From Jiangella asiatica (GTDB lineage: Bacteria; Actinomycetota; Actinomycetes; Jiangellales; Jiangellaceae): a stretch of 64,000 bases of DNA. The first letter of the stretch is position 1. Every line of letters begins with the position of its first letter. A model generated the notes under the pieces. It made no database searches. It was given only the letters and a program-made list of their open reading frames with translations, and was not told the DNA's origin. The translations under genes and the position numbers were made by a program. Positions 1 to 64,000 of this stretch are shown one piece after another. The stretch spans positions 62,001-126,000 of the forward strand of contig NZ_SMKZ01000011.1 of assembly GCF_004349065.1 (NCBI RefSeq), written 5' to 3'.

Positions 1-19
1 TGGCGACACCACGACGTCG

Positions 20-1051
20 CTAACCGTTGACGATCAACGGAAGCCCTACGCGGCGGCCCTCGGCGGCGGACCGGCGCACCGCGTCGGTGAACTCCATGTA
101 GCGCACGGCGGTGTCGACGTCGGTGAGCCGGACGTCTTCGGTGCCACGGATGGCGCCGATGAACTCCGCCTCGACCCGCCAGGCACCCCGTTCGCCAGGG
201 CCGGGGGTGACGTCCTCCTCGAGTCCGTCGTCGTGGCGCAGGGTGAGCCGCCGGCCGGTGACGTCGACGACGAGCGTGCCCGCGCTGCCGAACAGATAGG
301 CGCCGTTCGGCCCGCCGAACCGGGCGTGCGGACTCAGGTCCACGGTCAGCGCGGCACCGCCTGGCAAGCCGGCCAGCACCGACACGTGGTCGGGCACGTC
401 GGCCGGGCCGAGCGGGCTGGCCGGATCGAACAGGTGCTCGCTGGCCTGGACCCACGTCGCGTGCCCGACCCAGCGGGCCAGTGCCTCGTAGACGATGCCC
501 AGCTCGAGCACGTTGTTGCCCGAGTAGCGACGCTGCTGGCGCCAGGCGGGCGGAGTGCGCCGGCCGCCGTCGCCGCCGCCCCAGAACGCCCGGACCAGCC
601 GCAGGTCGCCGATGGCACCGCGAGCCAGCAGCCGCTGGACGGTCGCGTCGGCCCACAGCGTGTGCGGGGCCGGCGACACCATGGCCACGAGGTCGGGCCG
701 GCGCATCGCCGCCGCCCGGATCGCCCGGGCCTCCCCCGCGTCCATGGCGAAGCGGGCCTGCACCAGCACGTGCTTGCCGGCGTCCAGTGCGGCGATGGCC
801 ACCGGCGCGTGCAGGTAGGGCCAGGTGGCGACGACGACGGCGTCCAGGTCGTCGTCGTGCACCAGATCGCGCCAGTGCTCGCACACTCGGGGGATGCCGA
901 GCTCCTCGGCCGCCCGCTCGCTCGACTCGCGGGTGCGGTTGACAACGGCCTCCACTTTCACGCCTGGCACCGCCCGGAAGCCTGGCAGGTGGTGGCTCCG
1001 GACGATCGCCCCGGCACCCACGATTCCCAGTCTCAGGACCTCGCCGCTCAT
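20..1051 (-). CDS. Gfo/Idh/MocA family NAD(P)-dependent oxidoreductase
   Basis: A 343-residue sugar-type dehydrogenase. The N-terminus carries a Rossmann fold with the GIVGAGAIVRSHHLPG dinucleotide loop at about residues 9-24, followed by the family pattern VVATWPYLHAPVAIAALDAGKHVLVQ. The usual EKP of this family is replaced by VQA at that point, which is unusual because the Lys of EKP normally assists catalysis. The C-terminal half is the mixed beta-sheet substrate domain. I chose the ATG at 1051 rather than a longer frame because it overlaps the stop of the upstream sulfatase by 4 bp (ATGA), which implies translational coupling. It is the last gene of the ROK-sulfatase-sulfatase operon. It probably oxidises or reduces a sugar released by the locus; the substrate is not visible. 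Confidence 0.85.
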   Translation of the reverse strand: MSGEVLRLGIVGAGAIVRSHHLPGFRAVPGVKVEAVVNRTRESSERAAEELGIPRVCEHWRDLVHDDDLDAVVVATWPYLHAPVAIAALDAGKHVLVQARFAMDAGEARAIRAAAMRRPDLVAMVSPAPHTLWADATVQRLLARGAIGDLRLVRAFWGGGDGGRRTPPAWRQQRRYSGNNVLELGIVYEALARWVGHATWVQASEHLFDPASPLGPADVPDHVSVLAGLPGGAALTVDLSPHARFGGPNGAYLFGSAGTLVVDVTGRRLTLRHDDGLEEDVTPGPGERGAWRVEAEFIGAIRGTEDVRLTDVDTAVRYMEFTDAVRRSAAEGRRVGLPLIVNG

Positions 1052-2424
1052 CGTGGTGCGAGCCCAGGCGCCGGGACGTGGCGGACGAAGACGTCGCCGA
1101 TGGCGCGGCAATGCTCCACCAGCCTGCTCCGGTGGTCGGCGAGGATGCCTTGGTGTGCGCCGCTGGTGGCCAGGTTGGTCAGCTCGCCCGGATCCCGGTC
1201 CAGGTCGAAGAGCTGTTCCCGGTGGAGCCCCCACGAGTGACACAGGTACTTGTACCGCGCCGTCCGGACCATGCGGGCTACCAGCGCGCCCTTCGCCGGT
1301 GCGGGCGCCGGCCCCGGAAACGACCACTCCGTCTCGGCGACGACATGCTCTCGCCACGGCTGTCCGGCCGGTGCCGCCTCCACCAGCGACCGCACACTGC
1401 GCCCGGCCCACCGCGGGTCCGGCTCGATGCCCGCGTAGTCACACAGGGTGGGCAGCAGGTCGAGGCCGACGGAGACCAGGTCGTCGCGGGTGTGGCCGGC
1501 ACGGGCGCCGGCCGGCGGCACGACGACGAACGGAACCCCCGCTGATTCCTCGTACAGGTTCTTCTTCTGGTTCCAGCGATGGGCCCCTTGCATGTCGCCG
1601 TGGTCGGAGGTGAACACGATCAGAGTGTCCTCGCGTCGGCCAGCCGCCGCGAGCGCCGACAGCAGGGTCGCGATCTCCGTGTCGGCACGCTCGCACAGCC
1701 GGAAGTAGGCGTACCGGTACCGGCGCCACTTCTCCTCGTCCCAGCTCTGTGTGGGGTAGATCAACCAGGCGAACCGCTGCACCAGCCGCAGCGCCTCGGG
1801 CTCCTCCGATCCGGCGGCGAAGTTCGGCGGCAGCAGCGGCAGCTCGCGCCAGTCGGCGTCGGGGACCTCCCCCGACGGCGGCTTCTGGCCCCTCGCCCAT
1901 TGGCAGATGCCGTGCGGCTCGTTGAAGGAGGCGACGAGGAGGAACGGTCTTCTCCCCCGCTCGTCGGAGGCGAGGTACCGGCCGCAGGCTTCGGCCAGCC
2001 CGTCGTGGTCGCCGGCGTGGATCAGGTCGAATCCGCTGGCCGGAGGCGCATCCGGTTTGGGCGTCGGCGCCCCGTCCGGGCCATCGTGCCGCACACCGGG
2101 AACATGCCACTTGCCCGCGTAGGCGCAGTCGTAGCCGGCCGTACGGAAGACGCGGCCGAGTGACCGAGCGGGGAACCCGGCTGGCACCGCGGCGATGTTG
2201 TCGTTGACGCCCAGCTCGGACGGCATCCGGCCGGTGACCATCGATGCCCGCGAGGGGGCGCACAGCGGGCTCGTGCAGTAGGCGTGCCGAAACCGCACCC
2301 CGCGGGCAGCCAGCGAGTCGATCGCCGGCGTGCGCACGTCCGGGTTTCCTGCGCAGCTCATCGCGTTCGCGGACTGCTGGTCGGTCATGATCAGCAGGAT
2401 GCTCGGCCGGCCGTCGGACCCCAC
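1048..2424 (-). CDS. sulfatase (S1 family, formylglycine type)
   Basis: Hydrolyses a sulfate ester, presumably on an imported oligosaccharide. With the GTG at 2424 the product is 458 residues. An N-terminal RPSILLIMTDQQ strand supplies metal ligands Asp14/Gln15. The formylglycine signature is CAPSRASMVTGR with Cys55 as the residue to be converted, and a later SDHGD supplies metal ligands. There is no signal peptide. The frame stays open to 2505, and GTG codons at 2436 and 2457 are alternative starts. I prefer 2424 because a GGTGG lies 8 nt upstream and the protein then begins just before the family's first strand. Any of these starts overlaps the end of the preceding sulfatase gene or lies close to it, so the two are co-translated. 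Confidence 0.88.
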   Translation of the reverse strand: MGSDGRPSILLIMTDQQSANAMSCAGNPDVRTPAIDSLAARGVRFRHAYCTSPLCAPSRASMVTGRMPSELGVNDNIAAVPAGFPARSLGRVFRTAGYDCAYAGKWHVPGVRHDGPDGAPTPKPDAPPASGFDLIHAGDHDGLAEACGRYLASDERGRRPFLLVASFNEPHGICQWARGQKPPSGEVPDADWRELPLLPPNFAAGSEEPEALRLVQRFAWLIYPTQSWDEEKWRRYRYAYFRLCERADTEIATLLSALAAAGRREDTLIVFTSDHGDMQGAHRWNQKKNLYEESAGVPFVVVPPAGARAGHTRDDLVSVGLDLLPTLCDYAGIEPDPRWAGRSVRSLVEAAPAGQPWREHVVAETEWSFPGPAPAPAKGALVARMVRTARYKYLCHSWGLHREQLFDLDRDPGELTNLATSGAHQGILADHRSRLVEHCRAIGDVFVRHVPAPGLAPR

Positions 2425-2449
2425 TGGATCGTCCACCGGCGGCGCGCCG

Positions 2450-3928
2450 CTACGCACCGCTGCGCTCGAACACGCTGAGGGTGGGGTCGTAGTCGGTAGG
2501 GCCAACGTCGTACATCGAGGTCATCCAGTGGTAGAAGTTGTCGCCCCGGTCGCGGAGCAGATGATACAGGCGGCGCGTGAGTCGCGCACGAACGGGGCGC
2601 AGCTCGGGATGCTGGTACCGGTTGTGCAGCTCGTGCGGGTCGGTGCTCAGGTCGTACAGCTCGTTGCACGACTCCGGATTGATCACCAGCTTGTAGCGTT
2701 CGTCGCGGATCATCCGCTGCGCGTGCGGAAAGTGGTGCCCGTGGAACTCCGCCACGAGCTCGGCCGGCCAGTCGGGACGTTCGCCCCGGATCAGCGGCAT
2801 CAGGCTGCGGCTGTCCTCGGCCGGCGCCGGGTCGGCCCCGGCCAGCTCGAGGATCGTGGCGGTCCAGTCGGTGAGGCTGACGAACTCGTCGCGCACCTGC
2901 CCGGCCGGTGCGCCGGGAACCCGGATGATGCCGGGGATGCGGTAGATGTCCTCGTACATCGCCGGCCCTTTGTCGTGCAGCCGGTGCGCACCGGTGAACT
3001 CGCCGTGGTCGGCGGTGAACACGACGGCGGTCTCGTCGGCGAGTCCCAGCTCGTCCAGTGCCGTGAGGATCCTGCCGATCTGGACGTCGATGAGGGTCAC
3101 GTATCCCCAGTAGGCCGCGATGAGCCGGCGGGTCTGCTCGGTCGGCATGGTGTCGAAGCCCCAGTGCGCGCTGTAGTTGCGCTGCACCGGCGGCTTGCCG
3201 GCGAAGCTCTCCGCCACCGACACCGGCAGCTCGACGAGATCGGGGTCGTAGCGGTCGAAGTACTCGCCGGGCAGGAGGTAGGGCAGGTGCGGCCCGAAGA
3301 AATGGGTCGCGAGGAAGAACGGCGCGCCCGTGGTGTCACGTCGTTTGGCGTATCGCTCCAGCGTCTCGATGGTCCTGGTCGCCAGGTAATGCTCGAATGT
3401 CGCTTCAGGTGGCTGTGCCAGCCGTGCGGCCAGCAGGTTGCCACGTTCACCGTTGGCGGTGACCGCGCGGATCGACTCGCCGATCGCGTAGGGCGGCAGG
3501 CCTTGTTCGGCAAGGTAGGCGGCGTAGTCGGGGTGGTCCACCGGGTTGTGCCAGCCGGGCAGGTGCGGCCCTTCGAAGCCGAAGTCGGCCGCGGTCCTGT
3601 GGGTGCCCACGTGCCACTTGCCGAGCAGTCCCAGCGCGTAGTCGTTGTCGTTCAGAGGGCCGGTGAAGGTGAACTGGTCGTCCGGGAGATCCTCCAGGTA
3701 ACCGACGTTGCGCTCGTAGTTGGCCAGCAGACGGTGCCGAAACGGCGCCGACCCGGTGAGCAGACTCGCCCGCGCGGGCGTGCAGATGGCCGTCGGCGTG
3801 TAGCACCGGTCGAACCTGGTGCCGCCGGCGGCCAACGAGTCGATCGCCGGGGTGGCCACGTGCCGGCTGCCGTAGCAGCCGAGTGTGTCCACCCGATGCT
3901 GGTCGGTCATCAGGAAGAGGATGTTCAT
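2450..3928 (-). CDS. sulfatase (S1 family, formylglycine type)
   Basis: A 492-residue sulfatase. MNILFLMTDQH starts at the first beta-strand, with Asp9/Gln10 as metal ligands. The formylglycine motif is CTPARASLLTG (Cys49), and TADHGEFTGAH supplies later metal ligands. No signal peptide is present, so the enzyme is cytosolic. The ATG follows the ROK gene by 22 bp. The C-terminal half (ELYDLSTDPHELHN) carries the usual sulfatase tail motif. It differs clearly from the adjacent sulfatase, so the two probably act on different sulfate positions. Substrate unknown. Confidence 0.9.
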   Translation of the reverse strand: MNILFLMTDQHRVDTLGCYGSRHVATPAIDSLAAGGTRFDRCYTPTAICTPARASLLTGSAPFRHRLLANYERNVGYLEDLPDDQFTFTGPLNDNDYALGLLGKWHVGTHRTAADFGFEGPHLPGWHNPVDHPDYAAYLAEQGLPPYAIGESIRAVTANGERGNLLAARLAQPPEATFEHYLATRTIETLERYAKRRDTTGAPFFLATHFFGPHLPYLLPGEYFDRYDPDLVELPVSVAESFAGKPPVQRNYSAHWGFDTMPTEQTRRLIAAYWGYVTLIDVQIGRILTALDELGLADETAVVFTADHGEFTGAHRLHDKGPAMYEDIYRIPGIIRVPGAPAGQVRDEFVSLTDWTATILELAGADPAPAEDSRSLMPLIRGERPDWPAELVAEFHGHHFPHAQRMIRDERYKLVINPESCNELYDLSTDPHELHNRYQHPELRPVRARLTRRLYHLLRDRGDNFYHWMTSMYDVGPTDYDPTLSVFERSGA

Positions 3929-3950
3929 GGTGTCCCTTCGCCGGGCGGCG

Positions 3951-5195
3951 TCAGATCGGGGCCGGCGACGCGGCGCTCGGTGTGTCCAGTGGTGCCCGGA
4001 AGAACTCGCGCAGCGCCAGCGTGGCCGCGCCGACCACTGGTGCGTCGCGTACCGCGGCGGACCTGATCTCCACGGCGTCGCGCACCGCCGGAAACACGCG
4101 GCGGTCCACCTCGGCGCGGACCCGGTCGATCAGGGCGTCTCCGGCTCGGGCCAGTTCACGGCCCAGGAGGATCAGTTGTGGGTCGACGGCGTAGATGATG
4201 TTGATGATTCCGGCCGCGAGATAGCGCGCGACGTCGTCGAAGACGGCGGTCGCCACCTCGTCGCCGGCATCCAGCGCTGCGATGACCGCATCGATGGTCA
4301 GCCCCGTCTCCGTATGCAGGACCGACGAGGGGGTTGCTGCGAGCCTCGACCGGACCGCGTCGAGGATGCGCGGAACGGCGGCGTACACCTCCAGGCACCC
4401 GAAGTTGCCGCACGCGCACCGTGGTCCATCGAGACGCACGCTCATGTGACCCACCTCCCCGGCCAGGCCGTGGTCGCCGTGGTGCAGGTCACCGCCGAGA
4501 ACGAGACCGGAACCGATACCGGTGCCCAGAGTGAGCAGGACGAAGTCGTCGACCCCCTGGCCGGCACCGAACCACAGCTCCGCCAGGGCGCCCGTGTTCG
4601 CGTTGTTGTCGTAGTGGGTGGGCAGGCCGATCTGCCGCTCGAGCTCCGTCACGAGGTCGAGGTCCTGCCAGACGTCGCGTGATCGGGGCGACAAGCTCCG
4701 CCGCGCGCGGATGTCGACCGGGCCGACGATGCCGACGCCGACGCCGACGACCCGGTCTCGCTCGTCGCGCGGCAGCTCCGAGACGAGCCGCTGGGCGATC
4801 CGGAGGGCGGCCGACTGCGAGACCTCGCCCTCCCAGGGATCGGGGACCGGTTCACTCAGCTGATGGAGCGGCTGCCCGGACAGGTCGACGACGGCGCCGG
4901 TGACCGCGTTGCGTGCGATGTCGAGGCCGATGGCGTAACGGGCCGACGGAACGACCTCCAGATCGACCGCGCGACGACCGGCCCGCGTCGAGGCCTGGAA
5001 GCCCGACTCATGGGCGAGACCGCTCTCGATCAGCTCGTCGACGATGTTGGAGACCGTGCCGGGATTCAACCCGGTCCGCCGCGCCAGGTCGATCCTGGCG
5101 ATGGGCCCGAGCGCATGGATGGCCCGGAAGATCACCGCCCGGTTGCCCTGCTTGACGCTGCGGTGGTTGGCGCCCGCATAGCCGCTGGTTCCCAT
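3951..5195 (-). CDS. ROK family transcriptional repressor
   Basis: A 414-residue ROK regulator (NagC/XylR type). A winged HTH lies at about residues 12-75 (LARRTGLNPGTVSNIVDELIESG), followed by the actin-like sugar-kinase fold (AIGLDIARNAVTGAVVDLSG) and the zinc-type motif GPRCACGNFGCLEVYA. GHMSVRLDG precedes it, as in family members. It is the first gene of the leftward operon and divergent from the polysaccharide operon at 5302. The ligand is probably a breakdown sugar of the substrate. The likely operator is the AT-rich inverted repeat at 5261-5285 in the intergenic region. Confidence 0.92.
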   Translation of the reverse strand: MGTSGYAGANHRSVKQGNRAVIFRAIHALGPIARIDLARRTGLNPGTVSNIVDELIESGLAHESGFQASTRAGRRAVDLEVVPSARYAIGLDIARNAVTGAVVDLSGQPLHQLSEPVPDPWEGEVSQSAALRIAQRLVSELPRDERDRVVGVGVGIVGPVDIRARRSLSPRSRDVWQDLDLVTELERQIGLPTHYDNNANTGALAELWFGAGQGVDDFVLLTLGTGIGSGLVLGGDLHHGDHGLAGEVGHMSVRLDGPRCACGNFGCLEVYAAVPRILDAVRSRLAATPSSVLHTETGLTIDAVIAALDAGDEVATAVFDDVARYLAAGIINIIYAVDPQLILLGRELARAGDALIDRVRAEVDRRVFPAVRDAVEIRSAAVRDAPVVGAATLALREFFRAPLDTPSAASPAPI

Positions 5196-5219
5196 GATGA
5201 TGCCGAAGACCTCTCACCC

Positions 5220-5249
5220 TTGACACGCCTGTTCGTGGCTCAGTACAGT
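5220..5249 (+). promoter_or_regulatory. sigma70-like promoter of the rightward polysaccharide operon
   Basis: A perfect TTGACA (5220-5225) is followed after 18 bp by TACAGT (5244-5249, 4 of 6 to consensus). The predicted start is near 5256, leaving a leader of about 45 nt before the GTG at 5302. It faces the GH43-like gene. Confidence 0.55.
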
Positions 5250-5260
5250 ACGGCACTCCA

Positions 5261-5285
5261 TAATAATTGAAACAAACAATAAATC
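5261..5285. promoter_or_regulatory. candidate ROK operator (AT-rich imperfect inverted repeat)
   Basis: A 25-bp island that is almost free of G and C in a very GC-rich genome. It contains ATTG-N7-CAAT (5266-5280), with 6 of 9 positions matching when the arms are extended, and an internal TTGAAACAA. It lies immediately downstream of the predicted transcription start and just before the ribosome binding site. A bound repressor there would block the start of transcription. NagC/Mlc-type ROK proteins are known to bind A/T-rich palindromes. The assignment is inference. Confidence 0.45.
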
Positions 5286-5293
5286 AAAGGAGG
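5286..5293 (+). promoter_or_regulatory. consensus ribosome binding site that sets the GTG start at 5302
   Basis: AAAGGAGG, a near-perfect match to the anti-Shine-Dalgarno sequence, sits 8 nt before the GTG. This fixes the start of the first gene of the operon. Confidence 0.7.
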
Positions 5294-5301
5294 AGGCGTC
5301 A

Positions 5302-6339
5302 GTGTCCCACGGCACGTCCGGTGTGACAAGCCAGCAAGCGGCGCGCGGACAGGTGAACCGCGATCTCTCGAGCCGTGGCTATCTCCTGCGCGTGCCTACC
5401 CAGCCGCCGTTCGACCCCGAGCGAGGCACGACCGTGGTGGAGCCGCTCGGCTCCGGGCCCGGCTGGTGGGCGGGCGCGCCCAGCGCGCTCTGGAGCGGCG
5501 GACGCTTCTACCTGAGCTACCGGCTGCGCCGGCCGCGGCCGGAGAGAGGCGGTTCGACCCACATCGCGGTGAGCGACGACGGTGTGCGATTCGAGACGAT
5601 CTGGACCGCGCAGAAGGAGGAGTTCGACACCCCGTCCATCGAACGATCCGCACTGGTCCATGTCGCCGACCGGCACTGGCGGCTCTACGTCAGCTACGTG
5701 GACGCGGCCGACGGGCGCTGGCGGATCGACCTGCTCGAAGGCGCGGCGCCGGACAGGTTCGACCCGCGGCAGCGGCGCCCCGTACTCACCGCGGCCGACA
5801 TCGGGGCCGAGGGCGTCAAAGACCCTTGGGTGGCCCGTCGCGACGGCGGCTGGCAGCTGCTCGCGTCCTACGTCGACGCCCCTCCCCACGGCACCGGTGA
5901 CCGCAGCGATCTGCACGGCACCATGGACGTGTTCACCACCGGTCTGACGACGTCGTCGACGGGTATCGCCACCAGCGACGACGGCCTGACCTGGCGCTGG
6001 GCTGGCGCCGTGCTGACCCCGTCGGCAGGCGGATGGGACAGCTATACGGCGCGTCTCACCAGCGTCGTCGCCACCGCCGACGGTTGGCTCGGCTTCTACG
6101 ACGGGTGCGGCGGCGTCGAGCAGAACTACGAAGAACGTTGCGGTCTGGTCATCGGTGACGGAGCGGACCACTGGAGCCGGGCCAGCGCCCGACCCGCCGT
6201 CGGTGCGCCGGGCGGGACGGGAACGGTGCGCTACGTCGAAGCCGTCCAGACCACCGCGTGGATCCGGTTCTTCTACGAGTTCACCCGCCCGGACGGCTCC
6301 CACGAGCTGCGGACCTCGCTGCGAGAGACCAGGCCATGA
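5302..6339 (+). CDS. GH43-like five-bladed beta-propeller protein (putative glycosidase)
   Basis: 345 residues, GTG start fixed by AAAGGAGG. Repeated blade motifs can be seen: PSALWSGGRFYLSYRLRRP, STHIAVSDDGVRFE, WRLYVSYVDAADGRWRID and EGVKDPWV. This suits the GH43/GH117/GH130-like propeller fold, but I cannot assign a family number or catalytic acids with confidence. It has no signal peptide, so it should act in the cytosol on imported oligosaccharides. The gene at 39885-40871 is a clear paralogue that shares LYVSYVD-AD-RWRID, EGVKDP and YDG...NYEER. It is the first gene of the operon, and its stop overlaps the next start by 4 bp. Confidence 0.75.
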   Translation: MSHGTSGVTSQQAARGQVNRDLSSRGYLLRVPTQPPFDPERGTTVVEPLGSGPGWWAGAPSALWSGGRFYLSYRLRRPRPERGGSTHIAVSDDGVRFETIWTAQKEEFDTPSIERSALVHVADRHWRLYVSYVDAADGRWRIDLLEGAAPDRFDPRQRRPVLTAADIGAEGVKDPWVARRDGGWQLLASYVDAPPHGTGDRSDLHGTMDVFTTGLTTSSTGIATSDDGLTWRWAGAVLTPSAGGWDSYTARLTSVVATADGWLGFYDGCGGVEQNYEERCGLVIGDGADHWSRASARPAVGAPGGTGTVRYVEAVQTTAWIRFFYEFTRPDGSHELRTSLRETRP

Positions 6340-8819
6340 CCATGTACGAGGAGATCCCCGTTCCCAACGGCGGCTTCGGCGAGGGCGGCGACCAGGACAT
6401 CGCGCACTGGACGAGCGCGGACGGGACCGGCGGCGCGTTCCATATCGAGCGGTCCGGTGCGGCGACACGGTTGCGCGTCGAGGCGGCCGCACTCGACCCG
6501 CGGCCGACGCTGTCGAGCGCGGCGCTGCCGATCCGCCCGGGATTCGAGTACGCCGGTCAGGCCCGCGTCCTGGTCGAGACAGGAGCGGTGCTGCTCCGCC
6601 TGAGCTACCGCGACCATCAGGACAGGGAGCTGGCGTCCTCCTCGTCCATGGCCCGGCACGCCGGTGACCGATGGAGCGGCGTCGCCATCAGCGGCGCGGC
6701 ACCCCTCGGCGCCGTCACCGCGCACATCGCCATCTCCTGCGCCGCAGGCATGCCGACCACGGCGCTGGTCGACGACGTCCGGCTGGTCACGGCCGGCCCG
6801 CTGACGGAGCTGGGAACGCCACTTCACACCGCGGCCGTCCACGGCGCGGTGACCGGCACGTGGGTGGACGGCCGCGTCGTCGCCTACCTCTTCGTCAAGG
6901 GCGACCCGCCCACGGTGACCGTGGCCGACGTCCGCGACGGATCGTCCGTCGCCACGGTTCGCCTGCCGCCGGCGACGACGCCCTATGGTGCGTTCGGTCT
7001 GGCCCAGGCGCCGGACCGAACGGTGTACGTGGCCGGCACCAACGGGCATCTCTACCGCTACCGGCCGGGCGAGAGCGAGGGCTCCGATCTCGGCACGCCC
7101 GCCGACGGGGAGTCGTTCCTGTGGCGCGTGGCCGTGGACGAGCGCGGCCGAGTCTTCGGCGGTACCTACCCGAACGGCAAGGTGTTCCGCTACGACCCGG
7201 CCGGCGGATCGCTCGAATGCGTCCAGGTCGCCGCCTCGCAGAGGTACGTGCGCAGCATCGCGGTAGCCGACGGATCGGTGTGGGCAGGGCTGGGAACCCC
7301 GGCCCGGCTGTTCCGGCTCGACGCCGACGACCTCTCCGTCCGGGAGGAGGTGCCGCTGCCGGACGGGTTCTCCGCAGCCCAGCCCATGGTCTACGATCTC
7401 GCGGCCACCGCTGACACCGTCCTCATCCGCGGCAGCGGCGACGGCAGCATCTACGCGCTGGACCTCGCCACGCTCGCCTGGAGCGAGCGGCTCGGCCGCG
7501 GCGCGGGCGTCGACTTCGCCCCCGAGCACGACGGCCGCGTCTACTGGCTCGCGGCCGGAAACGGGACGCTGCAGGCCTGCCGGCTCGACACCGGCAGCGT
7601 CACGGACACGAGCGTCGCCGTCACGGTCCCGGCCACCGGGCCGAGCACCCTGGCCACCGGGTACGCGTGGGCCGACCTGACCGGCATCGGGCTGTCCCGA
7701 CACGTCCTGGTGTTCGTCGACCGCCGCGGCGTGATCCATGCCTACGATCCGGCCAGTGGCACTGCGGTCGAGACGCCGGTCGAGCTGCCCGAGCACGAGC
7801 TCAAGATCCACCGCCTGTCCGCGGGCGCCGACGAGCACATCTACCTCGGCGGCTTCGCGCCCGGAAGCCTTGGCTGGTACGACACGCGCGCGGACACCCT
7901 GACCGAGTGCCTTCCCGAGTCGACCAAGCAGACGGAGAACGTGCTCGTCCACGACGGCCGGGTATGGCTGGGCACGTACCCGGGAGCCGACGTCCTGGTG
8001 TTCGACCCCGCCGCCCCTCCCGTGGTCGGGTCCAACCCGAAGGTGGCCGCCCGACTGGGGCACCTGAGCGACGTGCCGCAGGACCGCCCGCTGGCACTCG
8101 TCGGCACGCCCGACGGTGTCGTCGCCGGCACGGTGCCGGAGTACGGCCGGCGGGGAGGACGGGTGTTCCTCATCCCGTTCGACGGAGGCGCGCCACGAGT
8201 CGTGCCAATGCCCGAAAGCGTCGCCGAGCACAGTGTCACGGCGCTCGCCTACGACGCCGGCCGTCACGCGCTCTACGTCGGGACCTGCGTGCTGGGTGGG
8301 CTCGGCGCGCCGCTCGCCGACGGTTCCGCGCACCTGCTGCGGATCGACCTGCCCGACCTGCGTCTCGTGTGGGACCGTATGCCCCTGCCGGGCGAGCAGT
8401 ACGTCACCGGACTGACCACACTGCCCGACGGCGAGGTCTGGGGCGTCGCCCGCGGCGGGGTCTTCGCCGCCGACCCAGTGACCGGCGCCGTCCGCGGCCT
8501 CGCCGACATCGCTGCGCACGACCCCTCCGCCTCCCCGGTGTGGGGATCGGGCCGGCTGGAGTGCCTGCCCTCCGGTCAGGTCCTCTGCGGGATCAACGGC
8601 CAGCTCGCCGTCGTCGACCCCGGCCTGCAGAACTGGACGGTGCTGGCCACCCACACCGCGCCACCGACCGGCGCCGCCTTCGCCCGTGACAACGAAGGAG
8701 GCCTCTATTTCGCCAGAGGCTCCGCGACACTCGTCCGGCTCGGCCGCACCTCGTCACGGCTGCACGGACGCGCCGCTCCCCCATCAGCATCGACGTACGA
8801 CGAATCGGAGGTTGCGTGA
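6336..8819 (+). CDS. large cytosolic beta-propeller protein with N-terminal jelly-roll-like domain
   Basis: 827 residues, from the ATG at 6336 that overlaps the previous stop (ATGA). Residues 1 to about 170 look like a beta-sandwich carbohydrate-binding-type domain (VPNGGFGEGGDQDIAHW; FEYAGQARVLVETGAVLLRLSY). Roughly 170-827 consist of PQQ/NHL-like blade repeats (VAVDERGRVFGGTYPNGKVF, VHDGRVWLGTYPGADVLVFD), enough for about two propellers. No signal peptide can be seen. The 18511-20580 product is a paralogue that does carry a Tat signal. Some polysaccharide lyases and glycosidases use such folds, but I cannot name a reaction. Its place at the head of the operon suggests handling of the imported oligosaccharide. 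Confidence 0.7.
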   Translation: MTMYEEIPVPNGGFGEGGDQDIAHWTSADGTGGAFHIERSGAATRLRVEAAALDPRPTLSSAALPIRPGFEYAGQARVLVETGAVLLRLSYRDHQDRELASSSSMARHAGDRWSGVAISGAAPLGAVTAHIAISCAAGMPTTALVDDVRLVTAGPLTELGTPLHTAAVHGAVTGTWVDGRVVAYLFVKGDPPTVTVADVRDGSSVATVRLPPATTPYGAFGLAQAPDRTVYVAGTNGHLYRYRPGESEGSDLGTPADGESFLWRVAVDERGRVFGGTYPNGKVFRYDPAGGSLECVQVAASQRYVRSIAVADGSVWAGLGTPARLFRLDADDLSVREEVPLPDGFSAAQPMVYDLAATADTVLIRGSGDGSIYALDLATLAWSERLGRGAGVDFAPEHDGRVYWLAAGNGTLQACRLDTGSVTDTSVAVTVPATGPSTLATGYAWADLTGIGLSRHVLVFVDRRGVIHAYDPASGTAVETPVELPEHELKIHRLSAGADEHIYLGGFAPGSLGWYDTRADTLTECLPESTKQTENVLVHDGRVWLGTYPGADVLVFDPAAPPVVGSNPKVAARLGHLSDVPQDRPLALVGTPDGVVAGTVPEYGRRGGRVFLIPFDGGAPRVVPMPESVAEHSVTALAYDAGRHALYVGTCVLGGLGAPLADGSAHLLRIDLPDLRLVWDRMPLPGEQYVTGLTTLPDGEVWGVARGGVFAADPVTGAVRGLADIAAHDPSASPVWGSGRLECLPSGQVLCGINGQLAVVDPGLQNWTVLATHTAPPTGAAFARDNEGGLYFARGSATLVRLGRTSSRLHGRAAPPSASTYDESEVA

Positions 8820-10480
8820 TGACTTCGGCCGAACGCATTCCACTACCCGGGGGCGCGACCGCCCCGATCGCCTTGCCGCGCCGCCGCTTCCTCCAGGGCG
8901 GACTGGTGCTCATCGGAGGCACCGTGCTCGGCTCCTGCGGCGGCGGCAGCGACAGCTCCGACCCGGTCGCTCCGCAGGACGCGGCGGAACCGCCGTCGTT
9001 CGCGCCGTACACCGGGGTGTCGCCGGACCTGCCGGGCGACCCCGCCCACCACGTCCCGGACGCGTTCTTCCGCTACCCGGCCGACCCGCCGCCGTTCTTC
9101 GACGGCCGGCCCGGCAACGGTGGCACCGTCCACATCCTGACCCAGGCGGGCCAGATCGGGGTCCCGCTGGACCGGAACACACGGTGGCAGAAGCTCAACG
9201 AGTCGCTCGGCGTCGAACTGACCTTCGAGGTCGCGATGCCGACGGAGTGGGACGCCAAGCAGTCGGTGACGCTCGCCGGCGGCGACCTCCCCGACATCAT
9301 GCAGCTCAAGTCGATGGCGCAGTTTCCCCGCGTCTTGGACAGCGAGTTCGCCGACCTCACGGAGTTCCTGTCCGGCGACGCCATCGAGAACTACCCGGCC
9401 CTCGCCGCGATTCCGTCGCTGGCGTGGAAGACCGTCACCGTCAACGGGCGGATCTTCGGCATCCCCCAGTCCCGGCCGCCGGTCGGCCCGATCTGCAGCA
9501 TCCGCGGTGACCTGCTCGACGAGATGGGCGTCACTGTGGACGTCTCCGATGGGCAGGACTTCCTCGACCTGTGCCGCGAGCTGACCGATCCCGCGCGCAA
9601 CCGGTGGGCGATCGCGTCAGACCCGTCCCAGTGGTCGCTGGGTTACGTCCTGGAGATGATGTCGGCGCCCAACCGGTCGCACCCGTGGTCGGAGGACGAC
9701 GGCGCGTTCACGTCCATGTACGAGACCGAGCAGATGCCGGAGGCGCTGGACGTCGTGCGCGGCATGTGGGAGGAGGGCCTGCTGCACCCGGACTCGTTCA
9801 CCGGCAACAACGCGCAGATGTGGCACTCCGGCTCCGCGGTCATCTACTTCCAGGCGTTCCCCGGATGGGGCAATTTCACGAAGACCCACCCCCAGTACGA
9901 CCTTTCGGTCATCCCGCCCATGAGATGGGACGGCGGTGGGCCGGCTCCCAAGCTCCTCACCGGTGGCGCGGTCGAGGACTTCATGGCCTTCAAGAAGGCC
10001 GACGCCGAGCGGGTCCAGGAGCTGCTCCGGATCGCGGACTACCTGGCAGCCCCATTCGGCAGCCAGGAGTTCCTCCTCGTCAACTACGGCATCGAGGGAG
10101 AGGACTACACCCTGGACGGAACTGATCCGGTCGTGACGGAGCAGTACCTCAGCCGTGTCATCCCGACCAACTACATCGGGTCCGCCAGGAACGTTCCGCT
10201 CTACGTCCCCGGAGTCCCCGACGTCACCCGTGCCCAGCACGAGTTCCTCAGTGACGTGCTGCCCTCCGGCGCGCCGGACCCGACCGTCGGTCTGTACTCG
10301 GAGACGGCGGGGACCAAGGGCGCCACCGAGGACCGGAACATGTGGGCCCTGCAGGGCGACATCGTCCAGGGCAGGCGCCCGGTCTCGGACTGGGCGGGTG
10401 CGGTCGAGGACTGGAAGCGGTCGGTGGGCGACAAGATCCGGCAGGAGTACGAAGAGGCGTTCGCGGCGGCCGACGCCTGA
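8819..10480 (+). CDS. sugar ABC transporter substrate-binding lipoprotein (LplA-like)
   Basis: 553 residues. The signal peptide is Tat-like (ALPRRRFLQGG) and ends in a lipobox LGSC, with the lipidated Cys at residue 40. The mature part is an extracellular solute-binding fold of the large LplA type that pairs with LplB/YtcP permeases. A GGAGG 7 nt upstream supports the ATG at 8819 over the in-frame GTG at 8816; both overlap the preceding stop. It binds the oligosaccharide outside the membrane and passes it to the two permeases encoded next. Confidence 0.88.
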   Translation: MTSAERIPLPGGATAPIALPRRRFLQGGLVLIGGTVLGSCGGGSDSSDPVAPQDAAEPPSFAPYTGVSPDLPGDPAHHVPDAFFRYPADPPPFFDGRPGNGGTVHILTQAGQIGVPLDRNTRWQKLNESLGVELTFEVAMPTEWDAKQSVTLAGGDLPDIMQLKSMAQFPRVLDSEFADLTEFLSGDAIENYPALAAIPSLAWKTVTVNGRIFGIPQSRPPVGPICSIRGDLLDEMGVTVDVSDGQDFLDLCRELTDPARNRWAIASDPSQWSLGYVLEMMSAPNRSHPWSEDDGAFTSMYETEQMPEALDVVRGMWEEGLLHPDSFTGNNAQMWHSGSAVIYFQAFPGWGNFTKTHPQYDLSVIPPMRWDGGGPAPKLLTGGAVEDFMAFKKADAERVQELLRIADYLAAPFGSQEFLLVNYGIEGEDYTLDGTDPVVTEQYLSRVIPTNYIGSARNVPLYVPGVPDVTRAQHEFLSDVLPSGAPDPTVGLYSETAGTKGATEDRNMWALQGDIVQGRRPVSDWAGAVEDWKRSVGDKIRQEYEEAFAAADA

Positions 10481-10508
10481 GCCGTCCCATCCGCGTGAAG
10501 GAGAGGCC

Positions 10509-11498
10509 ATGGCGGCACCACACGACCTCGTGACGCGTGAGCCACGAGGACCCGCGGCGGCCCGGGAGGAGCGTCCGCCCGAGCGCCGGCTGTCGCGGTG
10601 GCGCAGGCTTCACCGGGACCGGTTCCTGCTGCTCCTCGGCGTGCCCGGTCTGATCATCGTCGTCGTGTTCCAGTACGTCCCGCTGCTGGGCAACGTCATC
10701 GCGTTCAAGGACTACCAGCCCTACATCGGAATCCTGGACTCGCCGTGGGTCGGGTTCGACAACTTCAGCGTGGTCTTCAACGGCGACCCGCAGTTCCTCA
10801 ACGCGCTGAAGAACACCCTGATCATCTCGTTCGTCCAGATCGTGCTCGTCTTCCCGGTGCCGATCGCGCTGGCCCTGTTGCTCAACAGCCTCCTCAGCGA
10901 GCGGCTCAAGCGGACGGTGCAGTCGATCCTGTACCTGCCGCACTTCCTGTCCTGGGTGGTCGTGGTCGCGATCTTCCAGCACATGGTGGGCAACGCCGGC
11001 CTGCTGAACTCGTGGCTACGGTCCCAGGACTGGGGCACGTTCGAGATCATCGGCAATCCGGACCTGTTCATCACCTTGATCACGTCGCAGGTGATCTGGA
11101 AGGACGCCGGCTGGGGCACGATCATCTTCCTCGCGGCCCTGTCTCGGATGGACATCGAGCTCTACGAGGCCGCGGCGGTCGACGGCGCCGGGCGGATGCG
11201 CCAACTGTGGCACATCACGCTGCCCGGCATCCGCGGGGTGATCGTCCTACTCCTCATCCTCAAGCTCGGTGACGTGCTCACCGTCGGCTTCGAGCAGATC
11301 ATCCTGCAACAGCGGGCGGTCGGGACACAGGCGTCGGAGGTCCTGGACACCTACGTGTACACGGAGGGAATCGTCGGCGGCAACTGGGGCACGTCGGCGG
11401 CCGTCGGCCTTGTCAAGGGCCTGGTGGGCCTCGTGCTGGTGCTCGGTGCGAACAAGGTCGCCCATCTGTTCGGCGAGCGGGGGGTGTACTCCAAGTGA
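10509..11498 (+). CDS. sugar ABC transporter permease, LplB type
   Basis: 329 residues from the ATG at 10509, preceded by AAGGAGAGG. About six membrane helices start at about residue 40 (FLLLLGVPGLIIVVVF), and the typical permease loop reads ELYEAAAVDGAGRMRQLWHITLP (EAA motif, contact with the ATPase). The first 35 residues are a basic cytosolic tail. It pairs with the next gene to form the membrane channel. Confidence 0.92.
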   Translation: MAAPHDLVTREPRGPAAAREERPPERRLSRWRRLHRDRFLLLLGVPGLIIVVVFQYVPLLGNVIAFKDYQPYIGILDSPWVGFDNFSVVFNGDPQFLNALKNTLIISFVQIVLVFPVPIALALLLNSLLSERLKRTVQSILYLPHFLSWVVVVAIFQHMVGNAGLLNSWLRSQDWGTFEIIGNPDLFITLITSQVIWKDAGWGTIIFLAALSRMDIELYEAAAVDGAGRMRQLWHITLPGIRGVIVLLLILKLGDVLTVGFEQIILQQRAVGTQASEVLDTYVYTEGIVGGNWGTSAAVGLVKGLVGLVLVLGANKVAHLFGERGVYSK

Positions 11499-12412
11499 GC
11501 CAGACCGACACCCCCCGTGAGGGCCGCTTACGCACGATCAACGGTGCCGCGCTGCCCAGTCATCCGGTCCGCGCGGCCAAGGGCATCGTGCTGTTCCTCT
11601 GCTGTGCCGTCGTCGTCCTCCCGTTCCTCGCGGTGGTCTCGACCAGCCTGGCGCAGGAGCCACAGATCAACGCGGCCGGGGGTTACGTCCTGTGGCCGGA
11701 CGACCCTTCCCTCGACGCGTATCGGGCGATCTTCGCCGGCGGGATCGTCACCCGGGCATTGATGGTCTCGGTCGGGATCACCCTCGTCGGCTCCGCCTTG
11801 TCGATCGTCTGCATCACCCTGCTGGCCTACTCGCTGAGCCGACCCGGAACCTTCGCGCACAAGCCGATCCTGCTGACCGTGCTGTTCACGATGCTGTTCA
11901 GCCCGGGCATGATCCCGATGTACCTGACCATCAAGCAACTCGGTCTGCTCAACTCCTACTGGTCGCTGATCCTGCCCGGCCTGGTCACGGCGTTCCAGGT
12001 CGTGATCGTGCGGGCGTTCTTCCTCGACATCCCACCGGAGCTCATCGACGCCGCCCGGATCGACGGCGCCGGCGAGCTGCAGATCCTCACGCGCATCGTC
12101 CTTCCACTCTCCAAGGCCGTGGTCGCGGTGATCGGTCTGTTCAACGCCGTCGCGTACTGGAACGCGTTCTTCAACGCGCTGCTGTACATGCAGGATGCCT
12201 CGAAGTGGCCGCTCCAACTGGTCTTGCGCACGTACGTGGTGGACGAGGCGACCATGGACGTCGATCCGAACGTCGTCGGCGATTTCATCCCGGCACCGCA
12301 GTCGCTCCAGATGGCCGTCCTCGTGGTCAGCATCGTGCCCATCGCGCTGATCTACCCGTTCCTGCAGAAGCACTTCGCCAAGGGCATCTACATCGGCGCG
12401 ATCAAAGGCTGA
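11495..12412 (+). CDS. sugar ABC transporter permease, YtcP type
   Basis: 305 residues. The GTG at 11495 overlaps the LplB-type stop (GTGA). Six helices are visible, with the EAA loop at PPELIDAARIDGAGELQILTRI and the family's C-terminal end (LIYPFLQKHFAKGIYIGAIKG). No ATP-binding gene follows in this operon. Importers of this type often borrow a shared MsmK/UgpC-like ATPase encoded elsewhere, so that is the likely arrangement here. Confidence 0.92.
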   Translation: MSQTDTPREGRLRTINGAALPSHPVRAAKGIVLFLCCAVVVLPFLAVVSTSLAQEPQINAAGGYVLWPDDPSLDAYRAIFAGGIVTRALMVSVGITLVGSALSIVCITLLAYSLSRPGTFAHKPILLTVLFTMLFSPGMIPMYLTIKQLGLLNSYWSLILPGLVTAFQVVIVRAFFLDIPPELIDAARIDGAGELQILTRIVLPLSKAVVAVIGLFNAVAYWNAFFNALLYMQDASKWPLQLVLRTYVVDEATMDVDPNVVGDFIPAPQSLQMAVLVVSIVPIALIYPFLQKHFAKGIYIGAIKG

Positions 12413-12494
12413 ATCCCCGCAAGGAGCACCAGTGACGAACGACCTGCGCACGTGGGGGACGCCTGGCAATCCGTCCGCATGTCGAGGAGGACAC

Positions 12495-15275
12495 ATGAGC
12501 CCGTTCACCCGCCGATCGCTTCTCTCCGCTGCCGGAGCCACCGCAGCGGCGCTCGCAGTCCCCGGCATCGGCGTCGGTGGTGCACAAGCCCAACCGGACG
12601 CCACGGCGGCGTTGCGCGCGCGGTGGCGCGACATGATGACCGGTGCGAGCCTGGTCCGGCCGGGCGAGCCGGTCTTCGTCGAGGCGATCGCGGCCATGGA
12701 CGCCGAGGTGGCGGAGTCCCGAGCCCTGTACGCGCCAAGCGACGTGGGCGTGTTCAGCGACGTCGAGCTCGCGAACCTGACCGATTCCGCCATGCTGACG
12801 ACGACGTACGGCCGGCTCCGGGACATGGCGCGGGCGTGGTTCACTCCTGGCTCGGCGGTCGAGGGCGACGCCCACGTGCTCGCCGAGGTCCTGGAAGGAC
12901 TCCGGGTCGCCAACGCGGTCGCCTACTACGAGGGGCGCGAGGAGGCCGGCAACTGGTACCCGTGGCAGATCGCCGCCCCGCGCCGGCTGGGCGACACGAT
13001 GGCGATCGTGTATGACCACCTGCCCGCTGCCGACCGCGATCGATACGTGGCCGCGATTCGGCACTTCGTGCCCGACCCGTCACAGAACGGCCACAGCGGT
13101 GCCAACCGAGTGGACACCTGCATGGTGGCGGCCATCGACGGCATCGTTTCGGGGAGCAGCGAGCGAATCGCCCAGGCCCTCGACGGACTGCGCGTCACGT
13201 ACCAGTACATCAAGCACTCCACCGAGGACGGGTTCATGCCCGACGGGTCGTTCCTGCAGCACACCGGCGTGCCGTACAACGGCTCGTACGGGCTGACCCT
13301 GGTCGCCGGCATCAGCAGCACGGTCGCGCTCCTGGCCGGATCGCCGTGGGAGATCACCGATCCGACGATCCACAACTTGTTCGGCTTGATCGATCTCGGT
13401 TACGTCCCGCTGATCCATGACGGCCGGATGATGGACTGCGTCAACGGTCGGACGATCGCTCGTCCGCCGGCCATCGAGCACACCCAGGGTCAGGCGGCGA
13501 TCAACGCCATCCTCGGGTTGGTGCCGGCCGTCGACGCCCAGACCCAGGCCAGGTGGCGGGCAGCGTGCCGGGGTTGGCTGGAGCGCGACACGTACCACCC
13601 GCCGTACGAGGGACTCGGCGTGGCCGCCGCCGCTCGGTTTCACGACCTGCTGACCGACGCCGGCGTCACGCCGAGCCCTGAACCCGACGGGCACTTCTCG
13701 TACGGCCCGATGGACCGGGCCGTCCACCGCCGCAACGGATGGGCCGTCGCGATCGCCATGCACAGCCGCTGGGTCAAGGCGTTCGAGGCCAACAACGGCG
13801 AGAACCGCAAGGGGACGTACACCGCCAGCGGGATGACCTACCTGTACGACGGCGACAACGGGCAGTACAGCGACAACTTCTGGCCGACCGTCGACAAGAT
13901 GCGCCTGCCGGGCATCACCGTCGACACCACACCGCTCTCCGACGACATCGGGTGGCGGACCTCGACCGCGCTGTGGGCCGGCGGTGCGGCCCTGGACGGC
14001 AGCTTCGGTGCGGTCGGCATGGACGTCCAGGAGCGGGTCTATCCCCTCGCCGCCCGCAAGTCGTGGTTCTGCTTCGACGAGTACGTCCTCGCGCTCGGCA
14101 CCGTCATCGAGAGCCCGACCGGCAACTCGGTGGAGACCATCGTCGAGAACCGCCACCTGCATGCCGACGGGAAAAACGAGCTGCGGGTGGACGGCAGCCT
14201 CCAACCCGATGACCAGGGCTGGACCGGCACCTTCTCGAACGCGCGATGGGCGCACATCGACGGCGTGGCCGGCTACGTCTTCCCGGCCGGGCTCACCGTC
14301 AACGCCTTCCGGAACGAGCGGACGGGCAGCTGGGCCGACATGAGATCCGGCGGTGATCCCACGCCGATCACCCGCCGGTATCTGACGCTGTGGGTCGATC
14401 ACGGCGCCCATCCGTCCGGCGACACCTACGCCTACCTCCTGGTGCCTGGGGCGTCCGCCGCGCGCACCGCAGAGCTGGCAACGGATCCGGACCTGGAGAT
14501 CCTGTCCGACACCAAGGACCTGCACGCCGTTCGCCAGCCGTCGACCGGGATCACCGCCGCCAACTTCTGGGACGCCGGCACGGTCGGCGGGATCACCGCC
14601 GAACCACCCGCGAACACCGACGTGCCGACGCTCGTCTTCGACGACCTGGACCCCACGTTCGAGATCGTCAGCGGGACCTGGCTGACCGGCCAGGGCAACG
14701 GCCGCTGGAACGGGCACCAGCACCACGCGCATCCCGCCGGTGGAACGGCCGTCGCCCGGTTCCACATCACGGTTCCGGTCTCCGGCCGCTACGGCGTGGA
14801 CGCGTGGTGGTTCGACGGCGACAGCCGGGCGACGGACACGCCGTTCGCCATCCAGCACGACGGCGGTGTGACCGAGCGGCTGATCGGGCAGCGCACGTTC
14901 GGCTCGCGCTGGGTGCCGCTCGGGGCGTTCGACTTCACCGCCGGCAAGGCGTACTACGTCGAGGTCCGCGACGGCACGAACGGCGTCGCGGTGGCCGACG
15001 CCGTTCGGCTCGGTCCGATGCGACACCGTGGCGGCTGCTCGGTGCTCGTCCGGGAACGCGGCAGCGAACTGAGCATCGCCGTGTCCGATCCCACCCAGGA
15101 GCAAGCTCGGTTGCGGCTGTCCGTCGAACCACGTGGGCGTTACCGCACGTGGACCGGCGACGACACCGTCGAGGTCGTCGAGTTCGGCGACAAGATCACG
15201 ATCGCAGTCGATACCAGCGCCGGCGATGCCCGCAGCCACCGGGTCACGTTCCACCGCAGGCCACCACGCGGCTGA
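12495..15275 (+). CDS. secreted polysaccharide lyase family 8 (hyaluronate/chondroitin/xanthan lyase type)
   Basis: 926 residues. The Tat signal is FTRRSLLSAAGATAAALAVPG. The alpha/alpha-toroid carries the PL8 catalytic set: Asn204 in SGANRVDTC, and His256/Tyr261 in DGSFLQHTGVPYNGSYG. A central beta-sandwich follows. At about residues 710-845 there is an extra beta-sandwich resembling golvesin/CBM-type domains (TFEIVSGTWLTGQGNG...YYVEVRDGTNGVAVADAVRLGP), inserted before the usual PL8 C-terminal domain. PL8 enzymes cleave beta-1,4 bonds next to uronic acids by elimination. The ATG at 12495 has AGGAGG 5 nt upstream. An in-frame GTG at 12432 with its own AAGGAG would add 21 residues. The exact substrate (hyaluronan, chondroitin, xanthan or other) cannot be read from sequence. 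Confidence 0.9.
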   Translation: MSPFTRRSLLSAAGATAAALAVPGIGVGGAQAQPDATAALRARWRDMMTGASLVRPGEPVFVEAIAAMDAEVAESRALYAPSDVGVFSDVELANLTDSAMLTTTYGRLRDMARAWFTPGSAVEGDAHVLAEVLEGLRVANAVAYYEGREEAGNWYPWQIAAPRRLGDTMAIVYDHLPAADRDRYVAAIRHFVPDPSQNGHSGANRVDTCMVAAIDGIVSGSSERIAQALDGLRVTYQYIKHSTEDGFMPDGSFLQHTGVPYNGSYGLTLVAGISSTVALLAGSPWEITDPTIHNLFGLIDLGYVPLIHDGRMMDCVNGRTIARPPAIEHTQGQAAINAILGLVPAVDAQTQARWRAACRGWLERDTYHPPYEGLGVAAAARFHDLLTDAGVTPSPEPDGHFSYGPMDRAVHRRNGWAVAIAMHSRWVKAFEANNGENRKGTYTASGMTYLYDGDNGQYSDNFWPTVDKMRLPGITVDTTPLSDDIGWRTSTALWAGGAALDGSFGAVGMDVQERVYPLAARKSWFCFDEYVLALGTVIESPTGNSVETIVENRHLHADGKNELRVDGSLQPDDQGWTGTFSNARWAHIDGVAGYVFPAGLTVNAFRNERTGSWADMRSGGDPTPITRRYLTLWVDHGAHPSGDTYAYLLVPGASAARTAELATDPDLEILSDTKDLHAVRQPSTGITAANFWDAGTVGGITAEPPANTDVPTLVFDDLDPTFEIVSGTWLTGQGNGRWNGHQHHAHPAGGTAVARFHITVPVSGRYGVDAWWFDGDSRATDTPFAIQHDGGVTERLIGQRTFGSRWVPLGAFDFTAGKAYYVEVRDGTNGVAVADAVRLGPMRHRGGCSVLVRERGSELSIAVSDPTQEQARLRLSVEPRGRYRTWTGDDTVEVVEFGDKITIAVDTSAGDARSHRVTFHRRPPRG

Positions 15276-15368
15276 GGGCGCAGAGGGCCCGCCATCGTGG
15301 TCCGCACGGCGCCGCCACCGTCGTCACACCTACGCCCCGCGAACCCTGGATCGGAAGGAAACCGAACA

Positions 15369-16373
15369 GTGACGCCTGACCTCCGCATCTTCGTCGCTGT
15401 GACGCGGCACGAAGTGGACCTCCTGTTCCATCCGACGGCTCGGGAACGGCTCGGCGGGCTCGGGGAGGTGACCTTCGCGGCATCTGGCGCGAGGGCCGCG
15501 CTGCCCGCCGGCTTGGCGGACTCGTTCGATGTCGTGATCACGTCGTGGAGCACGGCGCCGTTCGAAGCCGGTGCGCTCCTCGGTGCCCGGCTGCGCCTGG
15601 CCGCGCACAGCGCGGGCTCCGTGCGCGCCCGGATTCCGAGAAAGCTGCTGGAGCAGGGGCTTCGGGTGACTCAGGCCGCCGAGGCGATGGCGCCCGCGGT
15701 CGCGGAGCTGGCCGTCACGCTCACCCTGGTCCTGCTCCGGAACGTGCACGTCCACGACCGCGGGCTGTGGACCGGCCGCGACTGGGCGAGCGCCCGTCAG
15801 CCCGACCTGGGGCGGGCGCTGTCCGAGCAGCAGGTGGGCATCGTGGGCATGAGCCGCACTGGCCGGCACTACGCGTCGATGGTCCGCGGCATGGGCGTCC
15901 GCAAGATCCGCGCCTACGACCCCTACGCCGACCCGGCCGCCTGCGCGGACTTCGGCGTGGAGCTCGTCGGCCTGGACGAGCTGTTCGCCCGCAGCCAGGT
16001 AGTCGCCGTGCACGCGCCGACCACCGAGGAGACGCGGCGGATGATCGGCGCCCGCCAGCTGGCGCTGCTGCCCGACGGCGCGGTCTTCGTCAACACGGCG
16101 CGATCGTGGGTGGTCGACCAGGACGCCATGCTCGCTGAGCTGGTGTCCGGACGGCTTCGGGCCGGTCTGGACGTGTTCGACACCGAGCCGCTGCCGCCCG
16201 GCAGCTCGTTCTACGGGCTGCCGAACGTCGTGATCACTCCGCACGTCGCCGGTGGGACGGTCGAGGCGCGGTTCCACCAGGGTGACGTCGTCGTCGGCGA
16301 GATCGAACGCTTCGTGGCCGGTGAGCCGCTGGCCCACGAGATCACGCTGGACACCTACGACGTCCTGGCCTGA
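15369..16373 (+). CDS. D-isomer-specific 2-hydroxyacid dehydrogenase family protein
   Basis: 334 residues, GTG start with GGAAGGAAA upstream. The NAD-binding domain at about residues 150-175 reads GIVGMSRTGRHYASMV, where the usual GxGxxG has Ser in place of the second Gly (GMSRTG). Catalytic Arg is seen in VNTARSW, Glu in FDTEPLPPG and His in VITPHVAGG. The family reduces 2-keto acids or oxidises 2-hydroxy acids. Here it could act on keto-sugar acids produced after lyase cleavage (inference). There are 93 bp from the lyase gene, with no clear terminator. Confidence 0.88.
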   Translation: MTPDLRIFVAVTRHEVDLLFHPTARERLGGLGEVTFAASGARAALPAGLADSFDVVITSWSTAPFEAGALLGARLRLAAHSAGSVRARIPRKLLEQGLRVTQAAEAMAPAVAELAVTLTLVLLRNVHVHDRGLWTGRDWASARQPDLGRALSEQQVGIVGMSRTGRHYASMVRGMGVRKIRAYDPYADPAACADFGVELVGLDELFARSQVVAVHAPTTEETRRMIGARQLALLPDGAVFVNTARSWVVDQDAMLAELVSGRLRAGLDVFDTEPLPPGSSFYGLPNVVITPHVAGGTVEARFHQGDVVVGEIERFVAGEPLAHEITLDTYDVLA

Positions 16374-16408
16374 ACCCGGCCTGACCGGGACGAGTGAACG
16401 GAGGGCTG

Positions 16409-18463
16409 ATGCGACAGGCGACGATGACGTGGATCGACATCCCGGCCGGACGGATCGGCGTCGATCCCGAATCGGGCGCGGTGGCAATGGTGCGGCTCAC
16501 CGAACCGAAGACACACTTCGTGCGCAGTTCGACGGGCCGTGGTCTGCTGCGCCTCGCCGTCCCGCTTCCGGACTACCCCTCACACTTCATCGAGACCGGC
16601 ATCCACGGGCGACCGGAGGTCGAGCACGACGACGGCACCCTCCAGCTGACCTATCGGGAGCTCGCCTCGAAACATCACCGGGCGGCGCTGCACGTGGAGA
16701 TCACGTTCACGCCGGCCGACGACGGACTCGTGCTGAGGGCTCGTGTCCACAACGCCGGGTCGGAGCGCGTCCCGCAGGTGTTGTTCCCCCGGCTGCTGGG
16801 GCTCGAGCCGATCGGCGGCACCAGCCGGGCTCGCCTGCAGCTCGGCCGCCGGCGCATCCTGCCGTTCCAGGAGCTGCGGATGCGGCCGGACGACGCCTGG
16901 TGGCTCGACCGTGGCCTGCAGACCTACGTGCCCTACGGCGCCATCGACTTCGCCATGAAGTGGCTCGACTACGGCGACTCCTCCCGCGGCCTGACGCTCT
17001 ACTCGCGTGACCCGCGCTACACGACCCAGGGCCTGGTCGTGGCCCGTCCGGACCGTGGCGTCGACCGTGTCGACATCCACTGGGCGCACTATCCGTTCAT
17101 CGAACCGGGCACGACCTGGGACAGCGGCGACTACGTCCTGCTCGTGCACCCCGGTGACTGGTACGCCGGGGCGCGGGCATACCGGTCCTTCGCCGCCGCG
17201 CGCTATCCGTACCGGGCGCCGCGCCGGATACAGGAGGCACTGGGCATCCGGTCCGTGTGGCCGGCGGTGCGCAACGCGCCGCCGACGTTCCCGATCGACG
17301 AGCTGCCCGAGTACGCCGCCGAGATCGCCGATCCCGACCTGGGCCTGGCCGAGCTGTGCGTCTGGCACTGGTGGGTCAGGAACGGCTACCCGATCGTCCT
17401 CGACCCCAGGCTCGGAACCGAGGACGACCTGCGCAACGCCCTGCGCCGGTGCCGCGAGGCCGGCGTGCCGGTCTCGTTGTTCGTCAGCCACCACCTCGTC
17501 AGGAATGGTCCGGAGACCGACGCGGAGTGGCTCCACCTCGACGCAACAGGGCAGGCGGTGACCAGCGACTGGACCTACGGGCCCGGGTTCCTGCCGGTGT
17601 TCCCGGTCGCGTTCCTCGGCACCCACACCATGACCCGGGGCTCCGCTCTGTCATCCGGGTGGCGCGAGACCGGGCTCCAGGCCTACCGGCGCCTGCTCGA
17701 TCTCGGCGCGACGTCGATCTGCTTCGACCAGTTCTCCGCCTGGCCCGAGCCCAACCTCAATCCCACCGCGGACGGCCGCCCGGACGAGGAGGGCGAGCGA
17801 CTCCTGGCGTTCGGAAACCGGGCCCGGGCGCTCATCCGCACCGCGAGCCCGGGCGGAACCTTCTCCGGCGAGCACGTCACCGACGTCAAGGTGCCTGTCC
17901 TCGACTACAGCTGGGAGTGGTGCAGCGCGCACCAGCTTGCCGACGCGGCACCGTTCCGTTACGTCTTTCCCCAATTCCGCCTCAACGCGAACGTCAACGA
18001 GCATTCACGCGGTGCGCTGCTGGCGTTCATGGAAGGTGCCCTGCTCAATGTGATGCCAGGAAGCATGCACAGCCGGCGCCTCGCCGACTGCCCGGAGCTC
18101 CTGGCCGTGCTGCGCAAGCTCGCGCGGCTCCGGCGCCGGTTCCTCCGCTACTTCACCGCCGGGCAGTTCCGGTTCCTCGAAGGGCTGCGAGCCCATGCCT
18201 GCGCCGCACGGCTCTACACGCACGGCGATGACGTTTTGGTCATCACCGCGAACCCTACGGACCGGCCGGTCGAGGCCGCGATCGAGGTCGATCCGACGGT
18301 CTGGGGACGATCGTCCCGCCCCACCATCGCGACCGTCTACGACCTCGACTCTCGAGTCGTGGACGCGACCCCGGTCGAGCCCGGCACCACCGTTCGCATG
18401 TCCCTGACCGCGGACGACCTGCGCGTTGTCGAGTTCGCGCGGCGCCAGGAACCCGCCGCTTGA
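16409..18463 (+). CDS. DUF6259-type TIM-barrel protein (putative glycoside hydrolase)
   Basis: 684 residues. An N-terminal beta-sandwich (about 1-260) is followed by a barrel-like region in which strand ends carry acidic residues (ELCVWHWW, GVPVSLFVSHHL, TSICFDQFSAWPEPN, FSGEHVTDVKV). A small C-terminal beta-domain (LITAN-like VLVITANPTDRPVEAAIEV) closes the protein. This layout resembles DUF6259 and clan GH-D/endo-alpha-GalNAcase-like enzymes, so Asp in CFDQF and Glu in SGEH are candidate catalytic acids (inference). There is no signal peptide. GGAGGG precedes the ATG at 16409; a GTG at 16394 and an ATG at 16424 are in frame. Confidence 0.7.
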   Translation: MRQATMTWIDIPAGRIGVDPESGAVAMVRLTEPKTHFVRSSTGRGLLRLAVPLPDYPSHFIETGIHGRPEVEHDDGTLQLTYRELASKHHRAALHVEITFTPADDGLVLRARVHNAGSERVPQVLFPRLLGLEPIGGTSRARLQLGRRRILPFQELRMRPDDAWWLDRGLQTYVPYGAIDFAMKWLDYGDSSRGLTLYSRDPRYTTQGLVVARPDRGVDRVDIHWAHYPFIEPGTTWDSGDYVLLVHPGDWYAGARAYRSFAAARYPYRAPRRIQEALGIRSVWPAVRNAPPTFPIDELPEYAAEIADPDLGLAELCVWHWWVRNGYPIVLDPRLGTEDDLRNALRRCREAGVPVSLFVSHHLVRNGPETDAEWLHLDATGQAVTSDWTYGPGFLPVFPVAFLGTHTMTRGSALSSGWRETGLQAYRRLLDLGATSICFDQFSAWPEPNLNPTADGRPDEEGERLLAFGNRARALIRTASPGGTFSGEHVTDVKVPVLDYSWEWCSAHQLADAAPFRYVFPQFRLNANVNEHSRGALLAFMEGALLNVMPGSMHSRRLADCPELLAVLRKLARLRRRFLRYFTAGQFRFLEGLRAHACAARLYTHGDDVLVITANPTDRPVEAAIEVDPTVWGRSSRPTIATVYDLDSRVVDATPVEPGTTVRMSLTADDLRVVEFARRQEPAA

Positions 18464-18510
18464 CCAATCCACACCCCGCTCGTGAGACCCCCGTTCGAAG
18501 GAGTGAAGCC

Positions 18511-20580
18511 ATGCCACAGGATCAAAGACATGACGACTGGACGCCGTTCGGCCGGCGCGCGTTCATCTACGCAGGTGCGTCCATCGCAGCGGCCGCCGCC
18601 ACGGGTGCGGCGCCAGCGTGGGCCGGAACCCGGCTGGTGAGCACGGGCGAAGCCGCCGCCACCGGGACGACCACGGCGGCCGGGATGACGGCCGGCGAAG
18701 ACCTCGGGATTGCGATGCGCAGCGTCAACGTCCGGACCGGTGCCGTGGGACGCCTGGACGGCCGGCCGGTCATTTACGTCGTCAGCAACGGCATTCCCGC
18801 GATCTTCAACGTGATCGACGCGCAGACGGGGGCCCTGATCACGGCGCACGAGATCACGAACCACGAGAGTTCGTTCGCGTTGAAGATCGCCCCCGACGAG
18901 TCCGTCTACTTCGAAGGACGGCCCGGCGGCCGGCTGTTCCGCTACCTGCCGGCGGAGGATCGGCTGGTCGACCTCGGACAGGTCACCGAGGACGCCTACC
19001 GGATCCCCAGCATTGCGGTCGACGAGGACGGCGTCGTCTACGGAGGCACGAACCCCGACGGGCACGCGTTCGCCTTCGACCCGAGCACCGGCGAGTTCAC
19101 CGACTACGGGCCCATCGCCGAGGGTGAGACCTTCTGCCGCCTCGGTGCCGTCGGCGACGGCCTGCTCTACGCCGGCACGAGCCCGAACGGCCGGCTCTTC
19201 GCGATCGACCTCGCGACCGGGACGAAGTCCGAGATCCCCCTTCCGGAGCCGTACGCCTCGAGCGAGTCCGCCGCCACGCCGCGAGCCTGGGTCCAGGGCC
19301 TGTTGTTCGTGTTCGTCTCGCCCTCGCGCGCGGCCCTGGTCTACGACACCAGGACCGGGCAGTGGGCCGACGACCTGCCTCGCTACGGCGGCGACGCCGG
19401 GCCGACCGAGCAGCTGCGCACCGCGGTCTTCGCCGAGGACCTCGACAGCCGCAACCTCTGGGAGTACGACCTCGTCGCCCGGCGGGCCACGCTCACGGAC
19501 TTCAACACCGGCCGGCTGGGCACGACGACGCGGGTCATCGGCCACACGACGCTCGCCGGCCGCGGCTTCCCAGGTCTGACCCTGGTCGGGATGGGCGTGA
19601 CGGGCCGCATGTGGCACTGGAACCCCATCACCGGCGAGCAGCGATGGATCGACTCCGAGGTGCAGGGATCACCGGTGCCGATCCGCGCGACCGGTGGCGG
19701 GCCAGACGGCAACGTCTACGTCGGGCCGTTCTTCAGCTCCGGCGTCATGGCGCGGTACATCGTCGCAGAGGAGCGCTTCGAGCAACTGGACGGGCCGACG
19801 CAGGTCGAGGCCTTCGGCATCCACGACGGCAAGCTCTACCTCGGCACGTACACCGGCGCCGGCATCGCGGAGTTCGACCCCGTGCAGCCCTGGGACTATG
19901 GCCGGAACCCCCGTCAGCTGTTCAACCTCGACGGGTACGGGCAGGAGCGGCCCTGGGGTCTGGCCAGCGTCGGCGACCGGCTCGCCATCGGAACCACCGC
20001 GCCGGTCGGTTCGCTCGACGGCGCCCTCAGCTTCTACACCCCGGCCACCGGTGAGCTGAACGTCATCGGCACCCTCTTCGAGGGTCACGGCGTGCCCAGT
20101 CTGGCCGCTCATGGGCTGCTCCTCGCCGGCGGCACGTCAACCCGGGTTTCGAGCACCCCGCCGACCGCCCCCGCTGCCCGGCTCTTCCTGTGGGACGCCG
20201 CGGCCGACCGGCTCCTCTGGGATGGTGTTCCGTTCGAGGACGCGAAGGACATCGGCCATCTCTTCTTCGCCGACGACGGCCGGCTGTGGGGAGTGACGAA
20301 CAACGCCCGAGTGTTCGAGTTCGACGTCGACAGCCGGCAGGTCCTCCGCTCCGCCGTCGTTCGGCCGGGCGCGGATGCCAACACCGGTTTCCCCGCCCTG
20401 TTCGCCGCGCCCGACGGCGGTACCTACGGCAGCACCGGCGACGGCGACCTGTTCCGCGTCGACCCAGCGACCATGGCCATCGAGATCATCGACACCGAGG
20501 CCGGACCCGCCACGCTTGGCCCCGACGGGAACATCTACTACGCCAAGAACGAGATCTCGCTGTACCGGCTGAGGCTCTGA
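18511..20580 (+). CDS. Tat-exported beta-propeller protein, paralogue of the 6336-8819 product
   Basis: 689 residues. The Tat signal is FGRRAFIYAGASIAAAAATG, with a cleavage region near APAWAG. The rest is blade repeats (SIAVDEDGVVYGGTNPDGHAF; IHDGKLYLGTYTGAGIAEFD followed by a conserved NP). The GTY-GA-(I/V)-EFDP...NP block is shared with the cytosolic paralogue, so both are probably the same enzyme or binding family in two compartments. AAGGAG precedes the ATG at 18511. It is the last gene of the operon, and I see no strong terminator after it. Function unknown. Confidence 0.72.
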   Translation: MPQDQRHDDWTPFGRRAFIYAGASIAAAAATGAAPAWAGTRLVSTGEAAATGTTTAAGMTAGEDLGIAMRSVNVRTGAVGRLDGRPVIYVVSNGIPAIFNVIDAQTGALITAHEITNHESSFALKIAPDESVYFEGRPGGRLFRYLPAEDRLVDLGQVTEDAYRIPSIAVDEDGVVYGGTNPDGHAFAFDPSTGEFTDYGPIAEGETFCRLGAVGDGLLYAGTSPNGRLFAIDLATGTKSEIPLPEPYASSESAATPRAWVQGLLFVFVSPSRAALVYDTRTGQWADDLPRYGGDAGPTEQLRTAVFAEDLDSRNLWEYDLVARRATLTDFNTGRLGTTTRVIGHTTLAGRGFPGLTLVGMGVTGRMWHWNPITGEQRWIDSEVQGSPVPIRATGGGPDGNVYVGPFFSSGVMARYIVAEERFEQLDGPTQVEAFGIHDGKLYLGTYTGAGIAEFDPVQPWDYGRNPRQLFNLDGYGQERPWGLASVGDRLAIGTTAPVGSLDGALSFYTPATGELNVIGTLFEGHGVPSLAAHGLLLAGGTSTRVSSTPPTAPAARLFLWDAAADRLLWDGVPFEDAKDIGHLFFADDGRLWGVTNNARVFEFDVDSRQVLRSAVVRPGADANTGFPALFAAPDGGTYGSTGDGDLFRVDPATMAIEIIDTEAGPATLGPDGNIYYAKNEISLYRLRL

Positions 20581-20717
20581 GCCCGATGGAGAAGCCAAGG
20601 CCGACCGCGAGGTCCCAGGCAGCAGCGAGTCACACAAGCGAAGCGGAAATGCGCGACATCGTCGGCACGGAGGGCACGCGGGTGCGCTCAGGCGTGCCAC
20701 CTCGGCCGACAGCCTGA

Positions 20718-21053
20718 CGGTGGAGGTCGTTCGGGGCGGTCCGCCGAGGCCGTGATGAGGAGGACGCGTACTATCTGGCCCTGCCCCTCCGCGATTTGGG
20801 CAAGCTGCGACCGAATCGTCACGCGGGAGACGCCAACGCATGAATGCGCGGCCATCGCTGCAACCGGAGTTCGCCGAATGGGCGAGGTTGCTGGGCGACG
20901 ACAGTGCCGCGATCCCGTTCTTGCGCTACTTGCCCGAGCGCCTCAGCCCACTCGGTGCACGAGCCGAGGCGGGCCTTCGCGAGCGGCTGGCCCAGGTTCC
21001 CGCCGCGCGTCGCGGTCGAAGGGACCCGCGGGCGGATCCTTCACGCCGGCTGA
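20718..21053 (+). pseudogene. possible decayed gene remnants between the polysaccharide operon and the DJ-1-like gene
   Basis: This 515-bp gap (20581-21096) has no intact gene. A frame without a start codon encodes a protein-like tail (DEEDAYYLALPLRDLGKL) ending in TGA at 20841-20843. That stop overlaps an ATG at 20840 (ATGA), which opens a second protein-like stretch (FAEWARLLGDDSAAIPFLRY). This second stretch becomes low-complexity and could only reach a stop at 21053 through a frameshift. The pattern suggests two broken genes. I recognise neither family. Confidence 0.25.
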
Positions 21054-21096
21054 GATCCGAGCTCGCACCTATGATGGGTGGCGACGAGGAGTTGTC

Positions 21097-21819
21097 ATGG
21101 ATGCCAGCTCGACGACCGCGATCGTCGCCTATCGGGGTGTCTCCACCGACGAGGCCGAGATCTTCCGGTTCGTGCTGTCACAAATCCCCGGCTTCCGCAC
21201 CGTGGTCGTCGGCACCGCGCTCGGGCAGGTGCCTGGCCTGGGAGGGGTCCAGATCGTCAACGCCACCATCGACGAGATCAGCACCCCCGAGATCGTCGCC
21301 GTCCCCGGCGGCGTCGGAGCGGACCGGCACCCTGAGATCGCCGCCTGGCTGCGCCGCGTGTCACCACGATGGCTGCTCGCGAGCTCGACGGGCTCCGCCT
21401 TGCTGGCGGCGGCCGGCCTGCTCGACGACGCCACCGCGGCAACCCATTGGCTGGCCGGTCCGCTCCTCGAACACTACGGAGCGCACCCGTCGCACGAGCG
21501 ACTGGTCGTTGACGGCCCGGTCATCACCTGCTCTGGGGGCCCGGCCGCGTTCCAAGCCGCGCTGATCGTCGCCAGGACCTACGGAGGAGCTGAGCTCGTC
21601 ACTCGAATCGGCGCTACCACAGCCACCGCCCGCCAGGACCCCGCCCGGCCGACGCGCCGCAACCTCTGGGCACGCCTGGGCGACGTGATCCGAGGGCGTG
21701 ACCCCGCACCACCAGGGTCACCGCAGCAGACCGCACTCGAACGCGCACTCAGCGAGGTCGACCCCCTCGATCTCGGGGAGTTCACCGTGCTTCCCGACCG
21801 GCGCGGCGACGAACGCTGA
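21097..21819 (+). CDS. DJ-1/PfpI (GlxA-like) family protein lacking the nucleophilic Cys
   Basis: 240 residues, ATG with GAGGAG 6 nt upstream. The fold resembles the N-terminal domain of GlxA/AraC-type regulators (EIVAVPGG; LLASSTGSALLAAAGLLDDATAATHW; VITCSGGPAAFQAALIVART). In the nucleophile elbow the normal Cys (xCTGxxLLAxAGLL) is replaced by Ser (SSTG), so hydrolase/amidase chemistry is unlikely. There is no HTH. A tail of about 60 residues rich in Pro and Arg extends beyond the domain. Function unknown; it may be a ligand sensor. Confidence 0.75.
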   Translation: MDASSTTAIVAYRGVSTDEAEIFRFVLSQIPGFRTVVVGTALGQVPGLGGVQIVNATIDEISTPEIVAVPGGVGADRHPEIAAWLRRVSPRWLLASSTGSALLAAAGLLDDATAATHWLAGPLLEHYGAHPSHERLVVDGPVITCSGGPAAFQAALIVARTYGGAELVTRIGATTATARQDPARPTRRNLWARLGDVIRGRDPAPPGSPQQTALERALSEVDPLDLGEFTVLPDRRGDER

Positions 21820-22155
21820 GGCCGCGTCGTACTGGATCGTCGAAGGTGACCGACCTCGTCCGAGGCGACGCGGCGTGTCGTGCATCCGCGGCGCCGCAGG
21901 CCGCCGACGTGATCAGTCCTCTCTCCCGCGGTCATCGTCGTACGCGGTCTCCGACCGTCGCGCTCGGTGGCATCAGTGTCGCGCGGTCAGCTCACCCACG
22001 CACCCATCGTGTATGCCAGCCAGACCCGCCTGCGAGGATCGCCTCGACGACCACGCGAAGCTGGATCAGCTGAGAACATGCTGTGAAGCCGCTCGTCGCG
22101 GCCCACCGGCAAGCGGATGCCTGGTAGAACGAGCCGGAGGCGGAACGGGGGTCCG
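21820..22155. other. intergenic region without a recognisable gene
   Basis: 336 bp between the DJ-1-like gene and the response regulator. I see no convincing coding frame, RNA or repeat. It presumably holds the promoter of the two-component system, but no clear -35/-10 pair stands out. Confidence 0.4.
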
Positions 22156-22806
22156 ATGCGAGTGCTGGTTGTCGAGGACGAGCGGGCCTTGGCGGACATG
22201 CTGGCGAAGGGGCTGCGCCGGGAGGCGATGGCGGTCGACGTCGCGTACGACGGTGACGAGGCGTTGGAGAAGCTGGCAGTCAACGACTACGACGTGCTCG
22301 TGCTGGACCGTGACTTGCCTGGCGTGCATGGCGATGCCGTCTGCCGGACGGTCGTGGAGCGGGACGTGCGTACCCGGATCCTCATCCTCACCGCGGCGAC
22401 GAACCTGCGCGACCGGGTCGACGGGCTGCACCTCGGTGCTGACGACTATCTGGGCAAGCCGTTCGAGTACGAAGAGCTCCTGGCCCGCGTCCACGCCCTC
22501 GCACGGCGCGCCGAGCCACGTCGTCCGCCAGTGCTCGAACACCGGGGCCTCGTCGTCGATGTGGCCCGCCGGGTGGTCACCCGGGACGGCCGGCGCCTCT
22601 CGCTGACCAGCCAGGAGTTCGCCGTGCTGACCGTGCTCGTGGAGGCTCGCGGCGCCGTCGTGAGCGCGGAGGAGCTGCTAGAGCGCGCCTGGGACGAGCA
22701 CGCAGACCCGTTCACGAACGCGGTGCGCGTCTGCGTCAGCAAGCTGCGCGCCAAGCTGGGTGAGCCGCTGATCGAGACCGTGCCCCGGGCCGGGTACCGG
22801 ATCTGA
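22156..22806 (+). CDS. OmpR-family response regulator
   Basis: 216 residues. The receiver domain begins MRVLVVEDERALADML, the phosphoryl acceptor Asp lies in VLVLDRDLPG, Thr in ILTAAT, and Lys in LGKPFEYEEL. The C-terminal winged helix (LTSQEFAVLTVLVEARGAVV; TNAVRVCVSKLRAKLG) binds DNA. The ATG at 22156 is chosen because it starts at the first beta-strand. The sensor kinase gene follows after 1 bp. Confidence 0.93.
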   Translation: MRVLVVEDERALADMLAKGLRREAMAVDVAYDGDEALEKLAVNDYDVLVLDRDLPGVHGDAVCRTVVERDVRTRILILTAATNLRDRVDGLHLGADDYLGKPFEYEELLARVHALARRAEPRRPPVLEHRGLVVDVARRVVTRDGRRLSLTSQEFAVLTVLVEARGAVVSAEELLERAWDEHADPFTNAVRVCVSKLRAKLGEPLIETVPRAGYRI

Positions 22807-22807
22807 G

Positions 22808-23965
22808 ATGGGTTGGCGCCGGCTGAGACGGACGACAGTGCGGGTCCGGCTCACCGCCCTGTACGGCGGTCTTGTGCTCGTGTCGGGGCTGGTGCTCCTG
22901 ACCGTCGTCTATGTGCTCGTGCGGGGAACCCTCACCACCCAGTCGATCATCGACGGCGTCGACGAACCGGACCGTCCTGGGTCGTCCGGATCGCCTACCG
23001 GCCAGCCGGAGCCGCCTGACATGCAGGACGGCTGGCTGCCGGGCGTCGCGGCGAGCGCACGGGAGGCAGCCCTGGACAACATCCTGCTCTCGTCGACGCT
23101 GGCTGTCGCCGTACTCGCGGCGCTGTCCGTCGCCGTGGGGTGGTGGGTGGCCGGTCGCGTGCTGCGCAGGCTGCACCGAGTCACGGCCACCGCACGGGAC
23201 CTGTCCTGGCAAGACCTGCGCCGCCGTATCGCCATGGACGGGCCGCGGGACGAGCTGAAGGAGCTGGCGGACACCTTCGACGAGTTGCTCTCGCGGTTGG
23301 ACCAGGCGTTCGACGCCCAACGGCGCTTCGCCGCCAACGCGGCGCACGAGCTGCGCACCCCGCTGGCCATCGAGCGCACGGCGATCCAGGTGGGCCTCCG
23401 TGATCCAACGCCGGATCAGCTGCGGGAGGTTCGGGACCAGCTGCTGGAGACCAACCGGCGATCGGAGCGCCTGATCGACGGACTCATCGTCCTGGCGAGA
23501 GGCGACGCCGGCCTGGCCACCCGTGAGCCGGTCGATCTGGCCGTGGTGGTCGACGACGTCACCGAGCGCTTCGCAGCTCTCGCGGCCGAGCACGAGGTGA
23601 CTGTCGCCGTCGACGCCCGACCCGTGAGGCTGGCCGGTGACTCCGCACTGCTCGACCAGCTGGTGAGCAACCTCGTCCAGAACGCGATCCGCTACAACCA
23701 CCCGGGCGGACGGGTCGCGGTGCGCACGCTGACGCCGGTCGGCGTTGAAGTGACCAACACCGGTCCGCGGGTGCCGGCAGGCGACGTGGACCGGCTGTTC
23801 GAGCCGTTCCAGAGGGGCAACGCCACCAGGACCGGCTCTAACAGCGGCGCCGGGCTCGGGCTCTCGATCGTCCGGGCCATCGCCCATGCCCACGCGGGCG
23901 TCATCACCGCCACGCCGAACCCGGCCGGCGGGCTGACCATCCACGTCATCCTGCCCAGCAGCTGA
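22808..23965 (+). CDS. sensor histidine kinase (OmpR-type partner)
   Basis: 385 residues. Two membrane helices (about 14-38 and 95-117) flank an extracytoplasmic loop of about 55 residues that is rich in Pro, Gly and Ser. HAMP follows, then HisKA with FAANAAHELRTPLAIERT (phospho-His), and HATPase with NLVQNAIRYN (N box) and GAGLGLSIVRAIAHAH (G box). It partners the upstream response regulator. The stimulus is unknown. The gene ends 20 bp inside the convergent beta-lactamase-like gene. Confidence 0.93.
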   Translation: MGWRRLRRTTVRVRLTALYGGLVLVSGLVLLTVVYVLVRGTLTTQSIIDGVDEPDRPGSSGSPTGQPEPPDMQDGWLPGVAASAREAALDNILLSSTLAVAVLAALSVAVGWWVAGRVLRRLHRVTATARDLSWQDLRRRIAMDGPRDELKELADTFDELLSRLDQAFDAQRRFAANAAHELRTPLAIERTAIQVGLRDPTPDQLREVRDQLLETNRRSERLIDGLIVLARGDAGLATREPVDLAVVVDDVTERFAALAAEHEVTVAVDARPVRLAGDSALLDQLVSNLVQNAIRYNHPGGRVAVRTLTPVGVEVTNTGPRVPAGDVDRLFEPFQRGNATRTGSNSGAGLGLSIVRAIAHAHAGVITATPNPAGGLTIHVILPSS

Positions 23966-25190
23966 CCTCGCGAGCGACGTCGAGGAAGGCGGCCGACGGG
24001 TCTGCCGTCCCCCCTTCTCGACGCGGGAAGCCGGTGTAGCACACCACGATGCTCAGCCGGCCATCCGCGCTGCACATCGCGGTATTCATGTAGCCGTGGG
24101 TCTGCCCGCCGTGGCCCCACGTGCTGTCGCCCGTCGCGTGGTCGAACCGCTGCAGCCCGAGGCCGTAGTCCTGCCCGTCCGGGCCGCCAGCAAACGGCAG
24201 TGCGCCGAGCGGGGTCTTCATCTCGGTCAGCCAGCGCGGTGGCAGCAGCCGGCCGGTCATAAGGGCCTGGAAGAACCGGCTGACGTCGGTCATGGTCGAC
24301 ACCAACCCGCCACCGGCCCAGCCCTGCTCGTACCGGATGCTGACGTCCACCCATTCCCGTGCCCGGTCGTTGAAGTGGCCGTAGCCGTGCAGGAACGGCG
24401 CCGGTAGCTCTCGCCCCTCCGGCACCGACGTGTGGCGCAACCCCAACGGATCGGTGATCCGGCGTTGCAGCTCGTCGACGTACGGCCGCCCGGTGACCCG
24501 CTCGAGCACCAAGCCCAGGACGATGTAGTTCGTGGTGCAGTAGTCGAAGTGCTCGCCCGGCTGGAACCTCATGCCCTCGCCGACCGCCAGGTCGACCAGG
24601 TCACGGGGCGCGATCGGGGCGCGGGTCGCGTCGAAGAACTCGCGGTAGGAGGCGTATCCGGGTCGCAGCGTCGGGCTCAGCAGCGTCGTGTAGTCGACCA
24701 GGCCGCTCGACATGCCGAGAAGATGGCGGACGGTCATCTGATCGTCGGCGGGCACGACGTCGGGCAGGTGCCGACCGACGGGGTCGTCCAGCTTCAGGCG
24801 GCCCTCGTCCGCCAGCTGCAGCACCATGGTGGCGGTGAACGTCTTGCCGACGCTACCGAACCGGAACCGGTAGTCCACGCCTGAGCGGGCCAGCTGCCGT
24901 CGTTCCCAGTCCGCGTATCCCGCAGCGCCGCGCCAGCGCATCGCGTTCGCCACGACCAGCCCGGTCGCGCCCACCGGTTCCAGCGCCGGATCGTCCGAGC
25001 CACCCACCATGGCGCGCAACGCGGCGTCGAGCTCACTCTCACTCTGGCGCTTTCGCGTACCGCCCGCTGCGGCAACCGCTCGCGACATCGTCGGCACGCC
25101 GACCGCGACCGCGCCGGAGACGCCCGCGAGGCCCATGACGAGCAGGCGGCGTCGCGTCACCACATCACGATCGAACCGCTGGTACATCAT
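23946..25190 (-). CDS. serine hydrolase, beta-lactamase/D-alanyl-D-alanine carboxypeptidase-like (class C fold)
   Basis: 414 residues. The Tat signal TRRRLLVMGLAGVSGAVAVG marks it as exported. SxxK is present as SVGK (about residue 100). The second motif, normally YxN or YSN, reads YCT in FDYCTTNYIVLG, and the third is HGG in WGHGGQTHGY. GGAAGG lies about 6 nt before the ATG at 25190; an ATG at 25187 is adjacent. It may be a D,D-peptidase, esterase or beta-lactamase. The altered second motif makes the reaction uncertain. It is convergent with the sensor kinase, with a 20-bp tail overlap. Confidence 0.85.
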   Translation of the reverse strand: MMYQRFDRDVVTRRRLLVMGLAGVSGAVAVGVPTMSRAVAAAGGTRKRQSESELDAALRAMVGGSDDPALEPVGATGLVVANAMRWRGAAGYADWERRQLARSGVDYRFRFGSVGKTFTATMVLQLADEGRLKLDDPVGRHLPDVVPADDQMTVRHLLGMSSGLVDYTTLLSPTLRPGYASYREFFDATRAPIAPRDLVDLAVGEGMRFQPGEHFDYCTTNYIVLGLVLERVTGRPYVDELQRRITDPLGLRHTSVPEGRELPAPFLHGYGHFNDRAREWVDVSIRYEQGWAGGGLVSTMTDVSRFFQALMTGRLLPPRWLTEMKTPLGALPFAGGPDGQDYGLGLQRFDHATGDSTWGHGGQTHGYMNTAMCSADGRLSIVVCYTGFPRREGGTADPSAAFLDVAREVSCWAG

Positions 25191-25383
25191 CCATTTCCTT
25201 CCGCCGGTGACATGAACACCACCAGCAAAGACGACGGGATGTTTCCACAACCTTTCGCGATGCCCGGTCAGGTGGGCGTCAGCCGACCATCGAGGTCACC
25301 GCGCTTCGCGCGGCCGACCAGGTCGTCGAACTGGCCCGGGCTCATCTGGACCCGGTGCCCGAAGCCGTAGGCTCGTCCTCGCG

Positions 25384-26169
25384 TCAGCGGCGGGCGACGA
25401 CGAGCCAGGCGCGGGCGTCGAAGATCACGCCCTCCGGGGTCGCGTGCGCGGCCAGCTGCGCACGCAGGCGCTCCCGGGCGCGTTCGAGATCGGCACCGGC
25501 GAACCGGCCGAGGGCCCTGCGCGGATCCCGCAGTTGCAACACCGCGTCGAACGCCGCGTCGACGTCCGCGCCGTACCAGACCGGTCGCGACAACTCCGAG
25601 AACTCGACGTCGCCGAAGCCCGCTGACTCCAGCAGCGAGCGGGTCGACACACGATCGGCGAGAGAGAACGGGCCGTCGTCACTGGGTGCCGGACCCGCGC
25701 CGCTCAGGATGGCGTCGATCAGCGGACCCGACCACTCGTTGGCGGCGCGTTCGCGCCAGACGGTCATCACAAGGCGGCCGCCGGGTCTGGTCGCCCGCGC
25801 GAGATTCGTGAACGCCACCACGGGTTCGGCGAAGAACATCGTCCCAAACCGGCTCATCACCACGTCGAAATCCGCATCGGGGAACGGGTGCGCCTGCGCG
25901 TCCGCGACGTCGAACGCGACGTTGCGCAAGCCCTCGAGATCGGCGAGCTCGCGCGCCTGCTCGATCCGCGTCCGCGAGAGGTCGACGCCGATCACGAAAC
26001 CGTCGGTCGCGATCCTGGCCGCGTCGCGAGTGGGGCGACCGCTGCCGCAGCCGACGTCGAGCACCCGATCCCCTTTCCGGATGCCGAGCGCGGCACGGAA
26101 GAGCGGGTCGAGATGACGCATTTCACCGTCGTAGTCGAAGGCCACGGCGTCGACGCTAGCGAGGTTCAC
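25384..26169 (-). CDS. class I SAM-dependent methyltransferase
   Basis: 261 residues. Motif I is VLDVGCGSGRPTRDAA, the acidic end of the second strand is in IGVDLSRTRIEQA, and motif II/III includes DVVMSRFGTMFF. This resembles UbiE/Methyltransf_11-type enzymes. The substrate is not visible. The gap before the beta-lactamase-like gene (25191-25383) holds only a short open frame (MSPGQFDDLVGRAKRGDLDG to a stop at 25268) that I cannot identify. Confidence 0.88.
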   Translation of the reverse strand: MNLASVDAVAFDYDGEMRHLDPLFRAALGIRKGDRVLDVGCGSGRPTRDAARIATDGFVIGVDLSRTRIEQARELADLEGLRNVAFDVADAQAHPFPDADFDVVMSRFGTMFFAEPVVAFTNLARATRPGGRLVMTVWRERAANEWSGPLIDAILSGAGPAPSDDGPFSLADRVSTRSLLESAGFGDVEFSELSRPVWYGADVDAAFDAVLQLRDPRRALGRFAGADLERARERLRAQLAAHATPEGVIFDARAWLVVARR

Positions 26170-26278
26170 GCGACGGGGCCATCGCCCGGCGGCATGCCTA
26201 CCTCAGGCCGTCTCGCCGTGACGCAACCAGCGATGACCGGGGGTCGCGAGAGAGAACCAGTGGTTGAACTGCGTCGTG

Positions 26279-26392
26279 ATGGGTCAGTGTCTCACCGTGC
26301 CCATCGGCACCGGCGACGACGGGATGCCCGGTGCCGTGCAGATCGTCGGGCCGAGGTTCGGCGAGTCGGCGGTCTACCGCGCCGGCGCCGTC
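26279..26392 (+). pseudogene. C-terminal remnant of an amidase-signature enzyme
   Basis: About 38 codons in frame match the conserved end of amidases: a TVPIG strand, then DGMPGAVQIVGPRFGES and YRAGAV. There is no start, no nucleophile or Ser-Ser-Lys region, and the frame runs straight into the 3' end of the sigma gene on the other strand. This is a fragment left by deletion or rearrangement. The 221-bp gap around it (26170-26390) contains nothing else that I recognise. Confidence 0.5.
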
Positions 26393-27284
26393 AGTCCAGG
26401 TCGGGGATCCGTCCGAGCTTGTCCGGGTTGCGCACCCCGTCGATCGCGGTGATCCGCCCGGCGTCGACCGTGAACGCGATGACCGTCACCACGCCGTCGT
26501 CCCCGTTGCGGATCACCAGTCCCGGAGCGCCGTTGACGTCGACGGGACGCGCGTCGAACGGGTCTTGGCCGTAGTGGACCAGCGCGGAGGCCACCCGGCC
26601 AGCTCCTCGCACGATGCGCGGCAGGGTGGCGACCTTGCCGCCCCCGTCGCTGCGCAGTACGACGTCCGGGTCGAGCAGCGCGATGAGCCCGGGGAGGTCG
26701 CCGGCCTCGCAGGCGGCCGTGAACGCCTCGACCAGATCCCGCTGCTCAGCTGCCGTGGCCGGCGTCCGCGGTCGGCCGTCCTCGACGTGCCGGCGTGCCC
26801 GTGAGGCGAGCTGGCGTACCGCCGTCGGCGTGCGGCCGACGACCTCGGCGATCTCGGGGAAGGGGACGCCGAAGACGTCGTGCAGCACGAACGCGGTGCG
26901 CTCGGCGGGCGAGAGCTGCTCCAGGACGACGAGCAGCGCCATGCTCACCGACTCGTCCAACGTCACCCGCTCGGCCGGGTCGTGCGACCGGGCCTCCACC
27001 AGTGGTTCGGGCAGCCACGTTCCGACGTACTGTTCCCGGCGCGCCCGCGCGCTGCCCAGGGCGTCGAGCGCCAGCCTGCTGACCGTCGTCGTCAGCCAGG
27101 CGGCGAGATCGCGGATCGTACCCGGGTCGTCCAGGCCCCGCAGCCGCAGCCACGCCTCCTGCACGCAGTCCTCGGCATCGATCAGCGAACCCGTGGTGGC
27201 GTAGGCCACCCGCAGCAGCCGCGACCGGTTGGCTTCGAACGCCCGCGCCAGCGACTCCTCCGCGTCCCGCACTCCCCTACCCAT
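26391..27284 (-). CDS. ECF41-group RNA polymerase sigma factor with SnoaL-like C-terminal domain
   Basis: 297 residues. Sigma-2 (about 10-75) and sigma-4 (about 110-165, FPEIAEVVGRTPTAVRQLASRARR) are followed by a SnoaL-like extension of about 120 residues. All three ECF41 marks are present: WLPEPL in the linker, DGGGK in the extension, and NPDKL close to the C-terminus. In this group the extension acts as a fused anti-sigma or sensor. I chose the ATG at 27284. It lies 8 nt after the -10 box of an ECF41-type promoter, so the mRNA would be essentially leaderless. It is divergent from an MMPL transporter under a twin promoter. Confidence 0.93.
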   Translation of the reverse strand: MGRGVRDAEESLARAFEANRSRLLRVAYATTGSLIDAEDCVQEAWLRLRGLDDPGTIRDLAAWLTTTVSRLALDALGSARARREQYVGTWLPEPLVEARSHDPAERVTLDESVSMALLVVLEQLSPAERTAFVLHDVFGVPFPEIAEVVGRTPTAVRQLASRARRHVEDGRPRTPATAAEQRDLVEAFTAACEAGDLPGLIALLDPDVVLRSDGGGKVATLPRIVRGAGRVASALVHYGQDPFDARPVDVNGAPGLVIRNGDDGVVTVIAFTVDAGRITAIDGVRNPDKLGRIPDLD

Positions 27285-27292
27285 GCCCTGTT

Positions 27293-27319
27293 GACGACGT
27301 AGCCCGTCCCGGTGTGACA
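27293..27319 (-). promoter_or_regulatory. ECF41-type promoter of the sigma gene (autoregulation)
   Basis: On the minus strand TGTCACA (27319-27313), a 16-bp spacer and CGTC (27296-27293) match the published ECF41 consensus TGTCACA-N16-CGTC exactly. The start codon at 27284 lies only 8 nt downstream of the -10 box. Confidence 0.8.
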
Positions 27320-27342
27320 CGGCCGCCTCCCGGCGAGGTCGA

Positions 27343-27369
27343 TGTCACACCCCGTCAGGCTACGTCGTC
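27343..27369 (+). promoter_or_regulatory. ECF41-type promoter of the MMPL transporter gene
   Basis: TGTCACA (27343-27349), a 16-bp spacer and CGTC (27366-27369) form a mirror copy of the sigma promoter. The block 27358-27377 is a perfect 20-bp inverted repeat of 27285-27304, so conservation extends past the -10 box. The leader to the ATG at 27430 is about 55 nt. Confidence 0.8.
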
Positions 27370-27429
27370 AACAGGGCGCGGAGGCTCGGCCGCCCCGTGA
27401 CGCCCGACAACCTTTCCGGGGAAGAGACC

Positions 27430-29604
27430 ATGACTTTCACAGAGCTGAACCGAGGAGAGAGCACACGATCGGACCTGCCTCCGGGCGGGGTGTTCGCTCG
27501 CGTCGCCGGCTTCGCCCACCGCCGCCGATGGCTCGGCCTCCTCCTGTGGGTCGCCGTGCTGGCCGGCGTCTGGACCGCTGCCTCGGTCGCCGGCGACGAC
27601 TACCGCAACGACTTCTCCCTCCCGGGCACAGAGTCCCAGCAGGCGGCCGACCTGCTGGCCGAGCACGGCGCCGCCCGCGCCGGTGACACCGTCCAGATCG
27701 TCCTGCACGACGACGGCGGCCTACGCGAGCCCGGCGTCGAGCAGCGCGTGGAGGACATGCTCGACGAGATCGCCGGCCTGCCCAGGGTCGACGGCGTCCG
27801 CAGCCTGTACGACGACGAGGCCGCCATCTCCGAGGACGGCACGATCGGCTACGCCACGGTGATGCTCGACACTCCGTCGGACGACATGCCGAGGGCTGAC
27901 ACCGAGCGCATCCTGGACGCCGCCCAGGAAGTCGAGGGCGACGGGCTCCGCGTCGAGCTGGGCGGCGACGCGGCCCGCCTGCTGGCCGAGGGCGGGACCG
28001 GCGCCGCCGAGGGCGCGGGCCTGCTGGCCGCGCTGGTCATCCTGGTCCTGATGTTCGGCACGGTCATTGCCGCCGGGCTGCCCATCATCATCGCGCTGTT
28101 CGCGGTCGGGTCCACCGTCGGTGTCATCATCGTGGCGTCGCACGTCTTCACGATCGCCGAGTGGACTCCGCCGATCATGATCCTGGTCGGCCTGGGCGTG
28201 GGCATCGACTACGCACTGCTGATCTTCGCCCGGTACCGTGCCGAGCTCGTGCGGGGCAGCGAGCCGGAGCGCGCCACCGTCAATGCGATGGACGCCGCCG
28301 GCCGTTCGGTGTTCTTCGCCGGCTGCACCGTCATCCTGGCGCTGCTCGGTCTCGTCGCCCTCGGCCTGGGCTCGCTGCAGGGCATGGCGCTGTCCGTCGC
28401 GCTGACCGTGCTGGTCACCATGCTCGCCTCCCTCACCCTGCTGCCCGCCCTGCTCGGCATCTTCGGCAGCCGCTTCGCCCGCCAGTTCACCCGCCGAGCC
28501 GAGCGGCGCACGGCCAAGGGCAAGGCCGCTGACGGCACTCGCTGGCGCCGGCTCGCGGCCGTGGTGCAGCGGCGTCCGCTGGCGGCCCTGCTGGCCGGGA
28601 CGATCCTCGTCGGCGCCCTCGCCGTCTCTGCGTTGGGCGTGCGGCTCGGCTTCTCCGACGCGGGCAGCGACCCGGCCGACAGCACCGGCCGGCAAGCCTA
28701 CGACCTGCTCTCCGAAGGGTTCGGCCCAGGGTTCAACGGCCCGCTGCTGGTGGTGACCGACGGCGGCGAGCAGGCCGGCGCCGCGGCCGCCACGGCGCTC
28801 CGCGACACCCCGGGCGTCCAGGCCGTCGCGGACCCGCTGCCCACACCGGACGGAGAGGCCGCGACGGTCCTCGTCTTCCCCACCTCCGCACCGCAGGACG
28901 AGGAGACCTCCGAGCTCGTGAGCACCCTGCGCGACGACGTGCTGCCGGAGCTGTCCGCGCAGAACGACGCGCAGTACTTGGTCGGCGGGCCCACGGCGGC
29001 GTCCGAGGACTACTCCGGCAAGGTCGGTGAACGCATGCCGCTGTTCATGGCCATCGTCGTCGGCCTCTCGGTCCTTCTGCTGATGGCGGTGTTCCGCTCC
29101 GTGCTCATCCCGTTGAAGGCCGCGCTGCTGAACCTGCTCAGCATCGGCGCCGCGCTGGGCGCGATGAAGCTCGTGTACCAGGACGGCTTGTTCGGCATCG
29201 AGGGCGGCCCGATCGAGGCCTACCTGCCGGTGATGATCTTCGCCATCGTCTTCGGGCTCTCCATGGACTACGAGATCTTCCTGGTCTCCCGGATGCATGA
29301 GGAATGGGTGCGATCGGAGAACAAGGACCCGTCCCACGCCGTACGGGAGGGTCTGGCCCACACCGGCTCGGTGATCACCGCGGCGGGCTCGATCATGATC
29401 GTGATCTTCGGCGCTTTCATGCTCAGTCCGGAACGGTTGCTCCAGCAGACCGGCTTCGGCATGGCGGTGGCGATCTTCGTCGACGCGGTCATCATCCGGT
29501 GCCTGATCGTTCCGGCGGCGATGCAGCTGCTGGGTCGCCGCGCCTGGTGGATGCCGGCACCGCTGCTCCGGCTGCTGCCGAAGGTGGAGCTGGAGCGGCA
29601 CTGA
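27430..29604 (+). CDS. MMPL/RND-family transporter, likely ECF41-controlled
   Basis: 724 residues. One N-terminal helix (about 28-50) and an extracytoplasmic loop are followed by a block of five helices (about 190-350), a second loop and a second helix block (about 535-700). This is the duplicated MMPL layout. Characteristic pieces are GLGVGIDYALLIFARYR and FGLSMDYEIFLVSRMHEEW, which hold the Asp-Tyr pairs of the proton relay. I chose the ATG at 27430 (GGGGAAGAG upstream) over an in-frame start at 27397. It probably exports a lipid or other hydrophobic compound. Regulation by the divergent sigma factor is strongly suggested by the mirror promoter. Confidence 0.9.
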   Translation: MTFTELNRGESTRSDLPPGGVFARVAGFAHRRRWLGLLLWVAVLAGVWTAASVAGDDYRNDFSLPGTESQQAADLLAEHGAARAGDTVQIVLHDDGGLREPGVEQRVEDMLDEIAGLPRVDGVRSLYDDEAAISEDGTIGYATVMLDTPSDDMPRADTERILDAAQEVEGDGLRVELGGDAARLLAEGGTGAAEGAGLLAALVILVLMFGTVIAAGLPIIIALFAVGSTVGVIIVASHVFTIAEWTPPIMILVGLGVGIDYALLIFARYRAELVRGSEPERATVNAMDAAGRSVFFAGCTVILALLGLVALGLGSLQGMALSVALTVLVTMLASLTLLPALLGIFGSRFARQFTRRAERRTAKGKAADGTRWRRLAAVVQRRPLAALLAGTILVGALAVSALGVRLGFSDAGSDPADSTGRQAYDLLSEGFGPGFNGPLLVVTDGGEQAGAAAATALRDTPGVQAVADPLPTPDGEAATVLVFPTSAPQDEETSELVSTLRDDVLPELSAQNDAQYLVGGPTAASEDYSGKVGERMPLFMAIVVGLSVLLLMAVFRSVLIPLKAALLNLLSIGAALGAMKLVYQDGLFGIEGGPIEAYLPVMIFAIVFGLSMDYEIFLVSRMHEEWVRSENKDPSHAVREGLAHTGSVITAAGSIMIVIFGAFMLSPERLLQQTGFGMAVAIFVDAVIIRCLIVPAAMQLLGRRAWWMPAPLLRLLPKVELERH

Positions 29605-29615
29605 GTCAGAGGTTC

Positions 29616-29630
29616 CACCCGCCGCGGGTG
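29616..29630 (+). terminator. weak stem-loop after the MMPL gene
   Basis: CACCCG-CCG-CGGGTG, a 6-bp GC stem 12 nt after the stop and without a T tract. It is a possible terminator. The rest of 29605-29792 shows no gene. Confidence 0.3.
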
Positions 29631-29792
29631 AGGCAGGCAGCCGATCGAGGGCCTACGGTCACAGCATCCGCCGAGTTGAGGGGACGACGATGCTGGGTAG
29701 GCGACGAGGCCGCCGCGAGGAACGCCTACAAGGTGGACGGGAAGGCGCTGCGCGTGCCAGGCGCCGCGCGCCGAGCCTCCGGGCGGGCGGTG

Positions 29793-30440
29793 TCATGATG
29801 CGTCGAAGCCGGACAGCAGCGCGTCGAGGGCGACGGTGAACCGGGTGGTGGCGTCGACGGCGCCGTCGTCGCTGAGGGCTTCGGCCATCAGGGGGTAGAG
29901 CTCCCGGTCGACGGCGTCGGCGGTGGTGGCGGCGTTCGGGGTGTCCCGCGTCCCGCTCGGTCGTGCCGTCGCCTCGACGAGGGCGTGCCCGAGCACGAAC
30001 CCGGTGACGGCGTGGACGATCTGCAGGCCACGGCGCGGGGGGAAGCCCGCCGCCTGCAGCGAGACGAGCACTGCCTCGGTGGTCGCCAGGTTGCGGGTCG
30101 TCATGGCCGGCTGGGTGACCAGGAGCGGGATCACGTTCGGGTGGGCCGTCAGCGTGGCGTACAGCGATCCGGCGAACTCGCGCAGCGTCGCCCGCCAGGA
30201 TGCGCCGGCCGGGTGCGGTGGCGCCGTCTCGGCGATGATGTGCTCGACGACGCCGTCCAGCAAGGCGGTCTTGTTCGGAACGTAGTGGTAGAGGGTCATC
30301 GCCTCGACGTCGAGCTCGGCGGCGATCTGACGCATCGTCAGCGCCCCCGGTCCGTCGCGGTCGGCCAGCCGTATCGCGGCCCGCAGGATGGCCGATCTGG
30401 TGAGTCCCACGCGTTGCCCGCGGCCTCGGCTCGGCGTCAC
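29793..30440 (-). CDS. TetR-family repressor (TetR_C-type ligand domain)
   Basis: 215 residues from the GTG at 30440, which has GGAAGGAG just upstream. The HTH is ALTMRQIAAELDVEAMTLYHYVPNKTALLDGV (about residues 37-70), and the C-terminal helices are typical of TetR-class C domains. The frame extends upstream to 30629, but that part lies over the operators and looks non-coding. It is divergent from the small membrane protein at 30557 and very likely represses it and itself through the two operator copies at 30469-30512. Confidence 0.88.
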   Translation of the reverse strand: MTPSRGRGQRVGLTRSAILRAAIRLADRDGPGALTMRQIAAELDVEAMTLYHYVPNKTALLDGVVEHIIAETAPPHPAGASWRATLREFAGSLYATLTAHPNVIPLLVTQPAMTTRNLATTEAVLVSLQAAGFPPRRGLQIVHAVTGFVLGHALVEATARPSGTRDTPNAATTADAVDRELYPLMAEALSDDGAVDATTRFTVALDALLSGFDAS

Positions 30441-30459
30441 GGCCACTCCTTCCGAGTCT

Positions 30460-30487
30460 TTGACAATTCTTACGACGTAAGTATAGT
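30460..30487 (+). promoter_or_regulatory. promoter of the 30557 membrane-protein gene
   Basis: TTGACA (30460-30465), a 16-bp spacer and TATAGT (30482-30487, 5 of 6 to consensus). The TetR operator CTTACG-A-CGTAAG fills the spacer exactly. Confidence 0.6.
30469..30481. promoter_or_regulatory. TetR operator, copy 1
   Basis: Perfect 13-bp palindrome CTTACG-A-CGTAAG between the -35 and -10 boxes. It is also part of a 12-bp inverted repeat (30464-30475 with 30506-30517) that links it to copy 2. Confidence 0.65.
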
Positions 30488-30499
30488 CGATGAAAGAAT

Positions 30500-30512
30500 C
30501 ATACATCGTAAG
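30500..30512. promoter_or_regulatory. TetR operator, copy 2 (degenerate)
   Basis: CATACATCGTAAG matches copy 1 at 10 of 13 positions. The centre-to-centre distance is 31 bp, about three helical turns, so both copies face the same side of the DNA. The flanks repeat AATTG in inverted orientation. Confidence 0.5.
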
Positions 30513-30556
30513 AATTGAGCGGCAGGACGCCGTCGAACCCAGGAAGGAACCACCCC

Positions 30557-31021
30557 ATGACCACGACAGCACCCGCCCGGGAGTCCAGGCTCGACCACGT
30601 TCGCGGTGCCATGTACGCCGGACTGGCACTGACGGTGCTCGCCGCGCTGGCCCCGCTGATCGACATCGCCACCGTTGACACCATCGGCGACCACGTGCGC
30701 GACGCCTACCCGCGGTGGCCGGACAGCACCGTCGCCACCGAGCGCAACGCGATCGCCGGCTACCTGGCGGCGGTCTGGCTGATCGGCGTCGCGGGATGGA
30801 TCTTGACGATGCGTGCCGTCGCCGGGCGCAGACGCTCGGCCCGGCGGATCGCGGTGACCATGTTCACCCTCGGCACCCTCGTCGCGCTCACCAACCTGAG
30901 CATCCCCGGTGGCGAGTACGAGCGCATCGTTCCCCCGGCACACGGGGCGCTGGGTCTGCTTCCGGTCGCGGTCGGGCTGGCCGTCACGGTGATGGTGCTG
31001 CGCCGCATACCGTCGCGTTGA
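30557..31021 (+). CDS. small four-helix membrane protein, TetR-regulated
   Basis: 154 residues, ATG with AAGGAA upstream. Four hydrophobic segments are visible: about 18-40, 70-88, 97-115 and 128-148. I do not recognise the family, although DUF-type integral membrane proteins of this size are often controlled by a divergent TetR regulator. There is no enzymatic motif. A drug- or lipid-stress role is possible but unproven. Confidence 0.75.
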   Translation: MTTTAPARESRLDHVRGAMYAGLALTVLAALAPLIDIATVDTIGDHVRDAYPRWPDSTVATERNAIAGYLAAVWLIGVAGWILTMRAVAGRRRSARRIAVTMFTLGTLVALTNLSIPGGEYERIVPPAHGALGLLPVAVGLAVTVMVLRRIPSR

Positions 31022-31182
31022 CGTGCGACGACCGTCGCTCCGGGTCAGGCACTGGCCTCAACCACCTGCTTGAACGCGTCATAGTCGGCGGTCACGCCGC
31101 CCTGCACCGATGTGGGCGGTCTCGTGCGGATCTCATCTGTTCGGGACGAACCCCGGCGCGGCATGGTCGGGTAGCCTTCCGA

Positions 31183-31194
31183 GTGATGCATCAC
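31183..31194. promoter_or_regulatory. 12-bp perfect palindrome upstream of the GntR gene
   Basis: GTGATGCATCAC lies 33 bp before the TTG start. GntR/FCD regulators commonly bind short palindromes in their own promoter, so this is a candidate auto-operator. The flanking gap 31022-31226 has no gene, only a minus-strand tail (GGVTADYDAFKQVVEASA, stop at 31045) that I cannot place. Confidence 0.35.
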
Positions 31195-31226
31195 CGTGGC
31201 ACGAGCCGCGAGGAGAGGCGAGGCGG

Positions 31227-31922
31227 TTGACACACACCACCAGGGGCACCGCCACCGATCTCGCCTACGAGCGCCTGAAGCGGGCCATCCTCACGTGCGC
31301 GCTCGCTCCCGGCACCGAACTGCGCGAAGCCCTGCTGGCCGAGCAGTTCCAGCTCGGACGCACCCCCGTGCGGGGAGCCCTCGGCAGGCTCGTGCAGGAC
31401 GGCTTGGTGGAGGTCCGGCCCCGCAAGGGCTACCGCGTCACGGATCTGAAGATCACCGACGTCAACGAGGTGTTCGAGCTGCGGCTGATGCTCGAACCAG
31501 CGGCCTGCGAGCTCGCCGCCGCCCGCGCGCCACGCGAGACGATCCGGGCCCTGCACGACCTCGCACACGCCGAGTACGACCACAGCGATCCCGGCAGCTA
31601 CGAACAGTTCCTCGTCGACAACCGCGAGTTCCACGTCCGCCTTGCCGACGCGGCCGGCAACCACCGGCTGGCTCGCTCGATCCGCGCCCTGCTCGAGGAG
31701 ATGCAGCGGCTGTTCTTCCTGAGCCTGACCGTGCGCGACACCAGCAGCGAGCAGATGCACGAGCATCACGCGCTCTACGACTCCATCCTCTCCGGCGACA
31801 CGGCACTCGCCCGGAAGCTCAGCGCGGACCAGATCGAGCAGAGCCGGCGGCGCGTCATCGAGGCCCTCATCACCGGGTTCACGCCGAGTCCGTCCACTTC
31901 ATCGGCGCCCCTGGGACTCTGA
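31227..31922 (+). CDS. GntR-family (FadR/FCD subfamily) transcriptional regulator
   Basis: 231 residues. The winged HTH is about residues 10-75 (LREALLAEQFQLGRTPVRGAL...GLVEVRPRKGYRV). The FCD ligand domain starts at VFELRLMLEPAACELAA and has metal-binding candidates in DNREFHVRLADAAGN and MHEHHALYDSILSGD. The TTG at 31227 has AGGAGAGG 8 nt upstream. A longer frame to 31110 exists but has no ribosome binding site that I trust. The target is unknown; the MMPL gene follows after 237 bp. Confidence 0.85.
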   Translation: MTHTTRGTATDLAYERLKRAILTCALAPGTELREALLAEQFQLGRTPVRGALGRLVQDGLVEVRPRKGYRVTDLKITDVNEVFELRLMLEPAACELAAARAPRETIRALHDLAHAEYDHSDPGSYEQFLVDNREFHVRLADAAGNHRLARSIRALLEEMQRLFFLSLTVRDTSSEQMHEHHALYDSILSGDTALARKLSADQIEQSRRRVIEALITGFTPSPSTSSAPLGL

Positions 31923-32159
31923 CCTCGCGAGGCGAGTCCCTGCAGGCGTACCGGAAGACGACCACCCTTTCTGACCACGACCACTCCTCACCCGAAGCCC
32001 GCCGCGCCTACCATGAACCGCACGGCCGCACCGGCTGAAAGCGACGCGACGGTGCGACGACCGGTGTACGCCGGCGGGAGTAGCCCGGCTCGCCGAAGCA
32101 CCCCGGTTACTCCTCGGGCCGGACGCGGCAGCCCCACCGCTGCGGCGAGGGTCGAGAGC

Positions 32160-34334
32160 ATGAATCTCAGGCGACCCGGTGACCAACCCGGGCCTCACCC
32201 CGCTCCCCCTGTCGTCGGCCCGATCATGCGAGTCCTGCGGGCCCTGCACGCCCAGCCGCGCCGCGCCCTCGTGGGTGTGTTCCTCTTCGTCGTCGCGGCC
32301 GGAGCGATCGGCGGTCCCGTCGCGGGTGCGCTCGACTCCGACGGCGGCTTCGCTCCACCGGGCGCCGGCTCGGTGCGCGCGGTCGAACGGATCGAAGCGG
32401 CCACCGGCCTCGAACCCTCACCCGGAATCGTGCTCCTGGTCCAGACACCACCCGGCACGGGCGCGGCGGCGGTGGACGCGGCCACGTCGACCCTGGCCGA
32501 CGTCGACGGCATCGCTTCGGCCGCCGCAGGGGGCGCCGCACCCGACGGCACCTCGGCGCTGGTCGTCGGCACCCTCGAGGCCGCGGCGGACAGCCAGAGC
32601 GTTGCCGAGGACGCCGTCGAGGTCTTCGCCGACGACCCCGGCGTGACGGTCGGCGGCGGCGCGGTCGCCGGCCTCCGACTCGGCCATCAGATCGAGGAGG
32701 ACCTGGTCCGCGCGGAGATCTTCGCGTTCCCGGTGCTGGTGCTCCTGTCGCTGCTCGTCTTCGGCGGCCGCGCCGCCGTTCTGCCGCTCACCGTCGGCAT
32801 CACCACCGTCCTCGGCACGTTCCTGGCGCTGACCGGGATCAACCAGGTGTACGGGCTCAGCGCCTTCGCGCTCAACCTCGTGATCGGGCTCGGCCTCGGT
32901 CTGGCGATCGACTACACGCTGTTCCTGCTCACGCGCTACCGAGAGGAACTGAACCGGCAGGGGCCGACGTTGGGCGCCATGGTCACCACGATGCGCACCG
33001 CGGGCCGCACGGTGGTGTTCTCCGCGGCGACCGTCGCCGTCGCCCTGGCCACTCTCGTCGCCTTCCCCATGGGTTTCCTCAAGTCGATGGGTCTGTCCGG
33101 TGCCGTCGTCGCGGTCGTCGCGGCCGCGGCCGCCCTGGTCGTCAGCCCGATCGTCTTCGGGCTCTGGGGTGCCAAGCTGGCCCGCCGCGGCGGCGACGCG
33201 GCCGCGGGCCGCTGGTACCGGATCTCGCACGCCGTCATGCGTCGTCCGGGCATGGTCGCCGTGACGACCGCCGCCATGATGGCCGTGCTCGCCGCCCCGG
33301 CTCTGCGCGCCGAGTGGACGCCGGTCGACGCGACCGTCGTCCCGCTGGGCGAGAGCGCCCGCGTCGTGTCCGACGCCATCGAGAGCGAGTACGGCGGCAC
33401 CGGCACCACCCCCGTCACCATCGCCGTCGCGGCGAGCGACGCCGGCGAGGCAGCCGACGGTGCCGCCGACCTCGCCCGGCAGGCCTCGTCCCTGCCCGGC
33501 GTCGTCGCGCCCGCCGATCCCGTGGACCTCGGTGGCGGCGTCTGGCAGGTCGACCTCGAGGTCGCCGGGGACCCGGCCGGCGAGGACGCCCGCGCCGTCG
33601 TCGCGGACGTCCGCGACCTGGCCGAGGCGAACGGCACCGACGCGCTCGTCGCCGGCCCGGCCGCGGAGTTCATCGACCAGCAGAACGCGATCGCCGACAG
33701 CCTCCCGGTGGCCGCCGGGCTGCTCGTGCTGCTCACGATGCTGGTGCTGTGGCTGATGACGGGATCGGTCGTGCTGCCGGTCAAGGCGGTCGTGATGAAC
33801 GCCCTCACCGTCGGCGTCGCCCTCGGTGCCATCACCTGGGTCTACCAGGACGGCCGGTTCACCGAGCTGCTCGGCTACACATCCAACGGCGGCATCGAGC
33901 CCACGAACTTCCTGATCACGGCGGCGCTCGTCTTCGCCCTCTCCACCGACTACGGCGTCTTCCTGCTCGGCCGGATCAAGGAGGCCAGGGAAGCGGGACT
34001 CCCCGAGCGGGAGGCGGTCGCGGTCGGGCTCGGCCGAACCGGCAGCGTCGTCACCGCCGCGGCGCTGCTGCTGGCGGTCGCGATCGGGGCGTTCAGCACC
34101 AGCGAGATCTCCTTCCTCCAGCAGATCGGCGTCGCGACCGCGATCGGCGTCCTGGTCGACGCGTTCCTCGTCCGCACCCTTCTCGTCCCGGCGCTGATGG
34201 GTCTGATGGGCAAGTGGAACTGGTGGGCGCCGATGTGGCTGCGGCGGGTGCACGACAAGGTCGGTCTGTCGGAGCGCGAGGCGGTCGCGGTCGAGCCGGC
34301 GAAGGAGCCGGCCACGAGCCCTGACCGGGTCTAG
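32160..34334 (+). CDS. MMPL/RND-family transporter
   Basis: 724 residues from the ATG at 32160. The layout is the duplicated MMPL arrangement with GLGLGLAIDYTLFLLTRYREEL in the first half and FALSTDYGVFLLGRIKEA in the second (Asp-Tyr pairs). The extracytoplasmic loops are very rich in Ala, Val and Asp. The ATG at 32226 is an alternative start; the frame is open to 32013, but that region reads as non-coding. Substrate unknown. It is only distantly related to the MMPL at 27430. The 237-bp gap before it (31923-32159) holds no other feature. Confidence 0.88.
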   Translation: MNLRRPGDQPGPHPAPPVVGPIMRVLRALHAQPRRALVGVFLFVVAAGAIGGPVAGALDSDGGFAPPGAGSVRAVERIEAATGLEPSPGIVLLVQTPPGTGAAAVDAATSTLADVDGIASAAAGGAAPDGTSALVVGTLEAAADSQSVAEDAVEVFADDPGVTVGGGAVAGLRLGHQIEEDLVRAEIFAFPVLVLLSLLVFGGRAAVLPLTVGITTVLGTFLALTGINQVYGLSAFALNLVIGLGLGLAIDYTLFLLTRYREELNRQGPTLGAMVTTMRTAGRTVVFSAATVAVALATLVAFPMGFLKSMGLSGAVVAVVAAAAALVVSPIVFGLWGAKLARRGGDAAAGRWYRISHAVMRRPGMVAVTTAAMMAVLAAPALRAEWTPVDATVVPLGESARVVSDAIESEYGGTGTTPVTIAVAASDAGEAADGAADLARQASSLPGVVAPADPVDLGGGVWQVDLEVAGDPAGEDARAVVADVRDLAEANGTDALVAGPAAEFIDQQNAIADSLPVAAGLLVLLTMLVLWLMTGSVVLPVKAVVMNALTVGVALGAITWVYQDGRFTELLGYTSNGGIEPTNFLITAALVFALSTDYGVFLLGRIKEAREAGLPEREAVAVGLGRTGSVVTAAALLLAVAIGAFSTSEISFLQQIGVATAIGVLVDAFLVRTLLVPALMGLMGKWNWWAPMWLRRVHDKVGLSEREAVAVEPAKEPATSPDRV

Positions 34335-34391
34335 ACGTACTCCCCCGGGAGGACGCCGAGCCGGACGCTCGTCATTACCGTAAGGGGCGTG

Positions 34392-35570
34392 GTGACCTCG
34401 CCAGCCCTCCTCCGCCGGCTCCGTGCCGTCCGCGATCACGTCGAGGACGTGGTCGCGGTCGGCCTGTGCGTAGCCCTGATGTGCGTCGAGCTGGCCCGGT
34501 CCGACGAGGCCGAGGTCACCGTCGCCGCCGTGGCCGCGATCGTCGTGGCCTCGCTGCCGGTGCTGCTGCGTCGTCGTGCGCCGGTGTCGGCGTTCGTGCT
34601 CGCGATGGCGCTGCTCTTCGCGGTGCTGACGGTCGCGGGCATCTACGTCACGATCGCGATCCCGGCCATGATCTGTGGCTACGGGCTGGCCGAAGCACGA
34701 GGACGCCGGGCCGCGTTGGGCGCGGCTTTGGCCGCGTTGCCGGTGGTGGTGCTGATGCTGCAGGTCTACAGCCCGCACGGGTATTTCACGAGGGACACCC
34801 TGAAGAACCTCGGCTTCGTCGCCCTTCCGCTCGCGTTGGGCGTCGCCGCGCACGACCGGCGCGCGTACACGGCCGCGCTGGTCGAACGGGCCGAGTCGGC
34901 CGAGCGGACGCGCGAGGAGGAAGCGCTGCGCCGGGTGGGCGAGGAGCGGCTGCGGATCGCGCGCGACGTCCACGACGTCGTCGCCCACGCGATGGTCGCC
35001 ATCAACGTGCAGGCCGGCGTCGGCGCCCACCTCCTCGACCGCGACGCCGAGCAGGCTCGGTCCACCCTGCGCGACATCAAGAGGGTCAGCGGCGAGGCGC
35101 TCGGCGACCTGCGCTCGATGCTCGGGCTGCTCCGCGAGGACGACCACGACCCCGGGTCGGCGGCGCCGGTCCGGCCCACGCAGGGCATGGCCGAGATCGA
35201 GGATCTGCGTGAGGGCCTCGGCTCGGCGGGGGTCGAACTCGACGTCGACCTCGACCCGGCGATCGACACACTGCCGGCCGCCATCGACGCCACCGGCTAC
35301 CGAATCGTCCAGGAGGCGTTGACCAACGTGATGCGCCACGTCGGCCCGACCTCGGCGCGGGTGCGGGTCACGCACCGCGACCACATGGTCGTGATCGAGG
35401 TCGAGAACGACAGGGGCTACGGTCCCACCCCGCTCGACGGCACCGGGTCCGGCAACGGGCTGCGGGGCATGCGCGAGCGGGCCGCCGCGGTCGGCGGCTC
35501 GCTCGAGGCCGGCCCGCGTGCCGGCGGCGGCTGGCGGGTCGCCGCGTCCTTGCCGGTGGGCGCCGCGTGA
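34392..35570 (+). CDS. NarL-type sensor histidine kinase
   Basis: 392 residues. Four to six membrane helices lie in residues 15-150. The HisKA_3 dimerisation domain reads RLRIARDVHDVVAHAMVAINVQAG (phospho-His in VHD), and a HATPase follows (EALTNVMRHVGPTSARVRV; GNGLRGMRERAAAVGG). The GTG at 34392 is 4 nt after AAGGGG, and the adjacent GTG at 34389 is an alternative. It is coupled to the next gene by a GTGA overlap. Confidence 0.9.
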   Translation: MTSPALLRRLRAVRDHVEDVVAVGLCVALMCVELARSDEAEVTVAAVAAIVVASLPVLLRRRAPVSAFVLAMALLFAVLTVAGIYVTIAIPAMICGYGLAEARGRRAALGAALAALPVVVLMLQVYSPHGYFTRDTLKNLGFVALPLALGVAAHDRRAYTAALVERAESAERTREEEALRRVGEERLRIARDVHDVVAHAMVAINVQAGVGAHLLDRDAEQARSTLRDIKRVSGEALGDLRSMLGLLREDDHDPGSAAPVRPTQGMAEIEDLREGLGSAGVELDVDLDPAIDTLPAAIDATGYRIVQEALTNVMRHVGPTSARVRVTHRDHMVVIEVENDRGYGPTPLDGTGSGNGLRGMRERAAAVGGSLEAGPRAGGGWRVAASLPVGAA

Positions 35571-36271
35571 CCGCCGCGATCCGGGTGCTGCTGGTCGACG
35601 ACCAGACGTTGGTGCGCGCGGGGTTCCGGGCACTGCTGAACTCCGAGCCCGACATCGAGGTCGTCGCCGAGGCCGTCGACGGCGCCGAAGCGGTCCGGCT
35701 GGCCGGCATGCTGGTGCCCGACGTGGTGCTGATGGACGTCCGGATGCCCCACGTCGACGGGCTCGAGGCCACCGGCCGGATCACCGCCGACCCACGCCTC
35801 GCCTCCGTCAAGGTGATCGTGCTGACGACGTTCGAGCTCGACGAGTACGTCTTCGGCGCGCTCCGCGCCGGCGCCGCCGGGTTCCTGCTCAAGGACGTCG
35901 AGCCCGAGGCGCTGGTCGACGCCGTCCGGCTGGTGCACGACGGGCAGGCCCTGCTCGCGCCGCGAGTCACCAAGCGGCTGATCGAGGCGTACATCGCCGC
36001 CGACCCCGCGCCCGTCGCCGCTCCCGCCGCGGTCCCGGCGCCGGACGACCGCCGGCTGGACGACCTGACCCCGCGCGAGCGAGAGATCCTCGCACTCGTC
36101 GGGCGGGGTCTGTCCAACCACGAGATCGCCGAGCACCTCGTGCTCTCCCCGCTGACCGCGAAGACCCACGTGTCGCGGCTGTTCCTCAAGCTGGGCGCCC
36201 GCGACCGCGCCCAGCTCGTCGTCACCGCCTATGAGACCGGCCCGGTCACCGCCCCATCGGCAGGCTCCTGA
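35567..36271 (+). CDS. NarL/LuxR-family response regulator
   Basis: 234 residues. The receiver begins RVLLVDDQTLVRAGF, with Asp in VVLMDVRMPHVDG and Lys in FLLKDVEPEAL. A Pro/Ala-rich linker follows, then the LuxR HTH (LTPREREILALVGRGLSNHEIAEHL). The GTG overlaps the kinase stop by 4 bp. A REP-like element lies about 50 bp after its stop. Confidence 0.92.
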   Translation: MTAAIRVLLVDDQTLVRAGFRALLNSEPDIEVVAEAVDGAEAVRLAGMLVPDVVLMDVRMPHVDGLEATGRITADPRLASVKVIVLTTFELDEYVFGALRAGAAGFLLKDVEPEALVDAVRLVHDGQALLAPRVTKRLIEAYIAADPAPVAAPAAVPAPDDRRLDDLTPREREILALVGRGLSNHEIAEHLVLSPLTAKTHVSRLFLKLGARDRAQLVVTAYETGPVTAPSAGS

Positions 36272-36320
36272 CCGGGTTGATCAGATCGTCACGGCTCGTC
36301 TCGTTGCATCCGCGGGCGCG

Positions 36321-36418
36321 CGGGACCCCGAAATGATCACGTTCAGCACGAAATCTCGTGTCGCACCATGCTCGCAATCATGGCGAGGCTCGGGGGATCC
36401 TGCTGAACGTGATCATTT
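36321..36418. repeat. REP-like palindromic element, copy A
   Basis: AAATGATCACGTTCAGCA (36331-36348) pairs perfectly with its reverse complement at 36401-36418 across a 52-bp loop, giving an 18-bp stem. The left 50 bp recur almost unchanged, in opposite orientation, at 60957-61008 (one substitution over the shared 43-bp core). The element sits in the 223-bp gap 36272-36494 between convergent genes, which holds no coding frame. Confidence 0.7.
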
Positions 36419-36494
36419 TCAATGGTGACGGCTCGCGTATCACCGCCAGGTGCGGTCGACGGTCACCGCACCCCGCCGGCGATCGGTCGAGCGG

Positions 36495-36881
36495 CTAGCT
36501 CACGGGCCCTTCGCCGACGTTGAGGATGTTGCCGTCGGGGTCCTTGAACCATGCGCCCCGGAACGGTCCCATCTCGGCGATACCCCGCTCATCGGTCTTG
36601 AGTCCGGGCAGGTCGTACTGCTCGAAGGTCACGCCCTTGTCGGCGAGCTCCGCGACCGCCGCATCGGCGTCGGCGACGACCCAGGTCGCCACCGTCTGCT
36701 GAGGACTTCCCGCGAAGGTGCTCGAGTACAGGAGGAAGCGGGTCCCTCCCGACCGGTAGAAGACGCCATCGACCTCGTCAACCAGTTCGGCGCTGAACCC
36801 CAGCGTCCCCTCGTAGAAGGCACGTGCTCGTGCCAGGTCGCCGGTCGCGATCGTGGCATAAACCGGATAGTCGTTGAGCAT
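36495..36881 (-). CDS. VOC-superfamily (glyoxalase/bleomycin resistance-like) protein
   Basis: 128 residues, with the ATG at 36881 preceded by a G-rich ribosome binding site. A single VOC module: PVYATIATGDLARARAFYEGTLGFS at the N-terminus and GAWFKDPDGNILNVGE at the C-terminus, the last holding a metal Glu. It may detoxify or bind a small molecule; the ligand is not visible. It stands alone, convergent with the two-component system. Confidence 0.85.
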   Translation of the reverse strand: MLNDYPVYATIATGDLARARAFYEGTLGFSAELVDEVDGVFYRSGGTRFLLYSSTFAGSPQQTVATWVVADADAAVAELADKGVTFEQYDLPGLKTDERGIAEMGPFRGAWFKDPDGNILNVGEGPVS

Positions 36882-36987
36882 GCCATCACCCCCCAAAAGC
36901 GAACGTACTCCTCTCCCGATTCGCTGAGAAGACACCCTGAGCGGCTGTTGTGAACACCTCGCCTGCCCAGCCCGTGACACAACCACA

Positions 36988-37049
36988 TTGATCATGGCTC
37001 AACGCACGTTCCGGGGCGGCGCCCTGAAGGCCCGTCAGGCCATGATCAA
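36988..37049. repeat. inverted repeat at the 3' end of the sulfatase gene
   Basis: TTGATCATGGC (36988-36998) and GCCATGATCAA (37039-37049) form a perfect 11-bp inverted repeat with a 40-bp loop. The sulfatase stop codon (37048-37046) lies inside the right arm. It shares the TGATCA core with the REP-like copies A and B and may act as an operon-end structure. Confidence 0.5.
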
Positions 37050-38443
37050 CAGACGAAGGGCCGCAATCGCCCGAGGGCGGTCACGTGTGCGTGATCGAGC
37101 ACGGTCGTCAGGTACCGCTCGCGCAGTGGGTCGGCGGTGTCGCGCATCCAGGTGGCCAGCGTGCGGCGCATTGCCGTGAGCTGGTCGGCGCGCTCGGGGT
37201 CGCCGCTCAGGTCGGTCAGCGCGTCCGGGTCGGCGTCGAGGCGGTACAGCTCCTCCGGCGCGCGGGTGAGGTAGTGCTGGGTCCGGACGGCGACGGCCGG
37301 GTCGGTCGACGCGGCGGCGAGCATGGCCGGCCAGGTGCGGCCCTGCATGTTCTCGGCGCGGTAGGCCATGGCGCCGTCGGCCCACGCGTTCCACACGTAG
37401 CCGAACCGTTCGTTCTGCACGCACCGCATCTCGTACCGAATTCCGGCCGACGTCTCGTGGAAGACGGTCACCAGGTGGTCCCGCCGGTCCTCGTCCCCGC
37501 CGGTGAGGAGGGTGACAAGGGAGCGACCGTCGACGTCGTCAGGCGCCGGGACGCCCGCCGCGTCGCAGAACGTCGGCAGCAGGTCCAGCCCGGAGACGAA
37601 CCGCCGGCTCACCACCGTCCCTGCGCTGGTGTGGCCCGGCCACCGGACGATCAACGGGGTCCGGGTGCTGTGCAGATAGCAGTTGGCCTTGGCGAACGGG
37701 AACGCCATCCCGTTGTCCGAGAGGAACACGACGAGCGTCCGCTCGGCCTGGCCCGACGCCTCGAGCGCCCCGAGCACCGCGGCCACGACGTCGTCGCACC
37801 GGCGACTGGAGCTCAAGTACTCGGCGACCTCCCGGCGCACGTCGGCCAGGTCCGGCAGGAAACCCGGCGGTGTCGCGGCAGCGGGCTCGTACACCCGGGA
37901 CGGCCGGGGGATGGTGGCCCGCTCCGCCGCGGTGAAGTGCGACAACTCCTGGTCACTGCCGTGGAACGGCCGGTGCGGGTCGTGGGCGTTGGCCATCAGG
38001 AACCACGGTCGCCGCTGCGCCGCGGCGGTGGCGACGAACTCCGCCGTGGCCGCGGCGTAGGCCCTCGGGTCCCGGCCCATGCCGAGCTCGTCCACCTGCC
38101 GCACATAGTCCCAGCCGAACCGCGCCACCGGCTCCAGATGGTGCACCTTGCCCAAGATCCCGACGCGGTAGCCGGCCGGCCGCAGCAGGTCGGTCAGGAG
38201 CGGGACGCCGTCATGGATCGGTTCGAATCCCTCGGCGCCGTTGCGGTGCGGCCATCGCCCGGTGAGCATCGCCGAGCGGCTGGGCTGGCACACCGCGATG
38301 GGCACATGGGCTCGGCGGAACACGACGCCTTCGGTGGCCAGCCGATCCATGGCCGGCGTGACACCACCGGCGCCACCGAAGCATCCGGGCGTGTCCGCGC
38401 CGAGGTCGTCGGCGGTGATGAGCAGGATGTTGCTCACGCTCAT
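37046..38443 (-). CDS. sulfatase (S1 family, formylglycine type)
   Basis: 465 residues. SNILLITADDLG supplies metal ligands Asp12/Asp13; the formylglycine motif is CQPSRSAMLTGR (Cys52); and LVVFLSDNGMAFPFAKANCY replaces the usual DHG with DNG, as seen in other S1 subfamilies. No signal peptide. The ATG at 38443 overlaps the upstream sulfatase stop (ATGA). It is the last gene of the second polysaccharide operon. Confidence 0.92.
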   Translation of the reverse strand: MSVSNILLITADDLGADTPGCFGGAGGVTPAMDRLATEGVVFRRAHVPIAVCQPSRSAMLTGRWPHRNGAEGFEPIHDGVPLLTDLLRPAGYRVGILGKVHHLEPVARFGWDYVRQVDELGMGRDPRAYAAATAEFVATAAAQRRPWFLMANAHDPHRPFHGSDQELSHFTAAERATIPRPSRVYEPAAATPPGFLPDLADVRREVAEYLSSSRRCDDVVAAVLGALEASGQAERTLVVFLSDNGMAFPFAKANCYLHSTRTPLIVRWPGHTSAGTVVSRRFVSGLDLLPTFCDAAGVPAPDDVDGRSLVTLLTGGDEDRRDHLVTVFHETSAGIRYEMRCVQNERFGYVWNAWADGAMAYRAENMQGRTWPAMLAAASTDPAVAVRTQHYLTRAPEELYRLDADPDALTDLSGDPERADQLTAMRRTLATWMRDTADPLRERYLTTVLDHAHVTALGRLRPFVC

Positions 38444-39888
38444 GTGCCGGCTCCGTACTCCCTCAACGGGTTGCGCCCCCAGTGTGCGTTGGGCGTCAGA
38501 TGATGCCATGGCGCAGGCATGTCCGCGGGGGTGTCGACGCGGTATGCCGACGCGGCCTTGCTGAGCAGCGCGATCCACGACGCGTCGGTGCCGGCCAGGT
38601 CGTGCTCCTCGTCCGGGTCCTCGACCAGGTCGAAGGCGTGGATCGGCCGGTCTCCGGGCCCGAGCTCGACCTTCGTCTCGCCGTCGGTGATCATCGTCCG
38701 GTCGTCGATCTCGGAGATGACGAACTCGCGGTGCAGGTCGTCGGCCCTGTCGTCCAGCAGCCGGAGCAGGCTGCGACCGCGCTGCCCGGCCAGGGCCGTG
38801 CCAGCGAGGTCGAGCATCGTGGCGGGCACGTCGATCAGCTCGACCAGCGCGTCGCGGACCAGGCCGCGACCGGCGGGGACCGCGTTCGGCGGGCGGACGA
38901 TCAGCGGCACCCGGACCGACGACTCGAAGAACTGGCCCTTGCCGACCAGCCGGTGGTCGCCGAGCAGGTCGCCGTGGTCGCTGGTGAACACCACCCACGT
39001 GTTGTCCAGCAGCCCGCGCGTCTCCAGCGCCGCCAGCAGCCTCCCCAGCCAGGCGTCGATGAACGTCACGTTGGCCAGATAGTGGGCCCGCATCCGCCGG
39101 ATCTCGTCCGCGGTGGCGTCGGGGATGTCCGAGCTGGCGATGCTCGCCCCGACCGGGTACCGGTAGTCGAGGGGACCCAGCGGCATGCCGGCCGGGTCGT
39201 ACATCGAGGCGTACGGCTCCGGCGGATCGAAGGGGTCGTGCGGACCCTCGGGACCGACCCAGAGGAAGAACGGCTCGTCAGGCGCGTTCAGCAGCCACTG
39301 CTCCGCCCGGCCCAGCACCCACCCGTCGATGTGGTCGTGCTCGTCCAGGAACGAGGCGCGGGACCGCAACGGACCGTCAGAGGCCCGCTCGAGCAGGTCC
39401 GCGTGGAACGCGTCGAGCAGCCCCCGTGCCTTGAGGTGTTCGGTGTAGGCGCTCGCGCGCAGGTTGCCGCGGCTCATCTTCCCGGTGGTCTCGAACGGAT
39501 CGTCGAAGCCCATCGCCCGCAGGATCGGGTCGGAGACCAGCAGCTCGACGTCGTGGAACCACGTGTAGTGCAGCTTGCCGACGTTCGCGGTGCGGTATCC
39601 CGCGTCGCGCAGGCACCGCACGAACGACGGCGCCTCCGGCCACGGCGAGGTGTCGTTGTCCAGGCACTGGTGCTGGTGCGGATAGCGGCCGGTGAGCATG
39701 CTGGTCCGGCTCGGCACGCACAGCGGGCTCTGGCTGTACGTGCGGCGGAACCAGGTCCCCTCCGCGACGAGCCGGTCGAGGTTCGGTGTCCGGACCGGGA
39801 ACGTGCCGGCCGCCGCCAGGGCGTCCCACCGTTGCTGGTCGGTCATGACCAGCACGATGTTCGGCTTCTGGGCAGGTCCGGCGCTCAC
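38440..39888 (-). CDS. sulfatase (S1 family, formylglycine type)
   Basis: 482 residues from the GTG at 39888, which overlaps the previous stop (GTGA). PNIVLVMTDQQRWD gives metal ligands Asp17/Gln18, CVPSRTSMLTGR the formylglycine Cys57, and FTSDHGDLLGDHRLVGKG the second metal set. No signal peptide. It is closer in sequence to the 1048 sulfatase (TDQQ, CxPSR, SDHGD) than to its neighbour. Confidence 0.92.
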   Translation of the reverse strand: MSAGPAQKPNIVLVMTDQQRWDALAAAGTFPVRTPNLDRLVAEGTWFRRTYSQSPLCVPSRTSMLTGRYPHQHQCLDNDTSPWPEAPSFVRCLRDAGYRTANVGKLHYTWFHDVELLVSDPILRAMGFDDPFETTGKMSRGNLRASAYTEHLKARGLLDAFHADLLERASDGPLRSRASFLDEHDHIDGWVLGRAEQWLLNAPDEPFFLWVGPEGPHDPFDPPEPYASMYDPAGMPLGPLDYRYPVGASIASSDIPDATADEIRRMRAHYLANVTFIDAWLGRLLAALETRGLLDNTWVVFTSDHGDLLGDHRLVGKGQFFESSVRVPLIVRPPNAVPAGRGLVRDALVELIDVPATMLDLAGTALAGQRGRSLLRLLDDRADDLHREFVISEIDDRTMITDGETKVELGPGDRPIHAFDLVEDPDEEHDLAGTDASWIALLSKAASAYRVDTPADMPAPWHHLTPNAHWGRNPLREYGAGT

Positions 39889-40871
39889 TGGGAGGTCCGA
39901 GGTACGCGGGCCAGCCGCAGCTCGTGGGCGCCGTCGGGGCGGGCGTACTCGAAGTACACGAACCAGGTGCCGTCGACCTCCACGATGTCGCCGTAGCGCA
40001 CCGAGCCGCTGCTGTGTGGCGACGTCCGCCACGGCTGGTCCGGCGTGATGCTGGTCCACGAGGCGAGGTCGGCGGACACGGCCAGGCCGGTGCGCTCCTC
40101 GTAGTTCTCGCTGGCGTCGCGCGACCCGTCGTAGAGGCCGACGTAGCCGTTGCCAATGTCGACGACGGTGGTGAGCCGTGCCTGGTAGCGGTCCCAGCCG
40201 GCGCCGACCGGGAACACGTCCGGAGTCCAGCTGAATTGCAGGCCGTCCTCGCTGACGGCGAGCCCGGTCGGGAACGTCGTCATGTCGGTGACGTAGATGT
40301 CGGCCCTCTCGTGGGCCAGCCGGCGGTCCTCGTCGGAGAAGTCCGCGGCGGCGGCGTAGCTGACGAACAGCCGCACGCTCGACCCGTCGACGACCGGGAC
40401 CGGGTCCTTGACGCCTTCGGTGCCGGTGGCGGCCGCCGTCAGGGCCGGGACCCGGGTGGTGAGGTCGAACGCGTCGGGGGTGCGGGCCTGGGCGACGTCG
40501 ATCCGCCACCGGTTGTCGGCCGGGTCGACGTAGCTGACGTAGAGCAGGTACCTGCCGCCGTGGCGGACCAGGGCGAACCGCTCCATCGACGACGTGCCCA
40601 GCTCATCCTTCTCGACCGACCAGATGTCGGTGAACTCCACGCCGTCGCTGCTCGACGCGATCGCGCAGCGCCAGCCCCGCTCGGCCGCCTCGCCGCGGGG
40701 TCGCCGCTGCCGGTACGTCATCAGGAACCGGCCGTGCTCGGGCTCGTGGACGACGCTGGGGCAGCCGACCCAGAATCCTGACCGCGGGTGCTCCGGCGCC
40801 AGGACGGTGACTGCGTCCTCGACGTCGAAGCGCTCCAGGCCGGCGAGGTCGTGGACGGGAACCGATGTCAT
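39885..40871 (-). CDS. GH43-like five-bladed beta-propeller protein (putative glycosidase)
   Basis: 328 residues, ATG start. A paralogue of the 5302-6339 product: shared blocks are LYVSYVDPADNRWRID, GTEGVKDP, YDGSRDASENYEERTGL and the C-terminal YARPDGAHELRLA. No signal peptide. A likely intracellular oligosaccharide hydrolase or phosphorylase, with family and catalytic residues unassigned. There are 48 bp from the dehydratase gene upstream, the second-longest gap in this operon. Confidence 0.75.
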   Translation of the reverse strand: MTSVPVHDLAGLERFDVEDAVTVLAPEHPRSGFWVGCPSVVHEPEHGRFLMTYRQRRPRGEAAERGWRCAIASSSDGVEFTDIWSVEKDELGTSSMERFALVRHGGRYLLYVSYVDPADNRWRIDVAQARTPDAFDLTTRVPALTAAATGTEGVKDPVPVVDGSSVRLFVSYAAAADFSDEDRRLAHERADIYVTDMTTFPTGLAVSEDGLQFSWTPDVFPVGAGWDRYQARLTTVVDIGNGYVGLYDGSRDASENYEERTGLAVSADLASWTSITPDQPWRTSPHSSGSVRYGDIVEVDGTWFVYFEYARPDGAHELRLARVPRTSQ

Positions 40872-40919
40872 CGTGGTGTTCCTCTCGGGTGGTTCTGCGG
40901 TGCGGGGTCGGTGCGGCTG

Positions 40920-42197
40920 TCAGGGGCGCTGCACTGCGCCGTCGGTCCGCCTCGTCGCGGTCCAGCCGTCTCGGGTCAGGGGTGGCAGCGGCGGGAAGGC
41001 CGCGGCCAGTCGCTCGTCGATGTCGACGCCGAGGCCCGGCGCCGCGGACGGCCACAGGTGTCCGTCCGCGGCGACCGGGGTGCCCGGGAACACCTCCCGT
41101 ACCGCGTCCGGGAAGGCGTAGAGCTCCTGGATGCCGGTGTTGGGCAGGGCGATGTCGAGGGCGAGGTTCGCGGCGTGCCCGACCGGCGAGACGTCACCGG
41201 GGCCGTGCCAGGCGGTGCGGATGCCGAACAGCTCGGCGGTCGCCGCCAGCCGCAGCGCCGGGGTGATGCCGCCGATCGCCGACAGGTGGCACCGGATGTA
41301 GTCGCACCACCGCTGCGAGACGACCGGGAGATACTCCCCCGGCCCGACGAACAGCTCGCCGATGGCGATCGGCGTCGACGTCTGTGCCCGCAGGGTCGGC
41401 AGCCAGCCGAGGTCCTCCGGCGCGACCGGGTCCTCCAGGAAGAACAGGTGGTACGGCTCGAGGTCCTTGGCCAGCCGGATCGCCTGCGACGGGGTCAGCC
41501 GCTCGTGCGCGTCGTGGAGCAGCCGCACCTCCTCGCCCAGTGCGCCGCGCAGGTGCTCGAACAGCCGCGGGATTGTCCGCAGGTACGCCTCGGCGTCCCA
41601 TCCGTCGGCCGCGAGGCCGCGGCGGACGCCGTCGGCGCCGTCCGCCGCGACGACCTCCGGGTAGCCGTACGTCCGCACGCCCGGTACCGCGACCTGACAC
41701 CGGACGTGCCCGAAGCCGGCTTCCAGGTGCGCGAGCACGGCGTCGGTCACCTCGTGGGCGTCGCGGCCGCGCGCGTGGACGTAGGCCGGCACCGCCAGCC
41801 GGGCACGGCCGCCCAGCAGCTGCCACACCGGGAGCCCCGCCTGCTTGCCCTTGATGTCCCACAGCGCCAGGTCGACGCCGGACAGCGCGTTGTTGAGCAC
41901 CGGCCCGGCCCGCCAGTACGACGACAGCTGCAGGGCGTGCCAGCTGTCGGTGACGTCGGCCGGGTCGCGGCCGATCAGCTGCGGTCGCAGGTAGTCCTGG
42001 ATCGCCGACACGACCGCGAGCGGCCGCTGGGCGAAGGTGGCGCAGCCCAGCCCGTAGAGTCCGTCGTCGCTCGTCAGCACCTTGACCACGACCAGCGGGA
42101 CGCCAGCCGGTGCGGTGACGACGGTCCGGACGTCGGCGATGCGCACGCCGGCCGGATCGTCGCGCTGCCACGGCGGCGGCCAGGGATTCTCGGTCAC
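40920..42197 (-). CDS. enolase-superfamily sugar-acid dehydratase (mannonate dehydratase/RspA-like)
   Basis: 425 residues, GTG overlapping the epimerase stop (GTGA). The N-terminal capping domain is followed by a barrel with the metal and catalytic pattern of the ManD group: LLHDAHERLTP, FFLEDPVAPED, IAIGELFVGPGEY and RTAWHGPGDVSPVGHAANLALD. ManD-type enzymes dehydrate D-mannonate or D-gluconate to 2-keto-3-deoxy-sugar acids. The operon suggests a uronate- or aldonate-derived substrate. The frame continues upstream, but only this start fits the family N-terminus. Confidence 0.9.
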   Translation of the reverse strand: MTENPWPPPWQRDDPAGVRIADVRTVVTAPAGVPLVVVKVLTSDDGLYGLGCATFAQRPLAVVSAIQDYLRPQLIGRDPADVTDSWHALQLSSYWRAGPVLNNALSGVDLALWDIKGKQAGLPVWQLLGGRARLAVPAYVHARGRDAHEVTDAVLAHLEAGFGHVRCQVAVPGVRTYGYPEVVAADGADGVRRGLAADGWDAEAYLRTIPRLFEHLRGALGEEVRLLHDAHERLTPSQAIRLAKDLEPYHLFFLEDPVAPEDLGWLPTLRAQTSTPIAIGELFVGPGEYLPVVSQRWCDYIRCHLSAIGGITPALRLAATAELFGIRTAWHGPGDVSPVGHAANLALDIALPNTGIQELYAFPDAVREVFPGTPVAADGHLWPSAAPGLGVDIDERLAAAFPPLPPLTRDGWTATRRTDGAVQRP

Positions 42198-43120
42198 GAC
42201 TCCCCCTTTGCCTCGTGGGACTCGCCGCCGGCTGGGACCTCGCGGTCCGCGGTCGACACAGTGCCCTCCAATGCGTCGGCGTCGCGCCAGCTCCACATCG
42301 AACCGAGCCCGAGCAGCCGGGCCGCGCGGTCGCCGCTCCAGGCGCTCGCGGTGCCGGTCAGGCCGGCGCGGATCCGGGTCGACGGGTGGAAGCGGGCCAC
42401 CAGCTGGGCCGTGGGCGTCGTGGACAGCGAGTCCGGTGCGAGCACGTTCACGCTGTGGTGGCCGTCGCGCACGTCCAGTGCCGCGACACAGGCCCGGGCG
42501 GCGTCTCCCAGCTCGACGTAACCCCACAACTCGCGCACCGACTTGCCGGCGCCGGGGTCGGCCGCGACCTGCCGCACCCGCTCCGCGACCATGTCCCGCG
42601 TCGCGATCCAGCCGAAGCGCGGGGCCACCACCGTCAGCCCGGTCGAGCGGGCGATCATCGCCGCCGTGTGCTCGTCGACCTGCTTGCTCAGGCCGTACGG
42701 GTCGTACGGCGTCAGCGGGTGGTCCTCGTCGATCGGCACGTACCGCGGCGAGAACGACGCCGGGCCGAACGTCAGCCCGTAGGCGGAGACGCTGGAGGCG
42801 ACGACCGCGGTGCGGATGCCTCGCGCCGCCGCGGCGTGCAGGACGCGGAACGTCACGGCGGTGTTGTTGGCGAACACCGTCGCGGCCGGCGCGGCGTGCG
42901 GGCCAGGGATCGCGGCCAGGTGGATCACCTCGTCGCAGCCGGCCACCACGGTGTCGGCCGCGTGCGGATCGGCCAGGTCCGCGGCCCGCACCTGGACGCC
43001 GTCGACGACGCCCGGTGCCCGGTCCACCGCGACCACCGCCGACCCGGCCGAGCGCAACATCGTCACCACCGACCGGCCGAGCCGCCCGGCGGCACCGGTG
43101 ACCAGAACTGTCCGGCTCAC
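42194..43120 (-). CDS. NAD-dependent epimerase/dehydratase (extended SDR)
   Basis: 308 residues, GTG overlapping the glycosidase-like stop (GTGA). The Rossmann loop is GAAGRLGR, the catalytic Ser is in VASSVSAYG, and Tyr/Lys are in DPYGLSKQ (YxxxK). It resembles UDP-sugar epimerases and uronate dehydrogenases. Uronate dehydrogenase would fit a path to aldarate or aldonate before the dehydratase, but this is inference. Confidence 0.87.
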   Translation of the reverse strand: MSRTVLVTGAAGRLGRSVVTMLRSAGSAVVAVDRAPGVVDGVQVRAADLADPHAADTVVAGCDEVIHLAAIPGPHAAPAATVFANNTAVTFRVLHAAAARGIRTAVVASSVSAYGLTFGPASFSPRYVPIDEDHPLTPYDPYGLSKQVDEHTAAMIARSTGLTVVAPRFGWIATRDMVAERVRQVAADPGAGKSVRELWGYVELGDAARACVAALDVRDGHHSVNVLAPDSLSTTPTAQLVARFHPSTRIRAGLTGTASAWSGDRAARLLGLGSMWSWRDADALEGTVSTADREVPAGGESHEAKGES

Positions 43121-45723
43121 GGCCCGTAGACCTCCAGCTCCCGGATCGTCAGGTTGTTCGCGGCGGGCTGGCCGCCGACGATCCTCACCTGCCGCGCGGT
43201 GGTGCCGGCCGGCAGCGGGATGGCGTCGTCGCGCCCCGTCGGCTCGGTGATCGTCGCCACCGTCGTCCAGGGACCGCTCGCGGAGTCGGCCACCTGGACC
43301 TGGTACGACAGCGCCGTCTGGTTCGGGTTCCAGCGGACCAGGACGAGATCGACCGGCATGACTTCGCCGAGGCCGACGGAGATCCATTGGCCGCTCGACG
43401 GTGCAGAGCGCCACTCGGTGGTCCAGTCGCGGTCGACGGCCAACGCCGGCTGCCGGGTCTGATCCGGCGCCGACGACGCGTTGACCGGACGTCCGGCCGC
43501 CAGGTTGACCTCGCCGTCCAGCCAGGCCTGGGTGGCCAGGCGCTTGGCGGCCAGCAGGTCGAGATCCTTCTCGCGGTCGCCGGCACCCTGGACCACCACC
43601 CGCGTCCCGTCGAAGAACGTCGCGTTGGGCGGCATGGACGCCAGCGCCGTCTCCATCGCCTCGATGGTGTCGATCTCGGCAGCCGCGATGGGCTCCAACG
43701 CCACCCGGAACGCCGGGTCGTCCACGTCGGTGTACTGGTCGGCAACCCGGAGGCCTTGGAGGAAGTGCAGCCGCGACGTGAACACGTGCGTGTACAGCTC
43801 GGTCCAGTGCCGCATCTGGGCGAACCGCGCCGAGGTCCCGTCGTCCAGCTGGGCGCCGATCTGGTTGGCCCGGGCCAGCTCCGCGGCCACCTGCGTGAAG
43901 TTGGCGATGGTGTCCGGATCGGTGCCCCAGGGCCGGTACTGGGTGAACGGGTTGCTCTTCAGCCCGTCCGGGGTGATCGGTCGCAGCGCCGCCCCGCCGC
44001 CGAGCACGGCCGGGTTGAGGTAGATGGCCAGCCGCTGGTACCAGCTGTAGACCCGCAGGCCGGCCGGGTCGCCCGTGGCGTAGGACGGGTCGACCAGGGC
44101 GCGGTCGACCAGCGACCAGTAGCGCAGCACGTCCGGGGCACGGTCCGCGCCGAAGTCGGTGGTGGCGACCCGGTTCAGCAGCGGCTCCGGGTGCGCGGCG
44201 TCGAACGGGGTGGTGTCGGTTGGGTCGAACAGGCCCGGGTCCCAGATCATCTCCCGGATGACCGACAGGTTCGCCGAGTAGGTCCAGCCCTCCACTCCGC
44301 CCCACCACAGGTAGAAGTTCCGCACGCCGATCTCGGCCAGGGCATGCAGTTTGCTGGCGGCCGCGTGCGGTACCGGCAGCCCGATGACCGGCTTCACGCT
44401 TTCGCAGCTGCCGCCGGCGGAGACCAGCGAGGCGTAGTCCGGGCCCCACGTGGTCACGCCGGTCTCGTCGACGGTGTCGATGGCGACGTCGCTGAAGTTG
44501 GTCCGCCTGGTGACCCAGTTGTCGCCGTTGCCGTCCTCGTTGTAGAGGATGCCGACGCCGAGGTCGCGCAGCCGCGCCATGGTGGCAGCGTCGCCGCCCG
44601 CGGGGTACAGGTGCCACATCCAGGCCATCGGCGTGACGTCGCGGTCGCCGATGACGTCCTTCATGATCCGCATGATCTCGACGGCGACGTCGGACTTCTG
44701 GATGTCGCACGTTTCGCCGTCGGTGCCGGCACGGATGCTGTTGGGGGTCGGGATGTGGCTGTAGTCGCCGAACAGGGTCTCCAGGATCACGATGTCGTCG
44801 TGCTGGGCGAGTGCCGCGGCGAAGACGTCGGCGTAGGCCTGCGCGCCCCGCGGCGTGAACGGGTCGATGGTGCGGGTGCCGTCGCCTCGGACGCAGGTGG
44901 AGCTCTCGTTGGCCGGATCGTCGAACCATGCCGCACCCACCCCTGGCAGCGGCACCTCGTAGGCCAGCTTCAGGCCCCACTTCTCCCGGACGTCGGCCGG
45001 TAACGGGGCGCCGTGCTTCTCGCCCCACACCACGTTGATGTAGTTCTCCGCGTAGTACCGGCCCTGTTGGTCGTCGGTCCAGTCCGGCGGCGGGGACTGG
45101 GTGAACCGGTGCCCGCCCACCCTGTTGACGAACGCGGGTTCGGCGGCCTCGTTCAGCGCGGCGACGTCCAGGCTCGCCTCGCGCTCGATGTGCTGCTCCA
45201 GCCGGAACACCCCGTTCATCGCGCCCTTCGGGCTGGCGCCCACGACGTACAGCACATCCGTCGTGCCGTCGGTCCGCGCGTCGAGGTGGTAGGCCTCCGG
45301 CGAGTCGCCGGGCAGGTCGAACGGGTCACGACGGTGTGCGATGCCGGCCAGCGGGTGGTCGGCCACGGTGCCGACGACGATGACGCCCGCAGCGGAGCCG
45401 AGGTTCTCGCGGCGCAGCCAGGCGGTGGCGCTCAGGGTGGAGCCCGCCTCGCGTACCTCCAGTGGTGCCGGTGCGCCGAGGTGGTCTGCCAGCTGCCCGG
45501 CGAGGTGGTCCGCCGCGGTCCGCTCGACGGCGTCGGAACCGTGGACGATCACCCAGTCCGCCCCGACGGCCATCTCACCGGCGGTCGAGGTCAGGCGATC
45601 GGCGGTGACGGGTGCGGCGGTGGCGGGCGCGGCTGTCGTCGGGGGCGCCGCGAGCGACGCCACGAGCGCGGACGCGAGAGCGGTGACGGCGGGTACCACG
45701 CGGGTGCGTCGGAGCAACATCAT
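43117..45723 (-). CDS. secreted glycoside-hydrolase-like protein with C-terminal F5/8 (CBM32-like) domain
   Basis: 868 residues. A Sec signal (RRTRVVPAVTALASALVASL) and an Ala/Thr/Pro-rich linker are followed by an alpha/beta domain of the kind seen before GH20/GH67-type barrels (about 55-180, VIVHGSDAVERTAADHLAGQ). A barrel-like core spans about 190-690 (NVVWGEKHGAPLP, VTPMAWMWHLYPAGG, VRNFYLWWGGVEGW). At about 725-868 there is a discoidin-like domain (VNLAAGRPVNASSAPDQ; VDRDWTTEWRSA; LTIRELEVYG). I could not match the core to a numbered GH family; alpha-glucuronidase- or hexosaminidase-like activity is possible. ATGA overlap with the ATPase gene. Confidence 0.7.
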   Translation of the reverse strand: MMLLRRTRVVPAVTALASALVASLAAPPTTAAPATAAPVTADRLTSTAGEMAVGADWVIVHGSDAVERTAADHLAGQLADHLGAPAPLEVREAGSTLSATAWLRRENLGSAAGVIVVGTVADHPLAGIAHRRDPFDLPGDSPEAYHLDARTDGTTDVLYVVGASPKGAMNGVFRLEQHIEREASLDVAALNEAAEPAFVNRVGGHRFTQSPPPDWTDDQQGRYYAENYINVVWGEKHGAPLPADVREKWGLKLAYEVPLPGVGAAWFDDPANESSTCVRGDGTRTIDPFTPRGAQAYADVFAAALAQHDDIVILETLFGDYSHIPTPNSIRAGTDGETCDIQKSDVAVEIMRIMKDVIGDRDVTPMAWMWHLYPAGGDAATMARLRDLGVGILYNEDGNGDNWVTRRTNFSDVAIDTVDETGVTTWGPDYASLVSAGGSCESVKPVIGLPVPHAAASKLHALAEIGVRNFYLWWGGVEGWTYSANLSVIREMIWDPGLFDPTDTTPFDAAHPEPLLNRVATTDFGADRAPDVLRYWSLVDRALVDPSYATGDPAGLRVYSWYQRLAIYLNPAVLGGGAALRPITPDGLKSNPFTQYRPWGTDPDTIANFTQVAAELARANQIGAQLDDGTSARFAQMRHWTELYTHVFTSRLHFLQGLRVADQYTDVDDPAFRVALEPIAAAEIDTIEAMETALASMPPNATFFDGTRVVVQGAGDREKDLDLLAAKRLATQAWLDGEVNLAAGRPVNASSAPDQTRQPALAVDRDWTTEWRSAPSSGQWISVGLGEVMPVDLVLVRWNPNQTALSYQVQVADSASGPWTTVATITEPTGRDDAIPLPAGTTARQVRIVGGQPAANNLTIRELEVYGP

Positions 45724-46778
45724 CGTTCTCCCTGGGTCTGGTGGTCGGCGCCCGGCTCGGCGAGGTGGCAGGCGACGAGCTGCCTGCCGCCGCGCAGGTC
45801 GAGCGCGGGATCGTCGTGCGAGCAGCGGTCGATCGCCTTCGGGCACCGGGTGTGGAAGTGGCACCCCGACGGCGGGTCGAGCGGGCTGGGCACGTCGCCG
45901 GTGAGCTTGATCCGGCCGGGACGGTTCCGCTCCGCGGGGGTGTGCGCCGGAACCGAGGAGAGCAACGCCTGGGTGTAGGGATGGCGTGGGCTGCGGTAGA
46001 TCTGGTCCTTCTCGCCGTACTCGACGATGCGGCCCAGGTACATGACGGCGACGCGGTGGCTGATGTGCCGGACCACGGCGAGGTCGTGCGCGATGAACAG
46101 GTACGACAGGCCGAGGTCGCGCTGGAGGTCCACGAGCAGGTTGACGATCTGCGCCTGCACCGACACGTCGAGCGCTGACACCGGCTCGTCGAGGATCAGC
46201 AGCGACGGGTCGAGGGCCAGCGCCCGCGCGATGCCGATCCGCTGTCGCTGCCCGCCGGAGAACTCGTGCGGCAGCCGGCCGGACCAGCGCGGGTCCAGCC
46301 CGCATCGCTCCATGAGCTCGGCCACCTTGGCCGGACCGGCGGCGTCGTACCGGCCGTGGATCCGCAGCGGTTCGGCGATGATCTCGTGCGTCGTCATCCG
46401 CGGGTTCAGCGACTCCGCGGGGTCCTGGAAGACGAACTGCATGTTCCGGCGGACGGGCCGCAGCGCCGACCGGCTGGCCGTCGAGATGTCCCGCCCGTCG
46501 AAGACGATCCGGCCCGAGGTCGGCCGCAGCCGCCGGATCACGGCCAGGCCGGTGGTCGACTTGCCGCAGCCGGACTCCCCCACCAGCCCGAGCGTCTCGC
46601 CGCGCCCGATGGTGAACGACACGTCGTTCACCGCTTGGACGGTCTGCCGCGGGCCGAGGAGTCCCGAGCGGACCGGGAAGTGGATCGTCAGGTTCTCCAC
46701 GCGCAGGATCTCGCCGCCGGCGCGACCCATCGAGCTTCCGGCCGGGGTTCCGGCCGGCGTAAGTGCGGAGGTCGTCAT
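45720..46778 (-). CDS. oligopeptide/sugar-type ABC transporter ATP-binding protein (OppF-like)
   Basis: 352 residues. Walker A GESGCGKSTTG, signature SGGQRQRIGIARALAL and Walker B LLILDEPVSALD are all present, with a C-terminal oligopeptide-importer extension bearing Cys residues (GCHFHTRCPKA; 4Fe-4S-type in this group). It works with the next ATPase and the OppB/C-like permeases. 4-bp ATGA overlap with the upstream ATPase gene. Confidence 0.93.
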   Translation of the reverse strand: MTTSALTPAGTPAGSSMGRAGGEILRVENLTIHFPVRSGLLGPRQTVQAVNDVSFTIGRGETLGLVGESGCGKSTTGLAVIRRLRPTSGRIVFDGRDISTASRSALRPVRRNMQFVFQDPAESLNPRMTTHEIIAEPLRIHGRYDAAGPAKVAELMERCGLDPRWSGRLPHEFSGGQRQRIGIARALALDPSLLILDEPVSALDVSVQAQIVNLLVDLQRDLGLSYLFIAHDLAVVRHISHRVAVMYLGRIVEYGEKDQIYRSPRHPYTQALLSSVPAHTPAERNRPGRIKLTGDVPSPLDPPSGCHFHTRCPKAIDRCSHDDPALDLRGGRQLVACHLAEPGADHQTQGER

Positions 46779-47854
46779 CGGCCGTCTCCCGTCAGCGGCA
46801 CCCCGGTCAGCTCGCTGACCCGGGCTGCCTCGGCCGCGGTCTCCTCCGCACTGATCTCCTCAGTGAAGTGGCACGCCGACCGGCGCCCCGCGGCGATCTC
46901 GCGCAGCTCCGGTGTCTCCGTCGCGCACACGTCGCGGCCGGCGCGGAGCGTGCACCGGGGATGGAAGCGGCACCCGGGCGGCGGGTCGGCCAGGTTGGGC
47001 GGCGAACCGGGGATCGGGACCAGCCGGTCGACGTCGGCGTCGAGTCGGGGCAGCCCGGCCATCAGCCCGATCGTGTACGGGTGCCGGGGCGCGGCGAAGA
47101 TCTCCTCGGCCGAGCCGGTCTCGACCACCCGGCCGCCGTACATCACAACCACCGTGTCGGCCAGCTCGGCGACGACGCCGAGGTCATGAGTGATGACGAT
47201 CGCGGCGGCGCCCGTGGCCGCCTTCGCGTCGCGCAGGACGTCGAGCACCTGTGCCTGGATGGTGACGTCGAGCGCGGTGGTCGGCTCGTCGGCGATCAGC
47301 AGGCTCGGCTCGTTGGCGATCGCCATGGCGATCATGACGCGCTGGCGCATGCCGCCGGAGAACTCGTGCGGGAACTGCCGCATCCGCAGCTCCGGTTGTG
47401 GGATGCCGACGACGCGCAGCAGCTCGACGGCCCGCCGCTCGGCCGCGCGCCGGCCGCCCGGATAGCGGTGTTCGCGCAGCATCTCCACCAGCTGCTTGCC
47501 GACCCGCACGACCGGGTTCAGCGAGGTCATCGGGTCCTGGAAGATCATCGCGACCGCGCCGCCGCGGACCGCCCGCAGCGTGCGCCGGTCGGCGTCGAGC
47601 AGTTCCCTGCCGTCGAGGCGCACGCTGCCACGCACCTCGACGTTGCCGGAGCGCGGTAGCAGCTGCAACACGGCCAGGACCGACGCGCTCTTGCCCGACC
47701 CCGACTCGCCGACGACGGCGACGGTCTCGCCGCGCCGGACCGTGAAGCTCACCCGGTCGGCCGCCTGCACCGATCCGTCGTCGCCGTGGAACGTGACCTC
47801 CAGGTCGCGGATCTCGAGGATGACGTCGTCGCGGGCATCGGAGCCGCTGTTCAT
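46775..47854 (-). CDS. oligopeptide/sugar-type ABC transporter ATP-binding protein (OppD-like)
   Basis: 359 residues from the ATG at 47854, which has AAGGA 7 nt upstream. A GTG at 47890, which overlaps the permease stop (GTGA), would add 12 residues and is an equal candidate. Walker [12 protein letters not shown], signature [16 protein letters not shown], Walker [15 protein letters not shown], and the C-terminal GCRFHPRC motif are visible. ATP hydrolysis drives uptake. Confidence 0.92.
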
Positions 47855-47886
47855 GGCGCTGTCCTTCGTCGCTGCGGTCACGCGGC

Positions 47887-48846
47887 TCACCACACCCGGC
47901 TCTTCCGCCCCCCGAGCGACTCCCGCAGCGAGTCCGCCAGCAGGTTCAGTGCCAGCAGGAACACCGCGAGGGTGAGGCCCGGGAAGACGCCGTACCAGGG
48001 GGCGTCGCGCAGGTAGGTCCGGCTTTCGTTGAGCATCAGCCCCCACGACGGCTGTGGCGGCTGGGTGCCCAGGCCGATGAACGACAGGCCGGCCTCGAGC
48101 AGGATGCCCATGCCGATCGCCAGGCTGAGCTGCACCAGCAGCGGCCCGAGCACGTTCGGCAGGAGGTGCTTGACCATGATGTGGGCGTCCCGGCCGCCCA
48201 GGCACTCGGCCGCGACCACGTAGTCGCGTTCGCGCTCCCTGAGCGTCGAGGCACGGGCGAGCCGGGCGAAGACCGGGATGTTGATCAAGGCGATGGCGAC
48301 CAGGACCTGGCCGGTTCCGGTGCCGAGGACGGCGACGACCACGATCGCCAGCAGGAGGCCGGGATAGGCCAGCAGCGCGTCCCAGATGCGCCCGGTGACC
48401 GAGTCGACCCACCCGCGGTAGTACGCGGACGCGATGCCGAGCAGGGTGCCGACCGTGGCACCGAGGAGCACTCCGCCGATGCCGACCGTCAGCGCGATCC
48501 GGGCGCCGAAGATGATCCGGCTGAGGATGTCGCGGCCCAGCTGGTCGGTGCCCAACCAGTACTCCCCGCCCGGCGGGGCGAGCACGGCGTCGCGGTCCTG
48601 GGCGATCGGGTCGTGCGGCGCGACCAGTGGCGCAAGCACCGCGGCGAGCGCGAACAGCGCGACGACACCCAGCGCCACCATGCCCTGGGGCGAGCGGACG
48701 GTCGTGGTGAGCGCCCGTCGCAAAGGGCGCCGCGGCCGCTGGCCCAGCCGGGTCGGTCGCGCGGCGCTGCCGTCGGCCGCATCGGTCGTGCCGGAGTCGG
48801 CGAGGCCGACCGGCTGGGCCTCGGAGAGCATGCGCGGCGCGGTCAT
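47887..48846 (-). CDS. ABC transporter permease (OppC-like)
   Basis: 319 residues from the ATG at 48846 (ATGA overlap with the OppB-like stop). A cytosolic tail of about 60 residues precedes the first helix (SPQGMVALGVVALFALAAVL). The DPP/OppC loop has VAAECLGGRDAHIMVKHLLPNVLGP, the ATPase-contact motif. Six helices in total. Confidence 0.92.
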   Translation of the reverse strand: MTAPRMLSEAQPVGLADSGTTDAADGSAARPTRLGQRPRRPLRRALTTTVRSPQGMVALGVVALFALAAVLAPLVAPHDPIAQDRDAVLAPPGGEYWLGTDQLGRDILSRIIFGARIALTVGIGGVLLGATVGTLLGIASAYYRGWVDSVTGRIWDALLAYPGLLLAIVVVAVLGTGTGQVLVAIALINIPVFARLARASTLRERERDYVVAAECLGGRDAHIMVKHLLPNVLGPLLVQLSLAIGMGILLEAGLSFIGLGTQPPQPSWGLMLNESRTYLRDAPWYGVFPGLTLAVFLLALNLLADSLRESLGGRKSRVW

Positions 48847-49805
48847 GCGGCGACCTCCCGGCGGCCGAGCCGGATCCGAGGATCGATGCCGCCGTAGACG
48901 AGGTCCACGATGAGGTTGATCAGCGCGAACCACGCCACCATCAGCAGCAGGATTCCCTGGACGACGAGGTAGTCACGGTTGAGGATCGACTGCACCAGCA
49001 GCCGTCCCAGCCCCGGCCAGGCGAAGATCGCCTCGATGATCACGGCCCCGGACAGCATGTGGCCGAGCATGATCCCGAGCATGGTGACGACCGGGATCAA
49101 GGCATTGCGAAGCCCGTGCCGGACGACGACGCGGACCCGGCTGATCCCTTTGGCGACGGCGGTACGGATGTAGTCCTCGGACAGAGCCTCGATCATGGCC
49201 GTGCGGCAGTACCGGATGAGGATCGCCATCTGGTCACTGGCCAGCGCGAACGCCGGCAGGATCAGGTACTTCGCCGCCTCGCCCGGGTTGTCGGTCAACG
49301 ACGCGTAGCCGCCGGCGGGGAGGATCCCGAGGTACAGCGCGAAGACCAGGATGCCGATGATCGCGAGCCAGAAGTTCGGGATGGCGATGGGCAGCGCCGT
49401 CAGGGTGGTGACCAGCCGGTCCACGACGCCGTTGGGCCGCATGGCGGCCAGGCAGCCGAGCGGGATCGCGATGACGACAGCGATCAGGATACTGGTCAGC
49501 GCCAGCTGCAGGGTGGGCCCGACGCGGGTCATGATCAGCTCGGCGGCCGGCTGGCCGTTGACATAGGACGTGCCCAGGTCGCCGGTCAGGACGCCGCCGA
49601 GCCAGTCGATGAACTGGACGACGACCGGCCGGTCCAGCCCGAGCTCCCGCCGGACCTGTGCGATCGCCTCCGGGCTGGCGTCCTCACCGGCGACGAGGCT
49701 GGCCGGGTCGCCCGGAGCGAGGTGCAGGATCATGAAGATCAGGAAGCTCGACAGCAGCAGGACCGGGACGAACTGCGCCAGCCTCCCGATGACGTAGCGA
49801 GTCAC
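48843..49805 (-). CDS. ABC transporter permease (OppB-like)
   Basis: 320 residues, GTG at 49805 overlapping the binding-protein stop (GTGA). The first helix and the family block MTRYVIGRLAQFVPVLLLSS are followed by HLAPGDPASLVAGEDASPEA and the typical TAVAKGISRVRVVVRHGLRN loop. Six membrane helices. Confidence 0.93.
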   Translation of the reverse strand: MTRYVIGRLAQFVPVLLLSSFLIFMILHLAPGDPASLVAGEDASPEAIAQVRRELGLDRPVVVQFIDWLGGVLTGDLGTSYVNGQPAAELIMTRVGPTLQLALTSILIAVVIAIPLGCLAAMRPNGVVDRLVTTLTALPIAIPNFWLAIIGILVFALYLGILPAGGYASLTDNPGEAAKYLILPAFALASDQMAILIRYCRTAMIEALSEDYIRTAVAKGISRVRVVVRHGLRNALIPVVTMLGIMLGHMLSGAVIIEAIFAWPGLGRLLVQSILNRDYLVVQGILLLMVAWFALINLIVDLVYGGIDPRIRLGRREVAA

Positions 49806-51400
49806 CCCTCGTCCACCCAGACTTCCCGCAGGTCGAAGCCGCCGTTGGGCCGCCGCTCGCCCCAGCCGTGGACCGTGGCGTCGCTCGCCATCACGAGGTT
49901 GTTCGTGGCGATCGGCATGACGAACGACTCCTCCAGGAGCAGTTCGTTCAGCCGGCCGTAGATCTCCTCCCTGGCGGCGTCATCGGTGGCCGACCACAGC
50001 TCCTCGACCAGCGCGGTGTACGCCTCACCGGCGTAGTTGGACTGGTTGGTCTCGGGGTTGAACGGCCGGGAGAGCAGGAACAGCGAAGCGGGACTGAAGT
50101 TGGACGATCCGTACGGCCCGGACAGCAGACCGGTGTAGTTCGCCTGCTGCGACAACTCACGCCACCGGGGAACCTCAGGGGTCTCGACGTTCAGCTCCAC
50201 CCCGATCGAGGCCAGGTCGGCCTGGAGGATCTGGGCGAAGTCCACCAGTGGTGCCTGGCCGCCGTTGCTCCACAGGTCCAGCGACAGCGAGTCGACGCCG
50301 GCATCGTCGAGGAGGCGCCGAGCCTCGTCGAGGTCGTAGGCCATCGAGGCGTCGATCTCCTCGTCGTACGCCGGCGAGGTCAGTGGCCACGGCAGCGCGG
50401 TCGGGTCGCCGATGCCGGACAGCGTCTGCTCGACGAACCGCTCGCGGTCGATCGCGTGGTTGATCGCCTGCCGCACCCGCGGGTCCGTGAGCGCTGGGTC
50501 GCTCACGTTGGCCGCGATGTAGTAGGAACCGGCCGGATCGGTGACGGTGACCTTCCAGCCACCGTCCTCGAGCCGGGCGACCTCGTTGAGCGGGACGTTG
50601 CTGACAGCGTCGAGCTCACCCGACTCCAGCTGGACGACCATGGTCTGCGGGTCCGGGGCCACCTGCACCACGACCTCGTCGAGGTACGGCAGCTCGTCGT
50701 CCCAGTAGTCCTCGTTGCGCGTCAGCGTGTAGCTGCGCTCCGGCTGCCACTCGGCGAGGGCGAACGGACCGGTGCCGTTGGCGACCGTGGTGGCGTCCGG
50801 GCCCTCGACGGTCGCCTGATCGACGATGTAGAGCATCTCCAGGAAGTCGAATATGTTCGGCAGCGCGCGGCTGAACGCGATGGTGACCGTGCGGTCGTCG
50901 GGAGTCTCGACCCCGGTGACGAGCTTGGCGAACGCGGCCAGCTGCGGCGCTCCCACCACGGGATCGGCCACCCGCTCGACGGTGTACTTCACGTCGGCGG
51001 AGGTCAGTTCCTTGCCGTCGTGGAACGTGACGCCATTGCGCAGCGTCAGCGTGATGCTCGTGGCGTCGTCGGCCAGCTCCCACGACTCGGCGAGCTCCGG
51101 TTGCGGCTGCAGCTCGTCGTCGAGCTCGACCAGGGTGTTGTACACCGCGTCGGCATAGAGCAGCTGGACCTCGCCGAGCACGTTGCCGTCGAGGCTCACG
51201 ATGTCGGCCGGCCGGCCGATCGTGAGGCTGCCGCCGCGGACCGGTTCGCCGGACGAGCTCCCGACCTCGGTCTGGTTGTCGTCGCCCGTCCCGCCGGCGC
51301 TGTCGACGGGAGAGCAGCCAGCGAGAGCGAGGACGGCGACCGCTCCGCCGGCCATGATCGTGCGCGGCATACGCCGGAGTGCGTCAAGCCGGGTGGACAT
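49802..51400 (-). CDS. ABC transporter substrate-binding lipoprotein (family 5, OppA/DppA-like)
   Basis: 532 residues. Lipoprotein signal with LALAGC (Cys29). The mature part is a family-5 solute-binding protein (GGSLTIGRPADIVSLDGN; LTLRNGVTFHDGKELTSADV). Such proteins bind peptides, nickel or, in sugar-degrading actinobacteria, oligosaccharides. The operon context (ROK, glycosidases, sulfatases) favours a saccharide. The ATG has CAGGAGG upstream and the gene lies 38 bp after the ROK stop. Confidence 0.92.
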   Translation of the reverse strand: MSTRLDALRRMPRTIMAGGAVAVLALAGCSPVDSAGGTGDDNQTEVGSSSGEPVRGGSLTIGRPADIVSLDGNVLGEVQLLYADAVYNTLVELDDELQPQPELAESWELADDATSITLTLRNGVTFHDGKELTSADVKYTVERVADPVVGAPQLAAFAKLVTGVETPDDRTVTIAFSRALPNIFDFLEMLYIVDQATVEGPDATTVANGTGPFALAEWQPERSYTLTRNEDYWDDELPYLDEVVVQVAPDPQTMVVQLESGELDAVSNVPLNEVARLEDGGWKVTVTDPAGSYYIAANVSDPALTDPRVRQAINHAIDRERFVEQTLSGIGDPTALPWPLTSPAYDEEIDASMAYDLDEARRLLDDAGVDSLSLDLWSNGGQAPLVDFAQILQADLASIGVELNVETPEVPRWRELSQQANYTGLLSGPYGSSNFSPASLFLLSRPFNPETNQSNYAGEAYTALVEELWSATDDAAREEIYGRLNELLLEESFVMPIATNNLVMASDATVHGWGERRPNGGFDLREVWVDEG

Positions 51401-51438
51401 GGCCTGCCTCCTGGAAGCTTCGAAGAGTGAGGAGATGG

Positions 51439-52662
51439 TCAGGTGGTGCTGGTCGATCTGAGCGGGGTGGCCTCGCGGAGCACGCAGGCGACCGCACCCA
51501 GGGCGCCAGCCCGGTCGCCGAGCTGACCCGGCACGACGCGGAGCTGGTCGGCGACGATCGGCAACGCGTGGTCCAGCAGCGTGCTCTCCAGCGGCGCCAG
51601 GTAGTGCTCGCCCGCCGCCGCGAGGTCGCCCCCGATGACGACGAGCTCGGGGTTGAGCAGGTTGCAGACCCCGGCGAGGACGCGGCCCAAGGTGCCGGCG
51701 GCGTCGGCGAGCACCCGCCGGGCGGCCCGGTGACCGTCGTCGACCATCGACAGGATGTGGCCGATCGTCAAGTCTCTTGACATTCCCTGGAGCTGAGCCA
51801 CCAGCGCCGGAACCGCCGCGTACAGCTCGAGACAGCCCCGGCTGCCGCACGGGCACACCGGGCCGTCGAGGTCCACCGGCATGTGGCCGAGGGCGCCGGT
51901 CGCGCCGATGGCGCCACCGAACACCCTTCCGTCGACCACGAGGCCGGCGCTGAGGCCAGAGGAGATCTTCACGTAGATGACGTTGCGGCAGCCCTGCGCG
52001 ACGCCCCAGGCGATCTCCGCCAGCGCGCCGAGATGAGCGGTGTTGTCCATACTGACGGGCACGTTCAGGCGGCGGCTCAGGTCGCTGGCCGCATGTGCGC
52101 CGGCCCAGGGCAGCGACCGGCTCGACGCACCGACCTCGCCCGTGCGCTGGTCAACCGGACCCGGAACCCCGAGGCCGACGCCCACGACCCGCGACCACGG
52201 CATGTCTGCCCTGGCCAGCAAAGTTTTAGCAAGGTCGACACCGACGTCGAGACGGTTCTCCCACGGCAGCTCGGCCCCCAGGTCGTGCGACTCCTCCGCC
52301 AGGACCTCGTGCCCGAGGTCCGCCACGACACCCACGACGGCGTCGGCGCTGAAGTCCAGCCCGATGACCGCGCCCGCCTTGGGGTTGAGGCTCAGCCCGG
52401 TCCGCGGCCTGGATCCCTTGCGCTCGACGTCGTCCACCGCGGCGTACCTGTCGGTGTCGTCGCCGACCTCGACCACGATGCCCTCGTCGAGCAGGTCGGC
52501 GACGATGGTGGACACCGTGGTCCGGGAGACGCCGGCCCGGCGGGCGAGCTCGGCGCGGTGCAGCACCCCGTTCTCCTGCAGCAGGCCGAGCAACCGCTCG
52601 CGGTTGCTCTCGCGCAGGGATCGCAGCGACCCGTTGCCCGTATCCACCATGGTGCGGAGCAT
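51439..52662 (-). CDS. ROK family transcriptional repressor
   Basis: 407 residues from the ATG at 52662; alternatives are GTG 52680 and ATG 52650, none with a strong ribosome binding site. The winged HTH (ELARRAGVSRTTVSTIVADLL) and ROK fold (VIGLDFSADAVVGVVADLG; ALGHMPVDLDGPVCPCGSRGCLELYAAV) are clear. It leads the second polysaccharide operon and probably represses it. The 5' region (52681-52773) is short; I see no convincing palindrome or -10/-35 pair. Confidence 0.9.
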   Translation of the reverse strand: MLRTMVDTGNGSLRSLRESNRERLLGLLQENGVLHRAELARRAGVSRTTVSTIVADLLDEGIVVEVGDDTDRYAAVDDVERKGSRPRTGLSLNPKAGAVIGLDFSADAVVGVVADLGHEVLAEESHDLGAELPWENRLDVGVDLAKTLLARADMPWSRVVGVGLGVPGPVDQRTGEVGASSRSLPWAGAHAASDLSRRLNVPVSMDNTAHLGALAEIAWGVAQGCRNVIYVKISSGLSAGLVVDGRVFGGAIGATGALGHMPVDLDGPVCPCGSRGCLELYAAVPALVAQLQGMSRDLTIGHILSMVDDGHRAARRVLADAAGTLGRVLAGVCNLLNPELVVIGGDLAAAGEHYLAPLESTLLDHALPIVADQLRVVPGQLGDRAGALGAVACVLREATPLRSTSTT

Positions 52663-52773
52663 GGTGGACGCCTGGGACACCTGTCAAGAGTGTGAACGAA
52701 ATATCGCCTGTTGGGTGATGTCCGTGCCCGCAGTATTGCGCCCTTCCTACGCATGCAGCCTCCGGTTCGGTTG

Positions 52774-53661
52774 TCAGCGCGGGTCGAGGGCGTAGCGGAT
52801 GCCGGTGAGCCGCTCTGAGCGCTCCCACAGCTGGGTGGCGAGCGCGGCGTCTCGCGACCTTCGGTTCGAACGGACCACGGTCGGGTGGCCGTTGCGCTGC
52901 ATGAGCCCGTCCGGCCCGATGCAGGAGCCGCCGTCGACACCGGGCGCGGTCGCGGCGTAGAGCAGCGGCAGCGCGCCCATCTCGGGGCTCTGCGCGCGCC
53001 CGCCGGCCAGGATCTTCCCCTGCAGGGACGTGTCCCGGCGCTGGCCCTCGGTCGCGGAGACGCCGGGGTGAGCCGCCACCGAGATGGTGCTCCGGCCGGC
53101 CGCCTCCAGCCGTCGCTGGAGCTCGTAGGCGAACAGCAGGTTGGCCAGCTTGGACTGCGCGTAGGCGAACCACCGCTGGTAGCGACGGTTTTCCCAGTTC
53201 AGGTCGTCGCGCACCCGGCCGAGCACGTGCAGCCCGCTGGACACGGTGACGACGCGATCACGCACACGATCGATCAGCAGGCCGGTCAGCGCGAACGGCC
53301 CGAGATGGTTGGTGCCGATGTGCCGCTCGAACCCGTCGGCCGTCACACCCTTCGGCACCGCCATGACTCCCGCGTTGTTCATCAGCACGTCGACGTCGCC
53401 GTCGAGGCCGTCGGCGAAGGCACGGACCGACGACAGGTCGGCGAGGTCGAGCCGGCGGGCCTCGGTGTTCCCGCCGATCGTCTCGGCCACGGCCCGAGTC
53501 GCGTCCACGTTGCGGCTCGCCATGATCACTCTCGCGCCGGCCCGGGCCAGCACGCGGCTCAGCTGCGCGCCGAGGCCGCTGTTCGCGCCGGTGACGACCA
53601 CCGTGCGGCCGTTCTGGGCGGGCACGTCGACCGCCGTCCAGTCGATGTGCGTAGCAGGCAT
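52774..53661 (-). CDS. short-chain dehydrogenase/reductase
   Basis: 295 residues, ATG with GGAGGTGG upstream. The nucleotide loop is GANSGLG, NNAG is present, and the catalytic Ser is in VTVSSGLHV with Tyr/Lys in YAQSKLAN. Resembles retinol-dehydrogenase-type or WWOX-type SDRs. Divergent from and probably repressed by the TetR gene at 53745. Substrate unknown. Confidence 0.9.
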   Translation of the reverse strand: MPATHIDWTAVDVPAQNGRTVVVTGANSGLGAQLSRVLARAGARVIMASRNVDATRAVAETIGGNTEARRLDLADLSSVRAFADGLDGDVDVLMNNAGVMAVPKGVTADGFERHIGTNHLGPFALTGLLIDRVRDRVVTVSSGLHVLGRVRDDLNWENRRYQRWFAYAQSKLANLLFAYELQRRLEAAGRSTISVAAHPGVSATEGQRRDTSLQGKILAGGRAQSPEMGALPLLYAATAPGVDGGSCIGPDGLMQRNGHPTVVRSNRRSRDAALATQLWERSERLTGIRYALDPR

Positions 53662-53680
53662 CGGAATCCACCTCCGTTGG

Positions 53681-53720
53681 TACGATACGGTATCGTATCA
53701 TCGTACCGTACCGTACCGTA
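53681..53720. promoter_or_regulatory. TetR operator region between the SDR and TetR genes
   Basis: TACGATAC-G-GTATCGTA (53681-53697) is a perfect 17-bp palindrome. It is followed at 53702-53720 by an iterated CGTAC unit (about four copies). A TAGAGT at 53732-53737 could be the -10 box of the TetR gene, putting its transcription start at or within a few nucleotides of the ATG at 53745. Confidence 0.6.
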
Positions 53721-53744
53721 TCCCGATGCGCTAGAGTGCGGACC

Positions 53745-54341
53745 ATGCCAGATGCTCCACTGCGGATGGGCCGGTCTCGGGAGAGCGAGTTGCTCGACGC
53801 CGTCGTCGAGGTGCTCCGGGAGACCGGCTACGACCGCCTCACCGTCGACGCCGTCGTCGCCAAGGCCCGCGCGAGCAAGACGACTGTCTACCGGCGCTGG
53901 CCGACCAAGTCCGAGCTCGTCATCGCCGCCGTGTCGCACGCGACGAACGACCTACCGGTCAACGCCGACACCGGCTCGCTCCGCGACGACCTGCTGATCG
54001 TGCTGGAAGGGCTCCGGCTCGAGCTCGAGGGCTTCGGCGACCTCATCCCCGGCCTGGTCTCGGGTGCACGTCGCGATCCAGAGCTGGCGCGCGCGTTCCG
54101 CGAGAACCTCGTCGCACCCGGCCGCGACGGGGTGCTCGACATCCTGTCCCGCGCCAAGGCCCGCGGCGAGCTGCCCGCGGACGCGGACATCGACATGCTC
54201 TGGCGGCTGCCGCCGGCCATGATGTTCCTGCGGTTGCTGATCACCGGCGAACCGCTGGAGCGTGACTACGTTCGCCACCTCGTCGACGACGTCGTCCTGC
54301 CGCTCGCCCACGCCTCGCGGAGGTCCCCGGACCCGGCGTGA
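53745..54341 (+). CDS. TetR-family repressor
   Basis: 198 residues from the ATG at 53745, with no ribosome binding site and a possible -10 box 7 nt upstream, so it may be leaderless. The HTH is RLTVDAVVAKARASKTTVYRRWPTK (about residues 28-52). The C-terminal ligand domain is of the TetR_C_16 type (PGLVSGARRDPELARAF). It likely controls the SDR and itself through the palindrome at 53681. Confidence 0.88.
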   Translation: MPDAPLRMGRSRESELLDAVVEVLRETGYDRLTVDAVVAKARASKTTVYRRWPTKSELVIAAVSHATNDLPVNADTGSLRDDLLIVLEGLRLELEGFGDLIPGLVSGARRDPELARAFRENLVAPGRDGVLDILSRAKARGELPADADIDMLWRLPPAMMFLRLLITGEPLERDYVRHLVDDVVLPLAHASRRSPDPA

Positions 54342-54386
54342 CCGGCCGCTGGATCGGGCCGGCTGCGCGGCCGCGGGCGCATGAGG

Positions 54387-54848
54387 TCATCGCGGGATGA
54401 GGCGGACCACCGGGTACGTCCGGTCGGACTTGCTCTGGTACTTCGCGATCCGAGGCTGGGCGGTCGCGATGATCTCCCAGGCGCGGTCCCGTTCGGCACC
54501 CTCGAGAGGATGTGGCGTCACCGGAACGGGAGCTTCGCCGGGCAGCTCGATCGACACCTGGTCGGGGTGTGCCAGCAGGTTGGCGTGCCAGTCGGGGTGC
54601 TGGCTCCCGCCGCCCGACCCGACGATCAGCCGAGCGCCGTCGTCGCCGTCGGCGAACCACGCCAGCGGATTCGCCCGCGGCCGCCCGCTCTGGCGACCGA
54701 CCGTGTTCAGGATCAGCAGGTCCATGCCCATGAGGTGGCCGCGGCCACCGCGGATCTTGCGGTTCGTCCGGGCGTTCGCCTTGTGCTGCATCCACCGCGA
54801 GAACGCGCCGGGCGTCCCGGGCTTGCGGTCCTGCTTGTTCTGCGTCAT
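54387..54848 (-). CDS. deazaflavin (F420)-dependent nitroreductase family protein
   Basis: 153 residues of the DDN/Rv3547 type: LLILNTVGRQSGRPRANPLAWFADGD, then GSQHPDWHANLLAHPDQVSIEL. The family uses reduced F420 and is typical of actinobacteria. Substrate unknown. A short palindrome GATCA-ACG-TGATC (54863-54875) lies just upstream. The gap 54849-54970 has no gene. Confidence 0.88.
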   Translation of the reverse strand: MTQNKQDRKPGTPGAFSRWMQHKANARTNRKIRGGRGHLMGMDLLILNTVGRQSGRPRANPLAWFADGDDGARLIVGSGGGSQHPDWHANLLAHPDQVSIELPGEAPVPVTPHPLEGAERDRAWEIIATAQPRIAKYQSKSDRTYPVVRLIPR

Positions 54849-54970
54849 GTGCGCCTCCAGTCGATCAACGTGATCTCCACTGGCGGCTACGCTAGGTGCG
54901 GCCCGGAACCGGGCGCTTCTCGATTCCTGACCGGTCTGGCCGCGGCACCGTGAGAACGCGAGCCTCGGGC

Positions 54971-55261
54971 TCAGGCGCGGGTGTCGAGGAGTACGACGGT
55001 GCTGCGTCCGCTGCGCTGGCGCATACGGCGGGCCGAGGTGTAGTCGGCGGACTCGTACCAGCGCCTGGCGGCATCGACCGTGTCGAACTCGATGACCACG
55101 GCCGCCTCGGGCGGCACGTCGCCTTCCAACACGTCGATGCCGCGACCCGCACCGATGAGCCTGCCGCCATGGTGGTCGACGATCGCCTCGACAGCACGGA
55201 GGTATTCAGCGAAGGCGAACGGCTCGGTGACCTCTGTGGTTCCGATGATGATCCCGGTCAT
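54971..55261 (-). CDS. DUF1330-type small protein
   Basis: 96 residues with a ferredoxin-like dabb fold: FAEYLRAVEAIVDHHGGRLIGAG and VVIEFDTVDAARRWYESADY. The family function is unknown. It stands 45 bp downstream of the LuxR-type response regulator on the same strand. Confidence 0.83.
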   Translation of the reverse strand: MTGIIIGTTEVTEPFAFAEYLRAVEAIVDHHGGRLIGAGRGIDVLEGDVPPEAAVVIEFDTVDAARRWYESADYTSARRMRQRSGRSTVVLLDTRA

Positions 55262-55306
55262 GGTCGCTTCCCTCCTGGCTGCCGATCATTGGTTTTCGCG
55301 TCCGGG

Positions 55307-55987
55307 TCAGGGGTGCTGGTCGGTGTCGCGCAGGTAGGTCAGCACCGCCATGATGCGCCGATCGACATGGGGTTGCTGATCGAGACCGAGCTTGACGAAG
55401 ATCGCCGTGACGTACTTCTCGACCGACGACAACGACAGGTGCAGCGTCTCGGCGATGCCGTGGTTGTTGCGCCCTTCGGCCATCTGGCGCAGAATCTGCA
55501 GCTCGCGGTCGCCCAGCTGGGCCACGGGTGACTGGTCGGCGCGCCGACGGCGCTCGACCAGCCCTTCGACGACGAGAGCGTCGATGACCGAGCGCCCGGC
55601 CATGACCTCCCGCAGAGCGAACGTGATGTGGTCGACGTTGGAGACTCGGCTCTTGAGCAGGTACGCCAGGCCGGCGCTGCCGTGTCGGAGGAGCTCCATG
55701 GCGTAGGCGCTGTCGGAGTGCTGCGACAACACGACGACCCCCGTCTCGGGGTGGCTCGATCTGATCGCGTGGGCGGCCTCGATGCCTTCCATCCGGTGGT
55801 CCGGGGGCATCCGGATGTCGGTGATCACAGCGTCGGGCCGGAGCCGACGGACCGAGTCCAGCAGCTCGACGGCGGTGCCGACCGATGCCACGACGTCGAT
55901 GTCGGCGCCGTCCTCGAGCAGCCTGCGCGTGCCTTCCCGGACCAGGTAGTGGTCCTCGGCGATGATCACGCGCACGGCTTGCGTCAT
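55307..55987 (-). CDS. NarL/LuxR-family response regulator
   Basis: 226 residues. The receiver begins VRVIIAEDHYLVREGT, the phospho-Asp is in AVITDIRMPP, and the LuxR HTH is LGDRELQILRQMAEGRNNHGIAETL. The ATG overlaps the kinase stop (ATGA). Confidence 0.9.
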   Translation of the reverse strand: MTQAVRVIIAEDHYLVREGTRRLLEDGADIDVVASVGTAVELLDSVRRLRPDAVITDIRMPPDHRMEGIEAAHAIRSSHPETGVVVLSQHSDSAYAMELLRHGSAGLAYLLKSRVSNVDHITFALREVMAGRSVIDALVVEGLVERRRRADQSPVAQLGDRELQILRQMAEGRNNHGIAETLHLSLSSVEKYVTAIFVKLGLDQQPHVDRRIMAVLTYLRDTDQHP

Positions 55988-58077
55988 CTCGGGCTCTCCG
56001 CCGCGGATGCCGGCAGCTCCGCTTCGACACAGGTTCCCCCGCCGGCGGGGCTGGTCACGGTGAGCCGCCCGCCCAGTGCTTCGAGCCGGTCGGCCATGTT
56101 CGCCAGGCCCGATCCGCGGCGTGGCCCGTCGTGGATGCCGCGGCCGTCGTCGGAGACGCTCAGCCGCAGGTGTCCGTCGTGACAGCTCAAGTGCACGACG
56201 GCGCGATGGGCGTGGCCGTGCTTGAGCACGTTGGTCAGCGCCTCAGAGGCGACGAAGTACGCAGCGCCCTCGATCTGGTCGGAGAACCTGGTCTCGCGCA
56301 TCGCCGGCGTCGTCACCAGTGTCACCGCGATCGGCAACCGCTCGGCTCGGCTCTGGATCGCCTCGGCCAGGCCACGGTCGCTGAGCACCGGCGGGTGGAT
56401 GCCCCTGGCCAGCTCGATCAGATCGTCGTGCAGGGTCGCTGCTTCTGCCTGCAGCTCCGTCAGGATGGCTTCGGCCCGCGCCGGGTCGCGAACCAGGTTG
56501 TTCCGGGCCAGCTGCACTTTCGCCATCAGCGCCACGATCTGCTGTTGCGCGCCGTCGTGCAGGTCCCGCTCGATCCGCCGGCGTTCCTCCTCGGTGGCGT
56601 GGACGATCCGCGCCCGCGAAGCCTTCAGCTCGTCGGCCTGGCGGCGGATGTCGTCCAGGCGGGCGCGCAGCTCGGCACCCAGCCTGGCGTTGTGCAGAGC
56701 CAGCGAGGCCTGTCGCGCGAGTGTGGCGAGCACCTGGAGGTCGTCAGGAGTCCACGCACCGTCCCGCCTGGGCCCGCACTCGATCGTCCCGACGGTCTCA
56801 CCGCCGTGCGTGAGTGCGACCGCCTGCGAGGCCGCTCCGGCGCCCTCCCCCGACGTCGTGACCATCTCCCGGTCGACCGAGCCGTCGACCCGGACGTGCA
56901 GCACCACCCGTGCCCACGACAGCCGTAGCCCCGAACGGACGGCGTCGGCGATGATCAACGGCAGCTGCTGGCGGTCGACAGCCTCCTCGAGCGTCGCTCC
57001 GAGGTGGCCGAGCAGCTCGTAGCCACGCAACCGGCGGCCGAAGACCGCGCGGTCGGCCAGCCGTTCCAGCAGTCTGCGGGCCGGCTGGAAGGCCACCGTC
57101 GCCACGACGGTGAGGACGACCACCAGCGTCAACGGCAGCAGCCGGCTGCCGGCCAACCCGACGCCCGACGCCGCCCCGACGTACGCCAGGCCGATGGCCA
57201 GCCACAACGAGCCGTACACCAGCGATCGCCGCAGCACGACGTCGACGTCGAGCAGTTGATCGCGCAGGATCGCCAGCACGAGCGTGATCGGTACCAGCGC
57301 CAGCACCGCGTACTCGGCGGCGAACCCGGCGGCGTCCAGCCACGGCGACCGAGCATCGGCCAGGTCCACGATGGCCGCCGCCGCGGCGACGAACGCCGCC
57401 GCGACCAGAACCACGAGCAGCCAGCGGATCTGCCCGCGAGCACGCGGCCCGGACCACCAGTAGCGGAGCACCAGCAGGACGAACGCGACCGGGAGCAGCA
57501 CGAAGCCCGACGACAGTTCCGCCGCTGGCTCGACAGAAGCCAACGCGGACACCGCGAGCGGGTTGGCGACGTCGATCGCGTCGTACTCCACGTCAACCGG
57601 CATCGTCGAGGCGGCTGCCGCCTGTCCGACGACGGCGAGCGGCACCGTCGCCACCACGATCGCGACGAACACCCGCTCGTGACGCCAGCGGCAGCGCCCG
57701 TCCGGGAAGAGCGCGAACATCGTGGCGGCCGACGCCTGCGCGGACACACCGAGAGCGCCGGCGAGCAACGCCAACGGCCACACTCCGTCGGGCGCGCCCC
57801 CGCCACGCAGGTACGCGTACACGACGTGGCTCAGACCGGAATGAGCCGCCCACAGTCCGCCGACGAGCACCATCAGCCGAGCGATCGACAGGTCGCGGCG
57901 GCGCCGGTACGCCAGCACGCCGACGGCATACAGCGGCGCCAGCAGCGCGAGGAACCAGGCGATGTTGCGCCACCGGAACGGCTCCAGCGCGACGACGCAG
58001 ACGCAGTAGGCCACCAGGCCCGCCGCGCCCAGCACGACGGCGGCCCGGCACACCCACCGCGGGACCAGCACAGACAC
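55984..58077 (-). CDS. NarL-type sensor histidine kinase with multi-helix N-terminal sensor
   Basis: 697 residues. About nine or ten membrane helices fill residues 8-330. A GAF-like segment spans about 350-470, then HisKA_3 with RRRIERDLHDGAQQQIVALM (phospho-His) and a HATPase (ASEALTNVLKHGHAHRAVVHL; GSGLANMADRLEALGG). The long membrane domain suggests sensing inside or across the membrane. The cognate regulator follows by a 4-bp overlap. Confidence 0.9.
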   Translation of the reverse strand: MSVLVPRWVCRAAVVLGAAGLVAYCVCVVALEPFRWRNIAWFLALLAPLYAVGVLAYRRRRDLSIARLMVLVGGLWAAHSGLSHVVYAYLRGGGAPDGVWPLALLAGALGVSAQASAATMFALFPDGRCRWRHERVFVAIVVATVPLAVVGQAAAASTMPVDVEYDAIDVANPLAVSALASVEPAAELSSGFVLLPVAFVLLVLRYWWSGPRARGQIRWLLVVLVAAAFVAAAAAIVDLADARSPWLDAAGFAAEYAVLALVPITLVLAILRDQLLDVDVVLRRSLVYGSLWLAIGLAYVGAASGVGLAGSRLLPLTLVVVLTVVATVAFQPARRLLERLADRAVFGRRLRGYELLGHLGATLEEAVDRQQLPLIIADAVRSGLRLSWARVVLHVRVDGSVDREMVTTSGEGAGAASQAVALTHGGETVGTIECGPRRDGAWTPDDLQVLATLARQASLALHNARLGAELRARLDDIRRQADELKASRARIVHATEEERRRIERDLHDGAQQQIVALMAKVQLARNNLVRDPARAEAILTELQAEAATLHDDLIELARGIHPPVLSDRGLAEAIQSRAERLPIAVTLVTTPAMRETRFSDQIEGAAYFVASEALTNVLKHGHAHRAVVHLSCHDGHLRLSVSDDGRGIHDGPRRGSGLANMADRLEALGGRLTVTSPAGGGTCVEAELPASAAESPR

Positions 58078-58252
58078 ATCATGGCCGCCGAACCGCCGGC
58101 GCGACAGCCACCGGATCGCAGTGTCCGTTCCGGTCTACCGCAACCAGCGGTGCTGGCGGTCGCGGGCCGGTTTGCGGCACGCACGGTGTCGGCGGCCCGG
58201 CTGCCGCGCCTACCGTCGCCAGCCATCAGCTCGGACAACAGCGGAGGCAGCC

Positions 58253-58963
58253 ATGCGCATGGACACACGCTGGGCACGCCTGGCAGCAGCCTGCGGCGCG
58301 CTCTACCCGATCGCACTAGTCGTCGGCGACGACGTCATCGCGCGCGGCGACGAAGCCGCACCCGATGCCGGAACGCCCGACGAGATCCTCGCGGCGATGA
58401 TCGACAAGGACGTCACCAGCTTCTACCTCGGCAGGTCCCTCGGCGTCGCCGCCTGGATGCTCCTGTTCGTCTTCGCCGCGCACCTCGCGGTCACGCTGCG
58501 CCGCCGCCGCGGGAACGACGACGTGCTCCCGGCGCTGGTCCTCGGGTCCGGCGCGATCGTCACCGCGCTCGCCCTCGCCAGCGCGGTCTTCCAGATCCGG
58601 ACCGTCCGCCGCGCCGGCGACGGGCTCGACCCGACCACCGCGGTCACCTTCCTCGACATGGGCTTCGGGTTCGGCCTGGTCGCCCTGCCCTTGGCCGTCC
58701 TGCTCGGTGCCGTCGCCGTCGAAGCCACCGCAGGCGCGATCATGGCACGCTCGCTCGGCTGGGCCGCCGCCGTTCTCGCCATAGCGCAGCTCGCCGGCTT
58801 CGTGCTTCTCATGCTCGACAACGCCGCGGGCTTCCTCGCCATGATGGCCACCTGGGCATGGTTCATCGCCGCCGGCATCAGCACCTGGCGCCGCGCCGCA
58901 TACCTCGCGCCGTCGGACCCCCGCCGCAGCGCCGGTGTGCCAGGGGTCGTCGGTGAGGTGTGA
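58253..58963 (+). CDS. multi-helix membrane protein of unknown function
   Basis: 236 residues, ATG with CGGAGG upstream. Five or six hydrophobic segments, with hydrophilic loops after the first (DDVIARGDEAAPDAGTPDEI). I do not recognise a family. It is divergent from the histidine kinase and convergent, 18 bp away, with the NDH-2-like gene. Confidence 0.7.
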   Translation: MRMDTRWARLAAACGALYPIALVVGDDVIARGDEAAPDAGTPDEILAAMIDKDVTSFYLGRSLGVAAWMLLFVFAAHLAVTLRRRRGNDDVLPALVLGSGAIVTALALASAVFQIRTVRRAGDGLDPTTAVTFLDMGFGFGLVALPLAVLLGAVAVEATAGAIMARSLGWAAAVLAIAQLAGFVLLMLDNAAGFLAMMATWAWFIAAGISTWRRAAYLAPSDPRRSAGVPGVVGEV

Positions 58964-58981
58964 GCTCTGCTCCTTCGGCGG

Positions 58982-60409
58982 TCAGCGCCCCTCCAGGCTC
59001 CGGCCGCCAAGGGATGGCGGCGGGTCGCCGTCACCGTCGGCGTCGGAGTCGGCCGGGTCGGAGCGCAGCGCGGTGGCCTGGCTGGTGCCGTGCATCGACC
59101 CCAGGGTGGCCGCGACGAAGGCGGCGCGGGGGTGCTGGACGGAGAGCAGCGAGACGATGTCGCGCCCGAAGAGGGTGGCAGCCGCCCAGATCAGGAGCAC
59201 GCGGATCTTGCGTTCCCACGTCGGGATCGCCAGCACGTGGTAGCCCCGGTGGATGACCCAGGCGGCGAAGCCCTTGATGACCAGCCGACGGTACTGGAAG
59301 ATCCCCTTGCCGAGCCCGAGGGTGGCGATCGTGCCCAGGCTGTGGTGTACGTAGGGGCGGGTCCGCTTGCCGCGCAGGTCGGCGACGACGTTGGCGGCGA
59401 GCCGCTTGCCCTGGCGCACGGCGTGCTGCGCGTTGGGGACGGTCCGCGCGCCAGCGACATCCGCGGCCAGGTCGGGGACGGCGGCGTTGTCGCCGGCGGC
59501 CCAGGCGTCCGGGATCGCGGCGTCGTCGGTGCCGATACGCAGGTCCGCACGCACCTGGAACAGGCCGTCCTCGTCCACGGGCAGGTCGGTGTGGCGGGCG
59601 ACGACCGGGTTGCTCTGGTTGCCGGCGGTCCAGATCAGCAGGTGGTTGTCGTACTCCTCGCCGGTCGACAGCACGATGTGCCCGCCCTCGGCCGACACCA
59701 GCTGGGTTTTCAGGTGCACGTGGGCGCCCCGCTCCTCGAGATGGCGCACTACCCAGCGCCCCGGCCGGTCGGTGACCTCGGGCAGGATCCGGTCCCGCGC
59801 CTCGACCAGGTGGAAGTCCAGTTCGTCCGCGCTGAGCTCCGGGTACGACCGCAGCAGGGCGGTGGCCAGCGACAGCAGCTCGCCGAAGCCCTCGACGCCG
59901 GTGAAGCCGCCGCCCACGACGGTCACCGTGAGCAGCCGCCGTCGCTGCGGGCCGGGCGGAAGCGCCGACGCCCGCTCGAACGCGGTCAGCAGCCGGTCCC
60001 GGATCGCGACCGCCTCCTCGACGTGCTTGAGCCCTATCGCCTCGTCGGCCACGCCGGGGATCGGAAAGGTCCGGGTGACCGCGCCGGCGGTGACGACGAT
60101 CGTGTCGTACCCGATGGTGAGGTCCGGCCCGTCGGCGGGACGCACGGTCACGCTCCGGTGCGCATGGTCGATGTCGATCACACTGCCGGCGATCAACGTC
60201 GTCCGCCGCAGGTGGCGGCGGAGGGAGACGGCGACGTGGCGGGCCTCGACCGACCCGGCGGTCACCTCGGGGAGGAACGGCTGATAGGTCATGTACGGCC
60301 GTGGATCGACGACGGTGACCTCCGCCTCGTGACGCCGAAGCCGCTTCTCCAGCCGCCAGGCGGTGTAGAACCCCGCATAACCACCACCCACGATCAGAAT
60401 CCTGCGCAT
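58982..60409 (-). CDS. NDH-2-like FAD-dependent NAD(P)H dehydrogenase
   Basis: 475 residues, ATG with AGGAGGAGG upstream. The FAD loop is ILIVGGGYAGFYTAWRLEK, the NADH loop is VTVVGGGFTGVEGFGEL, and AAGDNAAV binds FAD. The C-terminus (IHRGYHVLAIPTW; RKIRVLLIWAAATLFGRDIV) contains the amphipathic membrane-binding helix of type II NADH dehydrogenases. It probably passes electrons to quinone. The longer frame upstream is not supported. Confidence 0.9.
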   Translation of the reverse strand: MRRILIVGGGYAGFYTAWRLEKRLRRHEAEVTVVDPRPYMTYQPFLPEVTAGSVEARHVAVSLRRHLRRTTLIAGSVIDIDHAHRSVTVRPADGPDLTIGYDTIVVTAGAVTRTFPIPGVADEAIGLKHVEEAVAIRDRLLTAFERASALPPGPQRRRLLTVTVVGGGFTGVEGFGELLSLATALLRSYPELSADELDFHLVEARDRILPEVTDRPGRWVVRHLEERGAHVHLKTQLVSAEGGHIVLSTGEEYDNHLLIWTAGNQSNPVVARHTDLPVDEDGLFQVRADLRIGTDDAAIPDAWAAGDNAAVPDLAADVAGARTVPNAQHAVRQGKRLAANVVADLRGKRTRPYVHHSLGTIATLGLGKGIFQYRRLVIKGFAAWVIHRGYHVLAIPTWERKIRVLLIWAAATLFGRDIVSLLSVQHPRAAFVAATLGSMHGTSQATALRSDPADSDADGDGDPPPSLGGRSLEGR

Positions 60410-60533
60410 GCCGCCTCCTCCTGCACTCACCAACACGACCGACACCGCACCGGTTCGTGACAGCATCAAGCATGCGTGGCCGCCGTGACAGTCCGGCATG
60501 CGGGCGTCGAGGACGTTCCCGAAAGGCACCACC

Positions 60534-60690
60534 ATGAAGATCGTCGTGATCGGCGGCACCGGGCGGGCGGGATGCTGGTCGCGGACAACGCCGGCACACC
60601 GCTGGCCGTCGTCGGCCTCCACGTGAGAGAGCGCGGCGTCGAACGGCTATTCGTCATCGTCAACCCGGACAGGTTGCGACAGTTCGAGCC
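60534..60690 (+). pseudogene. deletion scar: SDR gene start fused to an ECF sigma gene end
   Basis: Within the 580-bp gap 60410-60990, a properly spaced ATG (60534) opens MKIVVIGGTGR, the start of an NmrA/SDR-type protein. After 11 codons it loses similarity and stops at 60626. From about 60568, a different frame reads GTPLAVVGLHVRERGVERL then NPDRLRQFEP, which is the tail of a SigJ/ECF41-type sigma factor. The simplest reading is an internal deletion that removed most of both genes. The segment 60691-60955 shows nothing that I recognise. Confidence 0.55.
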
Positions 60691-60956
60691 TGTGGTCCGC
60701 GTGCTGGTGGCGGGCGGGACCAGCCGCGTTCTGCTTGACGCAACCCCCCGGCGGCCGGGGCCGTCTGAAACCCAGTCTCCCGCTCTTACCTCGCGGCTCG
60801 ACCAGCACACGCGGACCCATGGAGACCCGAGGCCTCCCGTCTCCAGTCAAAACCGGATCGGCCGTTTCGTACCCACGATCGCGGCGAGGATTCGTGTCAC
60901 GCCGTCGGCACGTTTGGCCACCACGAGGACTTCGTGTGCATCACCAGGCCCACAAG

Positions 60957-61008
60957 CATGGTGCGACACGGGATTTCGTGCTGAACGTGATCATTTCGGG
61001 TCCCGGGC
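60957..61008. repeat. REP-like palindromic element, copy B (one arm)
   Basis: About 50 bp on the minus strand nearly identical to 36322-36372 (copy A). The second arm of the stem is not found here. The stop codon of the sulfatase (60993-60991) lies inside the TGATCA core. Confidence 0.65.
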
Positions 61009-62382
61009 GGCTGGGGCGGCGATGCCAGGAGACTCGGCCGCGAAGCCCAGTTCGTCACGACGGCGCCGGAACGAGGTCATCGTCGCGGCGTAGTCCGAAT
61101 CCGTGGCGAGGTTGCGCAGCTCCGCGGGGTCGATGTCGAGGTCGAACAGGACCTCGGGACCTTCGTCGCCGTAGAACTGGTACTTGAGCGCACCCCGCTT
61201 GATCATGAGCCGGGAGCCGTCGAACTGCGAGACCGACTCGTCGTCCCACTGTGCCGAGTCGCCCGTCATGAGCGGGACCAGGCTCCTGCTGTCCAGGCCG
61301 TCGGGAGTCGGCACGCCGGTGAGCTCGCAGAGGGTGGCGAACAGGTCGCAGAGGTTGACGTTGTCCGTGACGGTCCGCGCGGCGAACCGCCGCGGCCAGC
61401 GGATCAGCAGCGGGACGCGGACGCTGCCCTCGAAGAAGCGTTGCTTCTCCCACACGCCGTGCTGGCCGAGCATCTCGCCGTGGTCGCTGGTGAAGACGAT
61501 GACCCAGTCGTCGAGGTCCTGGCCGGCGTGCCTCAGCGCGTCGAGTACCCGGCCGAACAGCCGGTCGGCCGTCTCCACCATCGCGTAGTAGGCCGCCACC
61601 GCGCGCCGCTGCTCTCGCCGCGAGACCTCGACCCCGGAGCGGACCACGTGCCGGTCCCCGCCGAGCACCGGGTGGTCGAACAGCTGCTGCTCCTCGTACA
61701 GCGGCACCCGGTTCAGGTAGTACTCGAAGAGGTCCTGATGTGGCGTGAGGTACGGATAGTGCGGCTGGTGCAGGCTCACCTTGAGCAGGAGGGGAACCTC
61801 GGGAATCGCTCGGTCGTAGTAGGTGTCGACGAAGTGCTCGTGGATGTACTGCAGGGCGCCGGCCACGGTGTACTCGTCGCGGGCCACGTACGGCGACCGC
61901 CCGATGCCGGCCCGCTTGACCTCGGTGAGCTGGGACCACTTGTGCGTGGCCGGCGTCGGCAGGCCGCAATACGACTGCTCGTCGAGGCCGGCGATGTGCG
62001 GCGGCGAGACACCGCTCTCCATCCCGATCAGATGTGTCCACCCCTGGGCCTGGTCGGCCCCCAGGTGATGGAGCTTGCCGGCGGCGACCGTGCGGTAGCC
62101 GAACCGCGCGAGCTGCCGCGCGAAGGTGAGGTGTCCCGGCGCCAGGTCCTCCCCGAACCGCTCGACACCGCAGTGACGCGGGAACTGCCCGGCCATCATG
62201 GCCTGGCGACCGGGAATGCAGATCGGCGCCGGGGTGTAGGCGTTGTCGAACACAACCGAGTCGCGGGCGAGATCGTCCAGCACCGGCGTCCGGACCAGCT
62301 CGTCACCGGCGAAGCCGGCCACATCGAAGCGGTGCTCGTCGCTCATCAGGAACAGGACGTTGGGCCGGCGCGGTGTCGTCAT
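60991..62382 (-). CDS. sulfatase (S1 family, formylglycine type, CxPGR variant)
   Basis: 463 residues. RPNVLFLMSDEHRFD gives metal ligands Asp15/Glu16. The formylglycine site reads ICIPGRQAMMAG, so the Ser/Ala normally before Arg is Gly; the CxPxR core (Cys55) is kept. FTSDHGEMLGQHGVWEKQRF supplies later metal ligands. No signal peptide. The ATG overlaps the DUF2264 stop (ATGA), so this is the second gene, at least, of a third carbohydrate operon. Confidence 0.9.
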   Translation of the reverse strand: MTTPRRPNVLFLMSDEHRFDVAGFAGDELVRTPVLDDLARDSVVFDNAYTPAPICIPGRQAMMAGQFPRHCGVERFGEDLAPGHLTFARQLARFGYRTVAAGKLHHLGADQAQGWTHLIGMESGVSPPHIAGLDEQSYCGLPTPATHKWSQLTEVKRAGIGRSPYVARDEYTVAGALQYIHEHFVDTYYDRAIPEVPLLLKVSLHQPHYPYLTPHQDLFEYYLNRVPLYEEQQLFDHPVLGGDRHVVRSGVEVSRREQRRAVAAYYAMVETADRLFGRVLDALRHAGQDLDDWVIVFTSDHGEMLGQHGVWEKQRFFEGSVRVPLLIRWPRRFAARTVTDNVNLCDLFATLCELTGVPTPDGLDSRSLVPLMTGDSAQWDDESVSQFDGSRLMIKRGALKYQFYGDEGPEVLFDLDIDPAELRNLATDSDYAATMTSFRRRRDELGFAAESPGIAAPAARDPK

Positions 62383-64000
62383 GCCGTGACCGCCTGTGGG
62401 AGGACGACCTCGGCCGCCAGCGCCTGGCGGATCGCGTCAAGCGTCGGCGACCGGGTCCAGGACGCCTCCCAGCTCCCGGGGTTCGCCGAGCCGAGCACCG
62501 CGCACACCAGCCAGTGCTCGCCCGGTCCGTGGCTCCCGCGCAGCGTCGGCAGCGCGGCGCGTGGGTGGAGGAGATTGGTGTTGGGGCCGGTCAGGACGAC
62601 CTCGCCGTCCCTGGCCGACAGCAGGTCCCGCAGCCCGCTGACTCCGGTCGCGCACGACGCGACGGCCGCGTCGGGGCCGCTCAGCAGCTCGGCCGGCTCG
62701 TCGTCGTCGCGGCCGACGGCCCATCCGCCCTCGGCGCTCCACAGCGTTCGGGCGGTTCTCAGCCGGTGGACCCGCACGTGCCACGGGAGCCACGGCACCA
62801 GCCAGGTGTCGACGTCGACGTCGGACCACGGCCGCCACCGCGCCCACACGACATCGTCGTGGACCCGCGTCTCGTCCGGATCGACGCGGACCCGCCAGTG
62901 GAGGTCGTCGTCGCTGAGGGCGAGCATCGAGTCCGCGGCCCGGTGCTCCAGGCCACGCTCGCTCGCCGGCACGCTGAAGCCGAAGGCAGTCGAGTAGGCG
63001 AACTTGGCGTACTTCTCGCCGCCGTGCCGGAACCTCGACCCTGGCTGGCCGGCCGCCAGCGTGAAGACGTGGCCCCCCGACCGGTCGCGGCAGTGGACCA
63101 TGCCGGGAGCGGGCTGGCTCGCCACGTCGTCCAGGTCCGGCATCGGCGCCTCGTCGGCCTGCCAGAACGGGTGGCTCTCCGGCAAGGCGAGCGGCAGGAA
63201 CGCCTTCATCGCCCAGTACGGGGAGCCCGGCGAGTTGTACCCGTCGGCCATCATCAGGTTCGGATAGCCGTACCCGATCGTCAGCACGTCGCCGTTGTCG
63301 GTGATCGGGCGCCGCGCCCACCAGCGCATGCCGCGCAGCAGCACGCCCTTGACCACCCCCCACGGCAGCTCCTCGACTCCCCCGTAGGCGAGGGCGCCCC
63401 AGAACCCCAGCTGGGCGAATCGGTAGGCCAGGCTGCGGCCGTACGGCACGGCGGCGCCGTCGTCGGCGAACCAGTGCAGGTGCTCGTGCGCGAACTCGGC
63501 CGCCCGCTGCCTGAACCTCAGCGCACGTCCCGGATCGCGATGGCCGGCCTGTTCGGCGTACACCAGGCCGTAGAAATGCATCGCCCAAGGAACGTAGTAG
63601 TCGCACCTGCCCGTCGGCCCGTCCTGGTACCAGCCGTCGTACAGGTAGAACGTCTCGAGCCGGTCGAGCGCGGCGGACTCCGCTCCCTCGTCGTACTCCG
63701 CCGCGCCGACCCTCTCCAGGCCGAGGTTGACGATGACCCGGAAGAACAGCCAGTTGTTGTCGACGACGTCCACGCGGTTGATCGACGAGAGCCATCGCGC
63801 GACGTTGTCCTTGACCGGCGCCGGCAACGGAGCCCAGAGCTGGTCCGGCACGAGCGCCAGCGCGAAGCCGATCGCGGCCATCTCCACCAGGCGCTGGTCG
63901 CGGTCGGCGGGCGGCCGCCAGAACTCGGGATGGCCTGGATCGGTACCGGAGGCCAGCCCGGCACGGATCGGCGCCCAATCCACCTCGCCGCCGCCGGCGG
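62379..64000 (-). CDS. DUF2264-domain protein (5' end beyond the window)
   Basis: At least 534 residues are visible. The frame is open to the edge, and the family is usually longer, so the N-terminus is missing. The body has the DUF2264 pattern of an alpha-helical toroid: NNWLFFRVIVNLGLERVG, LYDGWYQDGPTGRCDYYV and SLAYRFAQLGFWGALAYGG. This family is common in polysaccharide loci and structurally near unsaturated glucuronyl hydrolase-type toroids. Its activity is not established, so I give none. It is coupled to a sulfatase by a 4-bp overlap. Confidence 0.8.
   Translation of the reverse strand, partial: AGGGEVDWAPIRAGLASGTDPGHPEFWRPPADRDQRLVEMAAIGFALALVPDQLWAPLPAPVKDNVARWLSSINRVDVVDNNWLFFRVIVNLGLERVGAAEYDEGAESAALDRLETFYLYDGWYQDGPTGRCDYYVPWAMHFYGLVYAEQAGHRDPGRALRFRQRAAEFAHEHLHWFADDGAAVPYGRSLAYRFAQLGFWGALAYGGVEELPWGVVKGVLLRGMRWWARRPITDNGDVLTIGYGYPNLMMADGYNSPGSPYWAMKAFLPLALPESHPFWQADEAPMPDLDDVASQPAPGMVHCRDRSGGHVFTLAAGQPGSRFRHGGEKYAKFAYSTAFGFSVPASERGLEHRAADSMLALSDDDLHWRVRVDPDETRVHDDVVWARWRPWSDVDVDTWLVPWLPWHVRVHRLRTARTLWSAEGGWAVGRDDDEPAELLSGPDAAVASCATGVSGLRDLLSARDGEVVLTGPNTNLLHPRAALPTLRGSHGPGEHWLVCAVLGSANPGSWEASWTRSPTLDAIRQALAAEVVLPQAVTA

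Follow-up and report, generated by a model that had tools for sequence, protein, structure and literature searches.

Can an ECF41 sigma factor and an MMPL transporter form one regulatory unit, coupled through mirror-image promoters? The question is raised by the region between two divergent genes of Jiangella asiatica, in a stretch of 64,000 nucleotides (64 kb) that was analyzed as a whole (the window). Both strands of positions 27285 to 27377 carry an exact TGTCACA-N16-CGTC motif, the ECF41 promoter consensus, at 27319 to 27293 (minus strand) and at 27343 to 27369 (plus strand), as had been noticed in an initial reading of the letters without database searches (the sequence-only reading). The minus-strand copy precedes the sigma factor gene and the plus-strand copy precedes the MMPL gene. 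With the spacer widened to 14 to 18 nucleotides, these two were the only matches in the window; the mean expected by chance was 0.41, and two or more copies were found in 8 of 100 shuffles. The motif count on its own is weak evidence; what carries weight is that the two copies mirror each other beside an ECF41 gene. The whole genome of J. asiatica (7.03 Mb in 134 contigs) contained seven exact sites including these two, versus one for the reversed control. When a spacer of 18 to 48 was allowed, the mirrored pattern occurred in 3 of 396 genomes of the phylum, J. asiatica included, and the reversed control in none among the matches listed.

An inverted repeat of 35 nucleotides (27285 to 27319 and 27343 to 27377), 89% complementary, contains the two motifs. 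Its perfect stretches are an outer arm of 20 bp (27285 to 27304 on the minus strand, the last base directly preceding the sigma ATG, and 27358 to 27377 on the plus strand, on the MMPL side) and an inner arm of 9 bp (27311 to 27319 and 27343 to 27351), both as first described. The −35 elements are separated by a 23-bp centre (27320 to 27342); in the 11 relatives compared, this centre is 6, 11, 12, 20, or 24 nucleotides long. As a single strand, the repeat folds strongly (−40.4 kcal/mol, z −9.55), which follows from its symmetry and does not imply a function. No Rfam family reached the threshold in 26000 to 30000, and neither a sigma-70-like promoter nor a terminator was found in 27200 to 27480. 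A motif match alone is not proof of a promoter, because three further predicted ECF41 promoters were inactive in Bacillus licheniformis according to the available part of PMC3426412.

The gene on the left (26391 to 27284, minus strand) encodes a 297-amino-acid sigma factor of the ECF41 or SigJ type with the parts expected of ECF41: sigma2, sigma4, and a SnoaL_2-like C-terminal extension of about 100 amino acids. Pfam models found Sigma70_r2 and r4_2, and SnoaL_2 scored 24.1 bits, below its cut-off of 27. The protein passed the SigJ model NF007214 (331.7 bits; cut-off, 271), stayed under the cut-off of the SigX4 model TIGR02957 (302.3 bits; cut-off, 323.25), and aligned with Mycobacterium tuberculosis SigJ (PDB 5xe7) over residues 15 to 291 with an E value of 1.8e-56. 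It carries both DGGGK and NPDK, which we take, following the sequence-only reading, to be conserved motifs of the ECF41 extension; each was absent from 5 of the 22 sigma sequences compared, all of them outgroups. Neither string of letters occurs in the available text of PMC3426412. WLPEP, given there as an ECF41 motif, was found in the linker between sigma2 and sigma4 in all 22 sequences, including that of the window. All three marks by which the gene had first been recognized as an ECF41 sigma factor are thus present. The scanned neighbors comprise MMPL, methyltransferase, beta-lactamase-fold, and TetR-type genes, and no anti-sigma gene was found among them. A further ECF41-like gene of J. 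asiatica (G000:C77:37640-38515) gave a full-length match with one internal TAG and may be broken.

The gene on the right (27430 to 29604, plus strand) encodes an MMPL-family RND transporter of 724 amino acids (PF03176, E value of 2.2e-92). It has two PF03176 stretches with, in the membrane core, the Asp-Tyr pairs that act in proton relay in MMPL transporters. By sequence, its closest solved relatives are MmpL3 structures (6n40, E value of 8.6e-62), and its pairs, in IDY and MDY, aligned with IDY and TDY of 6n40. Against the MmpL3 model, the protein scored 216.6 bits, far under the cut-off of 1400. Its start is most likely the ATG at 27430, behind a leader of about 60 nucleotides. The region 32013 to 36271 of the window holds a second, distant MMPL gene, which shares 26 to 35% identity with the first gene's counterparts in the relatives and is followed, as judged by eye, by histidine-kinase-like and response-regulator-like frames.

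The sequence-only reading had proposed a search of related genomes for this pairing and its doubled motif; we searched by protein alone, blind to the motif. Among 99 related genomes, a search with the sigma protein found relatives of 81 to 84% identity in 5 of the 11 other genomes of the genus, two of them J. endophytica and J. muralis; all five had a divergent MMPL gene (73 to 80% over the part within the stretch) and two exact motifs. A second sigma search, in 341 genomes of another family (that of G144) at an E value of ≤1e-110, gave 27 loci in 25 genomes. All 12 loci with a sigma protein of at least 75% identity had a divergent MMPL gene (77 to 90%) and two motifs, one per side. Both copies were exact in seven loci; in the other five the MMPL-side copy read CGTCACA, and in one of these the sigma-side copy did too. 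Five of the 12 were the Actinomadura loci named below found again, and seven were new. The pattern was thus positive in 17/17 divergent relatives found by protein, which carried both motifs within one base, 12 with both exact and 5 one base off; the sigma-side copy was exact in 16 and one base off in 1, and the MMPL-side copy was exact in 12 and one base off in 5.

The reverse approach started from the motif. When species genomes were scanned for its mirrored form, spacers of 0 to 30 being allowed, at least 119 stretches were obtained. Among the matches listed, an ECF41-like frame read out of the motif within 400 nucleotides in 96 of 119, lay elsewhere in the stretch in 8, and was not found in 15. 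At least 8 of the 119 listed, in which both motifs are present by construction, had this MMPL gene; they came from Actinophytocola xanthii, Actinomadura madurae, A. rudentiformis, A. meyerae, Actinomadura sp. KC345 and CNU-125, J. muralis, and J. endophytica. When 296 genomes of the class were searched with the MMPL protein, all six matches of at least 76%, its own included, adjoined the sigma gene. The divergent pair was found in 19 genomes in total: six belong to the genus of J. asiatica, twelve to that of the named Actinomadura (g136), and one is an Actinophytocola. When 14 window proteins were compared with 14 relative loci, only the sigma factor and the MMPL protein recurred, except that the second MMPL protein of the window distantly matched the same MMPL gene and that a regulator and a kinase had matches of 64% and 43% at one locus (L161). 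Judged by its conservation, the sigma/MMPL pair with both of its promoter motifs is a real, conserved cassette.

The pair of the window may have arrived from outside the genus. In a tree of both proteins, in which one row (L104) held only part of MMPL, it grouped with A. meyerae (support 82/81), apart from the five genus relatives; a single clade with the five was not rejected (p-AU of 0.126 for both proteins and 0.103 for MMPL alone). The window MMPL protein was 80.9 to 85.5% identical to six proteins outside the genus, versus 76.0 to 80.1% to the five inside, and the pair has the Actinomadura layout, with a long centre and a leadered MMPL gene. Layout and identity suggest a horizontal transfer of the pair.

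The sigma ATG (27282 to 27284, minus strand) lies 8 nucleotides past CGTC, and the same offset was found in 19/19 divergent loci (16 ATG and 3 GTG). Among 240 different arms of mirrored motifs, with related genomes not collapsed, ATG occurred at offset 8 in 34, versus a mean of 4.7 at offsets 0 to 30 other than 7 to 10; it was also raised at offsets 9 (13 arms), 10 (11 arms), and 2 (19 arms). On the sigma sides of the 96 listed loci, again with related genomes not collapsed, the start codon was at offset 8 in 24, versus 0 to 8 at 19 other offsets (3 to 7 and 11 to 24). Because this offset is exact in all 19 sigma genes, the data support a transcript that begins at or beside the start codon, and hence the earlier view that the sigma mRNA is practically leaderless. 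Only the sigma transcript looks leaderless in the window; the MMPL transcript does not. The MMPL start codon lies 7 to 8 nucleotides past CGTC in the five same-genus relatives, and the MMPL leader is 38 to 200 nucleotides long in six named relatives outside the genus. The leader of about 200 nucleotides in A. rudentiformis (L120, about 5140 to 5340) seems, by eye, to contain repeated GC-rich units.

The near-identity of the two arms had been read as a sign of a recent duplication or of a shared site for another regulator. We compared the 24 non-motif positions of each arm pair (16 in the spacer and 8 downstream) at 125 loci, two genomes being represented twice. The arms of the window matched at 20/24 positions, the most symmetric of all loci scored; random arm pairs from different loci reached 20/24 in 0.26% of 20,000 draws. 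At the 12 MMPL loci, arms matched at 12.4/24 positions within a locus versus 12.6/24 between loci, and the MMPL arm of the window matched the sigma arm of A. meyerae at 19/24. Since arms are equally alike within and between these loci, most of the repeat is explained by a shared extended promoter: GGCT-N-CGTCGTCAACAGG would largely be an extended promoter common to both sides in this clade. Neither part of the earlier reading is supported. There is no need to assume that the arms were recently duplicated or arose by gene conversion, and a dimeric operator across the dyad is argued against because the centre varies from 6 to 24 nucleotides (6, 11, 12, 20, 23, or 24 at the 12 loci). Over all 125 loci, the match was 9.4/24 within a locus (6.2 of 16 plus 3.1 of 8) versus 7.8/24 between loci (5.4 plus 2.4); this modest excess may reflect lineage effects or some local copying. 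Given the exceptional symmetry of the window, a local event of a few bases is possible. In the listed stretches (L038 to L156), collapsed by genus and spacing, the distance between the two −35 boxes fell into clusters at 9 to 12 and 20 to 24 nucleotides in 61 of 87, about one DNA helix turn apart, and none was at 14 to 15 or 25. A helical phasing of the twin spacing was considered and rejected; the spacing classes had been chosen after inspection of the data, and a search for a third cluster gave too few matches (3/396 genomes).

The association does not depend on the divergent arrangement. Of the 15 remaining loci in the second family, five (L213, L217, L218, L220, and L223) have the MMPL gene directly downstream of the sigma gene on the same strand, 88 to 128 nucleotides beyond the point where the sigma match ends; identities are 65 to 71% for the sigma factor and 65 to 71% for MMPL. 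These loci have one motif before the sigma gene (three exact and two TGTCACG), and none of that form before the MMPL gene. One genome (G956) has both layouts. By these sequence comparisons, the sigma/MMPL link survives a change of gene layout. The link also has limits. The remaining 10 of the 27 loci showed no MMPL gene in the stretch, of which two (L214 and L215) end beside the sigma gene and one (L216) partly does. In 393 genomes of the class, the sigma protein was found at an E value of ≤1e-95 in nine: six were those of the window's genus with MMPL, and the other three (60 to 72%) had no MMPL gene within 1.5 kb. The MMPL protein was found at an E value of ≤1e-160 in 63 of 296 class genomes; at about 44 to 70% identity, none of the 24 MMPL loci examined (L173 to L196) had the sigma gene beside it, and no ECF41 gene was found beside the MMPL paralogues of 60 to 63% that were examined. 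Some of these paralogues adjoin, by eye, a response-regulator-like frame. On plasmids, the best MMPL match was 60%, with no ECF41-like match within 4 kb. In Streptomyces sp. MP131-18 (L127:5280-6783), a sigma factor of 75% identity keeps the mirrored promoter, and a SnoaL-domain gene replaces the MMPL gene.

How would such a cassette work? According to the available part of PMC3426412, ECF41 factors have no anti-sigma neighbors and act on TGTCACA-n16-CGTC promoters; partial removal of the C-terminal extension raises their activity and full removal abolishes it. Bacillus subtilis has no ECF41 factor (PMC3426412). Promoter action and control by the extension are experimental findings in B. licheniformis and Rhodobacter sphaeroides (PMC3426412), and activation is described, in the portions available of PMC8999054 and PMC8103513, as a conformational change that likely involves small molecules. 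We consider it probable that the ECF41 sigma factor and the MMPL pump, with their mirrored promoters, form a self-contained and self-amplifying two-gene efflux cassette, a proposal built on what was directly observed: the two genes, two exact promoters, joint conservation in relatives found blind to the motif, and a fixed start-codon spacing. By analogy with the family, the sigma factor would be held inactive by its own SnoaL-like domain until a signal releases it, and the simplest guess for this signal is a small hydrophobic compound that binds to this domain. To our knowledge, no ECF41 factor has an identified signal. The freed sigma factor would then, again judging from the family, direct RNA polymerase to both mirrored promoters. 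From the sigma-side promoter, more sigma factor would be made from a leaderless mRNA, giving positive feedback, and from the MMPL-side promoter the pump would be made together with its regulator. As a further guess, regarding both the cargo and the negative feedback, the pump may carry the signal molecule itself, or something related to it, out of the cell, which would close the loop. A more specific version, in which the SnoaL-like domain directly binds the substrate of the pump, would unite sensing, transcription, and export in one loop without a repressor, a kinase, or an anti-sigma factor; we put it forward tentatively, as a conjecture that is more likely to be wrong than right.

The best surviving alternative is cross-talk, in which one or more other ECF41 factors of the genome drive or share both promoters. 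The genome has eight ECF41-like genes at an E value of ≤1e-40, the window sigma gene included, and because there are seven further ones, the cognate factor is not proven. Other exact consensus sites of the genome precede epimerase-like and short-chain-dehydrogenase-like frames (by eye) and another ECF41 gene. The pair and its motifs, however, co-occur in different neighborhoods and in two layouts, and we regard cross-talk as unlikely, though worth keeping in mind. Autoregulation could also be the only real part, with MMPL driven mainly by other means and its motif a by-product of the mirrored layout. The MMPL leader in the window and in the six relatives outside the genus, where the sigma gene has none, fits this reading, as does the motif at the 12 second-family loci, one base off in 5/12 on the MMPL side versus 1/12 on the sigma side. 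Yet the MMPL-side arms are conserved between loci (15.6 of 24) like the sigma-side arms (14.9), the MMPL start codon keeps its short distance from CGTC in the five same-genus genomes, MMPL follows the sigma gene on the same strand in five loci, and no sigma-70-like site was found in 27200 to 27480; we therefore hold this reading to be improbable. Least probable of all, and very doubtful, is that the long repeat serves another regulator, such as the TetR-type gene behind MMPL (30629 to 29793), as its operator or as a cruciform, with the ECF41 match secondary: the strong single-strand fold and the presence of that gene speak for it, but no fixed-geometry site is conserved, because the centre (6 to 24 nucleotides) and the arm symmetry (8 to 17 of 24, versus 20 in the window) vary in 11 relatives, and the TetR gene was not found at an E value of ≤1e-15 in 14 relative loci, although the stretches of three of these (L063, L082, and L104) extend no further than MMPL or stop within it, and one (L127) is without MMPL.

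The sigma/MMPL cassette, as the preferred reading, has a partner gene that sets it apart. Published ECF41 partners are COE genes (Wecke et al. 2012, PMC3426412), which are usual and not obligatory: in the available part of that paper, 126 of 373 loci lack one. The partner here is MMPL and not a COE gene. MMPL is absent as a partner from the text examined of PMC3426412, and no report joining ECF41 and MMPL was found in the literature searched. Within these sources, the earlier impression that an MMPL partner is unusual holds. Unlike the generic COE enzymes, an exporter hints at the class of the signal, something worth pumping out and probably hydrophobic, and it offers a simple read-out, because an MMPL deletion could be scored for accumulation or sensitivity. 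Each of the 19 divergent cassettes also contributes two promoters, and together these make up a naturally occurring collection for this sigma clade.

Other partners were seen in passing. At 20 or more loci (L047, L048, L058, L062, L068, and 15 others) of Paraburkholderia, Burkholderia, Massilia, and Herbaspirillum, the mirrored motif has a ClpP-like gene behind it and an ECF41-like gene on the opposite side; the spacer was exactly 20 nucleotides in 17 of the 20 listed, and PF00574 was found in the one scanned (L047). At three loci (L132, L141, and L154), an ABC-transporter ATPase gene is divergent from an ECF41-like gene, with PF00005 found in the one scanned (L132), possibly a second type of exporter partner for ECF41-like genes.

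Three known systems can be set beside the cassette. MmpL3, the trehalose monomycolate exporter (PDB 6n40), belongs to the same MMPL family, and both of its Asp-Tyr pairs align; unlike it, the window protein is far below the MmpL3 model cut-off and adjoins an ECF41 gene. SigJ of M. tuberculosis (PDB 5xe7) shares the sigma subfamily and the domain order over the aligned residues, whereas it has DSNGK where the window sigma factor has DGGGK; no link between SigJ and an MMPL gene was found in the literature searched, some of it available in part. The third comparison is with the ECF41/COE loci, B. licheniformis Ecf41-YdfG and R. sphaeroides Ecf41-RSP_0606, which share the sigma type, the TGTCACA-n16-CGTC promoter, and the lack of an anti-sigma gene. 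The divergent <ECF< >COE> layout was found in 55 of the 373 published loci, as given in the available part of the source, with the motif before the ECF gene in 36 and before the COE gene in 41.
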